From positions 310,001 to 374,000 of the forward strand of contig NZ_FORA01000001.1 in NCBI RefSeq assembly GCF_900113875.1: a DNA stretch of 64,000 nucleotides, read 5' to 3'. A model generated the notes under the pieces. The model worked only from the letters and a program-made list of their open reading frames with translations, made no database searches and had not been told where the DNA came from. Both the position numbers and the translations under genes were made by a program. Origin of the DNA: Jannaschia pohangensis. GTDB lineage: Bacteria > Pseudomonadota > Alphaproteobacteria > Rhodobacterales > Rhodobacteraceae. Below are positions 1 through 64,000 of the stretch, one piece after another; positions within the stretch are counted from its first letter, which is position 1, and every line of letters starts with the position of its first letter.

Positions 1-88
1 GGATCCGACCCTTGGCATCGGCCACCACGATCGCATCCACCGCCGCATCGAGCAGGGCATCGAGCAGGGCCGCATCCTCGTCCATCAT
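1..88 (-). CDS. PAS-domain protein, N-terminal fragment (cut by window edge)
   Basis: Only the first 29 codons lie in the window. The start at 88 (Met-Met-Asp-Glu-Asp) is chosen because GGAGAG stands about six bases upstream; an earlier ATG at 130 is possible. The peptide ends with DAAVDAIVVADAKGRI, the typical opening strand of a PAS sensor domain as found in FixL-like and other sensor kinases. It follows the M50 protease gene on the same strand by 67 bases and probably belongs to the same transcript. Whether a kinase, cyclase or transcription-factor domain follows cannot be seen. Confidence 0.6.
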   Translation of the reverse strand, partial: MMDEDAALLDALLDAAVDAIVVADAKGRI

Positions 89-155
89 CTGCAACTCTCC
101 GGTCGCCTCTGGTCGGTGCGAGGATGGCATCTTGGCCCCCGTCCGGCCAGTGGCT

Positions 156-1274
156 TCACCTGGCATGCTGCGCCAGCTCGGCCTTGAGCCGGACGCGAGC
201 CATCAGATCGCCAAGCGTCACGACCCCGACCAGCCGACCGCGGTCCAGCACCGCGAACTTGCGCTTGCCGGTCCGCACCATCCGGTCCAGCAGGTCGCCC
301 GCGTCCATGTTGGGGGCCAGCACATCGGCCGCCTGCATCGCCTGAAAGACGTCATCCACCCGCGTGTGCGGCCAATTCTCGCGCTCGATCCCCCGCACCG
401 TGGGCAGATCGACCACCCCGAGGAATCGCCCTGCCTCGACCACCGGCACGAAGGACACCGCATGGCGCAGCATCACGCCATCCACCAGGTCGGCAAGCGT
501 CAGAGACGGGTCGACCGAGACCGGATCGTGTTTCATCACCTGTCGGACGGTGCGCCCGGCCAGCGCCTCGGCCAGATCGACCCGCGACCGGGCGGCGCTT
601 GATGCGGTCAGGATGAACAGGGCCAGAAGGACAGGCCAGATGCCCACGACCCCGCTGCCCGACAGCACCTGAATGACGCCCAGACCAATCATCGCGAAGG
701 CGACCACATTGGACACCCCGCCCGCGATCCGTGTCGCCCCCGCCAGGTCGCGGCTGCGCCAAAGCCAGGCGCGCAGGACCCGCCCGCCATCGAGCGGAAA
801 GGCCGGAACCATGTTGAAGACCGCCAGAACAAGGTTGGCCAGCGCCACATAGCCCAGAACCACGACGACAAGGTCGGACAGGCCAAGCGCCGGGGCCGCC
901 CACCAGCCCAGTGCAAAGACCGCAGAAATCGCCAGGCTGGCAACCGGGCCCGCGATGGCCACGCGGAATTCGGTCCGCGCATCGGGCGGCTCGTCCCGCA
1001 ACTCCGCCACCCCGCCGAACAGGAACAGGGTGATCGAATTCACCCCCATGCCATGGGCCCGCGCGACGGTGGCATGGGCCAATTCGTGCAGGATCAGCGA
1101 TCCGAACAGCGCGAGCATCGACACAAGGGCCGCGGCCACCCGTTGCAACGCGTCCGTCGCAGGCAGAAGCGCCGGAACATACCCCTGACTCAACGACCAC
1201 GTCAGAAGTGCTGCGATCACGAACCAACTCGCATCAAGCCGGATCTCGATCCCCATGATCCGCGTCAGCCGCAT
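156..1274 (-). CDS. M50-family site-2-type intramembrane zinc metalloprotease with C-terminal CBS domains
   Basis: The 372-residue product has the zinc motif HELAH (H63, E64, H67) in a membrane segment and the second M50 motif FPLDGGR, whose Asp162 is the third ligand. Several hydrophobic helices precede a soluble part from about residue 235 holding two CBS repeats, which in this family sense adenine nucleotides. The ATG at 1274 is chosen because it follows the upstream stop codon by four bases and has GGGG upstream; a longer reading from 1316 would run into the upstream gene. The substrate is unknown. It is probably cotranscribed with the VIT1-family gene and could be induced with it by the FNR-type box. 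Confidence 0.85.
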   Translation of the reverse strand: MRLTRIMGIEIRLDASWFVIAALLTWSLSQGYVPALLPATDALQRVAAALVSMLALFGSLILHELAHATVARAHGMGVNSITLFLFGGVAELRDEPPDARTEFRVAIAGPVASLAISAVFALGWWAAPALGLSDLVVVVLGYVALANLVLAVFNMVPAFPLDGGRVLRAWLWRSRDLAGATRIAGGVSNVVAFAMIGLGVIQVLSGSGVVGIWPVLLALFILTASSAARSRVDLAEALAGRTVRQVMKHDPVSVDPSLTLADLVDGVMLRHAVSFVPVVEAGRFLGVVDLPTVRGIERENWPHTRVDDVFQAMQAADVLAPNMDAGDLLDRMVRTGKRKFAVLDRGRLVGVVTLGDLMARVRLKAELAQHAR

Positions 1275-1278
1275 CGAC

Positions 1279-1992
1279 CTACCCCACATTGAACAGACCT
1301 CCGACGAAATAGGCAATCGCGGCGGCCGTGCCGCCGATGACCAGCGTTTCCAATGCCGAAACCCACCAGCGGGCCAGCGACCATCGGCTCTTGATGGCGC
1401 CGATCAGTACGAAAGTTAGCGATGTGACCCCCGCCGAGACGGCAAAGGCATTCGGCACCGGCAGGATGAATGGCACGAGCGGCAGAAGGCCCGCTGCAAG
1501 GAACGCCAAAAAGGTGATCCATGCGGCCTTCACCGGCTCTGGTTCGGTCGGGCCCAGACCGTATTCGTCGGTCAGCATCGTGTCGATCCACATCGCCTGG
1601 TTCGAGGCGATGGCCTCGACCGCGCTGTCGAGGGCCTCTCCGGTCAGACCCTTGATGGCGAGGATCTGGCGCAATTCCTCGCGCTCGCCTTCGGGATAGA
1701 GGCGGATGTGCCGCTCCTCCCGCGCGCGCAGGCGCCCCCTGTGGTCGCCGTCGGCCTTGGTGCCCGCGTAATTGCCCGCCGCCATGGAAAACCCGTCGGC
1801 CAGGACATTCGCCAGCCCCAGAACCAGGATCGCCCCGACCGGCAGGCCCGATCCTGCGACCCCCGCGACAATGGCGAATGTGGTCACCGCGCCGTCGATT
1901 GCGCCATAGACCGCGTCGCGCAGATGGCCCGGCCCCTGCCGCCCGGCCAAACGGGCTGCGATTTCTTCGGGGCCATGTCCGTGGTCCTGCAT
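1279..1992 (-). CDS. VIT1/CCC1-family membrane protein (putative iron/manganese transporter)
   Basis: This 237-residue protein opens with a short His-containing segment and then a helix-rich motif, DAVYGAIDGAVTTFAIVAG, characteristic of VIT1/CCC1 vacuolar iron transporter relatives. It contains NVLADGFSMAAGNY in the second helix, a charged cytoplasmic loop (about residues 75-150), then three C-terminal membrane helices. Family members move Fe2+ or Mn2+ out of the cytosol; the bacterial role is inferred. ATG 1992 is preferred over upstream starts because AAGGA lies about eleven bases before it and homology begins just after. Its promoter region holds the FNR-type box at 2045-2058. Confidence 0.8.
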   Translation of the reverse strand: MQDHGHGPEEIAARLAGRQGPGHLRDAVYGAIDGAVTTFAIVAGVAGSGLPVGAILVLGLANVLADGFSMAAGNYAGTKADGDHRGRLRAREERHIRLYPEGEREELRQILAIKGLTGEALDSAVEAIASNQAMWIDTMLTDEYGLGPTEPEPVKAAWITFLAFLAAGLLPLVPFILPVPNAFAVSAGVTSLTFVLIGAIKSRWSLARWWVSALETLVIGGTAAAIAYFVGGLFNVG

Positions 1993-2016
1993 GGGGCGCG
2001 ATCCTTCCGTCGCCCC

Positions 2017-2086
2017 ATGATGGATCGAAACGAAACGCCGCGACTTGACGCACGTCAATGAGGGCGCCGCGCGAAAGGTGCATCCT
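2017..2086. promoter_or_regulatory. Divergent FNR-type regulated promoter (one box, two -10 elements)
   Basis: A perfect 14-bp inverted repeat, TTGACGCACGTCAA, lies at 2045-2058 and matches the TTGA-N6-TCAA core of FNR/FnrL sites. On the plus strand CATCCT (2081-2086) follows the box by exactly 22 bases. On the minus strand CATCAT (2022 down to 2017) follows by exactly 22 bases. Both positions equal the -10 hexamer of a class II activator promoter centred at -41.5. The plus side faces the phasin-like gene and the minus side the VIT1/M50 genes. Regulator identity is inference; box and spacing are seen directly. Confidence 0.65.
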
Positions 2087-2123
2087 TGGGCCGACCGATC
2101 CATCCATGACAGGGAGAAGGACG

Positions 2124-2462
2124 ATGACACAGCCCGACAAACAGACCACAGCCAGGACGAGCGCATCGGACGCATCGAACGTTGGCTTTGCCATGTCCCT
2201 GATGCCATGGTCGGTCGGCACGCGCATGGCGATGACCTGGCTCGAGGGGGCGACCCGGATTCAGGGCGAGTGGACCCGCTTCGTCGCCGAACGTCTGGCC
2301 AAGGACGCAGAGATGCAGCACGCGCTGCTCGCCTGCCAATCCCCGACCGAAGCCCGCCAGATGGGCACGGATTTCCTGCATTGCGCGGTGTCGGACTACC
2401 TCACCGAAACCGCGCGCATCACCGCGATGGGCTCGCATCTGTCCCAGGACGCGGGACTTTGA
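2124..2462 (+). CDS. Phasin-like protein
   Basis: A 112-residue, mostly helical protein without a signal peptide. The stretch from about residue 38 (amphipathic helix with ATRIQGEWTRFVAERLAKD) resembles phasins, the small surface proteins of polyhydroxyalkanoate granules, which also act as general stress proteins. ATG 2124 is preceded by AGGGAGAAGG and beats the upstream in-frame starts. The FNR-type box centred 72 bases upstream suggests expression at low oxygen. The family call is by pattern only; it could be another small helical stress protein. Confidence 0.6.
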   Translation: MTQPDKQTTARTSASDASNVGFAMSLMPWSVGTRMAMTWLEGATRIQGEWTRFVAERLAKDAEMQHALLACQSPTEARQMGTDFLHCAVSDYLTETARITAMGSHLSQDAGL

Positions 2463-2479
2463 CCCCGAAGGAGAACGCT

Positions 2480-2692
2480 ATGACACGGAATGTCGGATCC
2501 GCGGATATGATCATCCGCCTTGGCCTGGGGCTGGCGTTGATCGTCGCACCCCTGCTCAACGTCCCGCCGGTGTGGGCCAGTCCGGTGCTCGGCTATGGCG
2601 CGATGATCGTGGGCACGGTGCTTGTGCTGACGTCGCTCTTTCGGTTCTGCCCGCTCTACCGGGTTCTCGGGTTGAACACCTGCGGCATCTGA
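2480..2692 (+). CDS. DUF2892 (YgaP-like) two-helix inner-membrane protein
   Basis: This 70-residue protein begins MTRNVGSADMIIRLGLG and has two membrane helices, a pattern typical of DUF2892 with its C-terminal FCPLYRVLGLNTCG signature. The two Cys in CPLY and NTCG are conserved in the family. ATG 2480 is preceded by GAAGGAG. It lies 17 bases after the phasin-like gene, so the two probably share one transcript from the FNR-type promoter. DUF2892 modules often accompany rhodanese domains; no function is established for stand-alone copies. Confidence 0.8.
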   Translation: MTRNVGSADMIIRLGLGLALIVAPLLNVPPVWASPVLGYGAMIVGTVLVLTSLFRFCPLYRVLGLNTCGI

Positions 2693-2699
2693 GCCGCGG

Positions 2700-2741
2700 T
2701 TGACCGCCGTCAATGCCCCTGCCCCGCCGCGGGGGCATCGT
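2700..2741 (+). promoter_or_regulatory. FNR-type class II promoter of the arc operon
   Basis: TTGACCGCCGTCAA at 2700-2713 is a perfect TTGAC-N4-GTCAA palindrome. CATCGT at 2736-2741 follows after exactly 22 bases, the same geometry as the divergent site at 2045. A start point near 2748 would be expected, about 25 bases before the YfcC-family start codon. The arginine deiminase operon of Pseudomonas is switched on by the FNR homologue Anr, which supports the reading. Confidence 0.65.
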
Positions 2742-2772
2742 TCCGTCACCGATGCCAATGGGAGGGACCGCC

Positions 2773-4209
2773 ATGACCGATGTCACACATCCAAGCCCGG
2801 AGCCGACCCGCACGGATCGCTTCCCCTCGGCCTTCACCATCCTCTTCGCGCTGGTGGCCTTGGTGGCGCTGGCCAGCTGGTTCGTGCCCGCGGGCGAATA
2901 CACCCGCGTGGCGAGCGAGGCCTTGGGCAAGGACGTTCCCGTTCCGGGCACCTACGCGACGGTTGCGGCCACGCCCCAGGGCCTCTGGGATGTTCTGCGC
3001 GCCCCGATTGCCGGGTTCTATGACCCCGACAGCTATGCCGCGAACGCCATCGACGTGTCGCTGTTCGTCCTCGTGATCGGCGGTTTCCTGGGTGTGGTGA
3101 ACGCCACCGGGGCAATCGACGCGGGCATCGGTGCGGCCATGGCGCGGATGCGCGGGCGGGAGAAATGGATGATCCCCGTCCTCATGGCGCTTTTTGCCTT
3201 GGGCGGCACGACCTATGGCATGGCCGAGGAAACGCTCGCCTTCTATGCCATCCTGATCCCTGTGATGATCGCCGCGGGCTATGATGCGCTGACCGGCGTC
3301 GCGGTCATCCTGCTCGGGGCCGGGATCGGGGTTCTGGGGTCGACCATCAACCCCTTTGCGACCACGATCGCCTCCAACGCAGCGGGCATTCCGTTCACCG
3401 ACGGGATCGGGCTTCGACTGGCGATCCTGGGCCTCGGCTGGGCGATCTGCGTCTGGTGGGTGATGCGCTATGCCGCGCGGGTCAAGGCCGATGAGAGCCG
3501 GTCGCTGGTCGCGTCCCGCGCCGCCGAGAATGAACGTCATTTCCTTCGGAGTGGCAGCGCGCGCGTGGTGCCGTTGACCACGAACCACCGCATCGTTCTG
3601 CTCCTCTTTGCCGTGACCTTCGCCGTAATGATCTGGGGTGTCGCAAGCCAGGGATGGTGGATGGCCGAGATGTCGATGCTCTTCCTGGCCGCAGCACTGG
3701 TGATCGGCGTGGCGGGCTGGGTCGGCGAAAAGCCCTTTGTCACCGCCTTCGTCGATGGTGCGCGCGACCTTCTGGGGGTCGCCCTGATCATCGGCCTCGC
3801 GCGGGGCATCGTCGTGGTCATGGACGCGGGTCACATGACCGATACGATCCTGCATTCCGCCGAAGGACTGGTCACCGGCGTCTCGCAGGTGGTCTATGTC
3901 AATGCGCTCTTCGCAATCGAGGCGGGGCTAAGCTTCATCGTGCCCTCCACCTCGGGGCTGGCCGTGCTGTCCATGCCGATCCTGGCCCCCGCCTCCGATT
4001 TCGCGGGTGTGGATCGGTCGCTGGCGGTCACGGCCTATCAATCCGCGTCGGGCCTCGTGAACCTGATCACGCCGACATCTGCCGTCGTTGTCGGCGCGCT
4101 GGCCATCGGACGGGTGCCCTATGACAAATGGCTGCGGTTCGTGGCCCCCCTTCTCGTGATCCTGGCCGTGCTCATCATGGGCGCGCTCAGCCTTGGAGCG
4201 ATGCTGTGA
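2773..4209 (+). CDS. YfcC-family membrane transporter, probable arginine:ornithine exchanger of the ADI operon
   Basis: The 478-residue product is a polytopic membrane protein with about twelve helices. It belongs to the YfcC/C4-dicarboxylate anaerobic carrier superfamily. Recognisable family segments are SWFVPAGEY near residue 38, [10 protein letters not shown] near residue 150 and [13 protein letters not shown] near residue 400. ATG 2773 has GGGAGGG upstream; the in-frame ATG upstream lacks a clear ribosome site. It is first in the operon before arcA, with which it overlaps. The exchange of external arginine for ornithine is inferred from position; the family also carries other substrates. 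Confidence 0.8.
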
Positions 4210-5417
4210 CGGCCTTCCCCGCCGTCCAGTCCGAGACCGGGCATCTGCGCAGTGTCATCGTCTGCGCGCCGGGACCTGCACAGGCGCGGCTGACCCCCTC
4301 CACCTGCGACGCGATGCTCTTTGATGATGTCATGTGGCTGGAGCAGGCGCAGACCGATCACCGACGATTCACCACCCTGCTCGAGGCAGAGGGCATCGAA
4401 GTGATCGACCTTCGGGACCTGTTGATCGACGTGCTGGCCATCGCCCCTGCGCGCAAGGCCCTGGTCGCGGCCCGGGTTACCGCCGACACCGTGGGCATCG
4501 GCCTGTGCGACGACCTGCGCGCCTGGTGCGACGATCTGGGCCCCGCGCGTCTTGCCGACCTTCTGATGGGCGGGCTGACGGTGGACGAAGCCCCGGATGT
4601 ATCGGGCCTTACGGCGCAGGTTCTGGGGCCCGAGGGCCTGCTGGTCGCCCCGCTGCCCAATCTGATGTTTCCGCGCGACAGCAGTCTTTGCGTCAATGGT
4701 GGCGTGATCCGGGGCACGATGCGCTATGCCGCGCGCGGCGGCGAGACGGCGATCCTGAAGGCCATTCACGACCACCACCCGCGCTTTCGCGAGGCCGCTC
4801 ACCCCTGGCCCGTGCCGGGACTGGCCCCACTCGAGGGGGGCGATGTCATGGTCCTGAGCCGCAGCACCCTTCTGATCGGCATGGGCGAACGGACGGCACC
4901 CCAGGCCGTGGGCCAGATGGCCCGCGCCCTGTTCGACGCGGGTCAGGTGCAGCGCGTCATCGCCTGCACCATGCCAAAGGGTCGGGCCTCCATGCATCTC
5001 GATACGGTATTCACCCTGTGTGACCGCGACCGTGCCACGGCCTATCCGGAGGTCGCCGAAGCGATCACCTGTCACAGCATCCGCCCCGCCTCCGCCCCCG
5101 GCGCCATCGACGTCACCGCCGAGACGACGCCGTTCCTGAACGTGGTGGCCGAGGCGCTTGGCCAGCCCGGCCTGCGCGTCATCGCCACGGGCGGCGACCG
5201 ATATCTGCGCGCGCGCGAACAATGGGACGACGGCAACAATGTCCTGGCCATCGGGCCGGGCAAGGTCCTGGCCTATGACCGCAACACCCGCACCAACACC
5301 CTTTTGCGCAAGGCCGGCATCGAGGTCATCACCTTCCCCGGCGGCGAACTCGGCCGGGGACGCGGCGGGCCACGCTGCCTGTCCTGTCCGCTGGTCCGCG
5401 ATGCGGCGGGCGACTGA
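4206..5417 (+). CDS. arcA: Arginine deiminase
   Basis: Converts L-arginine to citrulline and ammonia, the first step of the arginine deiminase pathway. The 403-residue protein shows the family motifs: NLMFPRD (substrate-binding FxRD), LEGGD, MHLDTVF with the catalytic His, and [12 protein letters not shown] near the C-terminus, where Cys391 is the expected nucleophile. The start is taken as GTG 4206 because it overlaps the transporter's stop codon (GTGA) and the homology starts right after; the ATG at 4128 lies well inside the transporter gene. It is followed by arcB and arcC. Confidence 0.92.
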
Positions 5418-5446
5418 CGCATTCAGCCACGGGAAGGACAACCGAC

Positions 5447-6448
5447 ATGTCGTTCAATCTTCATGGACGCTCGCTGCTGACGCTGGCGGATTTCAAGGGC
5501 GCAGAGATCGCCCATCTTCTGAACCTTGCCGCAGACCTGAAGGCGGCCAAGGCGGCGGGCACCGAATTGCCCCGGCTTCAGGGGCGCGAAATCGCCCTGA
5601 TCTTCGAAAAGGACAGCACCCGCACCCGCGCCGGTTTCGAGGTCGCGGCCTTCGATCAGGGCGCGCATGTCACCTATCTGGGCCCGACCGGGTCGCACAT
5701 GGGCAAGAAGGAAAGCGTCAAGGACACGGCCCGCGTTCTGGGCCGCCTCTATGATGGGATTGAATTTCGCGGCCACGACCACGCCACGGTGGAAACCCTG
5801 GCGGAATGGTCCGGTGTCCCGGTCTACAACGGCCTGACGTACCGCTTTCACCCGACGCAGGCGCTGGCCGACCTGCTGACCATGGGCGAGGTGGCGGGCC
5901 ATGATCTTCGCGGCGTGGCCGCGTGTTTCCTGGGCGACGTCGGCAACAACGTGGCGGTGAGCCTTGCCATCGGAGCGGTGCGGATGGGGATGGACATGCG
6001 CCTGTGCGGTCCGCGCGCCCTCTGGCCGGACGATGCCATCCGCGCCGCGCTGACCGCCGATGCCCGGGCGTCCGGGGGATCGTTCCGTCTGACCGATGAT
6101 CCGACCGAGGGCATGGTCGGCGCGCGTTTCGTTCACACCGACGTCTGGGTTTCCATGGGCGAGGACGAGTCGCTCTGGCCCGCGCGGGTCGAGAGTTTGC
6201 GCCCCTACCGCGTCGACCTGGACATGATGCGGCGCACCGGGCGCGACGATGCGCGTTTCATGCATTGCCTTCCGGCCTTCCACGACGACCAGACCGAAAT
6301 CGGTGCCAGGCTTTGCGCGCAATTCGGACTGGACGGGATCGAGGTGTCGGACGAGGTCTTCGAAAGCCCCTGGTCCATCGTCTTCGACCAGGCCGAGAAC
6401 CGTGTTCACACCATCAAGGCGGTTCTCGTCGCCACCCTGGGCGGCTGA
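5447..6448 (+). CDS. arcB: Catabolic ornithine carbamoyltransferase
   Basis: The 333-residue enzyme phosphorolyses citrulline to ornithine and carbamoyl phosphate when working in the deiminase direction. It carries the carbamoyl-phosphate site STRTR (57-61), HPTQ (135-138), the ornithine-side motif HTDVWVSMGE (230-239) and HCLP (273-276). Length is normal for the family. It lies 29 bases after arcA with AAGGACA upstream of the ATG. The catabolic assignment rests on the operon position between arcA and arcC; the sequence alone could equally be the anabolic ArgF type. Confidence 0.92.
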   Translation: MSFNLHGRSLLTLADFKGAEIAHLLNLAADLKAAKAAGTELPRLQGREIALIFEKDSTRTRAGFEVAAFDQGAHVTYLGPTGSHMGKKESVKDTARVLGRLYDGIEFRGHDHATVETLAEWSGVPVYNGLTYRFHPTQALADLLTMGEVAGHDLRGVAACFLGDVGNNVAVSLAIGAVRMGMDMRLCGPRALWPDDAIRAALTADARASGGSFRLTDDPTEGMVGARFVHTDVWVSMGEDESLWPARVESLRPYRVDLDMMRRTGRDDARFMHCLPAFHDDQTEIGARLCAQFGLDGIEVSDEVFESPWSIVFDQAENRVHTIKAVLVATLGG

Positions 6449-6451
6449 CCC

Positions 6452-7354
6452 ATGCTGGTCGTCGCAGCCTTGGGGGGCAATGCCCTGCTCAAACGGGGCG
6501 AGCCATTGACGGCGCTGGCACAGCAGGCCAACGTTGCCCGTGCGGCCCGGGCCCTGGCCGGGATCCTGAAGGCCGGTCACGGCCTTGTCGTCACCCATGG
6601 CAACGGCCCGCAGATCGGGCTTCTGGCGATGCAGACGGATCCCTGGCCGCTTGATGTTCTGGGGGCGGAAACCGATGGCATGATCGGCTATGTGATCGAA
6701 CGGGAGCTGGAGAACGCGCTGGACCATGATCGCCCCGTCGCGACGCTTCTGACACAGGTTCTGGTCGATCCTGCCGATCCGGCATTTGCCGACCCCGTCA
6801 AGTTCGTCGGTCCCGTCTGGACCGAAGACGAGGCCCAGGCGCGGGCCCGGGCGAACGGCTGGACGGTCCGTCAGGACGGCGCGGGATGGCGACGCGTTGT
6901 CCCCTCGCCTCCGCCTCTGGATATTCCCGACCTTGCAGCGGCACGCCTGTTGCTCGACCACGGGGCCGTGGTGATTTGTGGCGGCGGCGGCGGCATCCCC
7001 GTCGCCCGCGGGCCGGACGGACGCCTGACGGGGGTCGAGGCGGTGGTCGACAAGGACAGCACCTCTGCCCTTCTGGCCCGGCGTCTGGGGGCGGATGCCT
7101 TACTTCTGCTGACCGACGTCGCCGGCGTGATGGCCGATTTCGGCACCGACCGCGCCCGGACGATCCTGCATCTGACACCGGACGAGGCCGAGGCGATGAC
7201 CCTCCCCGCCGGGTCCATGGCGCCCAAGGTCGCCGCCGCCGCCGACTTCGCCCGTCAGACCGGCGGCAACGCGTGGATCGGACGGCTGGAGGACGCAGTG
7301 GACATGCTGGACAGACGGGCAGGCACGCGCATCGGCGCAAGGCACGGTTCATGA
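6452..7354 (+). CDS. arcC: Carbamate kinase
   Basis: This 300-residue amino-acid-kinase-fold enzyme transfers the phosphate of carbamoyl phosphate to ADP, the ATP-yielding last step of the deiminase pathway. Motifs seen are ALGGNALLKRGE at the N-terminus, THGNGPQIG, VICGGGGGIPV, and VVDKDSTSALLA before the nucleotide region. It begins three bases after the arcB stop and its own stop overlaps the mlaE start (ATGA). ATG 6452 is the first start that does not enter arcB. Confidence 0.92.
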   Translation: MLVVAALGGNALLKRGEPLTALAQQANVARAARALAGILKAGHGLVVTHGNGPQIGLLAMQTDPWPLDVLGAETDGMIGYVIERELENALDHDRPVATLLTQVLVDPADPAFADPVKFVGPVWTEDEAQARARANGWTVRQDGAGWRRVVPSPPPLDIPDLAAARLLLDHGAVVICGGGGGIPVARGPDGRLTGVEAVVDKDSTSALLARRLGADALLLLTDVAGVMADFGTDRARTILHLTPDEAEAMTLPAGSMAPKVAAAADFARQTGGNAWIGRLEDAVDMLDRRAGTRIGARHGS

Positions 7355-8433
7355 GCGGTATCGACCTGCGCATTGCGGATGGCACGCTGCACCTGTCGGG
7401 CGACCTGTCGATTGCCCACGTCGGCACCGTCGCAGCGCCAGAGGACGGCACCGTTGCCCGGATCGAACTGTCACAGGTTGCCCGCCTCGACACAGCGGGG
7501 GCCTGGCTGGTTCTGGACCTTGCGCAGCGGTTCGGCGACGTGCCCGTGTCCGGGGCGACCGCGCCTCAGAACGACCTGATCGAAACCGTGCGCCGGAACC
7601 TGCCGCCGGACGTGCAGCCGCCCGAACGTCACACGCTGCGCAACCTGCTGATCCGTCTGGGCCACGCCGTCTGGGACACGGGCCGCGAGGCGCTGGCCCT
7701 GACCGCCTTTCTGGGTCAGGTCGTCGCCGAGATCCTGCGTCTTCTGCGCCATCCCGGGCGGCTTCGCGTCACTTCCATGGTCCACCACATGCAGGCGACT
7801 GGCCTCGATGCGGTGCCCATCGTGGTGCTCATGTCCTTCCTCATCGGCGTGGTCGTGGCGTTTCAGGGATCGACGCAGCTGGAGCAATTCGGGGCCGAGA
7901 TCTTCGTCGTCGACCTGATCGCCATTTCGGTCCTGCGCGAGCTTGGCATCCTGCTGACGGCCATCATCGTGGCGGGCCGGTCCGCCTCCGCGTTCACGGC
8001 GGCCATCGGGTCAATGAAGATGCGCGAAGAGATTGACGCCCTGCGCGCCCTGGGCCTTGATCCGATCACGGTGCTGGTGGCGCCGCGCATTCTGGCGCTG
8101 GTCCTGATGCTTCCGATCCTGTGCATTCTGGCGAATGTCGCGGGCCTGACCGGCGGGGCAATGATGGCCTGGATGGACCTTGGCATCGCGCCCGCCGCCT
8201 TTGCCGAACGGATCGCGACCCAGATCGGCCCCTGGCACCTGGCCGTCGGCCTCATCAAGGCGCCGGTCTTCGCGCTGATCGTCGGGGTCGTCGGCTGCCG
8301 AAACGGGTTGCGGGTGGGCGGCGACGCCGAAAGCCTGGGTGCGCAGACGTCCGCGGCGGTGGTGGCGTCGATCTTCCTCGTGATCGTGGCGGACGCGGTC
8401 TTTTCGGTGTTCTTCGCCGTGGTGGGGGTCTGA
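7351..8433 (+). CDS. mlaE: MlaE-type ABC permease with N-terminal STAS-like domain
   Basis: The 360-residue protein joins an N-terminal STAS-like part (about 1-95, containing LSQVARLDTAGAW) to a MlaE permease core of five or so membrane helices. The core shows VVLMSFLIGVVVAFQG, LRELGILLTAIIVAGR and RLALVLMLP-like stretches. MlaE forms the membrane part of a phospholipid transporter for outer-membrane lipid balance; the STAS part stands in for a separate MlaB. The start codon overlaps the arcC stop (ATGA), an unexpected operon junction. The next gene overlaps by one base. Confidence 0.88.
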   Translation: MSGIDLRIADGTLHLSGDLSIAHVGTVAAPEDGTVARIELSQVARLDTAGAWLVLDLAQRFGDVPVSGATAPQNDLIETVRRNLPPDVQPPERHTLRNLLIRLGHAVWDTGREALALTAFLGQVVAEILRLLRHPGRLRVTSMVHHMQATGLDAVPIVVLMSFLIGVVVAFQGSTQLEQFGAEIFVVDLIAISVLRELGILLTAIIVAGRSASAFTAAIGSMKMREEIDALRALGLDPITVLVAPRILALVLMLPILCILANVAGLTGGAMMAWMDLGIAPAAFAERIATQIGPWHLAVGLIKAPVFALIVGVVGCRNGLRVGGDAESLGAQTSAAVVASIFLVIVADAVFSVFFAVVGV

Positions 8434-9197
8434 TGGACGATCCCGTGATCCGGGTGCGCGGGCTTGCCACGCGGTTCGGCGACCATGTCGTCCACGAAGG
8501 GCTGGACCTCGATGTGGGGCGCGGCGAAATCCTGGGTGTCATCGGCGGGTCGGGCACCGGCAAGTCGGTCCTGCTGCGTCAGATCGTGGGCCTGCTGGAG
8601 CCTGCCGAAGGCGAGATCGAGGTTCTGGGCCAACCCGTTCGAGACACCAGCCCCGAGGAATTCCGCGACTTGCGGCGTCGATGGGGGGTGATGTTCCAGG
8701 GTGGTGCGCTGTTCTCCTCCTTGTCCGTCCGCGAAAACGTCGAGGCTCCGATGCGCGAACAGATGGATCTGCCCGACGACCTGCGTCGCAAGCTGGCGGC
8801 GATCAAGGTCCGTATGGTCGGCCTGCCCGATGATGCGATGGACAAGCCGCCCTCGGCCCTGTCGGGCGGCATGCGCAAGCGCGCGGGGTTTGCCCGGGCC
8901 ATCGCGCTCGACCCCGAGATCGTCTTTCTGGACGAGCCGACCGCCGGGCTGGACCCGATCGGGGCCGCCGCCCTTGATGTTCTGGTGCGCCAGTTGCGCG
9001 ATGCCCTTGGACTTACGGTCTTTCTCGTGACCCACGATCTCGATACGCTGCACGCGATCTGCGACCGGGTCGCCGTTCTGGCCGAGCGGCGTGTGCTGGC
9101 GACCGGCACGCTCGACGAATTGCGCGACCTGCGACACGAGTGGTTGCAGGCGTATCTGGGCGGCCCACGCGGGCGCGCCGCACGGGGAGAGCCATAG
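8433..9197 (+). CDS. mlaF: MlaF-type ABC transporter ATPase
   Basis: A 254-residue ATPase subunit with Walker A GGSGTGKS (about 38-45), Q-loop FQGGALFSSLSV, signature LSGGM, Walker B IVFLDEPTAGLDP and H-loop THDL. The FQGGALFSSLTV-like stretch is typical of the Mla/Ttg2A branch. ATG 8433 shares a base with the mlaE stop (TGATG), so translation is coupled. It drives the lipid transporter formed with MlaE and the MCE protein encoded next. Confidence 0.9.
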   Translation: MDDPVIRVRGLATRFGDHVVHEGLDLDVGRGEILGVIGGSGTGKSVLLRQIVGLLEPAEGEIEVLGQPVRDTSPEEFRDLRRRWGVMFQGGALFSSLSVRENVEAPMREQMDLPDDLRRKLAAIKVRMVGLPDDAMDKPPSALSGGMRKRAGFARAIALDPEIVFLDEPTAGLDPIGAAALDVLVRQLRDALGLTVFLVTHDLDTLHAICDRVAVLAERRVLATGTLDELRDLRHEWLQAYLGGPRGRAARGEP

Positions 9198-10711
9198 TGG
9201 AAATCAAGGCGAACTTCCTGCTGATCGGGCTCTTTACCCTTCTGGGGCTCGGCGCGGTGCTGGCCGCCTTCGTCTGGCTCGGATCGTTCCGGCTCGACCG
9301 CGACGAGGCGGTCTACGGGGTGCTTTTCAACGACGTCTCGGGCCTGACGGTGAACGGCGAAGTCGTCTTCAACGGCCTGCCGGTGGGGCGGGTGACCGAA
9401 CTGCGCCTGCACGCGCCCGACCCGTCCCTGATCTACGCGCGGATCGAGATCGACGCCGCCACACCCGTGCGCGGCGACACCATCGCGCAGCTGTCGTCAC
9501 AGGGGGTCACCGGCATCGCCTATGTCGCTCTGTCGGGCGGCTCGCCCTCGGCGCCTCTGTTGAACTCCGTGCCCGATGACCCTGCATTGATCCCGTCGCG
9601 CCGAACCGGGTTGCAAACGCTGCTGAACGACGCGCCTGTCCTGTTTGACGACGTGGCCGCTCTTGTCGCGGACGTCCGCGTGTTGGTCGGGCCCGACACC
9701 CAGACCAAGGTCGCGCGCATCCTGACGAACCTCGACTCGGCCTCGGCCAAGCTGGACACGACGCTAGACGGGATGGCGGAGTTGACCGAGGGGCTTTCTG
9801 CGGCGGCGACGCAGATCGGCGGTCTGGGCGACACGATCGCAGCTTTGGAGGGACAGGTCGGGACGACGCTCGCGAATGCGGACTCGGCCCTGATCGCGGC
9901 GACGGGGACCTTCGATGCGGCAACCCCGGCCATCGCGGATCTGCGCACTGCCCTCGATCTCACGCGCGATCTCCTGGCGCAGGAAGGGCCGGATACGCTC
10001 GCCGCGCTGCGCAGCGGGGTCGCAGGGCTCGACACGACGCTCGAGTCGGCAGAGACTGCCTTCGACGCCCTGGCCCGCGCGGCGGACCGGATCGACGAAC
10101 TGGCGTCAGGCGACGGAGCCGCGCTTCTGGCGTCGGCACGCGGAACGCTGTCGGCGGTGGAGCCTGCGCTGCGCGATGACCTGCCTGCGACCCTGTCGGA
10201 CCTGCGTGCCGCGAGTGCCGAGACACGGGCCGCCCTGACCCGCATCACCGACGGCATTGCCGGGACGACCGACCAACTCGACCCGCTGGCGACCGACGCG
10301 CGGGCCGCGCTGGCAGAGGTCACCGCCCTGCTGGAACGCGGGGGCACGACCCTCGACACGCTCGACGGCGCGCTCGCCTCGGCGGACGGGGCCTTCGCCA
10401 CGGCCGGCACCATCATGGAGGCGGACATCGGCCCCGCGATGGCCGACATCCGGGCCGCCGCCGATGCCATCGCCCGCGACTTGCCGACCCTGACCGCGCG
10501 GGCCGATACGGTGCTGCGCGATATCGCGAATGCCGTGGCAGTGGTCACCCCGGGGTTGCGTGATTTCGGCGCGACCACCCTGCCCGAGTTTGGCCGGTTG
10601 GCCACAGAGACCCGAACGCTGGTCCGCGGATTGTCCGATCTGGTCCGCCAGATCCGCAACAACCCCGTCGGGCTTATCCAGGGCGGCCAAGTGCCGGAAT
10701 ACAGGAGGTGA
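9197..10711 (+). CDS. mlaD: MlaD/MCE-family substrate-binding protein with long helical tail
   Basis: The 504-residue protein has one N-terminal membrane anchor (about 6-28) and an MCE domain (about 38-115) containing NGEVVFNGLPVGRVTEL. A very long Ala/Asp/Thr/Leu-rich region follows, predicted helical and coiled, in which phrases like TLDTLDGALASADGAF recur. MCE proteins form hexamers that shuttle lipids across the periplasm; the long tail may make a tube or reach the outer membrane. GTG 9197 overlaps the mlaF stop. The length is well above the roughly 180 residues of E. coli MlaD and closer to PqiB/Mce types. Confidence 0.88.
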   Translation: MEIKANFLLIGLFTLLGLGAVLAAFVWLGSFRLDRDEAVYGVLFNDVSGLTVNGEVVFNGLPVGRVTELRLHAPDPSLIYARIEIDAATPVRGDTIAQLSSQGVTGIAYVALSGGSPSAPLLNSVPDDPALIPSRRTGLQTLLNDAPVLFDDVAALVADVRVLVGPDTQTKVARILTNLDSASAKLDTTLDGMAELTEGLSAAATQIGGLGDTIAALEGQVGTTLANADSALIAATGTFDAATPAIADLRTALDLTRDLLAQEGPDTLAALRSGVAGLDTTLESAETAFDALARAADRIDELASGDGAALLASARGTLSAVEPALRDDLPATLSDLRAASAETRAALTRITDGIAGTTDQLDPLATDARAALAEVTALLERGGTTLDTLDGALASADGAFATAGTIMEADIGPAMADIRAAADAIARDLPTLTARADTVLRDIANAVAVVTPGLRDFGATTLPEFGRLATETRTLVRGLSDLVRQIRNNPVGLIQGGQVPEYRR

Positions 10712-10715
10712 CGCC

Positions 10716-11327
10716 ATGATTTCCCTGCCCCGCCGGGCGCTTTTGCTGGGCCTTGTCGCCAGCAGTTCGGGCTGCGCCGCACTTGGCGCTCTGGAGAACG
10801 CGTCTCGCGCCCTGCCCACCTACGAGTTGACGCCGGTTGCCGGTTCTGGCGGCGCGCGCCGCGCCGTCACTCTTGTCGTCGCCCGTCCCGAGGCGCCGGC
10901 GGCCATCTCCACCGACCGCATCCTGATCAAGCCCGACCCCCTGTCGGTGGCCTATCTGCCTGATGCCCGCTGGTCCGAAGAGGTGCCGCAGCTTGTCCAA
11001 TCGCTCGTCATCCGCTCCATCGCCGAGTCGGGTCGTCTGGGATACGTCGGATCGGCGGATGGCGGCCCCCTGCCCGATGTCGCGTTGCTGCTGCGGGTCG
11101 ACGCGTTTCAGGCCGAACCCGTCGCCGGTCAGGACGCGGTCCCGGTCCGCACGGCCCTGTCGGCCAGCCTGATCCGCGACAGCGACCAGAGGGTGTTGGC
11201 CTCGCGCGACTTTGCGGGCGCGTCGCTTGCCGCGTCCGACCGGCCTGCGGATCTTGTGCCCGCGTTCCAGAATGCGCTCGGCCCCGGACTGGCTGCCCTG
11301 GCCGATTGGGTGGCCCGGACCGTTTGA
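10716..11327 (+). CDS. ABC-type transport auxiliary lipoprotein
   Basis: The 203-residue product starts with a lipoprotein signal (twin Arg at 6-7, hydrophobic LLLGLVASS, lipobox ending SSGC). The rest matches the ABC_trans_aux/DUF330 (PqiC-like) pattern with ISTDRILIKPD and ARWSEEVPQLVQSLVIRSI. Such lipoproteins sit at the inner face of the outer membrane and dock MCE systems. AGGAGGTG precedes ATG 10716, four bases after mlaD. It ends the arc-mla run of genes. Confidence 0.85.
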   Translation: MISLPRRALLLGLVASSSGCAALGALENASRALPTYELTPVAGSGGARRAVTLVVARPEAPAAISTDRILIKPDPLSVAYLPDARWSEEVPQLVQSLVIRSIAESGRLGYVGSADGGPLPDVALLLRVDAFQAEPVAGQDAVPVRTALSASLIRDSDQRVLASRDFAGASLAASDRPADLVPAFQNALGPGLAALADWVARTV

Positions 11328-11365
11328 GCCTTGGCTGCGACGTCTCGACACATGCGTGAACTCTG

Positions 11366-11377
11366 CGTAACCTTACG
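11366..11377. promoter_or_regulatory. Palindrome CGTAACCTTACG upstream of the luxR-type gene
   Basis: CGTAA-CC-TTACG is a 12-base inverted repeat 27 bases before the start codon of the LuxR-type regulator. A related inverted repeat, GTAAGG-TTTT-CCTTAC, lies at 12194-12209 just after the gene. Both contain CCTTAC. They may be operators for this regulator; no regulator-site pairing is established. Confidence 0.3.
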
Positions 11378-11403
11378 TCACCTCACACATCGGATTCCGT
11401 TTC

Positions 11404-12183
11404 GTGCCGCAATCCTTGACCAGTACCGAGCAGTTCCTGCTCGAAACCTCGCGTCTGACCGACCTTGAAACGGTCTGGTCCCGCTTTCTGGAGCGGATGG
11501 GCGACTACGGTTTCAATCGTGTGCTCTATGCGGTGACCCGGTTTCGGACCGATTTCTCGGCCGGCGACATCCGCGACGCCGTTGTGATGACGAATTATCC
11601 CAAGGAGTTCACCGATCCCTATCTGGAGGGCGGGCTGTTCCGGAACGCCCCCATGGTCCGGTGGGCGATGAAGAACACCGGGACGCTGTCCTGGGCGACC
11701 ATCGCCGAGGAAGCCAAGGCCGGCCTGCTGCCCCCCGAAGTGATGGAAGTGGTGGCATTCAACCGCGCGCACGGCATCATCGCGGGCTATGGGATCAGCT
11801 TTCCCCGGGTGTCGCCGCGCACCGGCCACGGCGTCGGGCTGAGCAGCACGACCCTGACCCAGGAAGAGGTCGAGGCGATCTGGGCCACCCATGGCTGCGA
11901 GATCGAGCTGATTTGCCAGGTCTGCCACCTGACGATGATGTCCCTGCCCCATGCGTCCCACGGGCGCCAGTTGACAGTGCGCCAGCGCGAGGTGCTGGAG
12001 CTGGTGGCCGATGGCAAGACCATCCAGGACGTCGCCCTCCTGATGGGGCGCAACCCGGCCACGGTGGAAAAACACCTGCGTCTTGCGCGGGATGCGCTGG
12101 ATGTCGAAACCACGGCGCAGGCGATTTTGAAGACGAGCATCCAGAACCAGTTCTTCCGCTACGAAGGCGACGCGGCCCCCTGA
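11404..12183 (+). CDS. LuxR-family autoinducer-binding-type transcriptional regulator (solo)
   Basis: The 259-residue protein has an N-terminal autoinducer-binding-like domain (about 10-170) and a C-terminal LuxR helix-turn-helix (about 190-250, LTVRQREVLELVADGKTIQDVA and ATVEKHLRLARDAL). It begins with GTG 11404 and no strong ribosome site is visible. No luxI synthase occurs in the window, so it is a solo or answers a signal made elsewhere. Palindromes sharing CCTTAC flank the gene. Ligand and targets cannot be inferred from sequence. Confidence 0.85.
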   Translation: MPQSLTSTEQFLLETSRLTDLETVWSRFLERMGDYGFNRVLYAVTRFRTDFSAGDIRDAVVMTNYPKEFTDPYLEGGLFRNAPMVRWAMKNTGTLSWATIAEEAKAGLLPPEVMEVVAFNRAHGIIAGYGISFPRVSPRTGHGVGLSSTTLTQEEVEAIWATHGCEIELICQVCHLTMMSLPHASHGRQLTVRQREVLELVADGKTIQDVALLMGRNPATVEKHLRLARDALDVETTAQAILKTSIQNQFFRYEGDAAP

Positions 12184-12430
12184 TCCGCGGGGGGTAAGGT
12201 TTTCCTTACTTACCTGACCTAGGGGAAAGCGGCATGCTCGGGGTGTCTTGTGAGTGATGGCAATTACGCCATGGACTATTCGGACGGGGGCGCATCGGAG
12301 CGGTTTTCAACCGACGTGCTGCAGTTCGGCCGATGAAGTTCGGCAGATGCGAGGTCCGGGGAATTTCCCCCGGGCTGAGCGGTGACTTCCGGTGGCGGCG
12401 CTCCCCAGTCTGCCAGACCGGACAACGGAA
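12184..12430 (+). other. Gene-free stretch after luxR: palindrome, possible small RNA or short peptide
   Basis: No convincing gene lies here. Seen are an inverted repeat GTAAGG-TTTT-CCTTAC (12194-12209), a GC-rich hairpin CCGGGG/CCCCGG near 12356-12372, and the strong hairpin with T-run at 12431-12464. A 28-codon frame from GTG 12250 to 12336 has GGGG upstream but no recognisable product. A small RNA ending at the terminator is a possibility only. Confidence 0.35.
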
Positions 12431-12464
12431 AGCGGCGCCGAAATTTGCTTCGGCGCCGCTTTTT
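12431..12464. terminator. Strong hairpin terminator, probably bidirectional
   Basis: AGCGGCGCCGAA (12431-12442) pairs perfectly with TTCGGCGCCGCT (12449-12460) around a six-base loop, followed by a T-run (12460-12464) on the plus strand. It lies about 20 bases past the tsf stop codon on the minus strand and also closes plus-strand transcription from luxR or the preceding gap. Confidence 0.85.
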
Positions 12465-12483
12465 GCTGGTCTCGGGTCAGATC

Positions 12484-13359
12484 TTACGACTGGCTGACCT
12501 TGGCGACTTCGGCGGCGAAATCCTCGACCGTCTTCTCGATGCCTTCGCCGACTTCCAGGCGGATGTAGCCGGTGATCTCCAGGCCGGCCTCTTTGGCGGC
12601 CTGCTCCACGGTCACGTCCGGGTTGATGACGAACTGCTGGTTGAGAAGCGTGACCTCGGCCATGTACTTCTTCATCCGGCCTTCGATCATCTTCTCGATC
12701 ACCTGCTCGGGCTTGCCCGACTCGCGCGCGATGTCGATCTGGACCTGGCGTTCCTTGTCGATGACAGAGCTGTCGAGCTCGGCCTCGTTCAGGGCGGCGG
12801 GGTTGGTCGCGGCGACGTGCATGGCGACCTGCTTGCCGAAGGCGTCGTCGGCCTTGGACAGGGCGACCAGAACGCCGATCTTGCCCATGCCGGGTGCGGC
12901 GGCGTTGTGGACATAGGACACGACGGACCCGCCCGACAGCTTGGCCATGCGGCGCACGGACATGTTCTCGCCGATGGTGGCGATCTTGCCGGTCACCAGA
13001 TCCTCGACCGACTTGCCGCCGACCTTGGCCGACTTGAGCGCGTCGACGTCATCGACCGACAGCGCGGCCGTCGCGATGTCCGACACCATCTGCTGGAACT
13101 CGGAGTTCTTGGCGACGAAGTCCGTCTCGGAGTTCACTTCGACGGCAACCGCCGTCGTGCCATCCACGGCCACGGCCACGAGGCCCTCGGCGGCGGTGCG
13201 GCCCGATTTCTTGGCGGCCTTGGCCAGACCCTTGGTGCGCAGCCAGTCGATTGCCGCCTCCATGTCGCCATCCGTCTCGGTCAGTGCCTTCTTGGCATCC
13301 ATCATGCCCGCGCCGGTCGTGTCGCGCAGGTCCTTCACCATTGCTGCGGTGATCGCCAT
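12484..13359 (-). CDS. tsf: Translation elongation factor Ts
   Basis: The 291-residue factor recycles EF-Tu by releasing GDP. It begins [26 protein letters not shown], the conserved N-terminal UBA-like domain with the TGAGMMDCKKAL signature (Ala replaces Cys). The core repeats [12 protein letters not shown] and [19 protein letters not shown] follow. AAGGAGA stands before ATG 13359. It follows rpsB by 75 bases in the usual rpsB-tsf operon and is ended by the hairpin at 12431-12464. Confidence 0.97.
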
Positions 13360-13434
13360 GATCCTGTCTCCTTGAAAAAATGGGGTGGGGCGCGCCGTCG
13401 GTGGCGCGCCCTCTGAACCGATGTGCGTCGGGGC

Positions 13435-14220
13435 TCAGGCCTCGGCGGCGTCTGCTTCGGCAGGGACGTCGTCCGCGTCGCCGTCAATCGCACCCTCTTC
13501 CATCGCACCGATATCGACGCCGGCGGCGCCGAGTTGGGCGCTCATGCCCTCCAGCGCGGCGCGGGCGACGAGGTCGCAATAGAGGCTGATGGCACGGGCC
13601 GCGTCATCGTTGCCGGGGATGATGTAGTCCACACCATCGGGCGAGCAGTTGCTGTCCACGACGGCGATGACCGGGATACCCAGCTTCTTGGCTTCGGCGA
13701 TGGCCAGGTCTTCCTTGTTCACGTCGATGATGAACAGAAGGTCGGGCAGACCGCCCATTTCACGGATCCCGCCGAGCGAGGCCTGCAGTTTGGTCTGGTC
13801 ACGCTCCATGCCCAGACGCTCTTTCTTGGTCAGGCCCTCGAAGCCGCCGTCCATCGCTTCGTCGATGGATTTCAGGCGGTTGATCGAGTTGGACACGGTC
13901 TTCCAGTTGGTGAGCGTGCCGCCCAGCCAACGGTGGTTCATGTAGTACTGCGCGCAACGCTCGGCGGCATCGGCGACGGGCTTCTGGGCCTGGCGCTTGG
14001 TGCCGACAAACAGGATGCGACCGCCACGGGCGACGGTATCGGCCACGACCTGCAGCGCCTGCTCCAGCATGGGAACGGTCTGGGTCAGGTCCATGATGTG
14101 GATGCCGTTCTTGGCGCCGTAGATATACGGGCCCATCCGGGGGTTCCAACGCTGGGTCTGGTGACCAAAGTGAACGCCGGCTTCGAGCAGCTGACGCAGA
14201 GAGAAATCAGGCAATGCCAT
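13435..14220 (-). CDS. rpsB: 30S ribosomal protein S2
   Basis: A 261-residue ribosomal protein with the S2 signatures [42 protein letters not shown] and [20 protein letters not shown] 14220 is chosen because homology starts at [10 protein letters not shown] and AAGGA lies upstream; an earlier ATG at 14244 is not needed. The C-terminus is an acidic, Ala-rich tail common in alphaproteobacteria. First gene of rpsB-tsf. Confidence 0.97.
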
Positions 14221-14336
14221 GTTTCTTGTCCTTTCCGGTTTCAATCCTGAGCGGGGGATCAGAGCGTCATGCTCAACCGGTGGACCGTTCGGGGATGTCT
14301 CCCCCGAGGGCCCGCCCCCGCCTGTGAAGTGCGCGG

Positions 14337-14365
14337 CCTATCTCACGGCGGCACATGTGTTGCAA
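14337..14365 (-). promoter_or_regulatory. Candidate promoter of rpsB-tsf
   Basis: On the minus strand TTGCAA (14365-14360) and GATAGG (14342-14337) are 17 bases apart, about 117 bases before the rpsB start. This would leave a long leader, as is common for rpsB, where S2 can regulate its own mRNA. The motifs match sigma70 only moderately. Confidence 0.4.
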
Positions 14366-14464
14366 GGGGGAAATCGCGTATTTCGACCGATCGCACCGGG
14401 ATGCGGCGCGGCGGGAAAAGGGGTGGCACAGAAGCTTGGGACCCCGCGCCACCCAGGAGGAACC

Positions 14465-15022
14465 TTAGGGAATGATCCGATTGTATTTCGCGCCCTCGAG
14501 CGATGCGCCGGCCAGAAGTCCGGCCTGCCCGAAGACCACGGCGATCACCGGCGTCAGAAGTTCGGTCGTTCCGGTGCGAAGGCCGCCCGCGTTGTTGGAC
14601 ACGGCATATTCGACGTCGGCCCCCGCGACCCAGCCGGGCGAGGTGCGGAAGTTGTTGAGCGCGGGTTCGGTCATGAAGAACAGCGCGTGGCTATATTGCT
14701 GGCCACCGATCTGCAGGCCGACCGAGGCGGCGGTCGTGGAATAGTAATCCACCGTTACATCGTTGATCCGCAGCGCCCCACGCCCGTAGGCGCCCCCGAT
14801 CCCGAGACCGGCCTCGGTCACGACGGGCATCATCAGGATACCGCTGGCTTTGCCCGCCAGGACCTGTGTGTCCGGCAGCTGGTTGTACATGAAGTTGAAG
14901 GCCGCATCCACGCGGCTATCGATGCGCTGGCCACCGTTGGCGCCAATGCCGTTCCCGCAGGCGGCAAGCGCCAGAGGAGCGGAAGCCGCCGCAATGAAGC
15001 GACGACGCGAGAATGCGGTCAT
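14465..15022 (-). CDS. SYLF (Ysc84-type) domain lipoprotein with Tat-like signal
   Basis: The 185-residue product opens with a twin-arginine stretch SRRRFIAA, a hydrophobic run and a lipobox LAAC (Cys22), so it is probably exported by Tat and lipidated. The body matches the SYLF/YSC84 lipid-binding fold: KASGILMMPVVTEAGLGIGGAYGRG, QIGGQQYSHALFFMT and the C-terminal FGQAGLLAGASLEG. Such proteins bind membranes or phosphoinositides; the bacterial role is unknown. It stands alone between rpsB and the next small gene, with its promoter within 15023-15247. Confidence 0.8.
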   Translation of the reverse strand: MTAFSRRRFIAAASAPLALAACGNGIGANGGQRIDSRVDAAFNFMYNQLPDTQVLAGKASGILMMPVVTEAGLGIGGAYGRGALRINDVTVDYYSTTAASVGLQIGGQQYSHALFFMTEPALNNFRTSPGWVAGADVEYAVSNNAGGLRTGTTELLTPVIAVVFGQAGLLAGASLEGAKYNRIIP

Positions 15023-15247
15023 GGGTTTGTCCTGTCCAAAGTCTGCTCATACCGCCGAGGTCTTCTGCCTCGATCTGATGAAAAAGGTAGCAGGACAATG
15101 TGCTCTTGTCACCCCTTTTGGACATAATCCCGGGTCAATGATCCGAACCGACGCCCGGACACGCCGAAAGGGGCACGCCCCCCTTCCCGAAGACGCACCC
15201 CTCCCCCAAGCGCATCCCGAAGGACGGCGAAGGTCTATGTCCGGAGC

Positions 15248-15661
15248 TCAGCCGGCGTCGGCTGCGGTCTCGGTCGGCTCGATCACGGCCTGATCCACGG
15301 GGCCAACGACGTCGGCGACGGGCATGTCGCCATGCAGGACAACCGGGATGGGAATGAAGACCGCGACGTCGGTCAGACTGGGCAGGCCGGGCGCGACGGG
15401 CATGTCGTTCCCCATCTGCCGCACGTCATAGGGCAGGATTGTCGGGGCGACGGGCAGATCCGCGTGGATCGACGCGAGGTTCGCGGCCACCAGCCGATCA
15501 CGCCAGCCTTCGGGCACCGTGGGGGCGTCGGGCATCTCAGCAAAGATCGGCGCGTCGGGGCGCGGCGTCGGGCGGACGCCCACATCCGCGATCGCGGGCA
15601 GCGCCAGGGCGACGGGAAGGATGGAGAGCGCAGTTACGCGCGCGGTACGCAGAAAGGTCAT
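15248..15661 (-). CDS. Small exported protein of unknown function with repeated DMPVA motif
   Basis: I do not recognise this 137-residue protein. Residues 1-25 form a signal peptide (TALSILPVALALPAIA then DV). The mature part is rich in Pro, Val, Ala and Asp and repeats a short phrase: DLPVAP, DMPVAP and DMPVAD, with PDAPIF and PDAPTV nearer the start. It has no Cys and no membrane segment after the signal. Codon use looks like its neighbours. It may be a periplasmic or surface protein. Confidence 0.6.
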   Translation of the reverse strand: MTFLRTARVTALSILPVALALPAIADVGVRPTPRPDAPIFAEMPDAPTVPEGWRDRLVAANLASIHADLPVAPTILPYDVRQMGNDMPVAPGLPSLTDVAVFIPIPVVLHGDMPVADVVGPVDQAVIEPTETAADAG

Positions 15662-15738
15662 GACGGGACTCCGATTTTAATTGAGTCCTTATTGCTCGGG
15701 AAACCGGCACGACTTGCCCGTCACCAAGGCCATTTTCG

Positions 15739-17121
15739 TCAATCGACTTCGGGTGGCGCAACAATCCCTGCGGAATCGGCCTCATTGGGGAAGCGACTGC
15801 GGAACCTTGCCGCATCTTCGGCCAACCATCGTACTGAAACGCGCGTTCCCGCCTCTTCCTGCGACTCGGCCGTCACCAGACCGCGTTCGTGCAGCCAGGC
15901 GCGGGCGCGCCCCGCATCATGGGCCAGCAGGATGTCGCTCTCCATCACCCGACCCTCAAGGCGATCTGCGATGGCCGCCAGAAGCGCATCCAGACCCGCG
16001 CCGCTGAGCGCGGAGCCCAGGAACACGTTCTCCTGACGGGCCGCGAGGTTGGTCGTGGCCTCCAGATCGTCGGCGGACAGCGCGTCGGACTTGTTCCAGA
16101 ATTCCAGGCGCGGCACGTCCGGCGACACGCCAAGCTGCTCCAGGATCGTCTCCACGTCGCGGGCCTGCGCCGCGGATTCAGGATGGCTGATGTCGCGGAC
16201 GTGCAGAACCAGATCGGCGTCCAGCACCTCCTCCAACGTGGCGCGGAAGGCGGCGACCAGCTGCGTGGGCAGGTCCGAGATGAAGCCCACCGTGTCCGAC
16301 AGGATCACATCGAGGCCCCCTGCTTCGCCCACCGGCAGGCGCACCGACCGCATCGTCGGGTCGAGCGTGGCAAAGAGCATGTCCTTGGCCAGCACATCCG
16401 CCCCGGTCAGACGGTTGAACAGCGTCGACTTGCCCGCGTTGGTATAGCCCGCGAAGGCCACGACCGGATACGGCACCTTGGCGCGCGCCGCCCGGTGCAG
16501 CTCCCGCGTCGTGGCCACCTTGGCCAATTGACGGCGCAGGCGGATCATCTGGTCGTCGATGGCGCGGCGGTCCGCCTCGATCTGGGTCTCACCCGGGCCG
16601 CCCACGAACCCGAGGCCGCCGCGCTGACGCTCCAGATGGGTCCAGGCCCGCACCAGACGCGTCCGCTGATAGGACAGCGCCGCCAGTTCGACCTGCAACA
16701 CGCCTTCCCGCGTCGCGGCACGGTCGGCGAAGATTTCCAGAATCAGGCCGGTCCGATCCAGCAGCTTGACCTTCCAGGCCCGTTCCAGATTGCGCTGCTG
16801 GACGGGGGTCACGGCGCCGTCGATCAGGATCAGGTCGACTTCGTCAGCCTCGATCCGGGCGCGCAGTTCCTCGACCTTGCCGGACCCGAAGAGCATGCCG
16901 GGATGCGGCTTGGGCAGTCGGACGATGTCGCCGCCCAACACCTCGAGTCCCGGCAACGCATGGGCCAGCGACACCGCTTCCTCCAGGGCATATTTCGGAT
17001 CCCTGGCGGAACGGTCGCCTGCGCGCGTGTCGGGATGCAGGACCAGAGCGCGCGTTGGCTGCGCTTCGGTCGAATGCGTCTGATCAGGAGGATTCGTCAG
17101 AACCGTCCCCGTTATTGTCAT
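15739..17121 (-). CDS. hflX: GTPase HflX
   Basis: The 460-residue ribosome-associated GTPase has the HflX N-terminal domain ([27 protein letters not shown]), the glycine-rich linker motif [16 protein letters not shown], and a G domain with G1 GYTNAGKS (225-232), G3 DTVGF (276-280) and G4 NKSD. HflX splits stalled ribosomes under stress. ATG 17121 lies inside the end of hfq, giving a 38-base overlap; no later start suits the conserved RALVLHP beginning at residue 24. The hfq-hflX pairing is classical. Confidence 0.93.
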
Positions 17122-17338
17122 AAAGGTTGATGGGCTGGGCCGGCATCACGGTCGAGATCGCGTGCTTGTAGACAAGCTGGCTCTGACCGTCGCGGCGCAA
17201 CAGCACGCAGAAGTTGTCGAACCAGGTGATCACGCCCTGAAGCTTCACACCATTGATCAGAAAAATCGTCACGGGCACTTTCGTCTTGCGGACGTGGTTG
17301 AGAAACGCGTCCTGAAGATTCTGCTTATCCGATGCCAT
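17084..17338 (-). CDS. hfq: RNA chaperone Hfq
   Basis: An 84-residue Sm-like protein that pairs small RNAs with mRNAs. Sm1 ([20 protein letters not shown], with Gln9-equivalent) and Sm2 ([13 protein letters not shown], with the YKH signature) are intact, followed by a short acidic tail. ATG 17338 is chosen because [10 protein letters not shown] is the family start; the upstream open frame is leader. Its 3' end overlaps hflX by 38 bases in another frame. Confidence 0.96.
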
Positions 17339-17489
17339 TGTCAGAAGTCCCTGTCCCGCGCGCCCCTTTTGCGAGGCGTCGAATTGCAATGCCCTGTTTA
17401 TGAAACGCAGTTCACAAAGTTTCCACCCCTGAAACGAAGGTTTCTGACGTGCCATGGCAAGACGCAGCCGGTGAACAGTTGCCGCAAGG

Positions 17490-19001
17490 TCAATCGCGCC
17501 AGAAATCGGGGTTTAGAAGGGCGATCAACGCCAGCGCTTCAAGCCGACCCAGGACCATCGTCATGGCCGCCACGACCTTGGCCGCATCGGGCAGGACGTT
17601 GATCGCGCCGGGGCCACCCAGAACGATCTCGGCCAGGGGGCCGGTTGTCGTCAGGCAGGCGATGGCAAGGGTCATCGCCGTCTCGAATTCGAGGCCGGTC
17701 AGGGTCAGCGCCAAGGTCACACCGGCGATGGACGTCGCGAACAGCATGAAGAACACCCAGGCCGCCTCGGTCCCGCCGGAGGGGATGCGCCGCGCACCCG
17801 CCCGCCCGCTCACGATGGAGCTTGGATGCACCAGAAGCGCCATTTCCCGTCGCCCGTGGGCATAGAGCGCGTAAATCCGCAACAGTTTCACGCCGCCCGC
17901 CGTGGTGGCGACCCCGCCCCCGAAGATCGCCAGCCCCAGTAACAGAACCGACGGCGCGCCAAGGCCCGACCATTGCTGCGCCTCCTGCCAGTGCAGGCTC
18001 TCGAACCCGGTCGTGGTCAGGAACGACAGCACCGTGAACGCCGACCCCCAGAGCGCCCCGAGGGCGGCTTCGGTATCGGCCAGCGCCCCCACCTCCAGCG
18101 CGCCGACCCAGTGGCGTGCAAAAAGGACGACCGTCACCAGCGCGATGAGCATCGCCCCGATCCGGAGCTCCCGATCCTGTGCCAGGTTGCGGATGTGGTC
18201 GCGGTTCATGTCGGTCGAGAACAGCTGACGACTCAGGGCGAACAGCAGAAACACGGCGATCAGCATTTCGCCCCCAAGGCCCGCCCCGTTTTCCCCAAGC
18301 GACGTGGCGTTCGTGATGCCAGATGTCGACAGGGTCGACATCGCGAAGATCAGGCCCGTCACCGCCCGTTCCCCCGAGGCGACCAGCAGCCCCCAAAGCA
18401 GGGCTGTCAGACCCAGATAGATCGGACCCAGGGTCATCGTCGCCCGGGTCAGCCGTGCGACCGGATCACTGCCGTCCGCCCCCCCGATCCGGTCGGCCCC
18501 GCGCGTTACGTTCCCGTCGGCCACTTCGAATCCGCCCAGGTTCAGCGGGGCGAGAATCGCGATGGCGGCGATCCAGATCACGAACCCTCCCTGCCAGGCC
18601 ACCATGGCCCGCCACAGATGCACCGAATCCGACAGACGGTCGGCGGCAAACAGGCTGCCGCCGGTGGTCGTCATCGCGGCAACCATCTCCACATAGAGGT
18701 TCAGGGCGCGCGTATCTGGCACGATATCGGTCAGCGGCACGGCGGCAAGCGCCGGGAGCAAGGTGAAGACCGACAACAGCGCGATCAGATGGTTTCGGGT
18801 GATATTCGTAGGCTTCGTTCGCACGGTCGCGATCGCGATTCCTCCGATTAACGCCAGTAGCAGGGTGCCGGCATAGAAGAACGCCTGCGCCTCGCGGTGG
18901 CGGTCATTCACGACCGCGTGGATGGCGGGCACGAACATCGAAGCCGACAGAGCCGCCGCCAGCACCACCAACAACGGGATGCGGCGTATCAGGGCTGGCA
19001 T
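17490..19001 (-). CDS. trkH: TrkH-type potassium uptake channel subunit
   Basis: The 503-residue membrane protein contains the four selectivity-filter loops of the Trk/Ktr/HKT family: [26 protein letters not shown] and LTTTGPLAE, each after a membrane helix. It forms the K+ pore controlled by TrkA, encoded just upstream. ATG 19001 follows the trkA stop by 16 bases; an earlier frame opening lies inside trkA. The gene ends 151 bases before hfq. Confidence 0.9.
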
Positions 19002-19017
19002 CGGCGCGGCCCCGCCA

Positions 19018-20400
19018 TCAGAAGAAGTCCACCTGCACCTGCAACAGCCGCTCCACCTCGGGCACATCCGCCGAGAGCGCGAACAGTGTGATGACGTCCC
19101 CCTCCTCGATCACGGTACTCGCTTCGGGTCGCACCACGCCCGCGGACTTGCGGATCATGCCCACCAGAACGCCTTCCGGGAAATCGATGTCCCGCACCGC
19201 CTTGCCCGCCATGGATGAGGTCGACAGGACCTGCGCCTCGATCACCTCGGCCTCGGAATCGCCGACCGAATAGACGTTGCGCACCCGTCCGTGCCGCACA
19301 TGCCGCAGGATCGACGACACCGTCGTCTGGCGCGGGTTCACATAGGCATCGATCCCGAGCGGATCGAGCAGCGGGACAAGCGTCGGGTCATTGATCAGGG
19401 CGATGGTCTTGCGGCAGCCGGCGGCCTTGGCGCGCACCGCGGCCAGCATGTTCGTCTTGTCGTCATCCGTCACGGTCAGCACGGCGTCGGCCTTGTCGAT
19501 ATTCGCCTCGCGCAGCAGTTCGATGTCCAGGCCGTCACCCGACAGGACGATCGTGCGCTCCAACGCCTCGGCGGCGCGTTCGGCGCAGGTCCGATTGCGC
19601 TCGATCATCTTGGCCCGGATCCGCTCGGGCGCCGCCTCGAGGGCGCGCGCGACCGCAAGGCCGACATTTCCGCCGCCGATGATGACGATCCGTTCCTGCT
19701 TCTTCAGTTTCTTGCCAAAGATTTCCTGCGTTCGCGACAGGTCATCGGAATGACACAGCACATAGATCTGATCGCCGGCCTTCAGCTGATCGCCGGGTTC
19801 GGGCGCAAAAAGCCGCCCCTTGTCGGCCCTGCGCACGCCCACGACGACGGCACGCAGGGTGCTGAAAAGCTCCGACAATTGCCGCAGCGGCGTGTCGAGA
19901 ACCGGGCAGTTCTCATCCAGATGCAGGCCCACGAACTGCGCGGCACCATCCAGGAAATCGACGATGTCAAAGGCTTCCGGCGCGCGTAGACGGCGCAGCG
20001 CGGCCTCGGCCACTTCGCGTTCGGGGCTGATGACCACGTCGATCGGCAGGTGGTCGCGACGATAAAGGCCGGATCGCATCGCGCTCAGATAGCTTTGCGC
20101 CCGCAGACGCGCGATCTTGCGCGGTACGGTAAAGACCGAATGGGCGATCTGGCAGGTCACCATATTGACCTCGTCCGAATGCGTCGCCGCGATCAGCATG
20201 TCCGCATCTTCGGCCCCCGCCCGTTCCAGAACGTTCGGATAGGATGCAAAGCCCGTGATCCCCTGCACGTCCAGCGTATCGGTGGCGCGGGCGACAAGGT
20301 CGGCGTTGTTGTCGACGACGGTGACGTCGTTGCGTTCGCCCGACAGGTGGCGGGCAATCTGCCAGCCGACTTGCCCCGCACCGCAGATGATGACCTTCAT
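19018..20400 (-). CDS. trkA: Trk system potassium uptake regulator TrkA
   Basis: A 460-residue cytosolic NAD-binding regulator built as two TrkA_N Rossmann units (MKVIICGAGQVGWQIARHLS at the start and RIVIIGGGNVGLAVARAL near residue 235), each followed by a TrkA_C domain. It gates TrkH. The ntrYX-trkA neighbourhood is conserved in alphaproteobacteria and ties K+ uptake to the nitrogen operon by position. The upstream region towards 20557 contains two copies of the AAATGTCWGACAWTT palindrome. Confidence 0.94.
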   Translation of the reverse strand: MKVIICGAGQVGWQIARHLSGERNDVTVVDNNADLVARATDTLDVQGITGFASYPNVLERAGAEDADMLIAATHSDEVNMVTCQIAHSVFTVPRKIARLRAQSYLSAMRSGLYRRDHLPIDVVISPEREVAEAALRRLRAPEAFDIVDFLDGAAQFVGLHLDENCPVLDTPLRQLSELFSTLRAVVVGVRRADKGRLFAPEPGDQLKAGDQIYVLCHSDDLSRTQEIFGKKLKKQERIVIIGGGNVGLAVARALEAAPERIRAKMIERNRTCAERAAEALERTIVLSGDGLDIELLREANIDKADAVLTVTDDDKTNMLAAVRAKAAGCRKTIALINDPTLVPLLDPLGIDAYVNPRQTTVSSILRHVRHGRVRNVYSVGDSEAEVIEAQVLSTSSMAGKAVRDIDFPEGVLVGMIRKSAGVVRPEASTVIEEGDVITLFALSADVPEVERLLQVQVDFF

Positions 20401-20483
20401 GGACTGCCCTTCGCGGCAATGAACCCGGACCCGCTGGATAGGACGTGCGGGGGTGGGCGGTCAATCACGGCAACGCCGCCCGG

Positions 20484-20537
20484 TTTCAAATGTCTGACAA
20501 TTGAAATCACGGGTTTGCCAATTGTCAGACGTTTGAA
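20484..20537. promoter_or_regulatory. Twin TGTCWGACA palindromes between trkA and a lipoprotein gene
   Basis: At 20484-20506 a 23-base near-perfect palindrome (TTTCAA-N-TGTC-T-GACA-N-TTGAAA) occurs. A second copy, CAATTGTCAGACGTTTGAA, lies at 20519-20537. The centres (20495 and 20527) are 32 bases apart, about three helical turns, which suits a pair of bound dimers. It lies upstream of both divergent genes. The same motif recurs at 21294, 29964, 52017 and 53181. Confidence 0.5.
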
Positions 20538-20556
20538 CTCCGCTATGGTCCGAAGC

Positions 20557-20973
20557 ATGAAACGCATCCTGCCCCTTTTCCTGTTCCTTGCCGCCTGCGG
20601 GATCGGCACGTCGCCGGTCTGGCTCAAGCCCGGGACGCCGACCCTCACTGCCGAACAGGATTTCCTGGCCTGCGCCGCGCAGGCGCGCCGTGACTTCCCG
20701 GAAACCCGCCGCATCACGACCGCCCCGAGCGTTGTCATCGGTGGCGGGCTTTGCCGCGACGGCGTCTGCGTCGGAGTGAACGACCGGCCGGATGTGTTCG
20801 AGACGGATCGCAATGATCCCTTGCGCGCCCGCGCCATCAACGCCTGCATGGAGGCCAAGGGATATCAGAGAACCACCCTGCCCGTCTGCGCCGCCGGGGC
20901 GACGCAGCTGGCCAGTCAACCCTTTGATACCCGTGGGCTTTGCGTGGCCAACGGGCGGATCGCCTCGCCCTAG
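20557..20973 (+). CDS. Small lipoprotein of unknown function
   Basis: The 138-residue protein has a short lipoprotein signal, MKRILPLFLFLAAC, with lipobox LAAC. The mature part has six further Cys (AC in LACAAQ, GLCRDGVCVG, NACMEAKGY, PVCAAG, GLCVANG), which suggests disulfides in the periplasm. I know of no function. ATG 20557 is chosen as it begins the signal; ATG 20545 is in frame and possible. Its stop overlaps the ntrX stop: the four bases CTAG at 20970-20973 serve both. Confidence 0.7.
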   Translation: MKRILPLFLFLAACGIGTSPVWLKPGTPTLTAEQDFLACAAQARRDFPETRRITTAPSVVIGGGLCRDGVCVGVNDRPDVFETDRNDPLRARAINACMEAKGYQRTTLPVCAAGATQLASQPFDTRGLCVANGRIASP

Positions 20974-22364
20974 TCGTCCACCCGCGCGACCCGCGCCCCG
21001 CCGCGTGCGGTGGTGACCACGCCGAGCGATTTCAATTTGCGGTGCAGGGCGCTGCGTTCCATCCCGACGAAACTTGCCGTGCGGCTGATGTTGCCGCCGA
21101 ACCGGTTGATCTGCGTCATCAGGTACTGCCGTTCAAAGAGTTCCCGCGCTTCCCGCAAAGGCAGGCTGGCCAACGAACCCGACAGGGTCATTTCGCCTGC
21201 ATCCGCCCCGCCATCGGTCGGACTGGGGAGTTCGGAAGGCTCGATCGGGCCGGTGCCGTCGCCCAGGATCAGGACCCTTTCGATGACGTTGCGCAATTGT
21301 CTGACATTTCCCGGCCATCGCATCGTCTGCAGCAAAGCCTTTGTTTCTTCGGACAATTCCCGCAACGGCAGGCCCTGCGCCTTGTTCAGCGAGGCGATGA
21401 AGTAATCGGCAAGAACCGGAATATCGTCGCGCCGCTCTTCCAGCGACGGGACCTCGATCGGGACGACATTCAGGCGGTGATACAGTTCTTCGCGGAACCG
21501 GCCCGCACGCACTTCCTGCATCAGGTCGCGATTGGTCGAGGAAATCACACGCAGGTCGACCCGCACCTTGTCGTTGCCGCCGACCCGATTGAAGGCCTGC
21601 TCCACCAGGACGCGCAGGATCTTCGACTGCGTTCCCATGGGCATATCGGCGATCTCGTCGAAATAGATCACGCCCTCATGCGCCTGTTCCAGCAGGCCCA
21701 TCTCGATGCCCTTCTCGGGACTTTCGCGACCGAACAGAACCGCCTCCATCCGTTCCGGCTCGATGGATGCGGACGAAACCGTCACGAAGGGCGCAGAGGC
21801 ACGGTTGGACTTGCCGTGAATATAGCGCGCAGCCACTTCCTTGCCGGATCCGGCAGGGCCGGTCAGCATGACGCGCCCATTCGAGTTCATCACCTTTTTC
21901 AGGTTTGAAACCAATGCTTTGAAAGCGGCCGACTGGCCGATCATCTCGGCCGATGACGCATCCTTACGGCGCAGTTCCGAATTTTCGTGCCGAAGACGCG
22001 ACGCCTCCATCGCGCGACTGACCACCACCATTAGCTGATCGATATTGAAGGGCTTTTCGATATAGTCGTAGGCCCCCTGCTTGATCGCCGCCACCGCGAT
22101 TTCAATGTTGCCATGCCCCGATATGATGATGATCGGCACGTCCGGATTGGTGCGCCGCACGGATTTCAGGATGTCGATCCCGTCCATGTCGCTGTCCTTC
22201 AGCCAGATATCGAGGATCATGAGACTGGGCGCCTCGTCCTCGATGGCCTTCATGCACGCGTCTGCGGTGCCAGCCGTCCGGCAGGAATATCCTTCGTCTT
22301 CAAGGATATCCGAGATGAGGCTCCGAATATCCGACTCGTCGTCAGTGATCAGGATGTCGCCCAT
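20970..22364 (-). CDS. ntrX: Response regulator NtrX (AAA+, without GAFTGA loop)
   Basis: The 464-residue protein has a receiver domain (Asp52 phosphorylated), a AAA+ core and a C-terminal Fis-type helix-turn-helix (NISRTASFVGMERSALHRKL). The Walker A is GPAGSGKE and Walker B IYFDEIAD. Where sigma54 activators carry GAFTGA, the sequence reads LFGRESPEKGIEMGLL, so that loop is missing or shortened. It pairs with NtrY, whose gene ends two bases upstream. In Rhodobacterales and Brucella, NtrYX affects nitrogen and redox control. The ntrX stop overlaps the converging lipoprotein gene. Confidence 0.92.
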   Translation of the reverse strand: MGDILITDDESDIRSLISDILEDEGYSCRTAGTADACMKAIEDEAPSLMILDIWLKDSDMDGIDILKSVRRTNPDVPIIIISGHGNIEIAVAAIKQGAYDYIEKPFNIDQLMVVVSRAMEASRLRHENSELRRKDASSAEMIGQSAAFKALVSNLKKVMNSNGRVMLTGPAGSGKEVAARYIHGKSNRASAPFVTVSSASIEPERMEAVLFGRESPEKGIEMGLLEQAHEGVIYFDEIADMPMGTQSKILRVLVEQAFNRVGGNDKVRVDLRVISSTNRDLMQEVRAGRFREELYHRLNVVPIEVPSLEERRDDIPVLADYFIASLNKAQGLPLRELSEETKALLQTMRWPGNVRQLRNVIERVLILGDGTGPIEPSELPSPTDGGADAGEMTLSGSLASLPLREARELFERQYLMTQINRFGGNISRTASFVGMERSALHRKLKSLGVVTTARGGARVARVDD

Positions 22365-22365
22365 G

Positions 22366-24609
22366 TTAGCTCTCCTCTATGCGGGGCAGTCGAATGACGG
22401 CCTCCGCGCCCCTGTGACCGTCGGCTCCGGGTTCTGCGTCGCGCAGATCCAGGGTGCCGCCGTGTTCCTCGATGATTTTCTTGACGATGGGCAGGCCAAG
22501 GCCTGTCCCCTTGTCGCGTGTGGTGACGTAGGGCTCGAACAGCCGCGCGCGATCTTGCGGCAGGCCGATCCCGGTGTCCGAAATGCGCACTTCCAGATGG
22601 CTGCCATTTGCGGACAACACCACCGACACCTGTTTCGCGAACGGGGTCTCGTCCCGTTCCTCTCGGGTCTCGATGGCCTCACCGGCGTTCTTGATGAGGT
22701 TGGTAAAGGCCTGGCGCATCATCGTCGGATCGAATTCGCCCATGACCTTGCCCGCCGGAATGTCGTCCAACAACTCCACCGGTTCCAGAGCGGGGCGTTG
22801 CAGCGTCACCGTCTCTCGCAGAAGGTGGGCCAGATCACCGCGCTGACGCTCGGGTTCGGGCATCCGCGCGAATTTGGAAAACTCGTCAACGATGCGTCGC
22901 AAGTCATTGGTTTGACGAACAATCACCCCGGTCAATTCGGCCAGTTTCGCCGCGCTTTCCTCGCTCAGCTCGCGCCCGAACCGCCGATTGACCCGCTCTG
23001 CCGATAGTTGGATCGGCGTCAGCGGATTCTTGATTTCATGGGCAATGCGCCGTGCCACGTCACCCCAGGCCGCCATGCGTTGCGCGCTGACCAGTTCGGT
23101 TACGTCATCGAAGGCGACGACATAGCCTTCGGGCGCGCCATCCAGGCCCGGGCGTGTCGCGATACGGACCAGCAGGCTTTCAAGTTTTCCGCCTCGCGCA
23201 ACCCGGATCTCCTCTTGTTCGGTCTCGGCTCCACTGGCCTGCAAACGTGCCCATAGACCGGCGTATTCGGGCACGACATCGTTCAGCAACAGGCCGTACC
23301 GCTCCCCTTCGAGCGCAAGAAGACGTTGCGCGGAGCGGTTCATGAAGTCGATCCGTCCTTCGGGATCGAGGCCGATGACCCCCGCCGTGACCGAGCCCAG
23401 AACGCTGTCGAACAGGCGCCGACGTCGTTCGGTCTGGGTGTTGGTTTCGACCAGCGCGTCGCGCTGCCCCTTCAACTGCCGGGTCATCTGGTTGAAGATA
23501 CGGCCGAGCATGGCGATTTCGTCGTCGCCCGCCTCTTCCTTCACGCGCACGCTCAAATCGCCCTGGCCGACCCTTTGCGCCGCGCCAGCCAAACGGCCGA
23601 CGGGCCGCGACAGCCGTTCGGCGAACCACAATCCGGCCCAGGTCGCCGCAAGGATCAGGATCAGGGCGAAGCCGACATAGAGCAGGCCGAATTCGAAGAG
23701 CAAGCGCCCGCGATCCCGTTCAAGCTGTTGATAAAGCTGCGCTGTCGCCTGAGTCTGATCCAGAAGCTGCAGCAGATCGCCATCCACGGTCCGGGTCACA
23801 TAGAGAAACCGATCCTGATAGGCGGAGAGTTGAAGAAGGATCCGGAACTCGTTGATTTCCTTGTCTTCGATAAGGACGATTGCACCATCGCGTGCCTGAC
23901 CGATCTGGGTGTCGGTCACTTCCTCGAAATCGAACAGATAGGAGCCTTCGCCACGGGCCCGGATGGCCCCGGTTCCGTCGATGACGAAGGCTTCTTCCAG
24001 GCCGCGCTGGATCTGCTCCTGACCCTGGGCCAGGATCTGTCGCAATTCGCCGTCGGCCAATGTGCCCCCGCCCGATGTTCCGAGTGACGCGCGTTTGGCG
24101 AGGTCGAGGTACCCGGCCAATGCGCGCGCATCCTGGGTCAAGCCGTCGCGATGTTCCTGGGCATAGGCCTGGGCGGCTTCGACCGAATTCCCCAAGGCGC
24201 TGCGCACACGGTCCGAGAACCAGCCTTCCAGTCCGACATTGATCGTGATCGTCGCGAAAACCGCCGTCAGCACCGTTGGGATGAGCGCGATGCCGGTAAA
24301 GACGCCGGTGAGTCTAAGGTGGAGTTGCGATCCCGCCGACCGGGCCCGGCGCGCCGCAACCATCCGCGTCAGACGCCGTACGACCAGGGCAGCAATGGCC
24401 AGAATATAGACTAGGTCGGCCAGCAGAACGACGCGGAGCCACCCCAGATCCTCGCTCGCCCCGCGCAGCGTGATGGCGAGGAACGTCAGGACGACAAGCG
24501 TCGGGCCGAGCACCACGAGGGTGACCGTCATGATCGTCTGAATCTGCCTGCGCCCGCTCCAGAGGAAGCTGGGAAACAAGGCAGCGCCGGAGGAATCCGA
24601 AGCCCGCAA
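22366..24609 (-). CDS. ntrY: Sensor histidine kinase NtrY
   Basis: A 747-residue membrane kinase. Three or four N-terminal helices (about 20-105) flank a large periplasmic region before another helix (about 305-325). HAMP (RLSRPVGRLAGAAQRVGQGDLSVRVKEE), PAS, HisKA with the phosphorylated His in RRIAHEIKNPLTPIQLS, and HATPase (GIGLPQDRARLFEPY, TTRDKGTGLGLPIVKKI) follow. It phosphorylates NtrX. The gene lies 76 bases after ntrC. Start at 24609 is the longest reading; an ATG 26 codons later is possible. Confidence 0.92.
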   Translation of the reverse strand: MRASDSSGAALFPSFLWSGRRQIQTIMTVTLVVLGPTLVVLTFLAITLRGASEDLGWLRVVLLADLVYILAIAALVVRRLTRMVAARRARSAGSQLHLRLTGVFTGIALIPTVLTAVFATITINVGLEGWFSDRVRSALGNSVEAAQAYAQEHRDGLTQDARALAGYLDLAKRASLGTSGGGTLADGELRQILAQGQEQIQRGLEEAFVIDGTGAIRARGEGSYLFDFEEVTDTQIGQARDGAIVLIEDKEINEFRILLQLSAYQDRFLYVTRTVDGDLLQLLDQTQATAQLYQQLERDRGRLLFEFGLLYVGFALILILAATWAGLWFAERLSRPVGRLAGAAQRVGQGDLSVRVKEEAGDDEIAMLGRIFNQMTRQLKGQRDALVETNTQTERRRRLFDSVLGSVTAGVIGLDPEGRIDFMNRSAQRLLALEGERYGLLLNDVVPEYAGLWARLQASGAETEQEEIRVARGGKLESLLVRIATRPGLDGAPEGYVVAFDDVTELVSAQRMAAWGDVARRIAHEIKNPLTPIQLSAERVNRRFGRELSEESAAKLAELTGVIVRQTNDLRRIVDEFSKFARMPEPERQRGDLAHLLRETVTLQRPALEPVELLDDIPAGKVMGEFDPTMMRQAFTNLIKNAGEAIETREERDETPFAKQVSVVLSANGSHLEVRISDTGIGLPQDRARLFEPYVTTRDKGTGLGLPIVKKIIEEHGGTLDLRDAEPGADGHRGAEAVIRLPRIEES

Positions 24610-24685
24610 GGTCGCCTCTAAGCCATGTCTTTACCGCGCGTCGTCCCTGCCGGGTTGTTCCCGATCTGCAACGCCTGTGGCGGTT

Positions 24686-26050
24686 TTACATCAACTTGCG
24701 GCGCCGTGTCACGAGGATATCGAGATCCGTGATCTTCTTTCGCAGCGTATTGCGGTTAATCCCGAGTAAATCGGCGCATTTCGCCTGATTTCCGCCCGTC
24801 GCATCGAGCGCGATCTCGATCAACGGTGCTTCGACCTCACGCAAAATGCGTTGGTACAGCCCCGGGGCCGGCAATTGGCCGCCCTGCAAATCGAAGTACC
24901 GGCGCAGGTGGCTTTCGACCGCATCGCTCAGCTTGTCTGTCGCCGCAACCGCACGGGGGCCGCTGGAAATCGTTCCCAGAACCGCTTCGACCTCGGGCTT
25001 GGTAATTTCTTCGGCGGGACTGGTCGCAACCAACCGGCGGGTGATGTTCTCGAGCTGACGGACGTTGCCGGGCCAGGGATGCGCGCGGATGAGGCCCATG
25101 GCCTCATCGGAAAAACGTCGCAGGCTGCCCCCGTCCCGTTCGGCGCGACCGAGGAAATGCGCGGCAAGCAACGGAATGTCGTCCACCCTTTCGCGCAGCG
25201 CGGGCACATCGAGCTGCGCCCCCGCCAGTCTGTAGTAGAGGTCCGATCGAAAGTTGTCGGGACCGCTGCTGTCGAGACGGGGCGTCAGGTCACGCTGCGC
25301 GCTCGCCATGATTCGCGGACCACTGCTCTCCAGACCGTCGAGCATGCGAACGACGCGGGTCTGAAGTTCCGGCTCGAGGTCCCCCACTTCGTCGAACAGG
25401 ATGGACCCCCCCTTGGCCCGCGCAAGCAGCTCCGATGGCCCGTCGAAACCCACCAGATCGGATGCGGTCGCCGTCACGAACGGCAGGGTCCGGCGGTCAG
25501 AGAAATCATGAATTGCCCGTGCGATCAAGGATTTACCAGTCCCACTTTCCCCGACGATCATGACGGGCAGGTCCGTGTTCATCACCCGCGCGACCAAGCG
25601 ATAGAGAGCCTGCATCCGCGGGGTTCGCCCGACCAGGGGCAGATCGTCGTTATCCTCGGTCTTTGCGACATCCGGCGCCGCCACGCGTTTCTGATCGAGC
25701 GCGCGCGACGCGCGTTTCATCAAATCGGGCAAGTCAAAGGGCTTTGGCAGATAATCGTAAGCCTCGGCCTCGGCCGCCTGGATCGCCGTCATGATGGTGT
25801 TCTGGGCGGAAATCACGATGACCGGCAGACCGGGGCGTTCCCGTGTGATGCGGGGCAGCATCTCGAGGCCGTTGCCGTCGGGCATGACCACGTCGGAAAT
25901 GACCAGATCGCCTTTGCCTTCCTCGACCCACCGCATCAGGGTGACGAGCGACGAGGTAGCATGCACCTTGCACCCTGCCCGCGTCAGGGCCTGGGTCAGC
26001 ACCGTGCGGATGGTGCGGTCGTCGTCGGCGACTAGAATTGTTCCGTCCAT
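24686..26050 (-). CDS. ntrC: Nitrogen regulator NtrC (without GAFTGA loop)
   Basis: The 454-residue regulator has a receiver domain with Asp53 ([12 protein letters not shown]), an AAA+ core with Walker A GESGTGKS and Walker B ILFDEVGD, and a Fis-type DNA-binding end ([22 protein letters not shown]). The usual ELFGHEKGAFTGA segment is replaced by [18 protein letters not shown], so the sigma54-contacting loop is absent. Rhodobacter capsulatus NtrC has the same feature and activates sigma70 polymerase. NtrB, encoded 18 bases upstream, phosphorylates it. Confidence 0.93.
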
Positions 26051-26068
26051 GCGTTTTCTCTCAGACCT

Positions 26069-27126
26069 TTAGGGGGCGTTCTTGATGTCTTTGGGCGGCA
26101 TCGGCAGCGAAATCCGAAAGGCGGTACGCCCCGGCTCGCTATCGACCGAAATCCACCCGTCATGTTCGTGGATGATCTTGGAGACGAGCGCCAAGCCAAG
26201 CCCGGTTCCGTTTTCCCGTCCGGAGACGAAGGGTTCGAACAGATTGGCGGCAAGATCGGGCGGCACACCCGGGCCGTCGTCCACGATCTCGATCTGCAGG
26301 GGTACCGAACCGCCCGACCCATCCGGCCGCCGCACGCGCAGCGACAGCTCATAGAAAGTCCGGATGGTGATTTTTCCACCCTGCTCCGCGACTTGCGCGG
26401 CGTTCTTCAACAGGTTCAACACCACTTGAAGCAATTGATCCGGATCGGCCCAAGTTGACGGGAGCGACGGGTCGTAGGCCTCGTCTATCGTCATATGCGC
26501 GGCGAACCCGACCATCGCAGACCGGCGCGCCCGGTCCAAGACGTCGTGAATGTTCACCGCCCGACGTTGTGGCGGCTGCAGGTTTCCGAACTGCTCCACC
26601 TGGTCCAGAAGTTTGACGATCCGGCGGCTTTCGCCAACAATTAATTCCGTCAGTTCGAAGTCTTCGCCGGTGAGGTTCATGCTGAGAAGCTGCGCGGCCC
26701 CCGTTATCCCGGCCAGTGGATTCTTGATTTCATGGGCCAGCATCTCGGCCATGCCGATGGCCGATTTGGCAGCGGTCTGCGAATTGCGCGCCCGGTCCAG
26801 CCGACCCGCGATATCCTGCGGAGAAATCAGGATCAGAACCCCATTCCCCAGGGGCGACATATGCACTTCGCTGCGGATCGCGGGCGCGGGGCCAACGCGC
26901 AAATGCGTGTCGTGCAGCGTCAGAGGTGCCATGGTCCGCCGCACCCGGGCCGTTGCAACCTCGATGTCACTGTCGAGCGCCATGATCCTGGCCAACGGGG
27001 CATCCTGAAGCGTCTTGGCGGATCGGTTCAGGAACCCTTCGGCGGGACCATTCACCTGCAAAATCAGGTCATTGCCATCGACAACGATCGCCGGGATCGG
27101 CAGAGCTTGCCAGATATCAGCCTCGG

Positions 27127-27130
<4 letters not shown>
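26069..27130 (-). CDS. ntrB: Nitrogen sensor kinase NtrB
   Basis: A 353-residue soluble kinase with an N-terminal PAS domain (PIPAIVVDGNDLILQVNGPAEGF), the dimerisation/phosphorylation helix with His133 (LAHEIKNPLAG) and an ATPase domain (DDGPGVPPDLAANLFEPF, GTGLGLALVSKII). It phosphorylates or dephosphorylates NtrC according to nitrogen status signalled by PII. The start overlaps the dusB stop (ATGA), the classical nifR3-ntrBC coupling. Confidence 0.94.
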
Positions 27131-28131
<1,001 letters not shown>

Positions 28132-28267
28132 GTGACTAACTTCTGGGCGATTGTGCCCTGTTCATAGGGTGAACGGCGGCGGATGGGCAGTCATCGCGCA
28201 ACCATCGGGCGGCAGGTTCGACAATTGCCCAAAATATAGGCAATCATATGCCGACTTGCCCGTCTGG

Positions 28268-28294
28268 TTGTCAGCTTCGGGGTCGCGCTATAGG
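28268..28294 (+). promoter_or_regulatory. Candidate promoter of ispDF
   Basis: TTGTCA (28268-28273) and TATAGG (28289-28294) are separated by 15 bases, shorter than ideal, 40 bases before the chosen ispDF start. It lies in the gap between divergent dusB and ispDF. Confidence 0.3.
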
Positions 28295-28334
28295 AACGGG
28301 GCGGGGTTATTGCCCCGGGACCCGAGGTGCCAGA

Positions 28335-29453
28335 TTGACCCGCACAGATGCCACAGCGCTTATTGTCGCCGCCGGTCGCGGGCAGCGTGCAGGTGGCGGG
28401 ATTCCCAAGCAATATCGGGACCTTGCCGGGCGTCCGGTGCTGGCGCGCACGGTGGAGGCCTTTGCTGGCCGGGTCGGCGCGATTGTGGTGGTGATCCACC
28501 CCGATGACCGCGATCTTGCAATGGCTGCCATTCCTGGCGTGCACCTGATCGACGGCGGGGCGACGCGCGCCGCGTCGGTCCGTGCGGGTTTGGCCGCAGT
28601 TGAAACGACGAAGGTTCTGATCCACGATGCCGCGCGGCCCGGGGTGACGGGGGCGATCATCGACCGTGTGTTGGACGCGCTGGATCACGGCGACGGGGCC
28701 GCACCGGCGCTTGCGGTAACCGATGCGCTCTGGTCCGGGTCGGTTCGTGTGGAGGGCTTGGCCGACCGTCGGGGGCTTTGGCGCGCACAGACACCGCAGG
28801 GGTTCGACACGGCTCTGATCCGCGCGGCCCATGACGCCTTTGACGGTGAGGCGGCGGATGATGTGGAGGTCGCGCTGGCCGCAGGGCTGGACGTCGCCAT
28901 CGTGGCGGGTGACGAAGCAAACATGAAGATCACCGCACCGGAAGATTTCGCCCGCGCAGCCAAGGGGTTGGAGATGGATATCAGGGTCGGCAACGGGTTC
29001 GACGTGCATCGGTTTGGCCCCGGAGATCACGTGGTGCTCTGCGGCGTCAAGGTGCCCCATGGGCGTGGGTTGCAGGGACATTCGGACGCGGATGTCGGCC
29101 TGCATACCATTACCGACGCCATCTATGGCGCGCTGGCCGAGGGCGATATCGGGACGCATTTTCCCCCGTCCGAGGCTGAGTGGAAGGGAATGGACAGCGC
29201 CGTCTTCCTTGATCACGCGGCAAATCTGGCGCGGACGCGGGGCTATGCGATTTCCAACGTGGACGCGACGCTGATCTGCGAATTTCCCAAGATCGGCCCC
29301 CATGCGCAGGCGATGCGGGGCCGCGTCGCCGAGATTATCGGGGTGGAGGTCGGGCGCGTTTCCGTCAAGGCGACGACGACCGAGCGGCTCGGCTTTGCGG
29401 GGCGTGGCGAGGGCATCGCCTGCCTTGCCACGGTCACGCTGGTGCGCGGATGA
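28335..29453 (+). CDS. ispDF: Bifunctional IspD/IspF isoprenoid enzyme
   Basis: The fused 372-residue enzyme performs two steps of the methylerythritol phosphate pathway. The IspD half (1-215: [32 protein letters not shown]) makes CDP-methylerythritol. The IspF half (from about 218: [51 protein letters not shown]) forms the cyclodiphosphate. Asp and His of GFDVH bind zinc. The start is set at TTG 28335, with GAGGTG six bases upstream; an in-frame ATG at 28248 would add 29 residues of unlikely sequence. The fusion is typical of alphaproteobacteria. Confidence 0.92.
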
Positions 29454-29929
29454 TCGCGCGGGCGGTCGCCACGGTCGGCTTTGTCGGCCTGATCCGGCCC
29501 GCGCCGGGCACATGGGGGTCTTTGGCCGCCCTGCCCCTTGGCTGGCTTGCGATGCAGGGCGGACCGATCCTGTTCACGGTGCTGACGCTGCTGATCCTGC
29601 CGCTCGGGTTTTGGGCCACGACGGAAGTGACGCGGGGCAAGGCCGATCACGACCCCTCGGAAGTCGTCATCGACGAGGTTCTGGGCCAGTGGATCGCCCT
29701 TTTGCCGCTGGTCTGGGGGGCCGCGCAGGCGGGCGTGCCGGTCGAACGTCTCTGGCCCGGGTGGATCGCGGCGCTGCTGCTGTTTCGTCTGTTCGATATC
29801 TGGAAGCCCGGCCCCGTCGGCTGGATGGATCGGCGGACCGATGCCTGGGGTGTAATGCTGGACGATGCGGTCGCCGGAGGAATGGCTGCCATTTGCGTCA
29901 TGGCCCTGGCCGCGCTGGCGCATCTATGA
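29450..29929 (+). CDS. pgpA: Phosphatidylglycerophosphatase A
   Basis: The 159-residue membrane enzyme removes phosphate from phosphatidylglycerol phosphate. It shows the PgpA motifs [12 protein letters not shown] near the N-terminus, [16 protein letters not shown] (acidic catalytic cluster) and [18 protein letters not shown] in the C-terminal half, with four hydrophobic helices. It overlaps ispDF by four bases and the next gene likewise (ATGA). Confidence 0.92.
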
Positions 29930-30408
29930 GCATCGCGGGCGATCTTCTGAACCTGTGCCGGTCCAAATGTCTGACAATTGCAACGGCGGAAAGCTGCACC
30001 GGGGGCATGGTCGCGGTCGCGCTGACCGACTTGCCCGGATCATCGGATGTTTTCCTTTGGGGCGCGGTGACTTACGCCAATTCGGCCAAGCGGTCGCAAT
30101 TGGGCGTTGGTCAGATGACGCTGGTGTCTCATGGGGCGGTTTCCGAACCCGTCGCGCGGCAGATGGCAGAGGGCGCGCGGGTCCGGTCGGGGGCCGATCT
30201 GGCGGTATCGATCACCGGGATCGCGGGCCCTGGAGGGACGGCGACCAAACCCGAAGGACAGGTCTGTTTCGCCATTGCGACCACGGCCGGGACGCAGACG
30301 CGGACCGTTCAGTTCGGCGCCCTGGGCCGGGATGCGGTGCGTCGGGCCGCACGGGATACGGCCCTGGAAATGCTGCTGGAGGCCGCTCAGGCCGCCGACG
30401 CGCCGTAA
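29926..30408 (+). CDS. CinA C-terminal-type nicotinamide-nucleotide amidohydrolase
   Basis: The 160-residue protein is the stand-alone C-terminal (PncC) domain of CinA, which deamidates nicotinamide mononucleotide. It shows [35 protein letters not shown] and [10 protein letters not shown]. Start ATG 29926 overlaps pgpA. The first codons contain one copy of the CAAATGTCTGACAATTG palindrome (29964-29980), encoding the KCLTI stretch. Its 3' end overlaps the converging Coq10/RatA-type gene by 22 bases. Confidence 0.9.
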
Positions 30409-30842
30409 AGCTGCCGCGCGCGCTTTTCGAAGGCCGCGACAACGCGCTGCATCGCCTCGTTGAAGACGACACCGACGACGCGCCCGATGATCGGGTTCCG
30501 AAATTCGAAATCGACCCAGAAATCCACTTCGCAGCCGGACGCGGTCGGCGTGAACGTCCATTCCGATTGCAGATGACGAAACGGGCCGTCGAGGTATTCC
30601 GTCTCGATCCGCTTTTTGCCGGGCCAGAGGGTCACGCGCGACCCGAAGCTTTCGCGGAAGAGTTTGAAGCTGATGATGAGGTCGGCGAGCATCACTTCGC
30701 CCTCGGGCCCACCGGTTCGCGACCGGATCCGGGCGGCGGCGGTCCAGGGCAGGAATTCGGGATAACGGGCGACATCGGCGACGAGGTCATACATCTGATC
30801 GGGGGTATAGGGCAGCGCGCGGCGCTCGGAATGTCGGGGCAT
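30387..30842 (-). CDS. Coq10/RatA-type START-domain protein
   Basis: A 151-residue SRPBCC/START fold protein beginning with [30 protein letters not shown], diagnostic of the Coq10/RatA family. Yeast Coq10 binds ubiquinone and aids respiration; E. coli RatA was described as a ribosome-association factor. Here the ubiquinone role seems more likely, but that is inference. The gene converges on and overlaps the cinA-type gene by 22 bases. Confidence 0.88.
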
Positions 30843-30911
30843 GGGGCCTCTTGGGCTTGGGGGCTTTCACATGTTAGGCCCCTCTTGGCCGATGGACCCG
30901 GGGGGAGCAAT

Positions 30912-31448
30912 ATGACTGAGCGTTATGTGATCGATCAGATGATCTCTGCCAAGGCCATCGCGGCCCGGATCGAGGCATTGGCCCGCGACATCGAGGCGCG
31001 GTTCGCGGGCACCGACAAGCTGATCGTGGTGGGCCTCTTGCGAGGATCGTTCGTGTTCATCGCCGACCTGGTGCGAGAGCTGGACCTGCCGGTCGAAGTC
31101 GATTTCCTGGAGGCGTCGAGCTATGGCGACGGCATGGAAAGCTCGCGCGAGGTCCGCATCCTGAAGGACCTGCGGGGCAAGATCGGCGGGCGCGACGTTC
31201 TGGTGGTCGAGGACATCGTCGACACCGGGCACACGCTGCACCACGTCACGAACCTGCTGCGATCGCGGGATCCGGCCCGGCTTGAGACGATTGCCCTGTT
31301 GGACAAACCGGCCCGGCGGGAGGTCGACATCAAGGCAAGCTGGACGGGGTTCGAAATTCCGGACGCTTTCGTGGTCGGCTACGGCATCGACTATGCGCAG
31401 CGGAACCGCAATCTGCCCTATATCGGCTGCGTGCGGATGCTGGAGTAG
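30912..31448 (+). CDS. hpt: Hypoxanthine phosphoribosyltransferase
   Basis: The 178-residue enzyme salvages hypoxanthine (and perhaps guanine) to nucleotides with PRPP. It shows [18 protein letters not shown], the PRPP-binding motif [14 protein letters not shown] and [26 protein letters not shown] at the end. ATG 30912 has GGGGGAG upstream. It diverges from the Coq10-type gene with about 70 bases between. Confidence 0.92.
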
Positions 31449-31479
31449 CGGCGCGCCGTCCACGGGGGGCGGCGCGCCG
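31449..31479. terminator. GC-rich hairpin between hpt and a membrane protein gene
   Basis: CGGCGCGCCG at 31449-31458 recurs at 31470-31479 with 11 bases between. The decamer is its own reverse complement, so the two copies can form a ten-pair stem. No T-run follows. It starts one base after the hpt stop and stands between convergent genes. Confidence 0.4.
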
Positions 31480-31487
31480 GCAAGGGC

Positions 31488-33086
31488 TCAGGCGCCGGGC
31501 ATCCGGGCCTTGCGCAGGGCGTGCAGCTGGTTCGACGACATCGAGGAGATCGGATCGCCCTTGTAGTCCAGCTTGGGCAAGGCGCCCAATTGGCGGAAGA
31601 GGGCCACGATCACCGTGGAGGTCACCGCGATACCCGCAAGCGACTTGAAGAGCAGCGGCACGGCCACGAGCAGGGTCTGGTGATAGATCTGCGGCGTGAA
31701 GGTGACGATCGCGATTTGCAGCGGCGGGATCAGGATGAACGCCGTCCCGACGAGCATCGCGGCCTTGACCAGAGCCATGAACACCGTGCGCGGCTCGGCC
31801 AGGAAGCGGGGCATGATGAAGGGGATCGCCATGAAGGCGCCGAGGCCCGCGTAGGCATAGAGGGCGTACCAAGGATCCTGATTGTAGATCAGTTCGGGAA
31901 GGCGTGCGCTACCCTGCTGGATCATGCCGAAGGTCATGTAGGCGGTGCCGAGAAGGCCAAGGCCGAAGAGGCGCATGATGAGCCAGTCAGCCGCGCCGTA
32001 AGCCTTCATCGCGACGCCGAGCGCGGGCAGCGATTGCCGCGAGGCGGGCACGATCTTCTGGCCAGTCATCGCGGAAGCGGCGCTTTTGCGCGGAGCTTTC
32101 TTGAGTTCCTTGGGGAGCGGGCGATAGGTCACGATCGTGATCAGCGTCACGGCACAGACCGCAACCAGCGCGAAGGCCCACCGTTGCTCCAGCAGGATGG
32201 CGGGCACCGTCCAGCCGAGGCCGAGCTTGGCCAGGGCGGCGGGCCAGGCGGGGGCCAGGAACGCACCGGCGGCATAGACACCGAAGGCTGCCAGCGGCAG
32301 TCGCACGATCTGACGCAGGCGGACGGGCATGAAGAGATGCGCCTGACGCGAGACGGGAATCGGCGTCATGTAGGCGATGGCGATCAGCGCAAGCACCACA
32401 AGGCCGATGCCCGTGCGACGCCCGTCGGGCACGTAGTTGGCCCAAAGACCGTCATCGGCGAGCCAGAAGGAATGGGCGAGATAGGCTGCGGGCACCAGCA
32501 GGATCAGGCCGCCAATCCGCAGAAGCGCCCAGGACACCCAGATCGTCAGCCGGTTGGGCAGGCTGCGCGGGGCCGAGACAGCCTGTTCCACGGCTTTTTC
32601 GTGCATGTATTCGTCGATATCGATATGCGGCGCGATGGTCGGGTCTTCGGAATAATCGGGCCGATTGTCGAAGAGCTTGGGCAGGATCAGGATCACGGCC
32701 AGAACACCGGGAACGATCAGCGACCAGATCGGATTGGCGGCCGTCGCCTGTTCGACGAGCTCGGGCGGGATATGTCCCATCTGCGAGGCCACGGCGAGGA
32801 GCGGGATACAGAGGACCGGGGTCAGCCAGACGACCGCATAATGGGCCGGGATCCAGATCAGGTCATGCGGCTTGCGCGGCTGGCGAAGGCCCCGCGGCAG
32901 AAGCCAGGGGATGAGAAACGCGACCCCGAGAATGGCCGCAGCCACCAGGACGGATGCCGGGATCGCGGGCGGGACGACACCGGGCGGAGGCGAGACATCG
33001 AGCGAATAGGCGAAAGCGGCAATGGCAACCAGGCCGAGGCCGGTAAGCCGCAAATAGAGAGCATAGATAAATCGCACGAAAGCCAT
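31488..33086 (-). CDS. Large polytopic membrane protein of unknown function
   Basis: I do not recognise this 532-residue protein. It has roughly ten to twelve hydrophobic helices, arranged as two blocks split by polar stretches. The first polar stretch (about 170-200: SEDPTIAPHIDIDEYMHEKAVEQAVS) is acidic; the second (about 325-355: PKELKKAPRKSAAS) is basic. No transporter, kinase or transferase motif is obvious. ATG 33086 (MAFVRFIYALYLRL) is chosen because GGAGATCCCG precedes it; an ATG at 33134 would add 16 residues. Codon use is like its neighbours. It stands alone between hpt and the agl locus. Confidence 0.7.
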   Translation of the reverse strand: MAFVRFIYALYLRLTGLGLVAIAAFAYSLDVSPPPGVVPPAIPASVLVAAAILGVAFLIPWLLPRGLRQPRKPHDLIWIPAHYAVVWLTPVLCIPLLAVASQMGHIPPELVEQATAANPIWSLIVPGVLAVILILPKLFDNRPDYSEDPTIAPHIDIDEYMHEKAVEQAVSAPRSLPNRLTIWVSWALLRIGGLILLVPAAYLAHSFWLADDGLWANYVPDGRRTGIGLVVLALIAIAYMTPIPVSRQAHLFMPVRLRQIVRLPLAAFGVYAAGAFLAPAWPAALAKLGLGWTVPAILLEQRWAFALVAVCAVTLITIVTYRPLPKELKKAPRKSAASAMTGQKIVPASRQSLPALGVAMKAYGAADWLIMRLFGLGLLGTAYMTFGMIQQGSARLPELIYNQDPWYALYAYAGLGAFMAIPFIMPRFLAEPRTVFMALVKAAMLVGTAFILIPPLQIAIVTFTPQIYHQTLLVAVPLLFKSLAGIAVTSTVIVALFRQLGALPKLDYKGDPISSMSSNQLHALRKARMPGA

Positions 33087-33246
33087 CGGGATCTCCGCAA
33101 AAACAGTCCAATCCTCCGAAATATGCCAGTGCATTCTGTCAAAAGTCGGGCGGTGACCTGACGGCGTTAGGACAATGCGCCCCGCTTTGCGTGGATCATC
33201 CGTTTGACCGGAGACAATCCGGCCAGATTGTCGGCACGGCGTCGCC

Positions 33247-34344
33247 CTAGCGATAGAGCAGCGAGACTCCGTCGCGGAAGATGTGGACCTTGGAGGGATC
33301 GGCGGTCAGGCGCATGGATTTGCCGCGCAGGCCGGTATGGATGCCCGGCAGCTTGGCCACCACTGGCTCCTGCCCGATCACGGGCTTCTCGAAATAGATC
33401 AGGGTGACTTCGCCCAGGCTTTCGCGAATCTCGATCGTGCCTTCGAAGGCATAGTTCTCGGCCTCGGTCTGGATGGCGTCTTCGGGGCGAATGCCGATGT
33501 TGACCTTGGCCCCCATGTCGTCATCGCGGCTTGGCACGTTGGACGTGATCGTCCCGCCGCCACGCTTGGTCTTGATCGTGGTTGTCTGGCCGGTGCCGAC
33601 GATCTCGCCCGCGATCAGGTTCATGGCGGGGGAGCCGATGAACTGGGCGACGAATTCGCTGTTGGGGGTTTCGTAGAGTTCGAGGGGCGTGCCGACCTGC
33701 GCGATCCCCTTGTTGGCCAGCACGACAATCCGGCTGGCCAGGGTCATGGCCTCCACCTGATCGTGGGTCACGTAGATCATGGTGGAGTCGGGCATCGCCT
33801 CTTTGAGTTGGGCGATCTCGATCCGGGTGGCGACGCGCAGCGCGGCGTCGAGGTTCGAAAGCGGCTCATCGAAGAGGTAGACCTTGGGGTCGCGCACGAT
33901 GGCGCGGCCGATGGCGACGCGCTGCCGCTGGCCACCCGACAGGGCCTTGGGCAGCCGGTCGAGATAGTCCGTCAGTTGCAACTTGTCGGCGGCGGCATTC
34001 ACGGCGGCGTCGATGTCGGACTTCGACATCTTGGCGATCTGGAGGGCGAAGGACATGTTGTCGCGCACGGTCATGTGCGGATAGAGCGCGTAGGACTGGA
34101 ACACCATGGCGATGCCCCGCTGGCTTGGGGGCAGGTCGTTGACCACGTTGCCGTCAATCTCCAGCGTGCCGCCGGAGATCTTTTCAAGGCCCGCGATCAT
34201 CCGCAAGAGCGTGGACTTGCCGCAGCCCGAGGGGCCGACGAAGACGATCAATTCGCCCGTCTTGATGTCGAGGTCGATGTTGCGCAGCACCTCGACCTTG
34301 CCGCCGTAAACCTTGGCCACATCCGTCAGTTTCAGATTGGACAT
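33247..34344 (-). CDS. aglK: Alpha-glucoside ABC transporter ATPase AglK
   Basis: The 365-residue ATPase of the MalK/UgpC type has Walker A GPSGCGKS, signature LSGGQRQRV, Walker B VYLFDEPLSNLDA and a C-terminal regulatory TOBE region (from about 240, INIGIRPEDAI-like). It powers uptake through AglF and AglG. ATG 34344 (MSNLKLTDVAKVYGG) is the family start; the longer open frame overlaps aglA. The gene is last of the five-gene agl operon. Confidence 0.9.
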   Translation of the reverse strand: MSNLKLTDVAKVYGGKVEVLRNIDLDIKTGELIVFVGPSGCGKSTLLRMIAGLEKISGGTLEIDGNVVNDLPPSQRGIAMVFQSYALYPHMTVRDNMSFALQIAKMSKSDIDAAVNAAADKLQLTDYLDRLPKALSGGQRQRVAIGRAIVRDPKVYLFDEPLSNLDAALRVATRIEIAQLKEAMPDSTMIYVTHDQVEAMTLASRIVVLANKGIAQVGTPLELYETPNSEFVAQFIGSPAMNLIAGEIVGTGQTTTIKTKRGGGTITSNVPSRDDDMGAKVNIGIRPEDAIQTEAENYAFEGTIEIRESLGEVTLIYFEKPVIGQEPVVAKLPGIHTGLRGKSMRLTADPSKVHIFRDGVSLLYR

Positions 34345-34369
34345 CTCTCGCCTCCCCCTCGTGTTTCGT

Positions 34370-36007
34370 TCAGACCGCGCGCAGGACGCTGAAGCCCCAA
34401 TCGCCCAGTGCCAGCCCGCCGGCCCCCGGGGCAGTTGCCCCGACTCCCTCGACCGCGTGCCAATTTCCATCGGGCAACGCGATGCTCGCCGCCCCCTCCC
34501 CCATGTTGAAGGCGCAGAAGTAGCGTTCTGTGCCGTGCTCGCGCATGAAGCTTAACAGGTTGCCATCGGATTTGAGGCCAGTCTGGTCGCCAAGGCGCAG
34601 GGCATCGGACCCAGTGCGCAGGCCGATGACGGCCCGGTAATGCTGCAGGAGCGAGTCCGCTTCGGCATCCTGGGTCGCGGCAGACCGGCCCAGGTGCTCG
34701 GGCGCGACCGGCAGCCAGGGTTGGGCCGTGCTGAACCCGCCATTCTGGTTCGAAGGCTCCCAGACCATGGGCGTGCGGCAGCCGTCGCGCCCCTTGAACT
34801 CGGGCCAGAATTCGATCCCGTAGGGGTCTTGCAGATCTTCGTAGGCGACATCCGCCTCGGTCAGGCCAAGCTCTTCACCCTGATAAAGGCAGACCGACCC
34901 GCGAAGGCAGATGATGAGCGTCGCGTAAAGCCGCGCGCCCGCATCGTTCAGGCCCCAACGGGTCACATGGCGTTGCACGTCATGGTTGGAAAAGGCCCAA
35001 CAGGCCCACCCATCGGGCGCCTCGGCCTCGAGCCGGGCGAAGACGTCGACGACGCGCGGCGCGGTCAGCGGCTCGGCAGCCAGGAAGTCGAAGGCATAGC
35101 ACATCTGCACACCCTGCCGGTCGCGGGTGTATTCGCCCAAAAGCTCCATGCCGCGCTGCGCATCCCCGACCTCGCCCACGGCGCAGGCGCCGTAGTCGTC
35201 GAGCAGATCGCGAAACCGCTTGAGGAAGGCCAGGTTTTCGGGCTGGTTCTTGGAATAGAGATGTTCCTGATGGTTGTAGGGGTTGACCGAGGGCGCGATG
35301 GTCGCATTGCGCCGCTCGGGCGGCAGGGCCGGATTGTCGCGCAGCTGCGCGTCCGCGAAGTAGAAGTTGATCGTATCGAGGCGGAAGCCGTCGACCCCCC
35401 GCTCCAGCCAGAAACGCGTCACGTCCAGAAGCGCGTCCTGCACGTCCGGGTTGTGGAAGTTCAGGTCCGGCTGACTGGCGAGGAAGTTGTGCAGATAGTA
35501 CTGCTGCCGCCGCCCGTCCCAATGCCAGGACGGCCCCCCGAAGATCGACAGCCAGTTGTTGGGCACCGTGCCATCGGGCTTGGGGTCGGCCCAGACGTAC
35601 CAGTCGGACTTGGGGTTGTGCCGACTCGCGCGGCTTTCGGCGAACCACGGATGCTGATCCGACGAATGGGACAGCACCAGGTCGATCATGACCCGCACGC
35701 CGTGGCGGTGCGCGGTGGCGACCATCTTGTCGAAGTCGTCGAGCGTGCCGAACATCGGGTCGATGTCGCAGTAGTCGCTGACGTCATAGCCGAAGTCCTT
35801 CATCGGCGAGGTGAAGAACGGGCTGACCCAGATCGCATCGACCCCGAGGCTGGCGACATAAGGCAGCCGTTCGGTGATGCCCGCGATGTCACCGATGCCG
35901 TCACCCGACGTATCCTGAAAGGAACGCGGATAGATCTGATAGATGATGCCGCCCTTCCACCAATCGGGATTGGTCTGGGCACGCGGGGCTTCGGCGGTCG
36001 CGGTCAT
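34370..36007 (-). CDS. aglA: Alpha-glucosidase AglA (GH13)
   Basis: The 545-residue cytosolic hydrolase releases glucose from imported alpha-glucosides such as sucrose, maltose or trehalose. GH13 hallmarks are WWKGGIIYQIYPRSFQDTSGDGIGD at the start, DLVLSHSSDQHPWF, VDGFRLDTINFY (nucleophile Asp), AVGEVGD (acid Glu) and FSNHDVQRH. There is no signal peptide, fitting intracellular hydrolysis. It begins eight bases after aglG and runs 26 bases before aglK. Confidence 0.93.
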   Translation of the reverse strand: MTATAEAPRAQTNPDWWKGGIIYQIYPRSFQDTSGDGIGDIAGITERLPYVASLGVDAIWVSPFFTSPMKDFGYDVSDYCDIDPMFGTLDDFDKMVATAHRHGVRVMIDLVLSHSSDQHPWFAESRASRHNPKSDWYVWADPKPDGTVPNNWLSIFGGPSWHWDGRRQQYYLHNFLASQPDLNFHNPDVQDALLDVTRFWLERGVDGFRLDTINFYFADAQLRDNPALPPERRNATIAPSVNPYNHQEHLYSKNQPENLAFLKRFRDLLDDYGACAVGEVGDAQRGMELLGEYTRDRQGVQMCYAFDFLAAEPLTAPRVVDVFARLEAEAPDGWACWAFSNHDVQRHVTRWGLNDAGARLYATLIICLRGSVCLYQGEELGLTEADVAYEDLQDPYGIEFWPEFKGRDGCRTPMVWEPSNQNGGFSTAQPWLPVAPEHLGRSAATQDAEADSLLQHYRAVIGLRTGSDALRLGDQTGLKSDGNLLSFMREHGTERYFCAFNMGEGAASIALPDGNWHAVEGVGATAPGAGGLALGDWGFSVLRAV

Positions 36008-36015
36008 GTTTGGTC

Positions 36016-37152
36016 CTATTTGACGGAGCCGGCCAGCAGGCCGCGCACCAGGTAACGTTGCATGGAAAAGAAGACCACGAGCGGCACCGCGATGGACACG
36101 AAGGCCGAGGTGGCAAGGATTTCCCAGTCCCCCCCGCGCGAGCCCAGAAGGTTCACGAGGCGACCGGTCAGGACCAGGCTGTCGTCATCCGCGCCCAGGA
36201 ACACAAGGGCCACCAGCAGGTCGTTCCAGGTCCAGAGGAACTGGAAGATGGCAAAGCTGGCCAATGCCGGGAACGACAGGGGCAGGATGATCTTGACGAA
36301 GATCTGGAAGTCGCTGGCGCCGTCGACCTTGGCATTCTCGATGATGTCGCGCGGCAGGCCGACCATGTAGTTGCGCAGCAGATAGATCGCGAGCGGCAGG
36401 CCAAAGCCGGTATGGGCCAACCATACACCCAGATAGCCCTTTCCGATCCCGATGGTGTTGTGGATCTGCAAGAGCGGGATGAGCGCCAGTTGCAACGGCA
36501 CCACCAGAAGGCCCACGACCGTCGCCACCAGAAGGGCGCGACCGGGGAACTCCATCCAGGCCAGGGCATAGGCGGCAAAGGCCGCGATCAGGATCGGGAT
36601 GATCGTCGCGGGAATCGACACGGTCAGCGTGTTCAGAAACGCCTGTCCGATCCCGGCGGCTGCTGTGCCGGTGAACAGGACGGTGCCGTAATTCTCGACC
36701 GTCCAGACCGGCGGGGACGAGGCGGTCATGAAGACACGCGGCAGGCGTGTGCCCTCGAACGTCTCGGGACCGGTCAGCACATAGGTGGAATCGTCGTTGA
36801 CGGTCAGGGTCTGGCCGTCGCCCAGATCGACCGTCTCGCCAGGCTCATAGGCATTGGGTTCACGCGACGAGGTGCCCCAGGCGCTGACCGTGGTGTCACC
36901 CGAAATCAGCGTGCCCTCGATCACGAAGGCGTCGCCGGTGGCCGTCTCGTCCCCTTCGATCCGGATCGGAGAGAGCTGGCTTTCCTGTGTCGACAACGAT
37001 TGCCACCAGCCGGAGCTGGAAATCTGATCGCCGGTGCGGAACGACGACACGAACAGGCCGACAGTCGGGAACAGCCACAGCGCCACAAGCACGACGACAG
37101 AGATATGGACGGCCCAGGTCAGCGACGATTTCTTGCCTGCGATATTGTCCAT
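36016..37152 (-). CDS. aglG: Alpha-glucoside ABC permease AglG
   Basis: A 378-residue MalG-type permease with six membrane helices and the ATPase-docking EAA loop ENAKVDGASDFQIFVKIILPL. Between helix 1 and helix 2 (about 42-155) lies a large periplasmic insertion rich in Thr, Gly, Asp and Glu (GDGQTLTVNDDSTYVLTG), found in AglG-like permeases but not in MalG generally. Its start overlaps the aglF stop by one base (TGATG). Confidence 0.9.
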   Translation of the reverse strand: MDNIAGKKSSLTWAVHISVVVLVALWLFPTVGLFVSSFRTGDQISSSGWWQSLSTQESQLSPIRIEGDETATGDAFVIEGTLISGDTTVSAWGTSSREPNAYEPGETVDLGDGQTLTVNDDSTYVLTGPETFEGTRLPRVFMTASSPPVWTVENYGTVLFTGTAAAGIGQAFLNTLTVSIPATIIPILIAAFAAYALAWMEFPGRALLVATVVGLLVVPLQLALIPLLQIHNTIGIGKGYLGVWLAHTGFGLPLAIYLLRNYMVGLPRDIIENAKVDGASDFQIFVKIILPLSFPALASFAIFQFLWTWNDLLVALVFLGADDDSLVLTGRLVNLLGSRGGDWEILATSAFVSIAVPLVVFFSMQRYLVRGLLAGSVK

Positions 37153-38156
37153 CAGCGCATCTCCTTGCGGGCGTTGATCACGTTCCAGACGAGGATCGGG
37201 GACACCAGCAGCATGATCGTCATGGCGGCGGCGGAACCGACGCCCCAGTCAAAGGCGCGGAACAGCTTGTCGTACATGTAGTTGGCCAGAACCTGTGTCT
37301 CCCACTGACCGTTGGTCATGGCGAGGACGATGTCGAAGACCTTGAGCACGACCAGGGTGATCGTGGTCCAGACCACCACGATGGTCGGCATGATCTGTGG
37401 CACCTTGATGCGAAAGAAGATCTGCCAGGGAGAGGCCCCGTCGACGATGGCGGCCTCGACCGTCTCTTCGGGGATGCCGCGCAGGGCCGCCGAGAGGATG
37501 ACCATGGCGAAACCCGTCTGGATCCAGATCAGGACGACCATCAGGAGCAGGCTGTTCCAGGGCGAAATGGTCAGCCATTGCTGAGGCTCGCCGCCGAAGG
37601 CGACCCAGATCGCGTTGAGGACACCGATCTGGTCCGACCCTGCGGGCCGGGCGTCATAGATAAGTTTCCAGATGACCGAGGCGCCCACGAAGGAAATCGC
37701 CATGGGCATGAAGATCAGGGATTTGGCGAAGCTGCCCCAGCTGATCCGGTCGGTCAGCTGCGCCGCCAGCAAACCGAAGGCGGTCGAGGCGGCGGGCACG
37801 ATGATGAGCCAGAGCATGTTGTTGAAGATGGCTTCGCGGAACTTCGCCTCGCCGATCATCTGCACGTAATTGTCGAGGCCGACGAATTCGCTGCCACCTC
37901 CGGGCACCCGCGTCTGGAATGACAGAAGGAACGTGGCGACAACCGGATAGGCCAGGTAGAGGCCCAGGGCCAGGATCGCCGGACCCATGAAAAGCCAGGG
38001 CCGGATCGCATTGGCCCGGTTGATGTTGCGCCCCGCATTGGGGCCGCTTGGCGGGAAGAAGACGCGGTCCAGAATGACGTTCGAGAACCAGAAGTAGCCG
38101 ATGCAACCGCCAACACCGATGACGATCGTGATGAGACCCAGAATGGCCGGATGCAT
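37152..38156 (-). CDS. aglF: Alpha-glucoside ABC permease AglF
   Basis: The 334-residue MalF-type permease has an N-terminal helix pair followed by the transport core. The EAA loop reads EAAIVDGASPWQIFFRIKVPQIMPTI. It forms the channel with AglG. It is separated from aglE by 63 bases holding a perfect hairpin. Confidence 0.9.
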   Translation of the reverse strand: MHPAILGLITIVIGVGGCIGYFWFSNVILDRVFFPPSGPNAGRNINRANAIRPWLFMGPAILALGLYLAYPVVATFLLSFQTRVPGGGSEFVGLDNYVQMIGEAKFREAIFNNMLWLIIVPAASTAFGLLAAQLTDRISWGSFAKSLIFMPMAISFVGASVIWKLIYDARPAGSDQIGVLNAIWVAFGGEPQQWLTISPWNSLLLMVVLIWIQTGFAMVILSAALRGIPEETVEAAIVDGASPWQIFFRIKVPQIMPTIVVVWTTITLVVLKVFDIVLAMTNGQWETQVLANYMYDKLFRAFDWGVGSAAAMTIMLLVSPILVWNVINARKEMR

Positions 38157-38183
38157 TGTCGTTCTCCCCCCCGAGATGGTGTC

Positions 38184-38207
38184 GGGCCGCCCCGGTCAGG
38201 GCGGCCC
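38184..38207 (-). terminator. Intercistronic hairpin between aglE and aglF
   Basis: GGGCCGCCC (38184-38192) pairs perfectly with GGGCGGCCC (38199-38207) around a six-base loop; no T-run follows. Hairpins at this position, after a binding-protein gene, usually protect the upstream message from 3' decay and lower permease output, as in malE-malF. Function here is inferred. Confidence 0.55.
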
Positions 38208-38219
38208 GTTCGGCATCGC

Positions 38220-39569
38220 TTACTGCGCGGGCCAGCTGGACTGGATTTCGGCGGCGACTTCGGCGGCGTCCTTGCCGCCGGCATAGTCGACCATACCGGT
38301 CCAGAAGGTGCCTGCGCCGACGGCGCCGGGCATCAGGTCCGACGCGTCAAAGCGGAAGGTCGTCGCATCCAGAAGGATCTGACCCTGCTTCTTGAGCGTG
38401 TCGTTGGCATACATGTCGGTGTTCACGCTCTTGAAGGGCGTCAGGAAGCCGGACTGCGCCATCCACAGCTCGTGGGCGATCGGCGTCTTCAGGAATTCGA
38501 GGAATGCGCGCGCGCCCTCGCCTTCCTTGGTGATGAATGCGAGCGTGCCCGCACCCAGGACCGGGTTGCCCAGATCCTTGCCTGCATAGGACGGCATGTA
38601 GAAGAAGTCGGCATCCACGCCCAGTTCCGTGCCTTCCGGGAAGAAGGTCGGGATGAAGCTCGCCTGGTGGTGCATGTAGCACTGCGGCGGGCTTTCAAAC
38701 AGGCCCTTGGGGCTGTCGCGGAAGTCGGTCGAGGCGACGGCACCGGCGCCGCCGGCGACGAAGGCGTCGTTGCGGGCGAAATAGCCGAATTCTTCGATCG
38801 CGCCGATGACCGCCGGGTCGTCGAACGGGATGTCGTTGCTCACCCAGGCGTCATAAACCTCGGGGGGCTGCGTGCGCAGCATCATGTCCTCGACCCAGTC
38901 GGTCGCGGGCCAGCCGGTCGCACCACCCGAACCCAGACCGATGCACCAGGGCGTGCCGCCGTCTGCCGCGATCTGTTCGGTCAAGGCCTTGAGGTCCTCC
39001 ATGGAGGTCGGCACTTCGTAACCAGCATCCTCGAAGTTCTCGGGGACGTACCAGACCAGCGATTTGACGTCGATCTTGTAGGGGAAGGCATAGAGGCGAT
39101 CTTCGCCGTCGGGGCCGGCGTAGGTGCCCAGGCTGACCCAACTGTCGCCCGCAGCATAGTTTTCCTGAAGCCAGGCTTCGGTCTCTTCGCCCAGGGGCTC
39201 GATGAAACCACGGCTGGCCAGCGTGCCGATCAGGCCGGGCTGCGGCAGGATCGCGACGTCGGGCGGGCTGCCCGCTTCGGTGTCGATGACGATCTGCTGC
39301 TCGTAGTTCTCGGACGACGAATACTCGACATTGGCGCCGGTCGCGTCTTCGAAATAGGCGATGATGTTCTCGACAAGCGCCTGGTCGTCACCGCGCCAGG
39401 GGCCGAAGACGTTGACCGTCTGGCCCGACAGGTCGGTGGCGGCGGCGAATGCCTCGAGGCTGCCCCAGTTGAAGTCGCCCTCGCCCGGCGTGAAGGCCAG
39501 ATGCCCGTCCGCCATCGCGACGCCAGTGGACAGCACGGCGATGGCCATGCCGGTGAGAAGTTTAGTCAT
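38220..39569 (-). CDS. aglE: Alpha-glucoside periplasmic binding protein AglE
   Basis: The 449-residue solute-binding protein starts with a signal peptide (MTKLLTGMAIAVLSTGVAMA then DG). The mature part follows the extracellular solute-binding family 1 plan (VNVFGPWRGDDQALVENIIAYFEDATG, ASRGFIEPLGEE). It captures alpha-glucosides for AglFGK. ATG 39569 has GGGAGGAAC upstream; the longer frame from 39635 lacks a signal peptide. First gene of aglEFGAK. Confidence 0.92.
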   Translation of the reverse strand: MTKLLTGMAIAVLSTGVAMADGHLAFTPGEGDFNWGSLEAFAAATDLSGQTVNVFGPWRGDDQALVENIIAYFEDATGANVEYSSSENYEQQIVIDTEAGSPPDVAILPQPGLIGTLASRGFIEPLGEETEAWLQENYAAGDSWVSLGTYAGPDGEDRLYAFPYKIDVKSLVWYVPENFEDAGYEVPTSMEDLKALTEQIAADGGTPWCIGLGSGGATGWPATDWVEDMMLRTQPPEVYDAWVSNDIPFDDPAVIGAIEEFGYFARNDAFVAGGAGAVASTDFRDSPKGLFESPPQCYMHHQASFIPTFFPEGTELGVDADFFYMPSYAGKDLGNPVLGAGTLAFITKEGEGARAFLEFLKTPIAHELWMAQSGFLTPFKSVNTDMYANDTLKKQGQILLDATTFRFDASDLMPGAVGAGTFWTGMVDYAGGKDAAEVAAEIQSSWPAQ

Positions 39570-39611
39570 TGTTCCTCCCTGCGGGTGACCCCGCGAATTG
39601 CTGCATCGCGG

Positions 39612-39640
39612 CATATTTTGAAACCGCTTTGACAATTCAA
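39612..39640 (-). promoter_or_regulatory. Candidate aglE promoter with LacI-type operator in the spacer
   Basis: On the minus strand TTGAAT (39640-39635) and AATATG (39617-39612) are 17 bases apart. The decamer AAAGCGGTTT (plus-strand AAACCGCTTT, 39621-39630) lies inside the spacer. It differs by one base from the perfect palindrome AAACCGGTTT near aglR. A repressor bound there would block polymerase. Confidence 0.5.
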
Positions 39641-39776
39641 GGATGCGCGTTGCATCCCGATCTTGTCAATGGGCTTTTCGGGGCGGAACCTGTTGCAATG
39701 CGCAATTTTGGAGTTGCCAGTCGTCGTGCTTTCGGGGCACCCCAATAGGGCGCCCGGCAAATTGCGGCGCGAATCT

Positions 39777-39786
39777 AAACCGGTTT
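39777..39786. promoter_or_regulatory. LacI-type operator upstream of aglR
   Basis: AAACCGGTTT is a perfect ten-base palindrome with the central CG typical of LacI-family sites. It ends 15 bases before the aglR GTG start, suggesting autorepression. Its centre lies 156 bases from the related site in the aglE promoter, which would allow looping. Confidence 0.55.
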
Positions 39787-39801
39787 GGTAGGTGGTCCGG
39801 C

Positions 39802-40827
39802 GTGAACCTCAAGGAATTCTCGGATATTCTGGGCCTGTCGCCCACGACGGTCAGCCGTGCACTCGGCGGGTATCCGGAAGTCAAGGAATCCACCCGCCGT
39901 CGCGTTCACGAAGCGGCGCGCACCCATGGCTATCGCCCCAACCGGCGCGCGGCCTCCCTCGCCACCGGGCGCGCCATGGCCATCGGCCACGTCATCCCCA
40001 CGGCCTTCAACCATGAGATGGTAAACCCGATCTTTGCCGACTTCATCGCAGGCGCGGGCGACGTCTACGCCCGCAACGGATACGACATGGTCCTGTCAGT
40101 CGTGCCGGACGGGGACGAGGCGCGCGCCTATCGCAATCTGGCGGACGCAGGGTCGGTCGACGGGCTGATCGTTCATGGCCCGCGCACCGACGACCCCAGG
40201 ATCGCCATGCTGGAGGCGAACGCCCTGCCCTATGTCGTGCATGGCCGCGCGCCCATCGACACCATCGCCTACAGCTATGTCGACATCGACAACCTGCGGG
40301 CGTTCCGGCGGGCGACGGACCTCCTGCTGGATCTGGGCCACCGGCGGATCGCCCTTCTGAACGGGCTTGAGACGATGGACTTCGCCCGGCGCAGGCGCGA
40401 CGGCGTGGTTCAGGCCCTGACGGCGCGTGGCCTGTCCTTGCAACCGCATCTGCACACCACGTCCGAGATGACGGAACACATGGGCCACGAAGGCGCGCTG
40501 CGGATGCTTCGGGGGGACGGGCCGCCGACCGCCTTCGTGGTCTCGTCGCACATCATGGCCATCGGGGTGCGCCGAGCCATCGGGGACGCCGGTCTGACCA
40601 TGGGGCGCGATGTATCGGTGGTGATCCATGACGACATGCTCAGCTATCTGGCCAACGGCTCTACGGTCCCGGTGTTCACGGCGACCCGTTCGTCCGTGCG
40701 CGCCGCGGGACGACGCTGCGCCGAGGTGCTGATGGAGCGGATCAACGACAATTCCACCCCGCCCGTGCAGGAGGTCTGGGAATGCGACCTCGTGCTCGGT
40801 GCCTCGACCGGACCGGCCCCGCAATGA
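39802..40827 (+). CDS. aglR: LacI-family repressor AglR of the alpha-glucoside genes
   Basis: A 341-residue LacI/GalR regulator. The N-terminal helix-turn-helix (LKEFSDILGLSPTTVSRALGGYPEVKESTRRRV) is followed by a hinge (YRPNRRAASLATGR) and a periplasmic-binding-like sensor domain. It starts at GTG 39802 (VNLKEFSDI). It is divergent from aglE and overlaps the beta-glucosidase gene by four bases. Target and name are inferred from position and the two operators. Confidence 0.88.
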   Translation: MNLKEFSDILGLSPTTVSRALGGYPEVKESTRRRVHEAARTHGYRPNRRAASLATGRAMAIGHVIPTAFNHEMVNPIFADFIAGAGDVYARNGYDMVLSVVPDGDEARAYRNLADAGSVDGLIVHGPRTDDPRIAMLEANALPYVVHGRAPIDTIAYSYVDIDNLRAFRRATDLLLDLGHRRIALLNGLETMDFARRRRDGVVQALTARGLSLQPHLHTTSEMTEHMGHEGALRMLRGDGPPTAFVVSSHIMAIGVRRAIGDAGLTMGRDVSVVIHDDMLSYLANGSTVPVFTATRSSVRAAGRRCAEVLMERINDNSTPPVQEVWECDLVLGASTGPAPQ

Positions 40828-42143
40828 TCGACTTCCAGTTCTCGCGCAGCGACTTCCCCGAGGGGTTCCTGTTTTCGGCGGCAACATCGGCCTATCAGAT
40901 CGAGGGCCATGCCTTCGGCGGCGCCGGCCGGACCCATTGGGACAGCTTCGCCGAGACACCAGGCAAAGTCGACCGGGGCGAAACCGGCGCCATCGCCTGC
41001 GACCATTTCCACCGGTGGAAGGAAGACCTCGACCTGATCCGGGACGCCGGGCTCGACGCCTATCGCTTCTCGACCTCCTGGGCCCGGGTGATGCCGGACG
41101 GTGTGAACATCAACCCCGAAGGCCTTGATTTTTATGATCGGCTTGTGGACGGAATGCTGGCCCGTGGCATTCGCCCCATGGCCACCCTCTATCATTGGGA
41201 GCTGCCGGAGGTCTTGGGCAATGCGGGTGGCTGGACGATCCGCGACATCCCCGAGCGGTTCGCGGATTTCGCCGCCGTGATCGCGGAGCGCCTCGGCGAC
41301 AGGCTCCATTCCGTAGCCCCCGTGAACGAGCCGTTCTGCGTCTCCTGGCTCAGCCATCACGAGGGGTATCATGCGCCCGGCCTGACGGGCCTCGGGCCCG
41401 CAGCCAAGTCGATGCACCACGTCGGGCTGGCCCATGGCCTCGCCGTTCAGGCCCTGCGCGCGCAGGGTGTCGGTAACGTCGGCGCGGCCTGCAACTTCGA
41501 ATACGCCCTGCCCGCGACCGACAGCGTCGAAGATCGCGCGACGGCGACGATCTATGACGGCATCTATAATCGCTGGTTCCCCGGCGCGATGATCCGGGGG
41601 GAATACCCGCAGGATGTGCTCGACGGTTTGGCCGAACACATGCCTGACAACTGGCAGGATGACATGAAGATCATCTCGCAACCGCTTGATTGGTTTGGGG
41701 TCAATTACTACACCTGCCAGCGGATACGTGCCACCGGCGCGGCTTGGCCCGGTGTCGGGTCCGTGCCCGGCCCGCTGCCCAAGACGGACATGGGGTGGGA
41801 AATCTGCCCCGAGGGTCTGGCGTGGCTGGTGACGCGGCTGGCACGTGACATCACAGGGGACCTGCCGCTTTTCATTACCGAGAATGGCCTGGCGAACCCC
41901 GACACGCCCTTGCGACCCGACGCCGAACGCGTCGCCTATCTGGATGCGCACCTTGCCGTGGCCTGCGACCTGATCGAGAGCGGGGTGCCCCTGACCGGCT
42001 ATACCTTCTGGTCGCTGCTCGACAATTACGAGTGGACGCTCGGCTATGCCAAGCGGTTCGGCCTGGTCCACGTCGATTTCGAGACGCAGACGCGCACCCC
42101 CAAAGCCAGCTACCACGCGCTTGCGCGTGCGTTGGCCCGTTGA
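40824..42143 (+). CDS. Beta-glucosidase (GH1)
   Basis: The 439-residue glycosidase has the GH1 signatures FLFSAATSAYQIEG, RFSTSWARVMPDG, VNEPFC (acid/base Glu) and FITENGL (nucleophile Glu), with the C-terminal YTFWSLLDNYEWTLGYAKRFGLVHVDF. No signal peptide, so it acts on imported or phosphoryl-free glucosides in the cytosol. ATG 40824 overlaps the aglR stop (ATGA). Glucose produced would go to the glucokinase encoded next. Confidence 0.92.
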   Translation: MIDFQFSRSDFPEGFLFSAATSAYQIEGHAFGGAGRTHWDSFAETPGKVDRGETGAIACDHFHRWKEDLDLIRDAGLDAYRFSTSWARVMPDGVNINPEGLDFYDRLVDGMLARGIRPMATLYHWELPEVLGNAGGWTIRDIPERFADFAAVIAERLGDRLHSVAPVNEPFCVSWLSHHEGYHAPGLTGLGPAAKSMHHVGLAHGLAVQALRAQGVGNVGAACNFEYALPATDSVEDRATATIYDGIYNRWFPGAMIRGEYPQDVLDGLAEHMPDNWQDDMKIISQPLDWFGVNYYTCQRIRATGAAWPGVGSVPGPLPKTDMGWEICPEGLAWLVTRLARDITGDLPLFITENGLANPDTPLRPDAERVAYLDAHLAVACDLIESGVPLTGYTFWSLLDNYEWTLGYAKRFGLVHVDFETQTRTPKASYHALARALAR

Positions 42144-42158
42144 TACGGCGGCCCCATC

Positions 42159-43115
42159 ATGACTGAACCGCTCTTCCTTGTGGCCGATGTCGGCGGCACC
42201 AATACGCGGGTGGCGCTGGCCCATGGCCGGACCGTCCTGCCCGAGTCGATCCGTCGCTATGCCAATCGCGATTTCGCCAATCTTGCGCCCGTGCTGCGGC
42301 AGTATCGGTCCGATCAGGGATGCGCGACGCCGCAAGGGGCCTGTGTCGCGATGGCCGGACCGGTCGCAGACGGCCGCGCGGAACTGACGAACCTCGACTG
42401 GTCCATCGATACCCATCGGCTGCTGGAGGCGACGGGGGCCAAGGACGCCGCGATCCTGAACGATCTGCAGGCCCAGGGTCATGCCATCGGCCATCTGAAC
42501 CCGGGCGAGCTCGAGACGATCATCAAGGGCCCTGTCATTCCCGATGCGGCGCGCCTTGTGATCGGCGTCGGGACAGGTTTCAACGCCGCGCCCGTCCACG
42601 ACACGCCCTCCGGTCGCTTCGTGCCGCCTTGCGAGGCGGGCCATGCCAACCTTCCCATCCGGACCGAGGACGAACTGCGTCTGTGCACCTTTGTGTCGAC
42701 CGCTCACGGCTTTCCCGCAGTCGAAGATGTCCTGTCTGGCCGCGGGCTGGAACAGGTCTATCGCTGGCTGTCGTCCGAAGCGGGCGCGACCGAGGAATTC
42801 CGCGCCGCCGACATCATGGCGCGGCTGGGCAAGGATCCGCGCGCCGATGCCGCCGTGGCACAGTTCATTCGAATCATGGGCACGGTGGCGGGCAATCTGG
42901 CGCTGATCCATCTGCCCTTCGGCGGAGTCTTTCTCGTGGGCGGTGTGGCGCGGGCGATGGCGCCGCATCTGGCCGCCAAGGGCTTTGCCGACGCCTTCCG
43001 CGACAAGGGGCGTTTTGCCGGTTTCATGCATAATTTCCCGGTGACGCTGGTCACCGATGACTTTGCTGCCCTGACCGGTTGTGCTGCCCATCTGAGCGAA
43101 CGCGCGCACCGTTAA
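42159..43115 (+). CDS. glk: Glucokinase
   Basis: The 318-residue kinase phosphorylates glucose with ATP. It shows the Glk phosphate loop LVADVGGTNTRVALA, AMAGPVADGRAELTNLDW, NDLQAQGHAIG with the catalytic Asp, and GTGFNAAPV near the sugar site, matching the bacterial Glk family rather than ROK proteins. It lies 15 bases after the beta-glucosidase gene and completes the path from glucoside to glucose 6-phosphate. Confidence 0.92.
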   Translation: MTEPLFLVADVGGTNTRVALAHGRTVLPESIRRYANRDFANLAPVLRQYRSDQGCATPQGACVAMAGPVADGRAELTNLDWSIDTHRLLEATGAKDAAILNDLQAQGHAIGHLNPGELETIIKGPVIPDAARLVIGVGTGFNAAPVHDTPSGRFVPPCEAGHANLPIRTEDELRLCTFVSTAHGFPAVEDVLSGRGLEQVYRWLSSEAGATEEFRAADIMARLGKDPRADAAVAQFIRIMGTVAGNLALIHLPFGGVFLVGGVARAMAPHLAAKGFADAFRDKGRFAGFMHNFPVTLVTDDFAALTGCAAHLSERAHR

Positions 43116-43220
43116 GCAAATTCTGACCTTCGGATGTTGAGGTAACCCTTTTTTAGGGACCTGCGGTCTAGGCATGCCCTCACCACAGCGTGAGGCGTGC
43201 AACATGAGGCTCTGCAGGAT

Positions 43221-43514
43221 ATGACCGACAAACCCGAGGACGCCGTTATCGTGCTTCCCAAACGCCTGGAAATGACGACGGCGAATGCCCTGCGCGACGA
43301 AGTGTTGGCGATCGAAGGCGATCTTGTTCTCGACGCCTCCGGTGTCACCGTCGTGACCACACCCGGTGTTCAGGTGCTGATGGCGATCCGCGATCATCAG
43401 GCCCTTCGCGGTCGGCATGTCCGCGTCGACCGTCCCACCGGGGATTTCATGTCTTGTATCGCCATACTAGGCGCGCCGCTCAGCCGGCTTCAAACCGAAG
43501 GGGTGACCGCATGA
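43221..43514 (+). CDS. STAS-domain protein of the chemotaxis operon
   Basis: This 97-residue protein is a single STAS domain (VLPKRLEMTTANALRDEV, then LDASGVTVVTTPGVQVL). The Ser usually phosphorylated in anti-sigma antagonists is replaced by Thr in this TTPG loop. Similar STAS genes open alphaproteobacterial che operons, where their role is poorly known. ATG 43221 is preferred; GTG 43197 is in frame and possible. It overlaps cheY1 by four bases. Confidence 0.75.
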   Translation: MTDKPEDAVIVLPKRLEMTTANALRDEVLAIEGDLVLDASGVTVVTTPGVQVLMAIRDHQALRGRHVRVDRPTGDFMSCIAILGAPLSRLQTEGVTA

Positions 43515-43882
43515 GAGTTCTTGCCATCGACGACAGTCGCACGATCCGCGACATGGTTCGCCTGACGCTCGAGCGTGAGGGGATTGAAACCGCCGTCGCC
43601 GAAGACGGAATCCACGGGATCGAGGTTCTCGACAGTCTCGATCCTCGGCCGGACGCCATCCTGACAGATGTGAACATGCCCCGCCTGGACGGGTTCGGCT
43701 TCATCAACCGCGTCCGGGAACGGTCGGAATACGCCGGTATCCCGATTCTGGTTCTGACGACCGAAAGCGCGCGGGAGCTCAAGCTCAAGGCCCGCGCCGC
43801 CGGGGCGACCGGCTGGATCGTGAAACCCTTTGATCCGGCCCGATTGGTCGGTGCCCTTCGCACGGTGACGGGGCTGACCTGA
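43511..43882 (+). CDS. cheY: CheY-type response regulator (first copy)
   Basis: The 123-residue receiver has the acidic pair (Asp7, Asp8), phosphoryl Asp53 (LTDVNMPRLDG), Thr near residue 83 (LTTES) and Lys in IVKPFDP. Being single-domain, it should bind the flagellar switch or act as a phosphate sink. Start ATG 43511 overlaps the STAS gene (ATGA); its end overlaps cheA (TGATG). Confidence 0.9.
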   Translation: MRVLAIDDSRTIRDMVRLTLEREGIETAVAEDGIHGIEVLDSLDPRPDAILTDVNMPRLDGFGFINRVRERSEYAGIPILVLTTESARELKLKARAAGATGWIVKPFDPARLVGALRTVTGLT

Positions 43883-46116
43883 TGGATCCGATGGACGCAA
43901 TCCGGGCGACATTCTTCGAGGAATGTGCCGAACTACTGGAAAGCCTGGAGGGCGGCTTGCTCGCCCTCCAGTCCGGAACGCAAACGCCCGATACGGTCGA
44001 TGCCGTGTTCCGCGCCGTCCATTCGATCAAGGGGGGTGCAGGTGCCTTCAACCTGTCGACGCTTGTGGCCTATGCCCATGAATTCGAGACGACGCTCGAC
44101 GCCTTGCGGTCCGGACGGCTGACGGCTTCGGCCGAGGTTGTCGGAACCCTTCTGCGCGCCTCTGATGTTCTTGGCGATCTGGTGAACTCGGCTTGCCTGG
44201 GTGAAGACGTCGATGTCCCCGACACTTCGGAACTCAAGGCGGTTGCGGGTTCGGCCGAGGCAACTCCCGGCAAGGAAGACGACTCCGACTTCAATCCGGT
44301 GATGCTCAATTTCGGGCTCGACCCCATCCCCGATGACGACATCGACCTTGCACCGACGCCGATCGAGATCGAGACCGTCCCGGTTTCGACGAGCACAGCG
44401 GCTCCGCACTCTGCGGTCGGTAAGCGCATCTGGCGCGTCACATTCGAGCCCCTGCCCGAACTGTTGGTCAGCGGGAACGAGCCATTGTTTCTGTTCCGCG
44501 CCCTCGAAGTTCTGGGGCGAATGTCGGTCGAGGCGCTGGACAGTGATCTTGCCTCTCTGTCCGACATGGATGTTTCGGTGCCCCGGCTTCGCTGGTCGAT
44601 CCGGCTGGAACCGACCGCCACCGATCTGACGGAAACGGAAATCGAGAGTGTTTTCGAATTTGCGGACGACATCTGCGTTCTGACCATTTCCCAGATCAAG
44701 GACGAGGACGAGAACGCTCCCTCGCCTCAGGCCGAGGCTGTCCCCGGTCAGGTGTCGCCAGCGGTTGTCGAACCTCCCAAGATGACCATCAAGGAAACCG
44801 CGGACACCGCCCCGCCCCCCGCCGCGCCGAAGCCGGACGTGTCGGTACAGCCGACCCCGATCGGCACGGCCGCCCCACAGGCACAGACGTCCGCCCCCGC
44901 GACGATCCGTGTTGATCTGAACCGTGTCGACCGCCTTGTGAACCTGGTTGGCGAACTGGTGATCAGCCAGTCGATGCTCGCCCAGGGCATGACCCGTGCG
45001 GGACTCGATCAGCATTCCGAAGCCGTTGCGACGCTTGACGAGCTTCAGCAGTTGACGCGCGACATGCAGGACAGCGTGATGTCCATTCGGGCGCAACCGG
45101 TCAAATCCCTCTTTCAGCGCATGACCCGCATCGTTCGCGAAGCCGGGCAGGCCACCGGCAAAGACGTTCGTCTGGTCACCGAAGGCGAAGGGACTGAAAT
45201 CGACAAGACGGTCGTGGAGCGGCTGGCCGATCCCTTGACCCACATGATCCGCAATTCGATCGATCACGGGCTCGAAGCTCCGGATGAGCGCAACGCAGCC
45301 GGTAAATCGCCTGGCGGTGTCGTGCGGCTTTCGGCACGCCAACAATCCGACCGGGTCGTGATCGAAGTGTCCGACGATGGTCGCGGGATCAATCGCGCAA
45401 AGGTTCTCGAGCGTGCCATCGCGCGCGGTCTCGTTCCCGAAGGCAAGACGCTCGACACAACAGAGATTGATCGCCTTCTGTTCCTGCCCGGATTTTCGAC
45501 GGCGCAGACCGTGTCCGCTCTCTCCGGGCGGGGCGTAGGCATGGATGTCGTGCAACGCGCGATCCGGGACCTGAATGGGACGATCGCCATTTCTTCGGTC
45601 GAAGGAAAGGGGACGTCCATTTCCATCAGCTTGCCGCTGACCCTGGCGATCCTTGACGGAATGATCGTCCGAAGCAGTCGTCAGCGCATGGTCATCCCGC
45701 TTTCGGCGATCGTTGAGACACAGACCTACGCAGCCGCCCGGATCGAGACACTCGGTCCGAATCAGTCAGTCGTCCGTTTGCACGAGCGGTTTGTCCCCAT
45801 CGTCGACCTCGCAGGAAGCATGGGCTTCGCCCGCCAACCGACGGATGACCTGGTCGAGGACGACACCGCCCTGCTGTTCGTACAGCCCGATGAAAGTGGC
45901 ACGTTCGCCTTGCGGGTCGACGCGATCGAGGCGCAGCGGCAGGTGGTCATCAAGGGATTGGGCGAGAACTTCGGGCATATCCCCTGCGTCTCTGCCGCCA
46001 CGATCCTCGGGGATGGCCAGGTGGCCTTGATCGTCGACCCGGGCGGCATCGCCGAAATGGCCGGTCTCAACCGCCAGAACCCAACACTTCAGACACCGGA
46101 GCTTGCTGTCCAATGA
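43882..46116 (+). CDS. cheA: Chemotaxis sensor kinase CheA
   Basis: The 744-residue kinase contains an Hpt domain (phosphorylated His47 in HSIKGGAGAF), a variable response-regulator-binding middle (about 170-275), a Pro/Ala linker, dimerisation helices (VDLNRVDRLVNLVGELVISQSML), an ATPase with NSIDHGLEAPDERNAAGKSPGG and DDGRGINRAKV, and a C-terminal CheW-like domain (LPLTLAILDGMIV). It phosphorylates the CheY proteins encoded around it. It is coupled to cheY1 and cheW by overlapping codons. Confidence 0.95.
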   Translation: MDPMDAIRATFFEECAELLESLEGGLLALQSGTQTPDTVDAVFRAVHSIKGGAGAFNLSTLVAYAHEFETTLDALRSGRLTASAEVVGTLLRASDVLGDLVNSACLGEDVDVPDTSELKAVAGSAEATPGKEDDSDFNPVMLNFGLDPIPDDDIDLAPTPIEIETVPVSTSTAAPHSAVGKRIWRVTFEPLPELLVSGNEPLFLFRALEVLGRMSVEALDSDLASLSDMDVSVPRLRWSIRLEPTATDLTETEIESVFEFADDICVLTISQIKDEDENAPSPQAEAVPGQVSPAVVEPPKMTIKETADTAPPPAAPKPDVSVQPTPIGTAAPQAQTSAPATIRVDLNRVDRLVNLVGELVISQSMLAQGMTRAGLDQHSEAVATLDELQQLTRDMQDSVMSIRAQPVKSLFQRMTRIVREAGQATGKDVRLVTEGEGTEIDKTVVERLADPLTHMIRNSIDHGLEAPDERNAAGKSPGGVVRLSARQQSDRVVIEVSDDGRGINRAKVLERAIARGLVPEGKTLDTTEIDRLLFLPGFSTAQTVSALSGRGVGMDVVQRAIRDLNGTIAISSVEGKGTSISISLPLTLAILDGMIVRSSRQRMVIPLSAIVETQTYAAARIETLGPNQSVVRLHERFVPIVDLAGSMGFARQPTDDLVEDDTALLFVQPDESGTFALRVDAIEAQRQVVIKGLGENFGHIPCVSAATILGDGQVALIVDPGGIAEMAGLNRQNPTLQTPELAVQ

Positions 46117-46640
46117 CCCAAATCGAAGCCACAGTTGCGGTTCCCGAAGAAGCGGGCCCCAAACCGGACGCATCTGACGTCACCGGTCAGGACCGGATCG
46201 AACTTCTGACGTTCCGCTGCGGCGGACGGGGCTTTGCGGTCAACATCATGGACGTTCGCGAGATCCGCAGTTGGAGCGAACCGACGCCCCTGCCCCATGC
46301 GCCGCCCTTCATGAAGGGCATGGTGAACCTCCGAGGGTCGGTTTTGCCGGTGATGGACCTTGCGCAGCGCCTTGGCCAGCCACCGACCCAAGACGATCCG
46401 CGCAATGTCATCATCGTCATCCAGAATGGAAATCGGGTTCATGGCCTTCTGGTCGATGCGGTTTCAGACATCGTGCATCCGACAGATGATCAGTTGCAGG
46501 ACGTCCCGCGCGTCAATGCCGAAGACGGCGCCGGGATGGCTGATCGCCTCTTCGTCGTCGATGACAAGATGATCCAGATTCTGTCGACCTCCCGCATTCT
46601 GCCGGAAGTTTCCCGACCATTTTCCGAGGCGATAGCGTGA
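46113..46640 (+). CDS. cheW: Chemotaxis coupling protein CheW
   Basis: A 175-residue CheW domain with an about 25-residue leader. The core shows LLTFRCGGRGFAVNIMDVREIRSW, PPFMKGMVNLRGSVLPVMDLAQRLG and GLLVDAVSDIVHP. It links receptors to CheA. It overlaps both cheA (ATGA) and cheR (GTGA). Confidence 0.94.
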   Translation: MTQIEATVAVPEEAGPKPDASDVTGQDRIELLTFRCGGRGFAVNIMDVREIRSWSEPTPLPHAPPFMKGMVNLRGSVLPVMDLAQRLGQPPTQDDPRNVIIVIQNGNRVHGLLVDAVSDIVHPTDDQLQDVPRVNAEDGAGMADRLFVVDDKMIQILSTSRILPEVSRPFSEAIA

Positions 46641-47509
46641 TCGAACTTTCGTCAAAACAATACGCGGAGCTGGCTGCGCTTGCGGATAGAGAGGCTGGTC
46701 TGTTTCTCCCCGAGACCAAGATTGCTTTCGTTGCTTCCCGCTTGCAACGCCGGTTGCGTGCGACTCGGCTGGATGACTTCGGAAGCTATCTGAAACTCCT
46801 ACATTCGACCTCCCAGGACGGTCAGGCGGAGCGGCGCGCGTTCGTGACGGCCCTGACGACGAATGTCACCCAGTTGTTCAGAGAACCCCATCACTATGAG
46901 CTCCTGGCCACCCACCACGAGCGGCATCAGACCCGCACCTCATCCGGCGGCCGTAAATACCAGGTCTGGTCTGCCGGGTGTTCCAGCGGGGAAGAGGCTC
47001 TGTCGATCGCGGCCCGGTGCTACAACAGTCTCGGCCGCGATTGGAATCGGCAGGTCTCCATTCTGGCCAGCGATGTCGATCAATCTGTCCTGCAGACGGC
47101 GCGGGATCGGCCCGCGAAAGTGGCGGTCGGAGCTCAACTCCTTGCCTATTGCGGTCTGGCCGGTGCGGATGATGCCTCAAAGGATCGAAGGGCAGCGGAG
47201 TTCCATGATTTTCTGACACAAGGAATCGAATTTTGTCAGCACAACTTGCTCCATGAATTGCCGAGAGATGATCGCTTCGATGCAATCTTCTGCCGGAACG
47301 TCACGATCTATTTCAGCAGGGCAGCGCAGGACCATGTCCATCGGCTGTTGTGCAATCGCCTTCTGGACGGCGGCCTTCTGGCTCTCGGGCATTCCGAGCG
47401 CTTGACTGGCCATGACGAGACGATGATCCAGGTCGGTCGTACCGCCTATATCCGAAATCGCGCCTCCGATATTTCGGCGTTCAAGAAAGACAGACTGCAA
47501 TGCCACTGA
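46637..47509 (+). CDS. cheR: Chemoreceptor methyltransferase CheR
   Basis: The 290-residue enzyme methylates receptor glutamates using S-adenosylmethionine. The N-terminal helical part binds receptors; the Rossmann part shows VWSAGCSSGEEALSIAA, DVDQSVLQTAR and AIFCRNVTIYF. GTG 46637 overlaps the cheW stop. The partner methylesterase CheB, normally encoded next, is absent here. The gene overlaps cheY2 by ten bases. Confidence 0.93.
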   Translation: MIELSSKQYAELAALADREAGLFLPETKIAFVASRLQRRLRATRLDDFGSYLKLLHSTSQDGQAERRAFVTALTTNVTQLFREPHHYELLATHHERHQTRTSSGGRKYQVWSAGCSSGEEALSIAARCYNSLGRDWNRQVSILASDVDQSVLQTARDRPAKVAVGAQLLAYCGLAGADDASKDRRAAEFHDFLTQGIEFCQHNLLHELPRDDRFDAIFCRNVTIYFSRAAQDHVHRLLCNRLLDGGLLALGHSERLTGHDETMIQVGRTAYIRNRASDISAFKKDRLQCH

Positions 47510-47886
47510 GAGATATGCTCCGCGTTCTTGTGGTCGACGACATGTCGACGAGCCGCGGGATCCTTCTGCAAGCGCTCGATACCCTGGGAATTTCAAATGT
47601 TTCCTATGCGGAGGATGGCAAGCAGGGCGTTTTGAGCGCGCGCCAGAACGTTCCGCACCTGATCCTGTCGGACCTGTATATGCCGAACCTGAATGGCCTG
47701 CAGATGTTGCAGCATCTCAGGGCGGAACCCCTGACGCAGAAGGTTGGTTTCATCCTCATCACGGGCCGGGGCGATGAAGCTGTCATTCAGACCGGCAAGA
47801 AACTCGGAATGAACAATTTCCTGACGAAGCCGTTCACGCCCCTGCAGCTGAAGGAATGCATCGAAGCCGTCGTGGGGAAGCTCTAA
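47500..47886 (+). CDS. cheY: CheY-type response regulator (second copy)
   Basis: A 128-residue receiver with Asp13/Asp14, phosphoryl Asp58 (LSDLYMPNLNG), ITGRGD and Lys in LTKPFTPLQL. Its position, just before the CheT-like gene, matches CheY2 of Sinorhizobium, which binds the motor. ATG 47500 is used; ATG 47515 just before RVLVVDD is an option. The stop overlaps the next start (TAATG). Confidence 0.9.
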   Translation: MPLRDMLRVLVVDDMSTSRGILLQALDTLGISNVSYAEDGKQGVLSARQNVPHLILSDLYMPNLNGLQMLQHLRAEPLTQKVGFILITGRGDEAVIQTGKKLGMNNFLTKPFTPLQLKECIEAVVGKL

Positions 47887-48218
47887 TGCCTGTGGATCAT
47901 CCGACTTTTTTATCCCTTCTCTCGCGCGAATGCCGATCTTCGGCGAACGACCTCGCGCATGTTCAAGACGCGATCGGCGACCACGCGGCCTTGCCGGAAC
48001 TGGCCGTAGAACTTGCCCATGATCTTCAGGCCTTGGATCGCGTCAGCCAGACTTTGAACGATCTTGGGGCGATGTTCGAGGCAATGGCGAGGTCGAATTT
48101 GCCGATCGGAGAGAAGGTCCAGGAGGATATTCTGCATGCCATATCACAGGCGACACTGCGCGCACGCCTGTCGGGCCTGCACCATCCGGCGAGAACGGAG
48201 CACGTGGAGCTGTTTTGA
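47886..48218 (+). CDS. Small helical chemotaxis protein, candidate CheZ/CheT-like phosphatase
   Basis: The 110-residue protein is almost wholly helical, with no signal or membrane segment. A long amphipathic helix reads HDLQALDRVSQTLNDL, and Asp51 and Gln55 reproduce the D-x-x-x-Q arrangement by which CheZ dephosphorylates CheY (DLTGQ in E. coli). The next-to-cheY2 position is that of CheT in Sinorhizobium. ATG 47886 overlaps the cheY2 stop. The functional call is inference from motif and place; it could be another helical adaptor. Confidence 0.55.
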   Translation: MPVDHPTFLSLLSRECRSSANDLAHVQDAIGDHAALPELAVELAHDLQALDRVSQTLNDLGAMFEAMARSNLPIGEKVQEDILHAISQATLRARLSGLHHPARTEHVELF

Positions 48219-48260
48219 CTGATAGGCTTGCAGGCGCAGGGTGTGAGGTGGGTCCGCTTG

Positions 48261-50075
48261 CTACGCGGCCTCTTCGTCGGCAAGCTGCCGATGCCACATC
48301 GAGGCATAGCGCCCGGGCTTGGCCAGCAACTGATCGTGCGATCCGGACTCGACGATCCGCCCGTCTTCCAGAACCACGATCAGGTCGGCATCGACCACGG
48401 TAGACAATCGATGCGCAATCGTGATGACCGAACGCCCCTGCGACATCGCCCGCAGTTCGGTCTGGATGGACCGCTCGGTCTCCGTGTCGAGGGCCGATGT
48501 CGCCTCGTCCAACAAGAGGATCGGAGGGTCCTTCAGCAAGGTGCGTGCGATCCCGACACGTTGCTTTTCGCCACCCGAGAGCTTCAGCCCGCGCTCACCG
48601 ACGGTGGTCTCATAACCATCGGGCAGCGTTTCGATGAACGTATCGATCCGGGCGGCGCGGGCGGCTTCGCGGATCTCCTCGAAGCTTGCGTTCGGACGCC
48701 CGTAGGCGATGTTGTACCGGATCGTGTCGTTGAACAGGACGGTATCCTGGGGGACGACGCCGATGTGCCGGTGCAGGCTTTCCTGGGTCACCGAGCGGAT
48801 ATCCTGCCCATCGATCTCGATCGCGCCCTCGGCCACATCATAGAACCTGAAAAGAAGCCGTCCGATCGTCGACTTCCCAGAACCCGAAGGGCCGACCACG
48901 GCGATCGTCTGTCCTGCGCCGACCGTCAGGCTGACACCCTTCAAGATGGGGCGCGCCGCATCATAGCCGAAATGTATGTTGCGAAATTGGACCTTGCCCG
49001 CAGACACGACAAGCTCTTCCGCATCTGGCGCGTCAGAGACTTCGGGCGGCTGCTCCAGAAGGCCGAACATCTCGCCCATGTCGACAAGCGCTTGCCGGAT
49101 TTCACGATAGACGGTGCCGAGAAAATTCAAAGGCATGGTGATCTGCACCATATAGGCGTTCACCATGACAAAATCGCCGACCGTAAGGTCGCCGCGCTGC
49201 ACGCCAAGCGCGGCCAGGACCATGACCCCCACAAGACCGGAGGTAATCAGAAGGGATTGGCCGAAATTGAGGAACGCCAGCGAATAGGATGTCTTGAGCG
49301 CGGCCTGTTCATACTGCTGCATTGCGCCATCGTAGCGCGCGGCCTCGCGCGCCTCGGCGCCGAAATACTTGACGGTCTCGAAATTCAGGAGGCTATCGAT
49401 GGCCTTCTGGTTCGCATCCGTGTCCTGATCGTTCATGACCTTTCGGATCTTCACCCGCCATTCGGTGACCGCGAAGGTGAACCAGACATAGCCGGCAATC
49501 GTGACCAGCACGATCACCAGGTACCAGACGTCGAAAACAAAAAAGAGGATCGCCGAGATGAGCAGCAGTTCCAGAACCAGTGGGCCAATGGAAAACAACA
49601 GGAATCGCAGCAGGAAATCGACGCCCTTGACCCCGCGTTCGATGATCCGGCTCAGCCCGCCGGTCTTGCGGCTGATGTGATATCGCATCGACAGGCGGTG
49701 CATATGCGTGAACGTCTCGGCCGCGAGGCGTCGGAGGGCGCGTTGGCCGACGGTCGCAAAGATCACATCGCGCAACTGTTGAAACCCGACGTTGAGCGCG
49801 CGCGCCGCGCCATAGATAACGGTCAGCGCGACGGCCCCCGCACCAAGCGCCCAGGCCGGTGTCACGGTTTCGGGCGCAAGGGCGTCGACCGCTGCCTTGT
49901 AAAAAAATGGCATCGTCACCGCGATGACCTTGGCCAGAACCAACATGCCAAGGGCCGCGACGACGCGAACTTTTACTGCCGTTTCCCCCTCGGGCCACAG
50001 GTACGGCATTACGCGGCGGATGATCCCGATTGCGCCCGCTGGCGCTTCGGTCGTCGTGGTTGTCGTGCGGCGCAT
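48261..50075 (-). CDS. ATM1/HMT1-type ABC exporter (half transporter with fused ATPase)
   Basis: The 604-residue protein has six membrane helices (about 25-310) with the ATM1 signature region GVQRGDLTVGDFVMVNAYMVQITMPLNFLGTVYRE and a C-terminal ATPase: Walker A GPSGSGKST, signature LSGGEKQRV, Walker B ILLLDEATSALD. ATM1-type pumps export glutathione-bound metals or sulfur compounds. The gene converges with the che operon and starts 62 bases after the LysM gene's stop on the same strand. Confidence 0.88.
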   Translation of the reverse strand: MRRTTTTTTEAPAGAIGIIRRVMPYLWPEGETAVKVRVVAALGMLVLAKVIAVTMPFFYKAAVDALAPETVTPAWALGAGAVALTVIYGAARALNVGFQQLRDVIFATVGQRALRRLAAETFTHMHRLSMRYHISRKTGGLSRIIERGVKGVDFLLRFLLFSIGPLVLELLLISAILFFVFDVWYLVIVLVTIAGYVWFTFAVTEWRVKIRKVMNDQDTDANQKAIDSLLNFETVKYFGAEAREAARYDGAMQQYEQAALKTSYSLAFLNFGQSLLITSGLVGVMVLAALGVQRGDLTVGDFVMVNAYMVQITMPLNFLGTVYREIRQALVDMGEMFGLLEQPPEVSDAPDAEELVVSAGKVQFRNIHFGYDAARPILKGVSLTVGAGQTIAVVGPSGSGKSTIGRLLFRFYDVAEGAIEIDGQDIRSVTQESLHRHIGVVPQDTVLFNDTIRYNIAYGRPNASFEEIREAARAARIDTFIETLPDGYETTVGERGLKLSGGEKQRVGIARTLLKDPPILLLDEATSALDTETERSIQTELRAMSQGRSVITIAHRLSTVVDADLIVVLEDGRIVESGSHDQLLAKPGRYASMWHRQLADEEAA

Positions 50076-50136
50076 CTGGGATCCCGGCGAGTTTTCCGGC
50101 CTACCCTAGGCGCGCCGGACCGGAATGGAAACCGCG

Positions 50137-51354
50137 CTACTCCGTCGCGTCGGGCAGGTTAAATACTTGACCGGGAAAGATTAGGTTGGGGTCCCGGATG
50201 GCGTCGCGATTTGCCTCGAATATCTGGACATAGCGCACACCGTCCCCAAAATAGCCCTCGGAAATCGCCCAGAGGGTCCAGCCCGGTTGAACGGTCAGCG
50301 CGGTGACCCCTTCGGCACGAGCGGCGGCGGCGATCTCGGGCGCGGTCCGCTGGAACGGCGTTTCGATCCGCGTCGTCACAGAACCGTCCTCGCCCAGGGC
50401 ATCGATCCGGAGCGTGTAGACCCCGGTCTCGACATCCGGCAAGGGCGAGACCCAGGCGCCACCCTGGTCAACTCGGGTCAGCTGCACCGGCTCGTTGTCG
50501 AGATAGATCCGCAACTGGCTGTCGCGCGCACCGCGACCGGCCAGTTGCACTTCGCCGGTTTCGTCATACGTGATCGCGTCGAGACCAAGGTCGTCGACGA
50601 CACTGGGCGGTGCTCCGCCGTCCGCTAGAACCGTGACACCCGAGGGGCCGGCCCGGAAGAGCCTGGGCGCCGCAGGCGCATCGCTTGCCACGTCCGGGCG
50701 GTCCGGTTCGGGCGCGACCAGATCCGGTGTGGCGACCGGCGCAACCGGCGCGCTCTCGGTCGCGGCGGCAGTCACCACGGGTGCCTCGGCGGGGGCGACG
50801 CTTGGTTCGACAGGTGTGATCGCCGCGGTTTCCTCTCCTGGCGTTACGGCGGCTTCGGCCACCTCTGCGGGCGGCGCCGGGAAGGCTGGTGCCACGATGA
50901 TGCTGTCGGCGGCACGGGCAAGCTGACCTTCGGCGTCCCGCGTCTCGACCGTCAGGATGCGCGGCGTTTCCGCCAAGCCAAGATTGAAAAGCGAGACGAA
51001 ATTGCCATCGGCATCCGTCCTGGCCGTCGCGACTTCCTGGCCATCGAGGCGCAGGATGACGTCGACCCCTGCCCCGCCTTTTCCGGCAATTACGGCGCTT
51101 CCCGCCGCATCGATGCGCACGACATCGAGCTGTGGGACGGGCGGCCCCTTCGGCATGTGGGGCTGATCCATTGGCTCGGGCTTGACGGGTGTCTCGGTGG
51201 TCGCGGCCACGTCGATCGAAGGCTCCGAGATGTCAGGCTGGACAGCGCTGTCATCCACCAGATCACGAGGTGCCAGAAGATAGGCCCCCAGACCGGCGGC
51301 CACGACCGCACCCACAATCATCGCCCCTCGAGCCGTCGAAAAACCTTTGCGCAT
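50137..51354 (-). CDS. LysM-domain envelope protein
   Basis: A 405-residue protein with an N-terminal membrane anchor (about 12-28, GAMIVGAVVAAGLGAYLLA) and an Ala/Pro/Val/Glu-rich low-complexity region (about 150-240). Two Ig-like repeats (IAGKGGAGVDVILRLDG and LAGRGARDSQLRIYLDNEPV) and a terminal LysM motif (LTVQPGWTLWAISEGYFGDGVRYVQIFEANRD) follow. LysM binds peptidoglycan, so it probably tethers the inner membrane to the wall. It is divergent from the LOG gene. Confidence 0.85.
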   Translation of the reverse strand: MRKGFSTARGAMIVGAVVAAGLGAYLLAPRDLVDDSAVQPDISEPSIDVAATTETPVKPEPMDQPHMPKGPPVPQLDVVRIDAAGSAVIAGKGGAGVDVILRLDGQEVATARTDADGNFVSLFNLGLAETPRILTVETRDAEGQLARAADSIIVAPAFPAPPAEVAEAAVTPGEETAAITPVEPSVAPAEAPVVTAAATESAPVAPVATPDLVAPEPDRPDVASDAPAAPRLFRAGPSGVTVLADGGAPPSVVDDLGLDAITYDETGEVQLAGRGARDSQLRIYLDNEPVQLTRVDQGGAWVSPLPDVETGVYTLRIDALGEDGSVTTRIETPFQRTAPEIAAAARAEGVTALTVQPGWTLWAISEGYFGDGVRYVQIFEANRDAIRDPNLIFPGQVFNLPDATE

Positions 51355-51445
51355 CCGGTCCGTCCTTCACACCCCAACCACGGGGTTTGCGCAAGACTAG
51401 CGATGGCGTAGTGCAGCGTCAAAGCCACAAGAATGTGTAGAGGTC

Positions 51446-51982
51446 ATGATGAAATCGATCTGTGTCTATTGCGGCGCGCGAGACGGAAGGAATGCGGCCC
51501 ATGCCGTCGCCGCCGAGGCCTTGGGACAGTCGATCGCCGCGCAGGGTTGGCGGTTGGTCTACGGCGCGGGCGATGTCGGCCTGATGGGGCGCGTCGCCCG
51601 CAGCGTTCAGGTCGCGGGCGGTCAGACCTTCGGCGTCATTCCAACACATCTGATGGAGTTGGAAGTCGGCAAGCGCGACCTGACGGCCTTCGTCGTGACC
51701 GAGACGATGCACGAGCGCAAGAAAGTCATGTTCATGAATGCGGATGCGGTGGTCGTCTTGCCCGGAGGGGCCGGAACGCTGGACGAATTCTTCGAAGTTC
51801 TGACCTGGCGGCAATTGGGGTTGCACCAGAAGCCGATCATCCTGCTCAATATCGGCGGCTATTGGGACCCGTTGATCGCGATGCTTGACCATGTCGTAGC
51901 CGAGGGTTTTGCAGGCAAGGCAACGCGCGACTTCGTGCAGGTGGCACGGGACGTGCCCGAGGCGATGTCCCTGCTTGCCTGA
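51446..51982 (+). CDS. LOG-family protein (TIGR00730, cytokinin riboside monophosphate phosphoribohydrolase-like)
   Basis: The 178-residue Rossmann-fold protein carries the LOG signature PGGAGTLDEFFEVLTWRQLGLHQKPI and starts MKSICVYCGARDG. Homologues cleave nucleoside monophosphates at the N-glycosidic bond. ATG 51446 has AGAGGTC upstream. It ends at the strong hairpin at 51990. Confidence 0.9.
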   Translation: MMKSICVYCGARDGRNAAHAVAAEALGQSIAAQGWRLVYGAGDVGLMGRVARSVQVAGGQTFGVIPTHLMELEVGKRDLTAFVVTETMHERKKVMFMNADAVVVLPGGAGTLDEFFEVLTWRQLGLHQKPIILLNIGGYWDPLIAMLDHVVAEGFAGKATRDFVQVARDVPEAMSLLA

Positions 51983-51989
51983 GCCAAGC

Positions 51990-52016
51990 AAAAGGGGGCC
52001 ACCACGGCCCCCTTTT
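51990..52016. terminator. Perfect bidirectional terminator
   Basis: AAAAGGGGGCC (51990-52000) pairs perfectly with GGCCCCCTTTT (52006-52016) around a five-base loop, with A and T runs on either side. It stands between the converging LOG and sodB genes and can end both. Confidence 0.9.
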
Positions 52017-52033
52017 CAAATGTCAGACATTTG
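52017..52033. repeat. CAAATGTCAGACATTTG palindrome
   Basis: A perfect 17-base palindrome directly after the terminator and eight bases beyond the sodB stop. It is one of six related sites in the window. In a convergent gap it is unlikely to be a promoter operator. Confidence 0.6.
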
Positions 52034-52040
52034 GACCAGC

Positions 52041-52640
52041 TCACATCCGCGAGGCGACGTTTTCCCAATTAACCAGATTCTGCAGGAAGTTCGTCAGATA
52101 GGCGGGCCGCTTGTTGCGGAAGTCGATGTAGTAGGAATGCTCCCACACGTCGCAACCCAGAAGCGCGGTCTGGCCGAAGCAGACGGGGTTCACGCCATTT
52201 TCGGTCTTCGTGACCTTCAGGCTGCCGTCGGAATCCTTCACGAGCCAGGCCCAGCCGGACCCGAACTGACCCGCGCCGGCGGCGGAAAACTCTTCGTGGA
52301 ATTTGTCGACCGAACCGAAATTCTCGACCAGCGCCTTTTCCAGGTCGCCCGGCATCGTGCTGTTTCCCGGGCCCATCATTTCCCAGAACTGGTTGTGGTT
52401 CCAAAGCTGGCTGATGTTGTTGAAGATACCATTCTGGGCGACCGAACCGGCCTGATAGGTACCCTTGATGATCTCTTCGAGCGACTTGCCCTCCCACTCG
52501 GTCCCGGCGATCAGCTTGTTGCCGTTGTCGACATAGGCCTTGTGGTGCAGGTCGTGGTGATACTCCAACGTTTCCTTGGACATGCCTTTGTCGGCAAGGG
52601 CGTCATGGGCATAGGGCAGGTCGGGAAGCTCGAAAGCCAT
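52041..52640 (-). CDS. sodB: Superoxide dismutase (Fe/Mn family)
   Basis: The 199-residue enzyme disproportionates superoxide. Metal-site and family segments include HHDLHHKAYVDNGNKL, FNNISQLWNHNQFWEMMGP, GSGWAWLV and DVWEHSYYIDFRNKRPAYL. Metal preference (Fe or Mn) cannot be settled by eye; the symbol follows the usual alphaproteobacterial Fe type. ATG 52640 has AGGAGAGACC upstream. It starts 55 bases after soxG on the same strand, so it may be read with the peroxide-forming sarcosine oxidase operon. Confidence 0.93.
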   Translation of the reverse strand: MAFELPDLPYAHDALADKGMSKETLEYHHDLHHKAYVDNGNKLIAGTEWEGKSLEEIIKGTYQAGSVAQNGIFNNISQLWNHNQFWEMMGPGNSTMPGDLEKALVENFGSVDKFHEEFSAAGAGQFGSGWAWLVKDSDGSLKVTKTENGVNPVCFGQTALLGCDVWEHSYYIDFRNKRPAYLTNFLQNLVNWENVASRM

Positions 52641-52695
52641 TGGGTCTCTCCTGTTCAAAGTGTCAGATGCACATGTCGTCCGGATTGGGCCCGGG

Positions 52696-53193
52696 TCAAG
52701 CCCCGACCGGGCGCGCGGCGCGCAGCAGGCCATCGGCATAATCCGCGACAGACCGGAAACACATCAGCCGCCAGCCGCCATCATGCCGCCAGATCGCGGC
52801 GGGCACCTGAGCCATCCGCGTCCGGCGGACTTCGCTTGCGTCCAGCCTGGCAAAATCGACGGGCATGACGTTCGCCAACAGGCTTTCGACCCCCTGCCCT
52901 TTCAATTCAAACACTTGTCGGGCCGAGCTGATGTTGGCAACCGTGGCGAAAACGCCGGACAGTCGGCTGCGCAGGTCCGAAGCGATGGCCTCGGCGGCCT
53001 CGGCGTTGCAGGTCAGAAGTAATTCGTCACGCGACATCCATAGCAACGTGTGGCCATCGGCACTCGTGCACATCCGCTGATCCGGCAGCGCGCATCCGGT
53101 GACGGCCTTCACAACCTTGCCAAGCGATGACAGGTCGCCGCGAAGGCCGATCATTCCCGTGATCGGCAAGCGGGAGATCGAAATGTCAGACAT
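52696..53193 (-). CDS. soxG: Sarcosine oxidase gamma subunit
   Basis: A 165-residue subunit with the SoxG fold (GMIGLRGDLSSLGKVVKAVTG, LLWMSRDELLLTC, VFELKGQGVESLLANVMPVDF). It is the smallest folate-side subunit of heterotetrameric sarcosine oxidase. ATG 53193 is chosen as MSDISISRLPITG fits; it overlaps the soxA stop by eight bases. The start lies inside an AAATGTCAGACATTT palindrome (53181-53195). Confidence 0.9.
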   Translation of the reverse strand: MSDISISRLPITGMIGLRGDLSSLGKVVKAVTGCALPDQRMCTSADGHTLLWMSRDELLLTCNAEAAEAIASDLRSRLSGVFATVANISSARQVFELKGQGVESLLANVMPVDFARLDASEVRRTRMAQVPAAIWRHDGGWRLMCFRSVADYADGLLRAARPVGA

Positions 53194-53195
53194 TT
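53181..53195. repeat. AAATGTCAGACATTT palindrome over the soxA/soxG junction
   Basis: A perfect 15-base palindrome covering the soxG start codon and the soxA stop codon. It is one of six related sites. Here it encodes the Met-Ser-Asp-Ile start of SoxG, so selection on both protein and DNA is possible. Confidence 0.55.
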
Positions 53196-56161
53196 GATTT
53201 CTCCCCTTCCGGATCGAAGAAGACAGCGTTGACGATCCGCGCCTCCTGCGGAGCCTGGCCAATCCGGGTGAACTTGATCACCTCGCCCATCCGGTCGGGT
53301 CCACGTTCGACCAGGCCCATGGCGATACCCTTGCCAAGCGTCGGCGACATATAGGTCGAGGTCACGCGGCCCTGCACGTTTCCCTGCCCGTTTTCATTGC
53401 GCCCGTCCGCGACGGCATAGGCGCCATCTTCCAGCGCGCTGCCATCCAGCGTCTCCAGGCCGACCAGTTTCCAGCGGCCGGGCTTCTGGAAGGCGTCGCG
53501 TTGTTGGCCGCGCTTGCCGAGATAGTCGTCTTTCTTCTTGGAAATGGCCCAATCAAGGCCGAGGTCTTGCGGAATCACGGTGCCATCCGTCTCGTCACCG
53601 ATCATGATGAACCCCTTTTCCGCGCGCATGATGTGGAGCGCTTCGGTGCCATAGGGCGTGATCCCGAACTCGGCACCGGCCTCCATCAATGCGGTCCAGA
53701 GCTCCGGCCCCTGATGCGCGGGAACGGCGATTTCATAAGACAGCTCGCCCGAGAAACTGATCCGGTAGGCACGCACCGAAAGACCGGCCAGGGTGCCATC
53801 TGCCCAGGCCATGAAAGGCAAAGTCTCGGCCTTCACATCCATACCGCCCAGTTTTTCCATGACTTTCCGGGCATTCGGGCCAACCACGGCGATCTGCGCG
53901 AGTTGCTCGGTCAGGTTCACGACATGAACCTTCCAATCCCACCATTCGCATTGCAGCCAGTCTTCCATCCAGCCGTGGATGCGATCCGCGCCGCCGGTCG
54001 TGGTGTGGCAAAGCCAGGTGTCGTCGTCGATGCGCGCGACCACGCCATCGTCGATCAGGAAACCGTTCTCGTCGCACATCAGCCCATAACGGCACCGGCC
54101 GACGTTCAGCGTGCTCATCATGTTGGTATAGAGCATGTCGAGGAAGCGGCCTGCGTCGGGGCCGCGCACCAGCAGCTTTCCCAAAGTGGACGCATCAAGC
54201 ATTCCAAGACTTTGGCGGGTGTTCTTCACTTCGCGCGCGACGGCGTCGGCGTGGCTTTCGCCGCCTTGGGGATAGCAATAGGGCCGCCGCCACTGGCCGA
54301 CAGGCTCCCAGAAGGCACCGTTTGCCTCGTGCCAATCATGCATCGGTGTCTTCCGGAGCGGCTGGAAGATGTCGCCCCGTGCCTCGCCCGCCAGCGCGCC
54401 GATGGTGATCGGGGTGTAGGGGGGGCGGAACGTGGTCGTCCCGACCTGCGGGATCGTGACGTCAAGGCGGTCGGCCAGCACGGCGAGGCCGTTGATATTG
54501 CTGAGCTTGCCCTGATCCGTCGCCATGCCGAGCGTGGTATAGCGCTTGGCATGCTCGACGCTTTCAAAGCCTTCCTGTGCGGCCAGACGGACGTCGGATA
54601 CTTTGACATCGTTCTGATAATCCAGCCACATTTTCGCACGCAGCGCCGGGCCCGCCCCGTCGGGCATGATCCAGACCGGTTTAATTGGCGCTTCGGCGAC
54701 GTCTTCGCAGGCGGGCATGTCCGTATCCATGGTCTCGGCCACGTCGGCCAGAACCTGCCTGACTGTCAGGGCGCCCGACGCGGCGCCGATGGCCGTGACA
54801 AAGCCCTGCGCGTTGCCGTCGCGGGGCGGCTGGTCGGGGTCGGGGCGGAACATGGCCCGCGCCTCGTCCCACCAGAGTTTGCCGCCGCAATGGGACCAGA
54901 GGTGGACGACCGGAGACCATCCGCCCGACATGGCGACGCAGTCGCAGCGGATTTCCTGAAGGACGGTCCCGTCCCCCGATTGCAGGCAGACGGACACGCC
55001 GGTCACGCGCGCGTCGCCGTGGACCTTGGCGATCCCGCGGCCCGTGTGAACAGTGACGCCCAAAGATTTGATTTCATTTATGATGTCAGAGGCGGCATTG
55101 GGCCGAACGTCCAGAATGGCGGGAACGCGCAACCCAGCATCGAGCAGCACCTTTGCCGTGCGATAGGCATCGTCGTTGTTGGTGACGATGACCGTCCGCT
55201 CACCCGGGCTGACGCCGTGGTTCGCCACGAAATCGCGCACCGCCGAGGCCAGCATGACACCGGGAACATCATTGCCCGCAAAGCTGATCGGCCGTTCGAT
55301 CGCCCCGGTCGCGGTGACGACGCGACCGGCGCGGACCCGCCAGAGGCGCTGGCGCGGGCCTGACTTGTCGGCGATGTGGTCGGTCAGGTTCTGATTGCAC
55401 AGAACATAGCCGTGATCGTAGACGCCCGACCCCTCGCACCGGGTCATCAGGGTCACGTTCTTCATCTTTTCAAGCGCTTCGACGGTGGACTTCACCCAAC
55501 TGGCGGCGTCCTGGCCGTCGATGGTGGCGCCGTCGACAGGGCTGCGTCCGCCCCAATGTGCGCCGCGTTCCACCAGCATGACACGCTCGCCCGCCTTGGC
55601 CGCCGTCCAGGCCGCCAGCAGCCCCGCAATGCCGCCGCCCACGATCAGCGTGTCACAGAAGGCGTATTGATGCGCGTAATGATCGCCGTCGCCCACGGTC
55701 GGCGCGGACCCGAGGCCCGCAGCCTTGCGGATCACCGGCTCGAACAGGTGTTTCCAGAGGGGGCGCGGATGGATGAAGGTCTTGTAATAGAAGCCGGCCG
55801 GCAGGAAGCGGGAGCCATAGTCGTTCACCCGCCCGACATCGAAGCCGAGCGACGGCCAGGCGTTCTGGCTCCGCGCGGTCATGCCTGGCCAAATTTCCTG
55901 CAATGTGGCGCGCTGGTTCGGCTCGAACCGGTCACCCTCGCCGATGCCGAACAGGGCATTCGGCTCTTCCGGGCCGGAACCCACGACCGAACGGGGACGG
56001 TGATACTTGAAGCTGCGGCCCATGACACGCTGACCATTCGCAAGCAGGGCCGAGGCAAGCGTATCGCCCGCATAGCCGCGCAAGGCCTTGCCGTCGCAGG
56101 TGAATTCGACGGGCTTGGTGCGGTCGATCAGCCGACCGCCGGATTTTAGACGGCGGCTCAT
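53186..56161 (-). CDS. soxA: Sarcosine oxidase alpha subunit
   Basis: The 991-residue subunit has an N-terminal 2Fe-2S-like/beta-grasp region (FTCDGKALRGYAGDTLASALLANG), an NAD-binding Rossmann part (DTLIVGGGIAGLLAAWTAAKAGE) and a C-terminal tetrahydrofolate aminomethyltransferase (GcvT-like) half (about 590 onward, GMLDASTLGKLLVRGPDAGRFLD). The complex oxidises sarcosine to glycine, passing the methyl group to folate and producing H2O2. ATG 56161 overlaps the soxD stop (ATGA); an upstream frame lies inside soxD. Confidence 0.94.
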   Translation of the reverse strand: MSRRLKSGGRLIDRTKPVEFTCDGKALRGYAGDTLASALLANGQRVMGRSFKYHRPRSVVGSGPEEPNALFGIGEGDRFEPNQRATLQEIWPGMTARSQNAWPSLGFDVGRVNDYGSRFLPAGFYYKTFIHPRPLWKHLFEPVIRKAAGLGSAPTVGDGDHYAHQYAFCDTLIVGGGIAGLLAAWTAAKAGERVMLVERGAHWGGRSPVDGATIDGQDAASWVKSTVEALEKMKNVTLMTRCEGSGVYDHGYVLCNQNLTDHIADKSGPRQRLWRVRAGRVVTATGAIERPISFAGNDVPGVMLASAVRDFVANHGVSPGERTVIVTNNDDAYRTAKVLLDAGLRVPAILDVRPNAASDIINEIKSLGVTVHTGRGIAKVHGDARVTGVSVCLQSGDGTVLQEIRCDCVAMSGGWSPVVHLWSHCGGKLWWDEARAMFRPDPDQPPRDGNAQGFVTAIGAASGALTVRQVLADVAETMDTDMPACEDVAEAPIKPVWIMPDGAGPALRAKMWLDYQNDVKVSDVRLAAQEGFESVEHAKRYTTLGMATDQGKLSNINGLAVLADRLDVTIPQVGTTTFRPPYTPITIGALAGEARGDIFQPLRKTPMHDWHEANGAFWEPVGQWRRPYCYPQGGESHADAVAREVKNTRQSLGMLDASTLGKLLVRGPDAGRFLDMLYTNMMSTLNVGRCRYGLMCDENGFLIDDGVVARIDDDTWLCHTTTGGADRIHGWMEDWLQCEWWDWKVHVVNLTEQLAQIAVVGPNARKVMEKLGGMDVKAETLPFMAWADGTLAGLSVRAYRISFSGELSYEIAVPAHQGPELWTALMEAGAEFGITPYGTEALHIMRAEKGFIMIGDETDGTVIPQDLGLDWAISKKKDDYLGKRGQQRDAFQKPGRWKLVGLETLDGSALEDGAYAVADGRNENGQGNVQGRVTSTYMSPTLGKGIAMGLVERGPDRMGEVIKFTRIGQAPQEARIVNAVFFDPEGEKSNV

Positions 56162-56466
56162 TTGCCTGTCCTCTCGCGGATACGGGCCAGGATGTCGGCC
56201 GGGGGTTCGGTCGTCTGGGCGGAATAGGTGCCAAAAACCTCCAGCGTGGCGGTGTCGCGCGCGGCCAGGAACCACTTGCCGCAGCCATAGGCGTGGCGCC
56301 AGCGTTCGAAGTGAACGCCCTTGGTATTCTCGCGATTGAACAGATAGGCCTCGAACTCGTCATCGGACGACCCCGGGCCGAACCGCTTCAGATGGGCTTC
56401 GCCGCCGGGCGCGAGTTCGGTCTCCTCGACCGACAGCCCGCAGTTCGGACATTTCAGCAGGAGCAT
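56158..56466 (-). CDS. soxD: Sarcosine oxidase delta subunit
   Basis: This 102-residue subunit holds the structural zinc: Cys6 and Cys9 (KCPNCG) with His58 and Cys62 (RHAYGCGKWF). These are the usual ligands of the delta subunit. It sits at the interface of the alpha and beta subunits. It overlaps soxA by four bases and follows the small membrane peptide gene by 51 bases. Confidence 0.94.
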   Translation of the reverse strand: MLLLKCPNCGLSVEETELAPGGEAHLKRFGPGSSDDEFEAYLFNRENTKGVHFERWRHAYGCGKWFLAARDTATLEVFGTYSAQTTEPPADILARIRERTGK

Positions 56467-56517
56467 GACAGGCCTCGGCAGGTCGGGGCCGGATGGCCGG
56501 TTTTCAGACTTTGCGGG

Positions 56518-56682
56518 TCATTCAGAAGCCGCAGCGTCTTCGATCTGAACGGACGGCGCGCCCCCGATCTTGAAGCCGAAGCCGCCCGTGGACAGGACGA
56601 CCCCGAGAATGCAGATCGTGGCGACGATACCGCCGAGAAGGAAATTGATGCCGCGCGGCAGGCGGCGAGGAGCGAGTGCCAT
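56518..56682 (-). CDS. 54-residue single-helix membrane protein in the sox operon
   Basis: A short frame between soxB and soxD that standard callers may miss. It reads MALAPRRLPRGINFLLGGIV..., with a basic start, one hydrophobic helix (about 13-33) and a short polar tail ending DAAASE. Codon use is like neighbouring genes, and it lies 136 bases after soxB and 51 before soxD. The ribosome site is weak (AAGAAAG). Function unknown; it may anchor or assemble the oxidase. Confidence 0.6.
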   Translation of the reverse strand: MALAPRRLPRGINFLLGGIVATICILGVVLSTGGFGFKIGGAPSVQIEDAAASE

Positions 56683-56818
56683 GGCAGATGGCTTTCTTCG
56701 TTACGGGTACAATGCGAAACATCTACGCCTGCAAATGTGTTCCCGCCAGACCCTGAACGCGTCGTTTTCGAGTCTTTCGCGCAGACGGTCCTGTGCAGGT
56801 CTTCCAACGCATGTTCCA

Positions 56819-58063
56819 TCAATGCGCCACCCCCGCCGCGACGCTTTCGTCGATGAAGCGGCCTTCGCGGAAGCGTTCCATGCCGAATTCCGCGGTCAGG
56901 GGCGAATGCCCCTTGGCGATCAGCTCGGCCATGCCCCACCCCGATCCGGGAATCGCCTTGAAGCCGCCGGTGCCCCATCCGCAGTTCACGAAGATGCCAT
57001 CCACGGGCGTTTTCGTCAGGATGGGCGAGCGGTCGCCCGTCATGTCGACAATGCCGCCCCATTGGCGCAGCATCTTGAGGCGGGAGATCATCGGGAATGT
57101 CTCGACCAGGGCGCGCAGGGTCTCCTCGATATGCTGGAAAGAGCCGCGCTGCGTGTAGTTGTTGAAACCGTCGGCGCCGCCGCCAATGACCATCTCGCCC
57201 TTGTCGGATTGGCTCATGTAGCCGTGGACGGTGTTTGCCATGACGACAACATCCATGCAGGGCTTGATCGGTTCCGACACAAGTGCCTGAAGCGCCACGG
57301 ATTCGAGCGGCAGGCGAAAGCCCGACATCTCGGCCAGAACGCTGGAATGGCCCGCGACGACAAGACCCAGTTTGTCGCAATCGATGGGCCCTTGAGTGGT
57401 GTCGACACCGCGCACGCGCCCGCCTTCGGTGCGCACGCCGGTGACTTCGCATTTCTGGATGATGTCCATGCCCATGTCGGTGCAACCGCGCGCATAGCCC
57501 CAGGCGACCGCATCATGCCGTGCCGTGCCGCCGCGCGCCTGCCAAAGCGCGCCCAGAACCGGATAGCGCGGCCCCGAGATGTTCATGATCGGGCAAAGTT
57601 CCTTGACCCGGCTCGGCCCGATCCATTCGGTCTTCACCCCTTGAAGGGAATTGGCATGGGCCGTCCGTTTGTAGCCCCGGACCTCGTGATGAGTCTGGGC
57701 CAGCATGATGACGCCGCGCGGGCTGAACATCACGTTGTAGTTCAGGTCCTGGCTCAGCGTCTCATAGAGGCTGCGGGATTTTTCGTAGATCGCGGCGGAT
57801 GGGTCTTGCAGGTAATTCGACCGGATGATCGTCGTGTTCCGACCCGTATTCCCACCACCAAGCCAGCCTTTTTCAAGGATCGCGACGTTGGTGATGCCGA
57901 AATTCTTGCCCAGATAATAGGCGGTTGCGAGGCCATGACCGCCCGCCCCCACGATGATCACGTCATAGCGTTTGCCGGGCGGGCGCTTGGCCCAGGTCCG
58001 GCCCCATCCCTCGTGGTTGCGCAGGGCCTCTCGGGCGATGGCGAAGGCGGAAAAGCGTCGCAT
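56819..58063 (-). CDS. soxB: Sarcosine oxidase beta subunit
   Basis: The 414-residue flavoprotein subunit begins with a SoxB-type head (MRRFSAFAIAREALRNHEGW). The FAD-binding fold VIIVGAGGHGLATAYYLG starts near residue 36. RHDAVAWGYA (His183) lies in the region carrying the covalently attached FMN in this family. It oxidises sarcosine. ATG 58063 is chosen because the family starts here; the frame extends upstream without homology. It heads soxB-(small ORF)-soxD-soxA-soxG. Confidence 0.93.
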   Translation of the reverse strand: MRRFSAFAIAREALRNHEGWGRTWAKRPPGKRYDVIIVGAGGHGLATAYYLGKNFGITNVAILEKGWLGGGNTGRNTTIIRSNYLQDPSAAIYEKSRSLYETLSQDLNYNVMFSPRGVIMLAQTHHEVRGYKRTAHANSLQGVKTEWIGPSRVKELCPIMNISGPRYPVLGALWQARGGTARHDAVAWGYARGCTDMGMDIIQKCEVTGVRTEGGRVRGVDTTQGPIDCDKLGLVVAGHSSVLAEMSGFRLPLESVALQALVSEPIKPCMDVVVMANTVHGYMSQSDKGEMVIGGGADGFNNYTQRGSFQHIEETLRALVETFPMISRLKMLRQWGGIVDMTGDRSPILTKTPVDGIFVNCGWGTGGFKAIPGSGWGMAELIAKGHSPLTAEFGMERFREGRFIDESVAAGVAH

Positions 58064-58271
58064 GTCGGTGGGGTCCCCTGATCCTCTTGCCGTCTGATTG
58101 CCCGGTCTGGTCCGACCTCGGTCGCTTTGGCGCGGCATGTTCATGGATATTCGCGACATTCCCCCGAGGCCAGAGGTCGCGGATCGGTCACGTTGCCGCA
58201 ATCGCGTCCCCTGCCCCTTCTGCCCGGGCAGCGATCCGGTTAAGAGGGCCGCGGAATGAGATGGGGTGACA

Positions 58272-59471
58272 ATGCTGTTCTGGATCGTGGCAGGCGTGAT
58301 CATGGCAATCTGCGTGGCGGCAATGGCCGCCGGATTGCGGGGTGACGACACCGATGCGGGCGATGCGCCCGACATCGCGGTTTACCGCGATCAGCTGGAC
58401 GAGCTGGACCGCGACGCCGCGCGCGGCACCCTTGCCCCCGAAGAGGCCGAGGCCGCCCGCGTCGAAGTCGCGCGCCGTCTTCTGTCGGCCGACAAGACCG
58501 AACGCGCGACCTTTTCGACCGGCAGCCGGAACCTCGGGCTCGCGCTGATCATCCTGCCGGTCATCATCGTCTCGGTCGCCACCTACATGCGGATCGGCGC
58601 GCATGGCTTCCCCGATTTCCCGCTGCAGGCCCGGATCGAGCGGATCGAGGAGGCGCGCGCCGCCCGCCCGGGGCAAGCCGAGGCCGAGGCGACGGTCGAG
58701 GACGCGGTCGACACCTCCGACCCTGACGTGACGTCCATGGCGGAGCAGTTGAAGACCGTCCTGAACAACCGGCCAGACGACCTGCGCGGCTGGCGTCTGG
58801 CGGTGCAGACGCAGGCGGGCCTTGGCGACCTGGAGGCGGCCTGGCGGTCGCAGAACCGGGTCATCGCGATCCTGGGCGACGACGCAGAGGCGCGCGACTT
58901 CTCGATCCTGACCGAACTTCTGGTTCTGGCCGCCGGGGGCTATGTCTCGCCCGAGGCAGAGGAAGCCATCGACGCCACGCTGGCCCGCGACCCGCGCGAC
59001 GGGACCGCGCGCTATTACCAGGGGCTGATGTATGCCCAGGGTGGTCGACCCGACCGCGCCTGGGTCATCTGGCGTCAGCTTGTGGCCGAAAGCACGCCCG
59101 ACGCGCCCTGGCTGCCCTTGATCTATGCGCAGATCGAGGAAGTCTCCGCATTGGCCGGCGATCCGACCCGGGTCGAGGATCTACCACAACCGCGCGGTCC
59201 GTCCGCCGCCGATATCGATGCGGCCGGCGAGATGACGCCCGAAGACCGCATCGCAATGATCGAGGGGATGGTAGGCAACCTGTCGGAACGGCTTGCCTCC
59301 GAAGGCGGGCCGCCGTCCGATTGGGCCCGGCTCATCACGTCGCTTGGCGTTCTGGGTCAGGGAGCCGCCGCCGCGCAGGTCTATGCCGAGGCGAAGGTGG
59401 TCTTTGCGGGCGATCAGGGCAGTCTCGACATGCTGGCGCAGGCCGCCGATCAGGCCGGGATCGCGCCGTGA
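58272..59471 (+). CDS. ccmI: Cytochrome c biogenesis protein CcmI
   Basis: The 399-residue protein has two N-terminal membrane helices (about 2-22 and 93-114) separated by a cytoplasmic coiled loop (IAVYRDQLDELDRDAARGTLAPEEAEAARVEVARRLL). A periplasmic TPR-type domain follows (DLRGWRLAVQTQAGLGDLEAAWR). CcmI chaperones apocytochrome c for heme attachment. ATG 58272 is used; GTG 58266 is in frame two codons earlier. Confidence 0.9.
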   Translation: MLFWIVAGVIMAICVAAMAAGLRGDDTDAGDAPDIAVYRDQLDELDRDAARGTLAPEEAEAARVEVARRLLSADKTERATFSTGSRNLGLALIILPVIIVSVATYMRIGAHGFPDFPLQARIERIEEARAARPGQAEAEATVEDAVDTSDPDVTSMAEQLKTVLNNRPDDLRGWRLAVQTQAGLGDLEAAWRSQNRVIAILGDDAEARDFSILTELLVLAAGGYVSPEAEEAIDATLARDPRDGTARYYQGLMYAQGGRPDRAWVIWRQLVAESTPDAPWLPLIYAQIEEVSALAGDPTRVEDLPQPRGPSAADIDAAGEMTPEDRIAMIEGMVGNLSERLASEGGPPSDWARLITSLGVLGQGAAAAQVYAEAKVVFAGDQGSLDMLAQAADQAGIAP

Positions 59472-59944
59472 TCCATGACGATATCGTCGATTTCGCCGCC
59501 GCCCTGCCCCGCATCGGCGCGCTGCTTGGGCTCGATCTCGGGACCAAGACCATCGGCGTTGCGATCTGTGACGGGATGCGGTCGGTGGCCAGCCCGCTGG
59601 AGACGATCCGGCGCACCAAGTTCACCGCCGATGCCATCGCCCTCGAAGCGATCATCGCGCGCCGCGACGTGCGCGGCCTGATCCTGGGGCTGCCGCTGAA
59701 CATGGACGGCTCCGAGGGGCCGCGCATTCAGGCGACGCGGGCCTTCGCGCGCAACCTGGCCCGCCGCATCGACCTGCCCATCGGCTATTGGGACGAACGG
59801 CTGAGCACGGTCGCCGCCGAACGTGCGTTGCTGGAGGCGGATACGTCCCGCAAACGTCGCGCAGAGGTCATCGATCACGTCGCGGCCGGCTATATCCTGC
59901 AAGGCGCATTGGACCGCCTGCGGCATCTGGAACGAGAATCATGA
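59468..59944 (+). CDS. ruvX: YqgF/RuvX-type pre-16S rRNA nuclease / Holliday-junction-resolvase-like
   Basis: The 158-residue RNase H-fold protein shows LLGLDLGTKTIGVAICD with catalytic Asp, LILGLPLNMDGSEGPRIQATRAFA and YWDERLSTVAAERALL. In E. coli YqgF matures the 5' end of 16S rRNA. Start GTG 59468 overlaps the ccmI stop (GTGA); the nearby ATG is out of frame. Confidence 0.9.
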   Translation: MIHDDIVDFAAALPRIGALLGLDLGTKTIGVAICDGMRSVASPLETIRRTKFTADAIALEAIIARRDVRGLILGLPLNMDGSEGPRIQATRAFARNLARRIDLPIGYWDERLSTVAAERALLEADTSRKRRAEVIDHVAAGYILQGALDRLRHLERES

Positions 59945-60186
59945 CAAACGACCCCACGTCCGACCGCATCTGGACCCGTGCCGAAATCGAAAGCCCCTGC
60001 ATCAAGGTCTGCGTCGTCCACCCTGACACGCGGCTTTGCACGGGCTGCCTGCGGACGATGGACGAGATCGGAAGCTGGTCGCGGATGACCCCCGAAACTC
60101 GTCGCGCCGTGATGGACGAACTGCCCGCGCGCGAGGCCCTGCACAAGGTGCGTCGCGGCGGGCGAGAAGCCCGGCTCAAGCGTTAG
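59941..60186 (+). CDS. DUF1289 protein
   Basis: An 81-residue protein with the DUF1289 pattern: PCIKVCVVHPDTRLCTGCLRTMDEIGSW, whose Cys cluster (C-x3-C-xn-C-x2-C) may bind metal. Function is unknown. It overlaps ruvX by four bases and the converging TauE/SafE gene by four bases. Confidence 0.88.
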   Translation: MTNDPTSDRIWTRAEIESPCIKVCVVHPDTRLCTGCLRTMDEIGSWSRMTPETRRAVMDELPAREALHKVRRGGREARLKR

Positions 60187-61001
60187 AACAGCACCTTGCG
60201 CAGCATGTTGAGCGCGACAAGGAACAAGAACACCGCAAAGGCCTTTTTCAACGGCGCGGGGTTCATCGCATGGGCCAGTTTCGCGCCAAGCGGCGCGGTC
60301 AGCACCGTCATCGCCACGATCACGAAAAACGCCGGCACATTGACCAGGCCGATGGTCAGCGGTGGACGCAGCCCCTCGGTCGGAAGCACGAGAAACAGCA
60401 GAACCGCCGGCACCGCGATCAGCATGCCAAAGCCCGCCGCCGTTGCCACGGCCCGGTGAATCGGCACGCCGTGCAGCGTCATCAGCGGCACGCCGAAGCT
60501 GCCCCCGCCGATGCCCATCAGGACCGAGGCAAAGCCCACGCCCGGCGAATAGATGTATTGGCGCAGGCCCGACGGCATCGTCTCGGCCAGACGCCAATGG
60601 GGCCGCGACAATGCCATATAGAGCGCCACGATCAGGGCCAGGCCCGCAAAGATCGCCGTCAGCACGTCGGACCGCAGCTGAGTCGCCACAAGCGAGCCGA
60701 CAAGCGCGCCCATGACAATGCCCGGACCCCAGCCTTTCAGGATGCCGATCTCGACCGCGCCCTTGGCATGATGCGCGCGCACCGACCGCCAGCTTGTCAC
60801 AACGATAGTCGCAAGAGACGTCGCCACGCAGACCTGCATGATGTTGGCGCCGTCATAGCCCAGAATCTGGAACACATAGTAGAACGCGGGCACCAGAACG
60901 ATGCCGCCCCCCACACCCAGGAGACCGGCCAGAACGCCCGCGAACGCTCCGACGACCAGAAGGAAAGCGACAAGCGGCAGAAGAAGGGACAGGTCCGGCA
61001 T
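60183..61001 (-). CDS. TauE/SafE-family permease
   Basis: The 272-residue protein has about eight membrane helices with the family repeats AGLLGVGGGIVLVPAFYY and GVGFASVLMGIGGGSFGVPLM. Relatives export sulfite, sulfoacetate or other anions. ATG 61001 has GGAGATCCC upstream; earlier in-frame starts (61031, 61085) are less likely. Substrate unknown. Confidence 0.88.
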   Translation of the reverse strand: MPDLSLLLPLVAFLLVVGAFAGVLAGLLGVGGGIVLVPAFYYVFQILGYDGANIMQVCVATSLATIVVTSWRSVRAHHAKGAVEIGILKGWGPGIVMGALVGSLVATQLRSDVLTAIFAGLALIVALYMALSRPHWRLAETMPSGLRQYIYSPGVGFASVLMGIGGGSFGVPLMTLHGVPIHRAVATAAGFGMLIAVPAVLLFLVLPTEGLRPPLTIGLVNVPAFFVIVAMTVLTAPLGAKLAHAMNPAPLKKAFAVFLFLVALNMLRKVLF

Positions 61002-61126
61002 GGGATCTCCGACGACAGGAAGCCTTCGCATACAATCCCGCCGGGCCATGGGCCAGAGGTGATTGCGGCTTGACCGCCCCTGCAATCGGGTATGTCAGTG
61101 CGGGGCACTCCCCCCGAGGTTTCCCG

Positions 61127-62317
61127 ATGTCAGAGATGTTCCGCCGTGCCGCCATTCTGGGCCTGCTCTCAGCCGTGGGACCGTTCGCTATCGACATGTA
61201 TCTGCCCGCGATGCCCACGATCGCCACCGATCTGAAGACGAGCATCGCGGGGACACAGGCCACGCTGACGGCCTTCTTTCTGGCCTTCGGTCTGGCGCAG
61301 ATGGTCTATGGCCCCTGGGCCGATGCGGCGGGGCGCAAACTGCCGCTGCTGTGCGGTCTGGCGCTTTACGTCGTGGCCAGCATCGGGGCGGCGGTCGCCC
61401 CCGACATCCAGACGCTGATCGTTGCGCGATTGGTCCAGGGGTTGGGCGCGGCGGCGGTCATGGTCATCCCGCGCGCCATCATCCGGGACTGGTCCACCGG
61501 GACCGAGGCGACGCGGCTGATGGCGATGGTCATGCTGGTGATCTCGGTCTCGCCCATGCTGGCGCCGCTCGCGGGCAGTTTCGTCATCCTGCTGGCCGAC
61601 TGGCGGGCGATCTTCTGGGTCATGGTCGTCGCGGGCCTGGCCAGCCTTCTGGTCACCGTCACCGCCCTGCCCGAGACCTTGCCGCCGGCGATGCGCCGGC
61701 CGGTGTCGGCCAGTCGCCTGCTCCGCGAGACGGCGGGCCTTTTTGCGCATCGCGGGTTTATGGTGCTGACCTTCGTCGGGGCCTTCGGCATGGCCAGCTT
61801 CTTCGTCTTCATCGCCTCGGCCAGCTTCGTCTATACGTCGCAGTTCGGTCTTTCGCCCACCGGGTTCTCGATTGCCTTCGCGATCAATGCCGCCGGGTTC
61901 TTCGCGGGCAGCCAGCTGGCCGGCTCCGCTGGTGGACGGTGGGGCATGGGTCCGGTGGTGAGGGGGGCCACGGCGGGGTTTGCCCTGGCCGCCTGCACCT
62001 TGCTGGCGCTGGATCTGAGCGGCCTGGCCGGGCTGGTCGTCATCATCGTCCTGCTGGCGGCGGGGAACTTCTGCCTCGGCTTCGTCATCCCGGCGGTGAT
62101 GGTCATGGCGCTGGACGATCAGGGGGAGCGCGCGGGCCTCGCCTCGTCGCTGGGCGGCACGTTGCAGATGATGACGGGGGGCTTGCTCGTGGCGGCGGTC
62201 GGGCCGCTCTTCGACGGGACGGCGACGCCGATGATCGCGACCATCGCATTCTGTGCCGTTGTCGCCACGGCTTTGGCACGGCTGGTCCCGGTTCAGGCGG
62301 CGCGCGCCGCGACCTGA
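61127..62317 (+). CDS. Bcr/CflA-type drug-resistance MFS exporter
   Basis: A 396-residue major-facilitator transporter with about twelve helices. The Bcr/CflA family start (GLLSAVGPFAIDMYLPAMP) and the motif A-like GPWADAAGRKLPLL are clear, with RLVQGLGAAAVMVIPRAIIRDW in helix 4. It probably expels toxic compounds; substrate unknown. ATG 61127 has GAGGT upstream. It converges with dusA, overlapping by 25 bases. Confidence 0.9.
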   Translation: MSEMFRRAAILGLLSAVGPFAIDMYLPAMPTIATDLKTSIAGTQATLTAFFLAFGLAQMVYGPWADAAGRKLPLLCGLALYVVASIGAAVAPDIQTLIVARLVQGLGAAAVMVIPRAIIRDWSTGTEATRLMAMVMLVISVSPMLAPLAGSFVILLADWRAIFWVMVVAGLASLLVTVTALPETLPPAMRRPVSASRLLRETAGLFAHRGFMVLTFVGAFGMASFFVFIASASFVYTSQFGLSPTGFSIAFAINAAGFFAGSQLAGSAGGRWGMGPVVRGATAGFALAACTLLALDLSGLAGLVVIIVLLAAGNFCLGFVIPAVMVMALDDQGERAGLASSLGGTLQMMTGGLLVAAVGPLFDGTATPMIATIAFCAVVATALARLVPVQAARAAT

Positions 62318-63291
62318 TCCAGCGCCTGGTGCAGGACCTCGACCCCGGCGTCTGCCCTTGCGGCCCCCTCGGACAGGGTTCGCCGCCAGCCCCGCGCCCC
62401 CGGCAAGCCGCTGAACAAGCCGAGCATGTGGCGTGTGACCTGACCCAGCTTGCCGCCTTCGGCCAGATGCGCCTCGATATAGGGGATCATTCGCAGGGCC
62501 GCCGTCACCCGGTCGGGACAGGGATCGGCGGTGCCGAAGATCCGGCTGTCGGCCTGCAGGAGCAAGTTGCCGGGGTCGTGATAGGCCGCCCGCCCGATCA
62601 TCACCCCGTCCATCACCGACAGCTGTGCCTCGGCCTCCTCCAGCGTGGCGATGCCACCGTTGATCGAGATGTGCAGGCCAGGAAATCGCGCCTTCATCGC
62701 GTGGACTAACGGATAGTCGAGCGGTGGAACTTCGCGGTTTTCCTTGGGGCTGAGACCCTGGAGCCAGGCCTTGCGCGCATGGACCGTGACACGGGTCACG
62801 CCGACGTCTTCCATGCGGCCCAACAGGTCGGGCAAGGCGTCTGCCGGGTCCTGATCGTCGACACCGATACGGCATTTCATAGTCACCGGCACCGATCCGG
62901 CGGCCCCGACCATTGCCGCCAGGCATTCGGCCACCAAGGCAGGGCGCTCCATCAACACGGCCCCGAAGCAACCCGATTGCACCCTGTCCGACGGGCAGCC
63001 GACGTTCAGGTTCACCTCGTCATAGCCGCGCGCGACCGCCATCGCCGTGGCCTCCGCCAACTCTCCCGGATCGCTGCCACCCAATTGCAGCGCGACGGGG
63101 TGTTCGGTGTCGTCAAAGGCCAGCAAATGATCCGCCCCACCCCGGACAAGCGCAGCGGAAGTCACCATTTCCGTATAGAGCAACGCCCGCGCCGACAGAA
63201 TTCGGTGAAACACCCGGCAGGCCGAGGTCGTCCAATCCATCATGGGCGCAGCAGATAGGCGCGCTGCCTGAGTGGCTGCGTTTAAGGGCAT
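62293..63291 (-). CDS. dusA: tRNA-dihydrouridine(20/20a) synthase DusA
   Basis: The 332-residue flavoenzyme reduces U20/U20a in tRNA. Typical DusA stretches are RLSAAPMMDWT at the start, NLNVGCPSDRVQSGCFGAVLM with the catalytic Cys, VTVHARKAWLQGLSPKENREVPPLDY and GVMIGRAAYHDP. ATG 63291 is kept because the SAAPMMDWT block needs it. It overlaps the MFS gene at its 3' end. Confidence 0.94.
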   Translation of the reverse strand: MPLNAATQAARLSAAPMMDWTTSACRVFHRILSARALLYTEMVTSAALVRGGADHLLAFDDTEHPVALQLGGSDPGELAEATAMAVARGYDEVNLNVGCPSDRVQSGCFGAVLMERPALVAECLAAMVGAAGSVPVTMKCRIGVDDQDPADALPDLLGRMEDVGVTRVTVHARKAWLQGLSPKENREVPPLDYPLVHAMKARFPGLHISINGGIATLEEAEAQLSVMDGVMIGRAAYHDPGNLLLQADSRIFGTADPCPDRVTAALRMIPYIEAHLAEGGKLGQVTRHMLGLFSGLPGARGWRRTLSEGAARADAGVEVLHQALDQVAARAA

Positions 63292-63680
63292 TCAGCGTTC
63301 TCCTTGGGTCTGCCAGCATTTGGGCGGACCCGCAGTTCACACGATACGCAAACGAGACGTGATCTGCTACCCGACCCCGTGCAAAGACAGGAGATTGGCG
63401 CTTTCTGGACGGGTTCGAGGCCAACACCAATCAAAAAAGCCAATCTGTCGGAGCGCATCAGTCAAGGAATGCTCACCGACCATGCGAGTCAAGGAGCGGA
63501 TACTGCTGCGGCGCCAGCTATTGGGCTAGCGAGCCCTTTCCTGGCGCTTACCGTGCATGCAGCATTCGACGAGAGGGCGCGCGGCGAATGGGCGTACCCT
63601 GCGAGACTTGCCAATGCGTCCCAAGCTCACGGAGGATTGATCATTGGCCATGATCCATTCCTCGCGCCATGGCCTGACCA
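63292..63680. other. Stretch without a convincing gene
   Basis: These 389 bases hold several short frames in both directions, none with family resemblance or a clear ribosome site. The segment near 63420-63500 is less GC-rich than the surroundings. No tRNA fold, repeat or insertion element is visible. It may be a spacer or the remains of a decayed gene. Confidence 0.4.
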
Positions 63681-64000
63681 TCACGACCCAGGCACCTCGC
63701 GCGCGGAACGGCGCAGGCACGAGAGCGTGATCGGTGGTCCAAGAAGCTCGAACACGACCGTCGTGGCGATCACAAGCGAAACGATCTGCGTACTCCAAAC
63801 GGGGAATGTCTCTGCCGCGACAAGCGCCATTCCGACGGCAACCCCTGCCTGGGGCAACAGCGCGGGACCGTACAAATGGATCTCGGCCTTTGGGACTCGG
63901 CCAAATCGCGCGCCGATTTCGCCGCTTGCAAGGCGCGCAAGGACCCGTAGCACGATGAATGCCGCAGCGATCCACCCCATCGATACAAGCGCATCGAGGT
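63681..64000 (-). CDS. Cation:proton antiporter, C-terminal fragment (cut by window edge)
   Basis: The frame is open to the window end and stops at 63681. The 106 visible residues end a polytopic membrane protein. The segment with GPALLPQAGVAVGMALVAAE, followed by a helix ending TVVFELLGPPITLSCLRR, resembles the last helices of CPA-family Na+(K+)/H+ antiporters. The apparent ATG at 63980 is internal, since the frame continues upstream as LDALVSMGW. Confidence 0.65.
   Translation of the reverse strand, partial: LDALVSMGWIAAAFIVLRVLARLASGEIGARFGRVPKAEIHLYGPALLPQAGVAVGMALVAAETFPVWSTQIVSLVIATTVVFELLGPPITLSCLRRSAREVPGS

Follow-up and report, generated by a model that had tools for sequence, protein, structure and literature searches.

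Probable anaeroboxes of a putative low-oxygen island in Jannaschia pohangensis and their proposed control by relatives of hFixL, FxkR and FixK together with FnrL

Two FNR-type boxes in a 64 kb stretch of the Jannaschia pohangensis genome (the window) raise the question of which genes they serve and which activator reads them. The original prediction described them as perfect TTGA-N6-TCAA palindromes with a CATC[C/G/A]T hexamer exactly 22 bases from the box edge in three directions, and proposed three class II promoters under FnrL. Both palindromes are exact at their predicted places, and all three hexamers were located as described, each facing a gene (Table 1). With the box centred at -41.5, 22 bases before the -10, the arrangement has the class II geometry of FNR/FixK-type activators. 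Leaders counted from the predicted start points are 18, 31 and 25 bases long, each with a ribosome site. At the fourth box edge, the minus side of box 2, the 22-base position holds GTTCAA and no CATCNT hexamer; box 2 was rejected as a divergent promoter because this side has neither a hexamer nor a gene start. Boxes 1 and 2 are the only exact matches to TTGA-N6-TCAA in the 64 kb. Shuffled windows held a mean of 0.38 exact boxes and reached two or more in 4 of 100 shuffles, so that the box count by itself is just mildly unusual and was not used as evidence on its own.

Table 1. Boxes, hexamers and genes of the island; plain numbers are window positions
Feature	Position	Strand	Remarks
Perfect box	C6:304164		before universal stress protein gene; just upstream of window
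Perfect box	C6:306488		before DUF2267 gene (Pfam); TATCCT exactly 22 bases away; just upstream of window
FixK-like activator	C6:307012-307668		inside island; Crp/Fnr domains, ETVSR helix
OmpR-type FxkR-like regulator	C6:307836-308549		adjoins FixK-like gene and kinase
Hybrid FixL-like kinase gene, start part	1..166	-	start codon at 166; rest upstream of window, C6:308565-310000
M50 intramembrane protease with CBS domains	156..1316 (start 1316 or 1274)	-	Pfam; overlaps/abuts VIT1, overlaps kinase gene
VIT1/CCC1-family transporter	1279..1992	-	first gene of minus operon; Pfam VIT1 9e-61
-10-like hexamer CATCAT	2022-2017	-	22 bases from box 1; predicted start point ~2010; VIT1 footprint (54 boxes)
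Anaerobox 1, TTGACGCACGTCAA	2045-2058		exact TTGA-N6-TCAA; common to two divergent promoters
-10-like hexamer CATCCT	2081-2086	+	22 bases from box 1; predicted start point ~2093
Phasin-like protein	2124..2462	+	Pfam Phasin_2 0.0015, below cut-off
YgaP-like TM (DUF2892) protein	2480..2692	+	Pfam 2e-19
Anaerobox 2, TTGACCGCCGTCAA	2700-2713		exact TTGA-N6-TCAA; upstream of arcD; same-place box in L043, TTGATAAGCATCAA
-10-like hexamer CATCGT	2736-2741	+	22 bases from box 2; predicted start point ~2748
arcD-like antiporter	2773..4209	+	Pfam DcuC; YfcC-like, under that NCBIfam cut-off
arcA, arginine deiminase	4206..5417	+	family match
arcB/argF, ornithine carbamoyltransferase	5447..6448	+	family match
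arcC, carbamate kinase (amino acid kinase family)	6452..7354	+	family match
MlaE permease with N-terminal extension	7351..8433	+	overlaps arcC by four bases
ABC ATPase, likely permease partner	8433..9197	+	family match

The VIT1/M50 operon stands as a predicted target on the minus side of box 1, and the PAS protein named with it in the original prediction turned out to be the start of the gene for a hybrid FixL-like kinase. Most of the regulatory part of the island, namely the kinase body and the FxkR-like and FixK-like genes, lies outside the window and was thus out of reach of the original prediction. On the plus side the first protein was not accepted as a phasin by Pfam, its match being below the cut-off; its relatives in L118 and L101 match Phasin_2 at 1e-10 and 2e-11. 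Downstream of the arc genes, the four-base overlap of arcC and mlaE (7351-7354) suggests that translation of the genes for arginine fermentation is coupled to that of the lipid transport genes. The mlaE-ABC pair directly follows phasin-DUF2892 in L042 and L169 and directly follows the phasin gene in L041, and no arc genes were found between phasin and mlaE-ABC in these three loci, so the arc genes were either inserted between them or lost. This gene order supports the idea that a lipid transporter and an intramembrane protease are jointly controlled, and we regard joint control of the MlaE-type transporter and the M50 protease as a plausible prediction.

The geometry can be followed in relatives of VIT1, for which 80 Rhodobacteraceae loci out of 331 relatives were used. 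The closest ones come from Jannaschia species (72-75%), and the loci are not independent because the set is rich in Ruegeria and Marivita. Leaving out the masked locus L043 gave 79 upstream regions of 150 bases, 55 of which contain a box, perfect in 12 and with a single mismatch in 43; the means over 200 shuffles were 0.125 perfect and 3.4 one-mismatch boxes. A box lies 31-110 bases before the VIT1 start in 54 of the 80 loci and there is none in the other 26, one of which is masked. At spacing 22 downstream of these 54 boxes, position 2 of the -10 is A in 53, and the commonest bases spell CATAAT. The pattern [TC]A-N3-T occurs at this spacing in 29 of the 54, and at any other spacing from 10 to 35 in at most six. 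Judged from the aligned sequences, the box-hexamer footprint upstream of VIT1 is that of class II geometry.

Relatives of arcD are patchier: they were found in four of 20 genomes of the genus (broken in one of these) and in 34 of 295 genomes of the family. The arc operon was rejected as a fixed part of the island, as L041 and L042 lack it next to VIT1, while L040 has a reduced form and L167 a broken one. Its decay can be seen in L040 (8050-9330), which keeps arcC and an arcB remnant, and in L167 (3490-7140), where arcA and arcC are in pieces and arcD is shortened. We compared 34 arcD upstream regions of 300 bases, from 29 family loci plus L120, L122, L043, L118 and L167, with four of the 34 family genomes providing no locus. 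Nine regions have a perfect box and nine a one-mismatch box, compared with 0.1 and 1.6 in shuffles of 33 regions (L167, with its broken arcD, left out). An anaerobox is not present at every arcD: even with one mismatch allowed, 16 of the 34 regions have none. Among the 24 arcD boxes, [TC]A-N3-T was found at spacing 21 or 22 in ten and at any other spacing in at most one. The exact geometry, the short leaders and the footprints upstream of both VIT1 and arcD relatives thus agree with the three class II promoters predicted for these targets.

The whole genome (3.73 Mb) contains 30 TTGA-N6-TCAA places, versus 13 for the reversed pattern, and four of the perfect boxes fall within 9 kb in the island. 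Among the 60 edges of the 30 boxes, [TC]A-N3-T at spacing 22 was found at five of 20 gene-directed edges and at one of the 40 others. The directed edges were assigned by hand, leaving out those less than 30 or more than 160 bases from a start, and near fnrL (L024), where the simple gene caller went wrong, four edges were also counted as directed. All six spacing-22 edges are in the island, so this spacing is no rule for the boxes of this genome, and we rejected it as a genome-wide rule. The hexamers could be chance matches and the boxes class I or repressor sites; in favour of this, CATCNT is identical to TATAAT at only 3-4 of six positions, a weak -10, and most other boxes of the genome do not have the 22 spacing. 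The VIT1 footprint at exactly 22 and the arcD footprint at 21 or 22 are both hard to get by chance, and we consider this explanation very improbable. Elsewhere in the genome, two perfect anaeroboxes stand 9 bases apart (L007, C6:714457-714470 and 714480-714493) between divergent oxidoreductase-like and TetR-like genes, the gene names being our own reading. The related island of Sulfitobacter aestuariivivens (L118, 6242-20056) has eight perfect anaeroboxes in ~14 kb, two of them before arcD. A pst-phoU-phoB-like phosphate cluster, also by our own reading, precedes the universal stress protein gene by about 2 kb (L016:1-4423).

If the boxes are promoters elements of class II, the regulatory genes of the island bear on what reads them. 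The kinase (C6:308565-310166) consists of a FixL-type PAS domain, a kinase core and a C-terminal receiver. Its PAS domain matches FixL crystal sequences (1dp6, 6e-21) and keeps the aligned His and the Arg of GxGR, which we take to be the heme ligand and the oxygen contact, respectively. As comparison plasmid we used pRL9 of Rhizobium johnstonii 3841, whose hFixL9, FxkR9 and FixK9 genes (PMC7888657) were identified by order and coordinates, and best matches were determined one way over a whole genome, from Rhizobium to this genome. The kinase is 45.9% identical to hFixL9 over 506 amino acids and ranks first among the 20 matches of hFixL9 in this genome. It scores 155.7 bits against the FixL equivalog NF041777 (cut-off 850), a model of Rhizobium FixL and not of hybrid FixL; by its domains the kinase looks like a hybrid FixL. 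The adjacent regulator is of OmpR/PhoB type, lies beside the fixK-like gene and is 45.9% identical to FxkR9 over 231 amino acids, being the best of 24 matches of FxkR9 in this one direction. In the plasmid collection its best matches are from Sulfitobacter, Tropicibacter and Terrarubrum. A kinase match at E 1e-110 was found in 31 of 295 sampled family genomes and 30 loci were read, in 26 of which, equal to 26 of the 295 genomes, the regulator is adjacent. Not every kinase match was accepted as hFixL, as L205, L228, L229 and L232 have no adjacent regulator.

The island also encodes a Crp/Fnr activator of its own. In Crp/Fnr proteins, reading of TTGA follows a recognition-helix rule, and this protein and ten relatives (11 of 11 aligned) all carry the ETVSR helix, as FnrL does, and have no N-terminal Cys cluster. 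It is 38% identical to FixK9b over 178 amino acids. Its best-scoring model is the Caulobacter FixK equivalog NF050806, at 111.9 bits with a cut-off of 300, for which reason we call it FixK-like; Crp/Fnr domains, helix, absence of N-terminal Fe-S cysteines and a K-box-like repeat upstream make it a FixK in the broad sense. A Cys is conserved in the sensor domain of all 11 FixK-like proteins (motif D-C-x-[AV]-[LI]; L016:9012-9668, minus strand, and ten relatives). FnrL does not have it, and it is a possible redox site; oxidation control is described for Bradyrhizobium FixK2 (PMC9104804).

The repeat upstream of the fixK-like gene points in the same direction. R. etli FxkR binds GTTACA-N4-GTTACA upstream of fixK, according to the sections used of PMC4999443 and PMC7888657, and pRL9 has this K-box with no and one mismatch before its two fixK genes. 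In this genome GCGACA-N4-GCTACA-N4-GATACA is found at C6:307736-307761, a K-box with two mismatches. A sense-strand K-box with at most two mismatches precedes the fixK-like gene in eight of 11 loci, about 76-114 bases before the start (shuffles 0.03); the remaining three loci have three, three and four mismatches, and the last of them, L170, has no regulator gene nearby. Among the 26 family loci with an adjacent regulator, which were counted by hand while the shuffle comparison covers the 11-locus set alone, 19 have a K-box with at most two mismatches and 22 with at most three, and it is perfect once (L221).

FnrL, which the original prediction named as regulator, is encoded at C8:243195, between cbb3-oxidase and hemN genes by our own reading. 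The protein has the N-terminal cysteines and reaches 395 bits against the NCBIfam FnrL cut-off of 300. The boxes might therefore be FnrL sites alone, with the FixK-like regulator acting elsewhere or weakly. The form of the boxes is also that of the FnrL sites published for R. capsulatus and R. sphaeroides, including a TTGCG half-site at hemN. Ten of ten tested genomes of Ruegeria, Sedimentitalea, Litoreibacter and Phaeobacter keep the VIT1 box with at most one mismatch, and a frequent form of it there, TTGATCTGACGCAA, common in Ruegeria, resembles the reverse complement of the FnrL hemN site TTGCGCAGGATCAA. In the same ten genomes (L113 was left out of this comparison) there was no kinase match covering the FixL-like PAS at E 1e-60, the matches beginning at residue 115 or later. 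FixK is thus not needed for the VIT1 box in general; FnrL likely suffices in those ten genomes, with FixK perhaps as an addition in genomes that have the island. Against FnrL as the only reader of the boxes in the island stand the ETVSR activator under its K-box-like repeat, the clustering of the four perfect boxes and the linkage of arcD boxes to the kinase. Where arcD lies within ~15 kb of the kinase its box is perfect in six of six loci, versus three of 27 unlinked ones (Fisher 7.6e-5), a comparison in which the linked loci were chosen by hand (L120, which is the finding itself, L043 and L118, which come from the VIT1 set outside the 295 genomes, and L173, L177 and L180), the unlinked ones were judged by the kinase match list alone (L122 being outside that sample of 295) and L167 was left out. 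The letters of the boxes alone cannot separate the two activators. arcD and the kinase co-occur in eight of the 295 genomes (P 0.015), including this genome and G160, which has no adjacent regulator. On balance control by FnrL alone seems unlikely, and FnrL as the regulator is a probably incomplete answer, given that the island has its own FixK-like activator and relatives of hFixL and FxkR.

Five Crp/Fnr proteins of the genome are over the Pfam cut-off, and D. shibae regulators of Dnr type share TTGA-type sites. Another of the five might read the boxes in response to nitric oxide, the signal of Dnr proteins, for example C6:1010409, which has an HTVSR helix and by our own reading lies beside a blue copper gene. 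No denitrification gene is among the island genes identified, and the local hFixL/FixK pair fits the neighbourhood better, which leaves a Dnr-like reader with very little probability.

We consider it likely that the boxes are anaeroboxes of a low-oxygen island under an hFixL-FxkR-FixK circuit plus FnrL, a judgement slightly tempered by the one-way best matches to Rhizobium and by the four kinase loci lacking the regulator. The proposal is built on sequence, geometry, conservation, homology and gene overlaps, from which we infer oxygen binding, phosphotransfer, DNA binding, activation and feedback. The hybrid heme-PAS kinase (hFixL-like) would sense falling oxygen and phosphorylate the adjacent OmpR-type FxkR-like regulator, which would bind the K-box and switch on the FixK-like activator. 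FixK, joined by FnrL when oxygen is nearly gone, would then bind TTGA-N6-TCAA at -41.5 for class II activation. Box 1 would drive VIT1-M50-hFixL on the minus strand (for handling of iron or manganese, proteolysis in the membrane and the sensor) and phasin-DUF2892 on the plus strand, and box 2 would drive arcDABC, with transcription probably continuing into the genes of the MlaE-type lipid transporter.

As the VIT1, M50 and kinase genes overlap one another or almost do, the minus promoter of box 1 should also drive the kinase. Box 1 would in this way probably close a loop, with positive feedback on the sensor as the proposed outcome. In 18 of the 30 kinase loci, the 1.5 kb upstream of the kinase hold at least one perfect anaerobox, 22 boxes in total against none for the reversed pattern, and all 18 loci are among the 26 with an adjacent regulator. 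The other 12 loci have no perfect box in this range, including this genome, in which the box is 1.9 kb upstream, before VIT1. The commonest hexamer spacing of the 22 boxes is 21 (eight boxes), spacing 22 being found in two, and some of the boxes may belong to genes lying between box and kinase. In L169, which has no VIT1 and M50 there, the box stands directly between kinase and phasin genes, and [TC]A-N3-T at spacing 22 is found on neither side of it. Control of a sensor gene by FixK has a precedent: FixK sites before fixLJ are reported for Caulobacterales (PMC4999443).

Boxes of this form, their geometry and the control of arc operons by FNR-type proteins are of kinds already known. In Pseudomonas, Anr controls arcDABC from an FNR-type box before the operon; here the arc operon is in the island and may be read by FixK too. 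The abstract of PMC12403760 expands the name Anr in keeping with that control. The closest known system is the hFixL-FxkR-FixK cascade of Rhizobium leguminosarum 3841 and R. etli, as described in the sections used of PMC7888657 and PMC4999443. It likewise has adjacent genes for a hybrid FixL-type kinase, an OmpR-type regulator and a cysteine-free FixK-like activator, a K-box before fixK, anaeroboxes at its targets and an FNR-type protein, here the likely second input. The host family is different, Rhodobacteraceae instead of Rhizobiaceae, and the island neighbours are usp, DUF2267, VIT1, M50, phasin, arc and MlaE-ABC genes, whereas the Rhizobium cascade goes with fixNOQP. Here the kinase is in an anaerobox-led operon, whereas strain 3841 has fixK9a-hfixL9 with a K-box (PMC7888657, same sections), and the K-box is degenerate, with three repeats in some loci, compared with that of Rhizobium. 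In R. leguminosarum the cascade acts at 1% oxygen and FnrN near anoxia at the same boxes, by the same part of PMC7888657, and we propose by analogy that the two inputs may be divided here as well, with FixK first and FnrL near anoxia. The FnrL regulon of Rhodobacter sphaeroides and R. capsulatus (PMC4263372, PMC4634722, in the parts used) has the same box, with usp, cco, dksA and fnrL among its targets; the words arginine, phasin, nodulin and VIT1 are absent from the main texts of both papers. The Burkholderia lxa locus is also a low-oxygen island rich in stress proteins in which the authors implicate a FixK homologue, and its gene content differs as far as seen in PMC6127331.

A comparison of 50 alphaproteobacterial genomes in 2016 has hFixL-FxkR-FixKf arising in Rhizobiaceae and only FnrN in Rhodobacterales (PMC4999443, section consulted), and we found no report of an hFixL-FxkR-FixK cascade in Rhodobacteraceae in the open-licence literature. 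We put forward, tentatively, that Rhodobacteraceae possess all parts of an hFixL-FxkR-FixK system that is unconnected with nitrogen fixation and in which, by rewiring, FixK activates its own oxygen sensor, a self-reinforcing switch that would prime the cell for anoxia. If true, iron handling, membrane proteolysis, lipid transport, phasin and arginine fermentation would be jointly switched on, and FnrL would take over without oxygen. For VIT1-type transporters, the conserved promoter suggests control by oxygen and so opens their role to testing. The adjacent pair of hybrid-FixL-like kinase and FxkR-like regulator in the family genomes sampled, mostly with a K-box-like repeat, shifts where two-stage oxygen sensing is expected, and free-living strains with the island offer tests of it without a plant.
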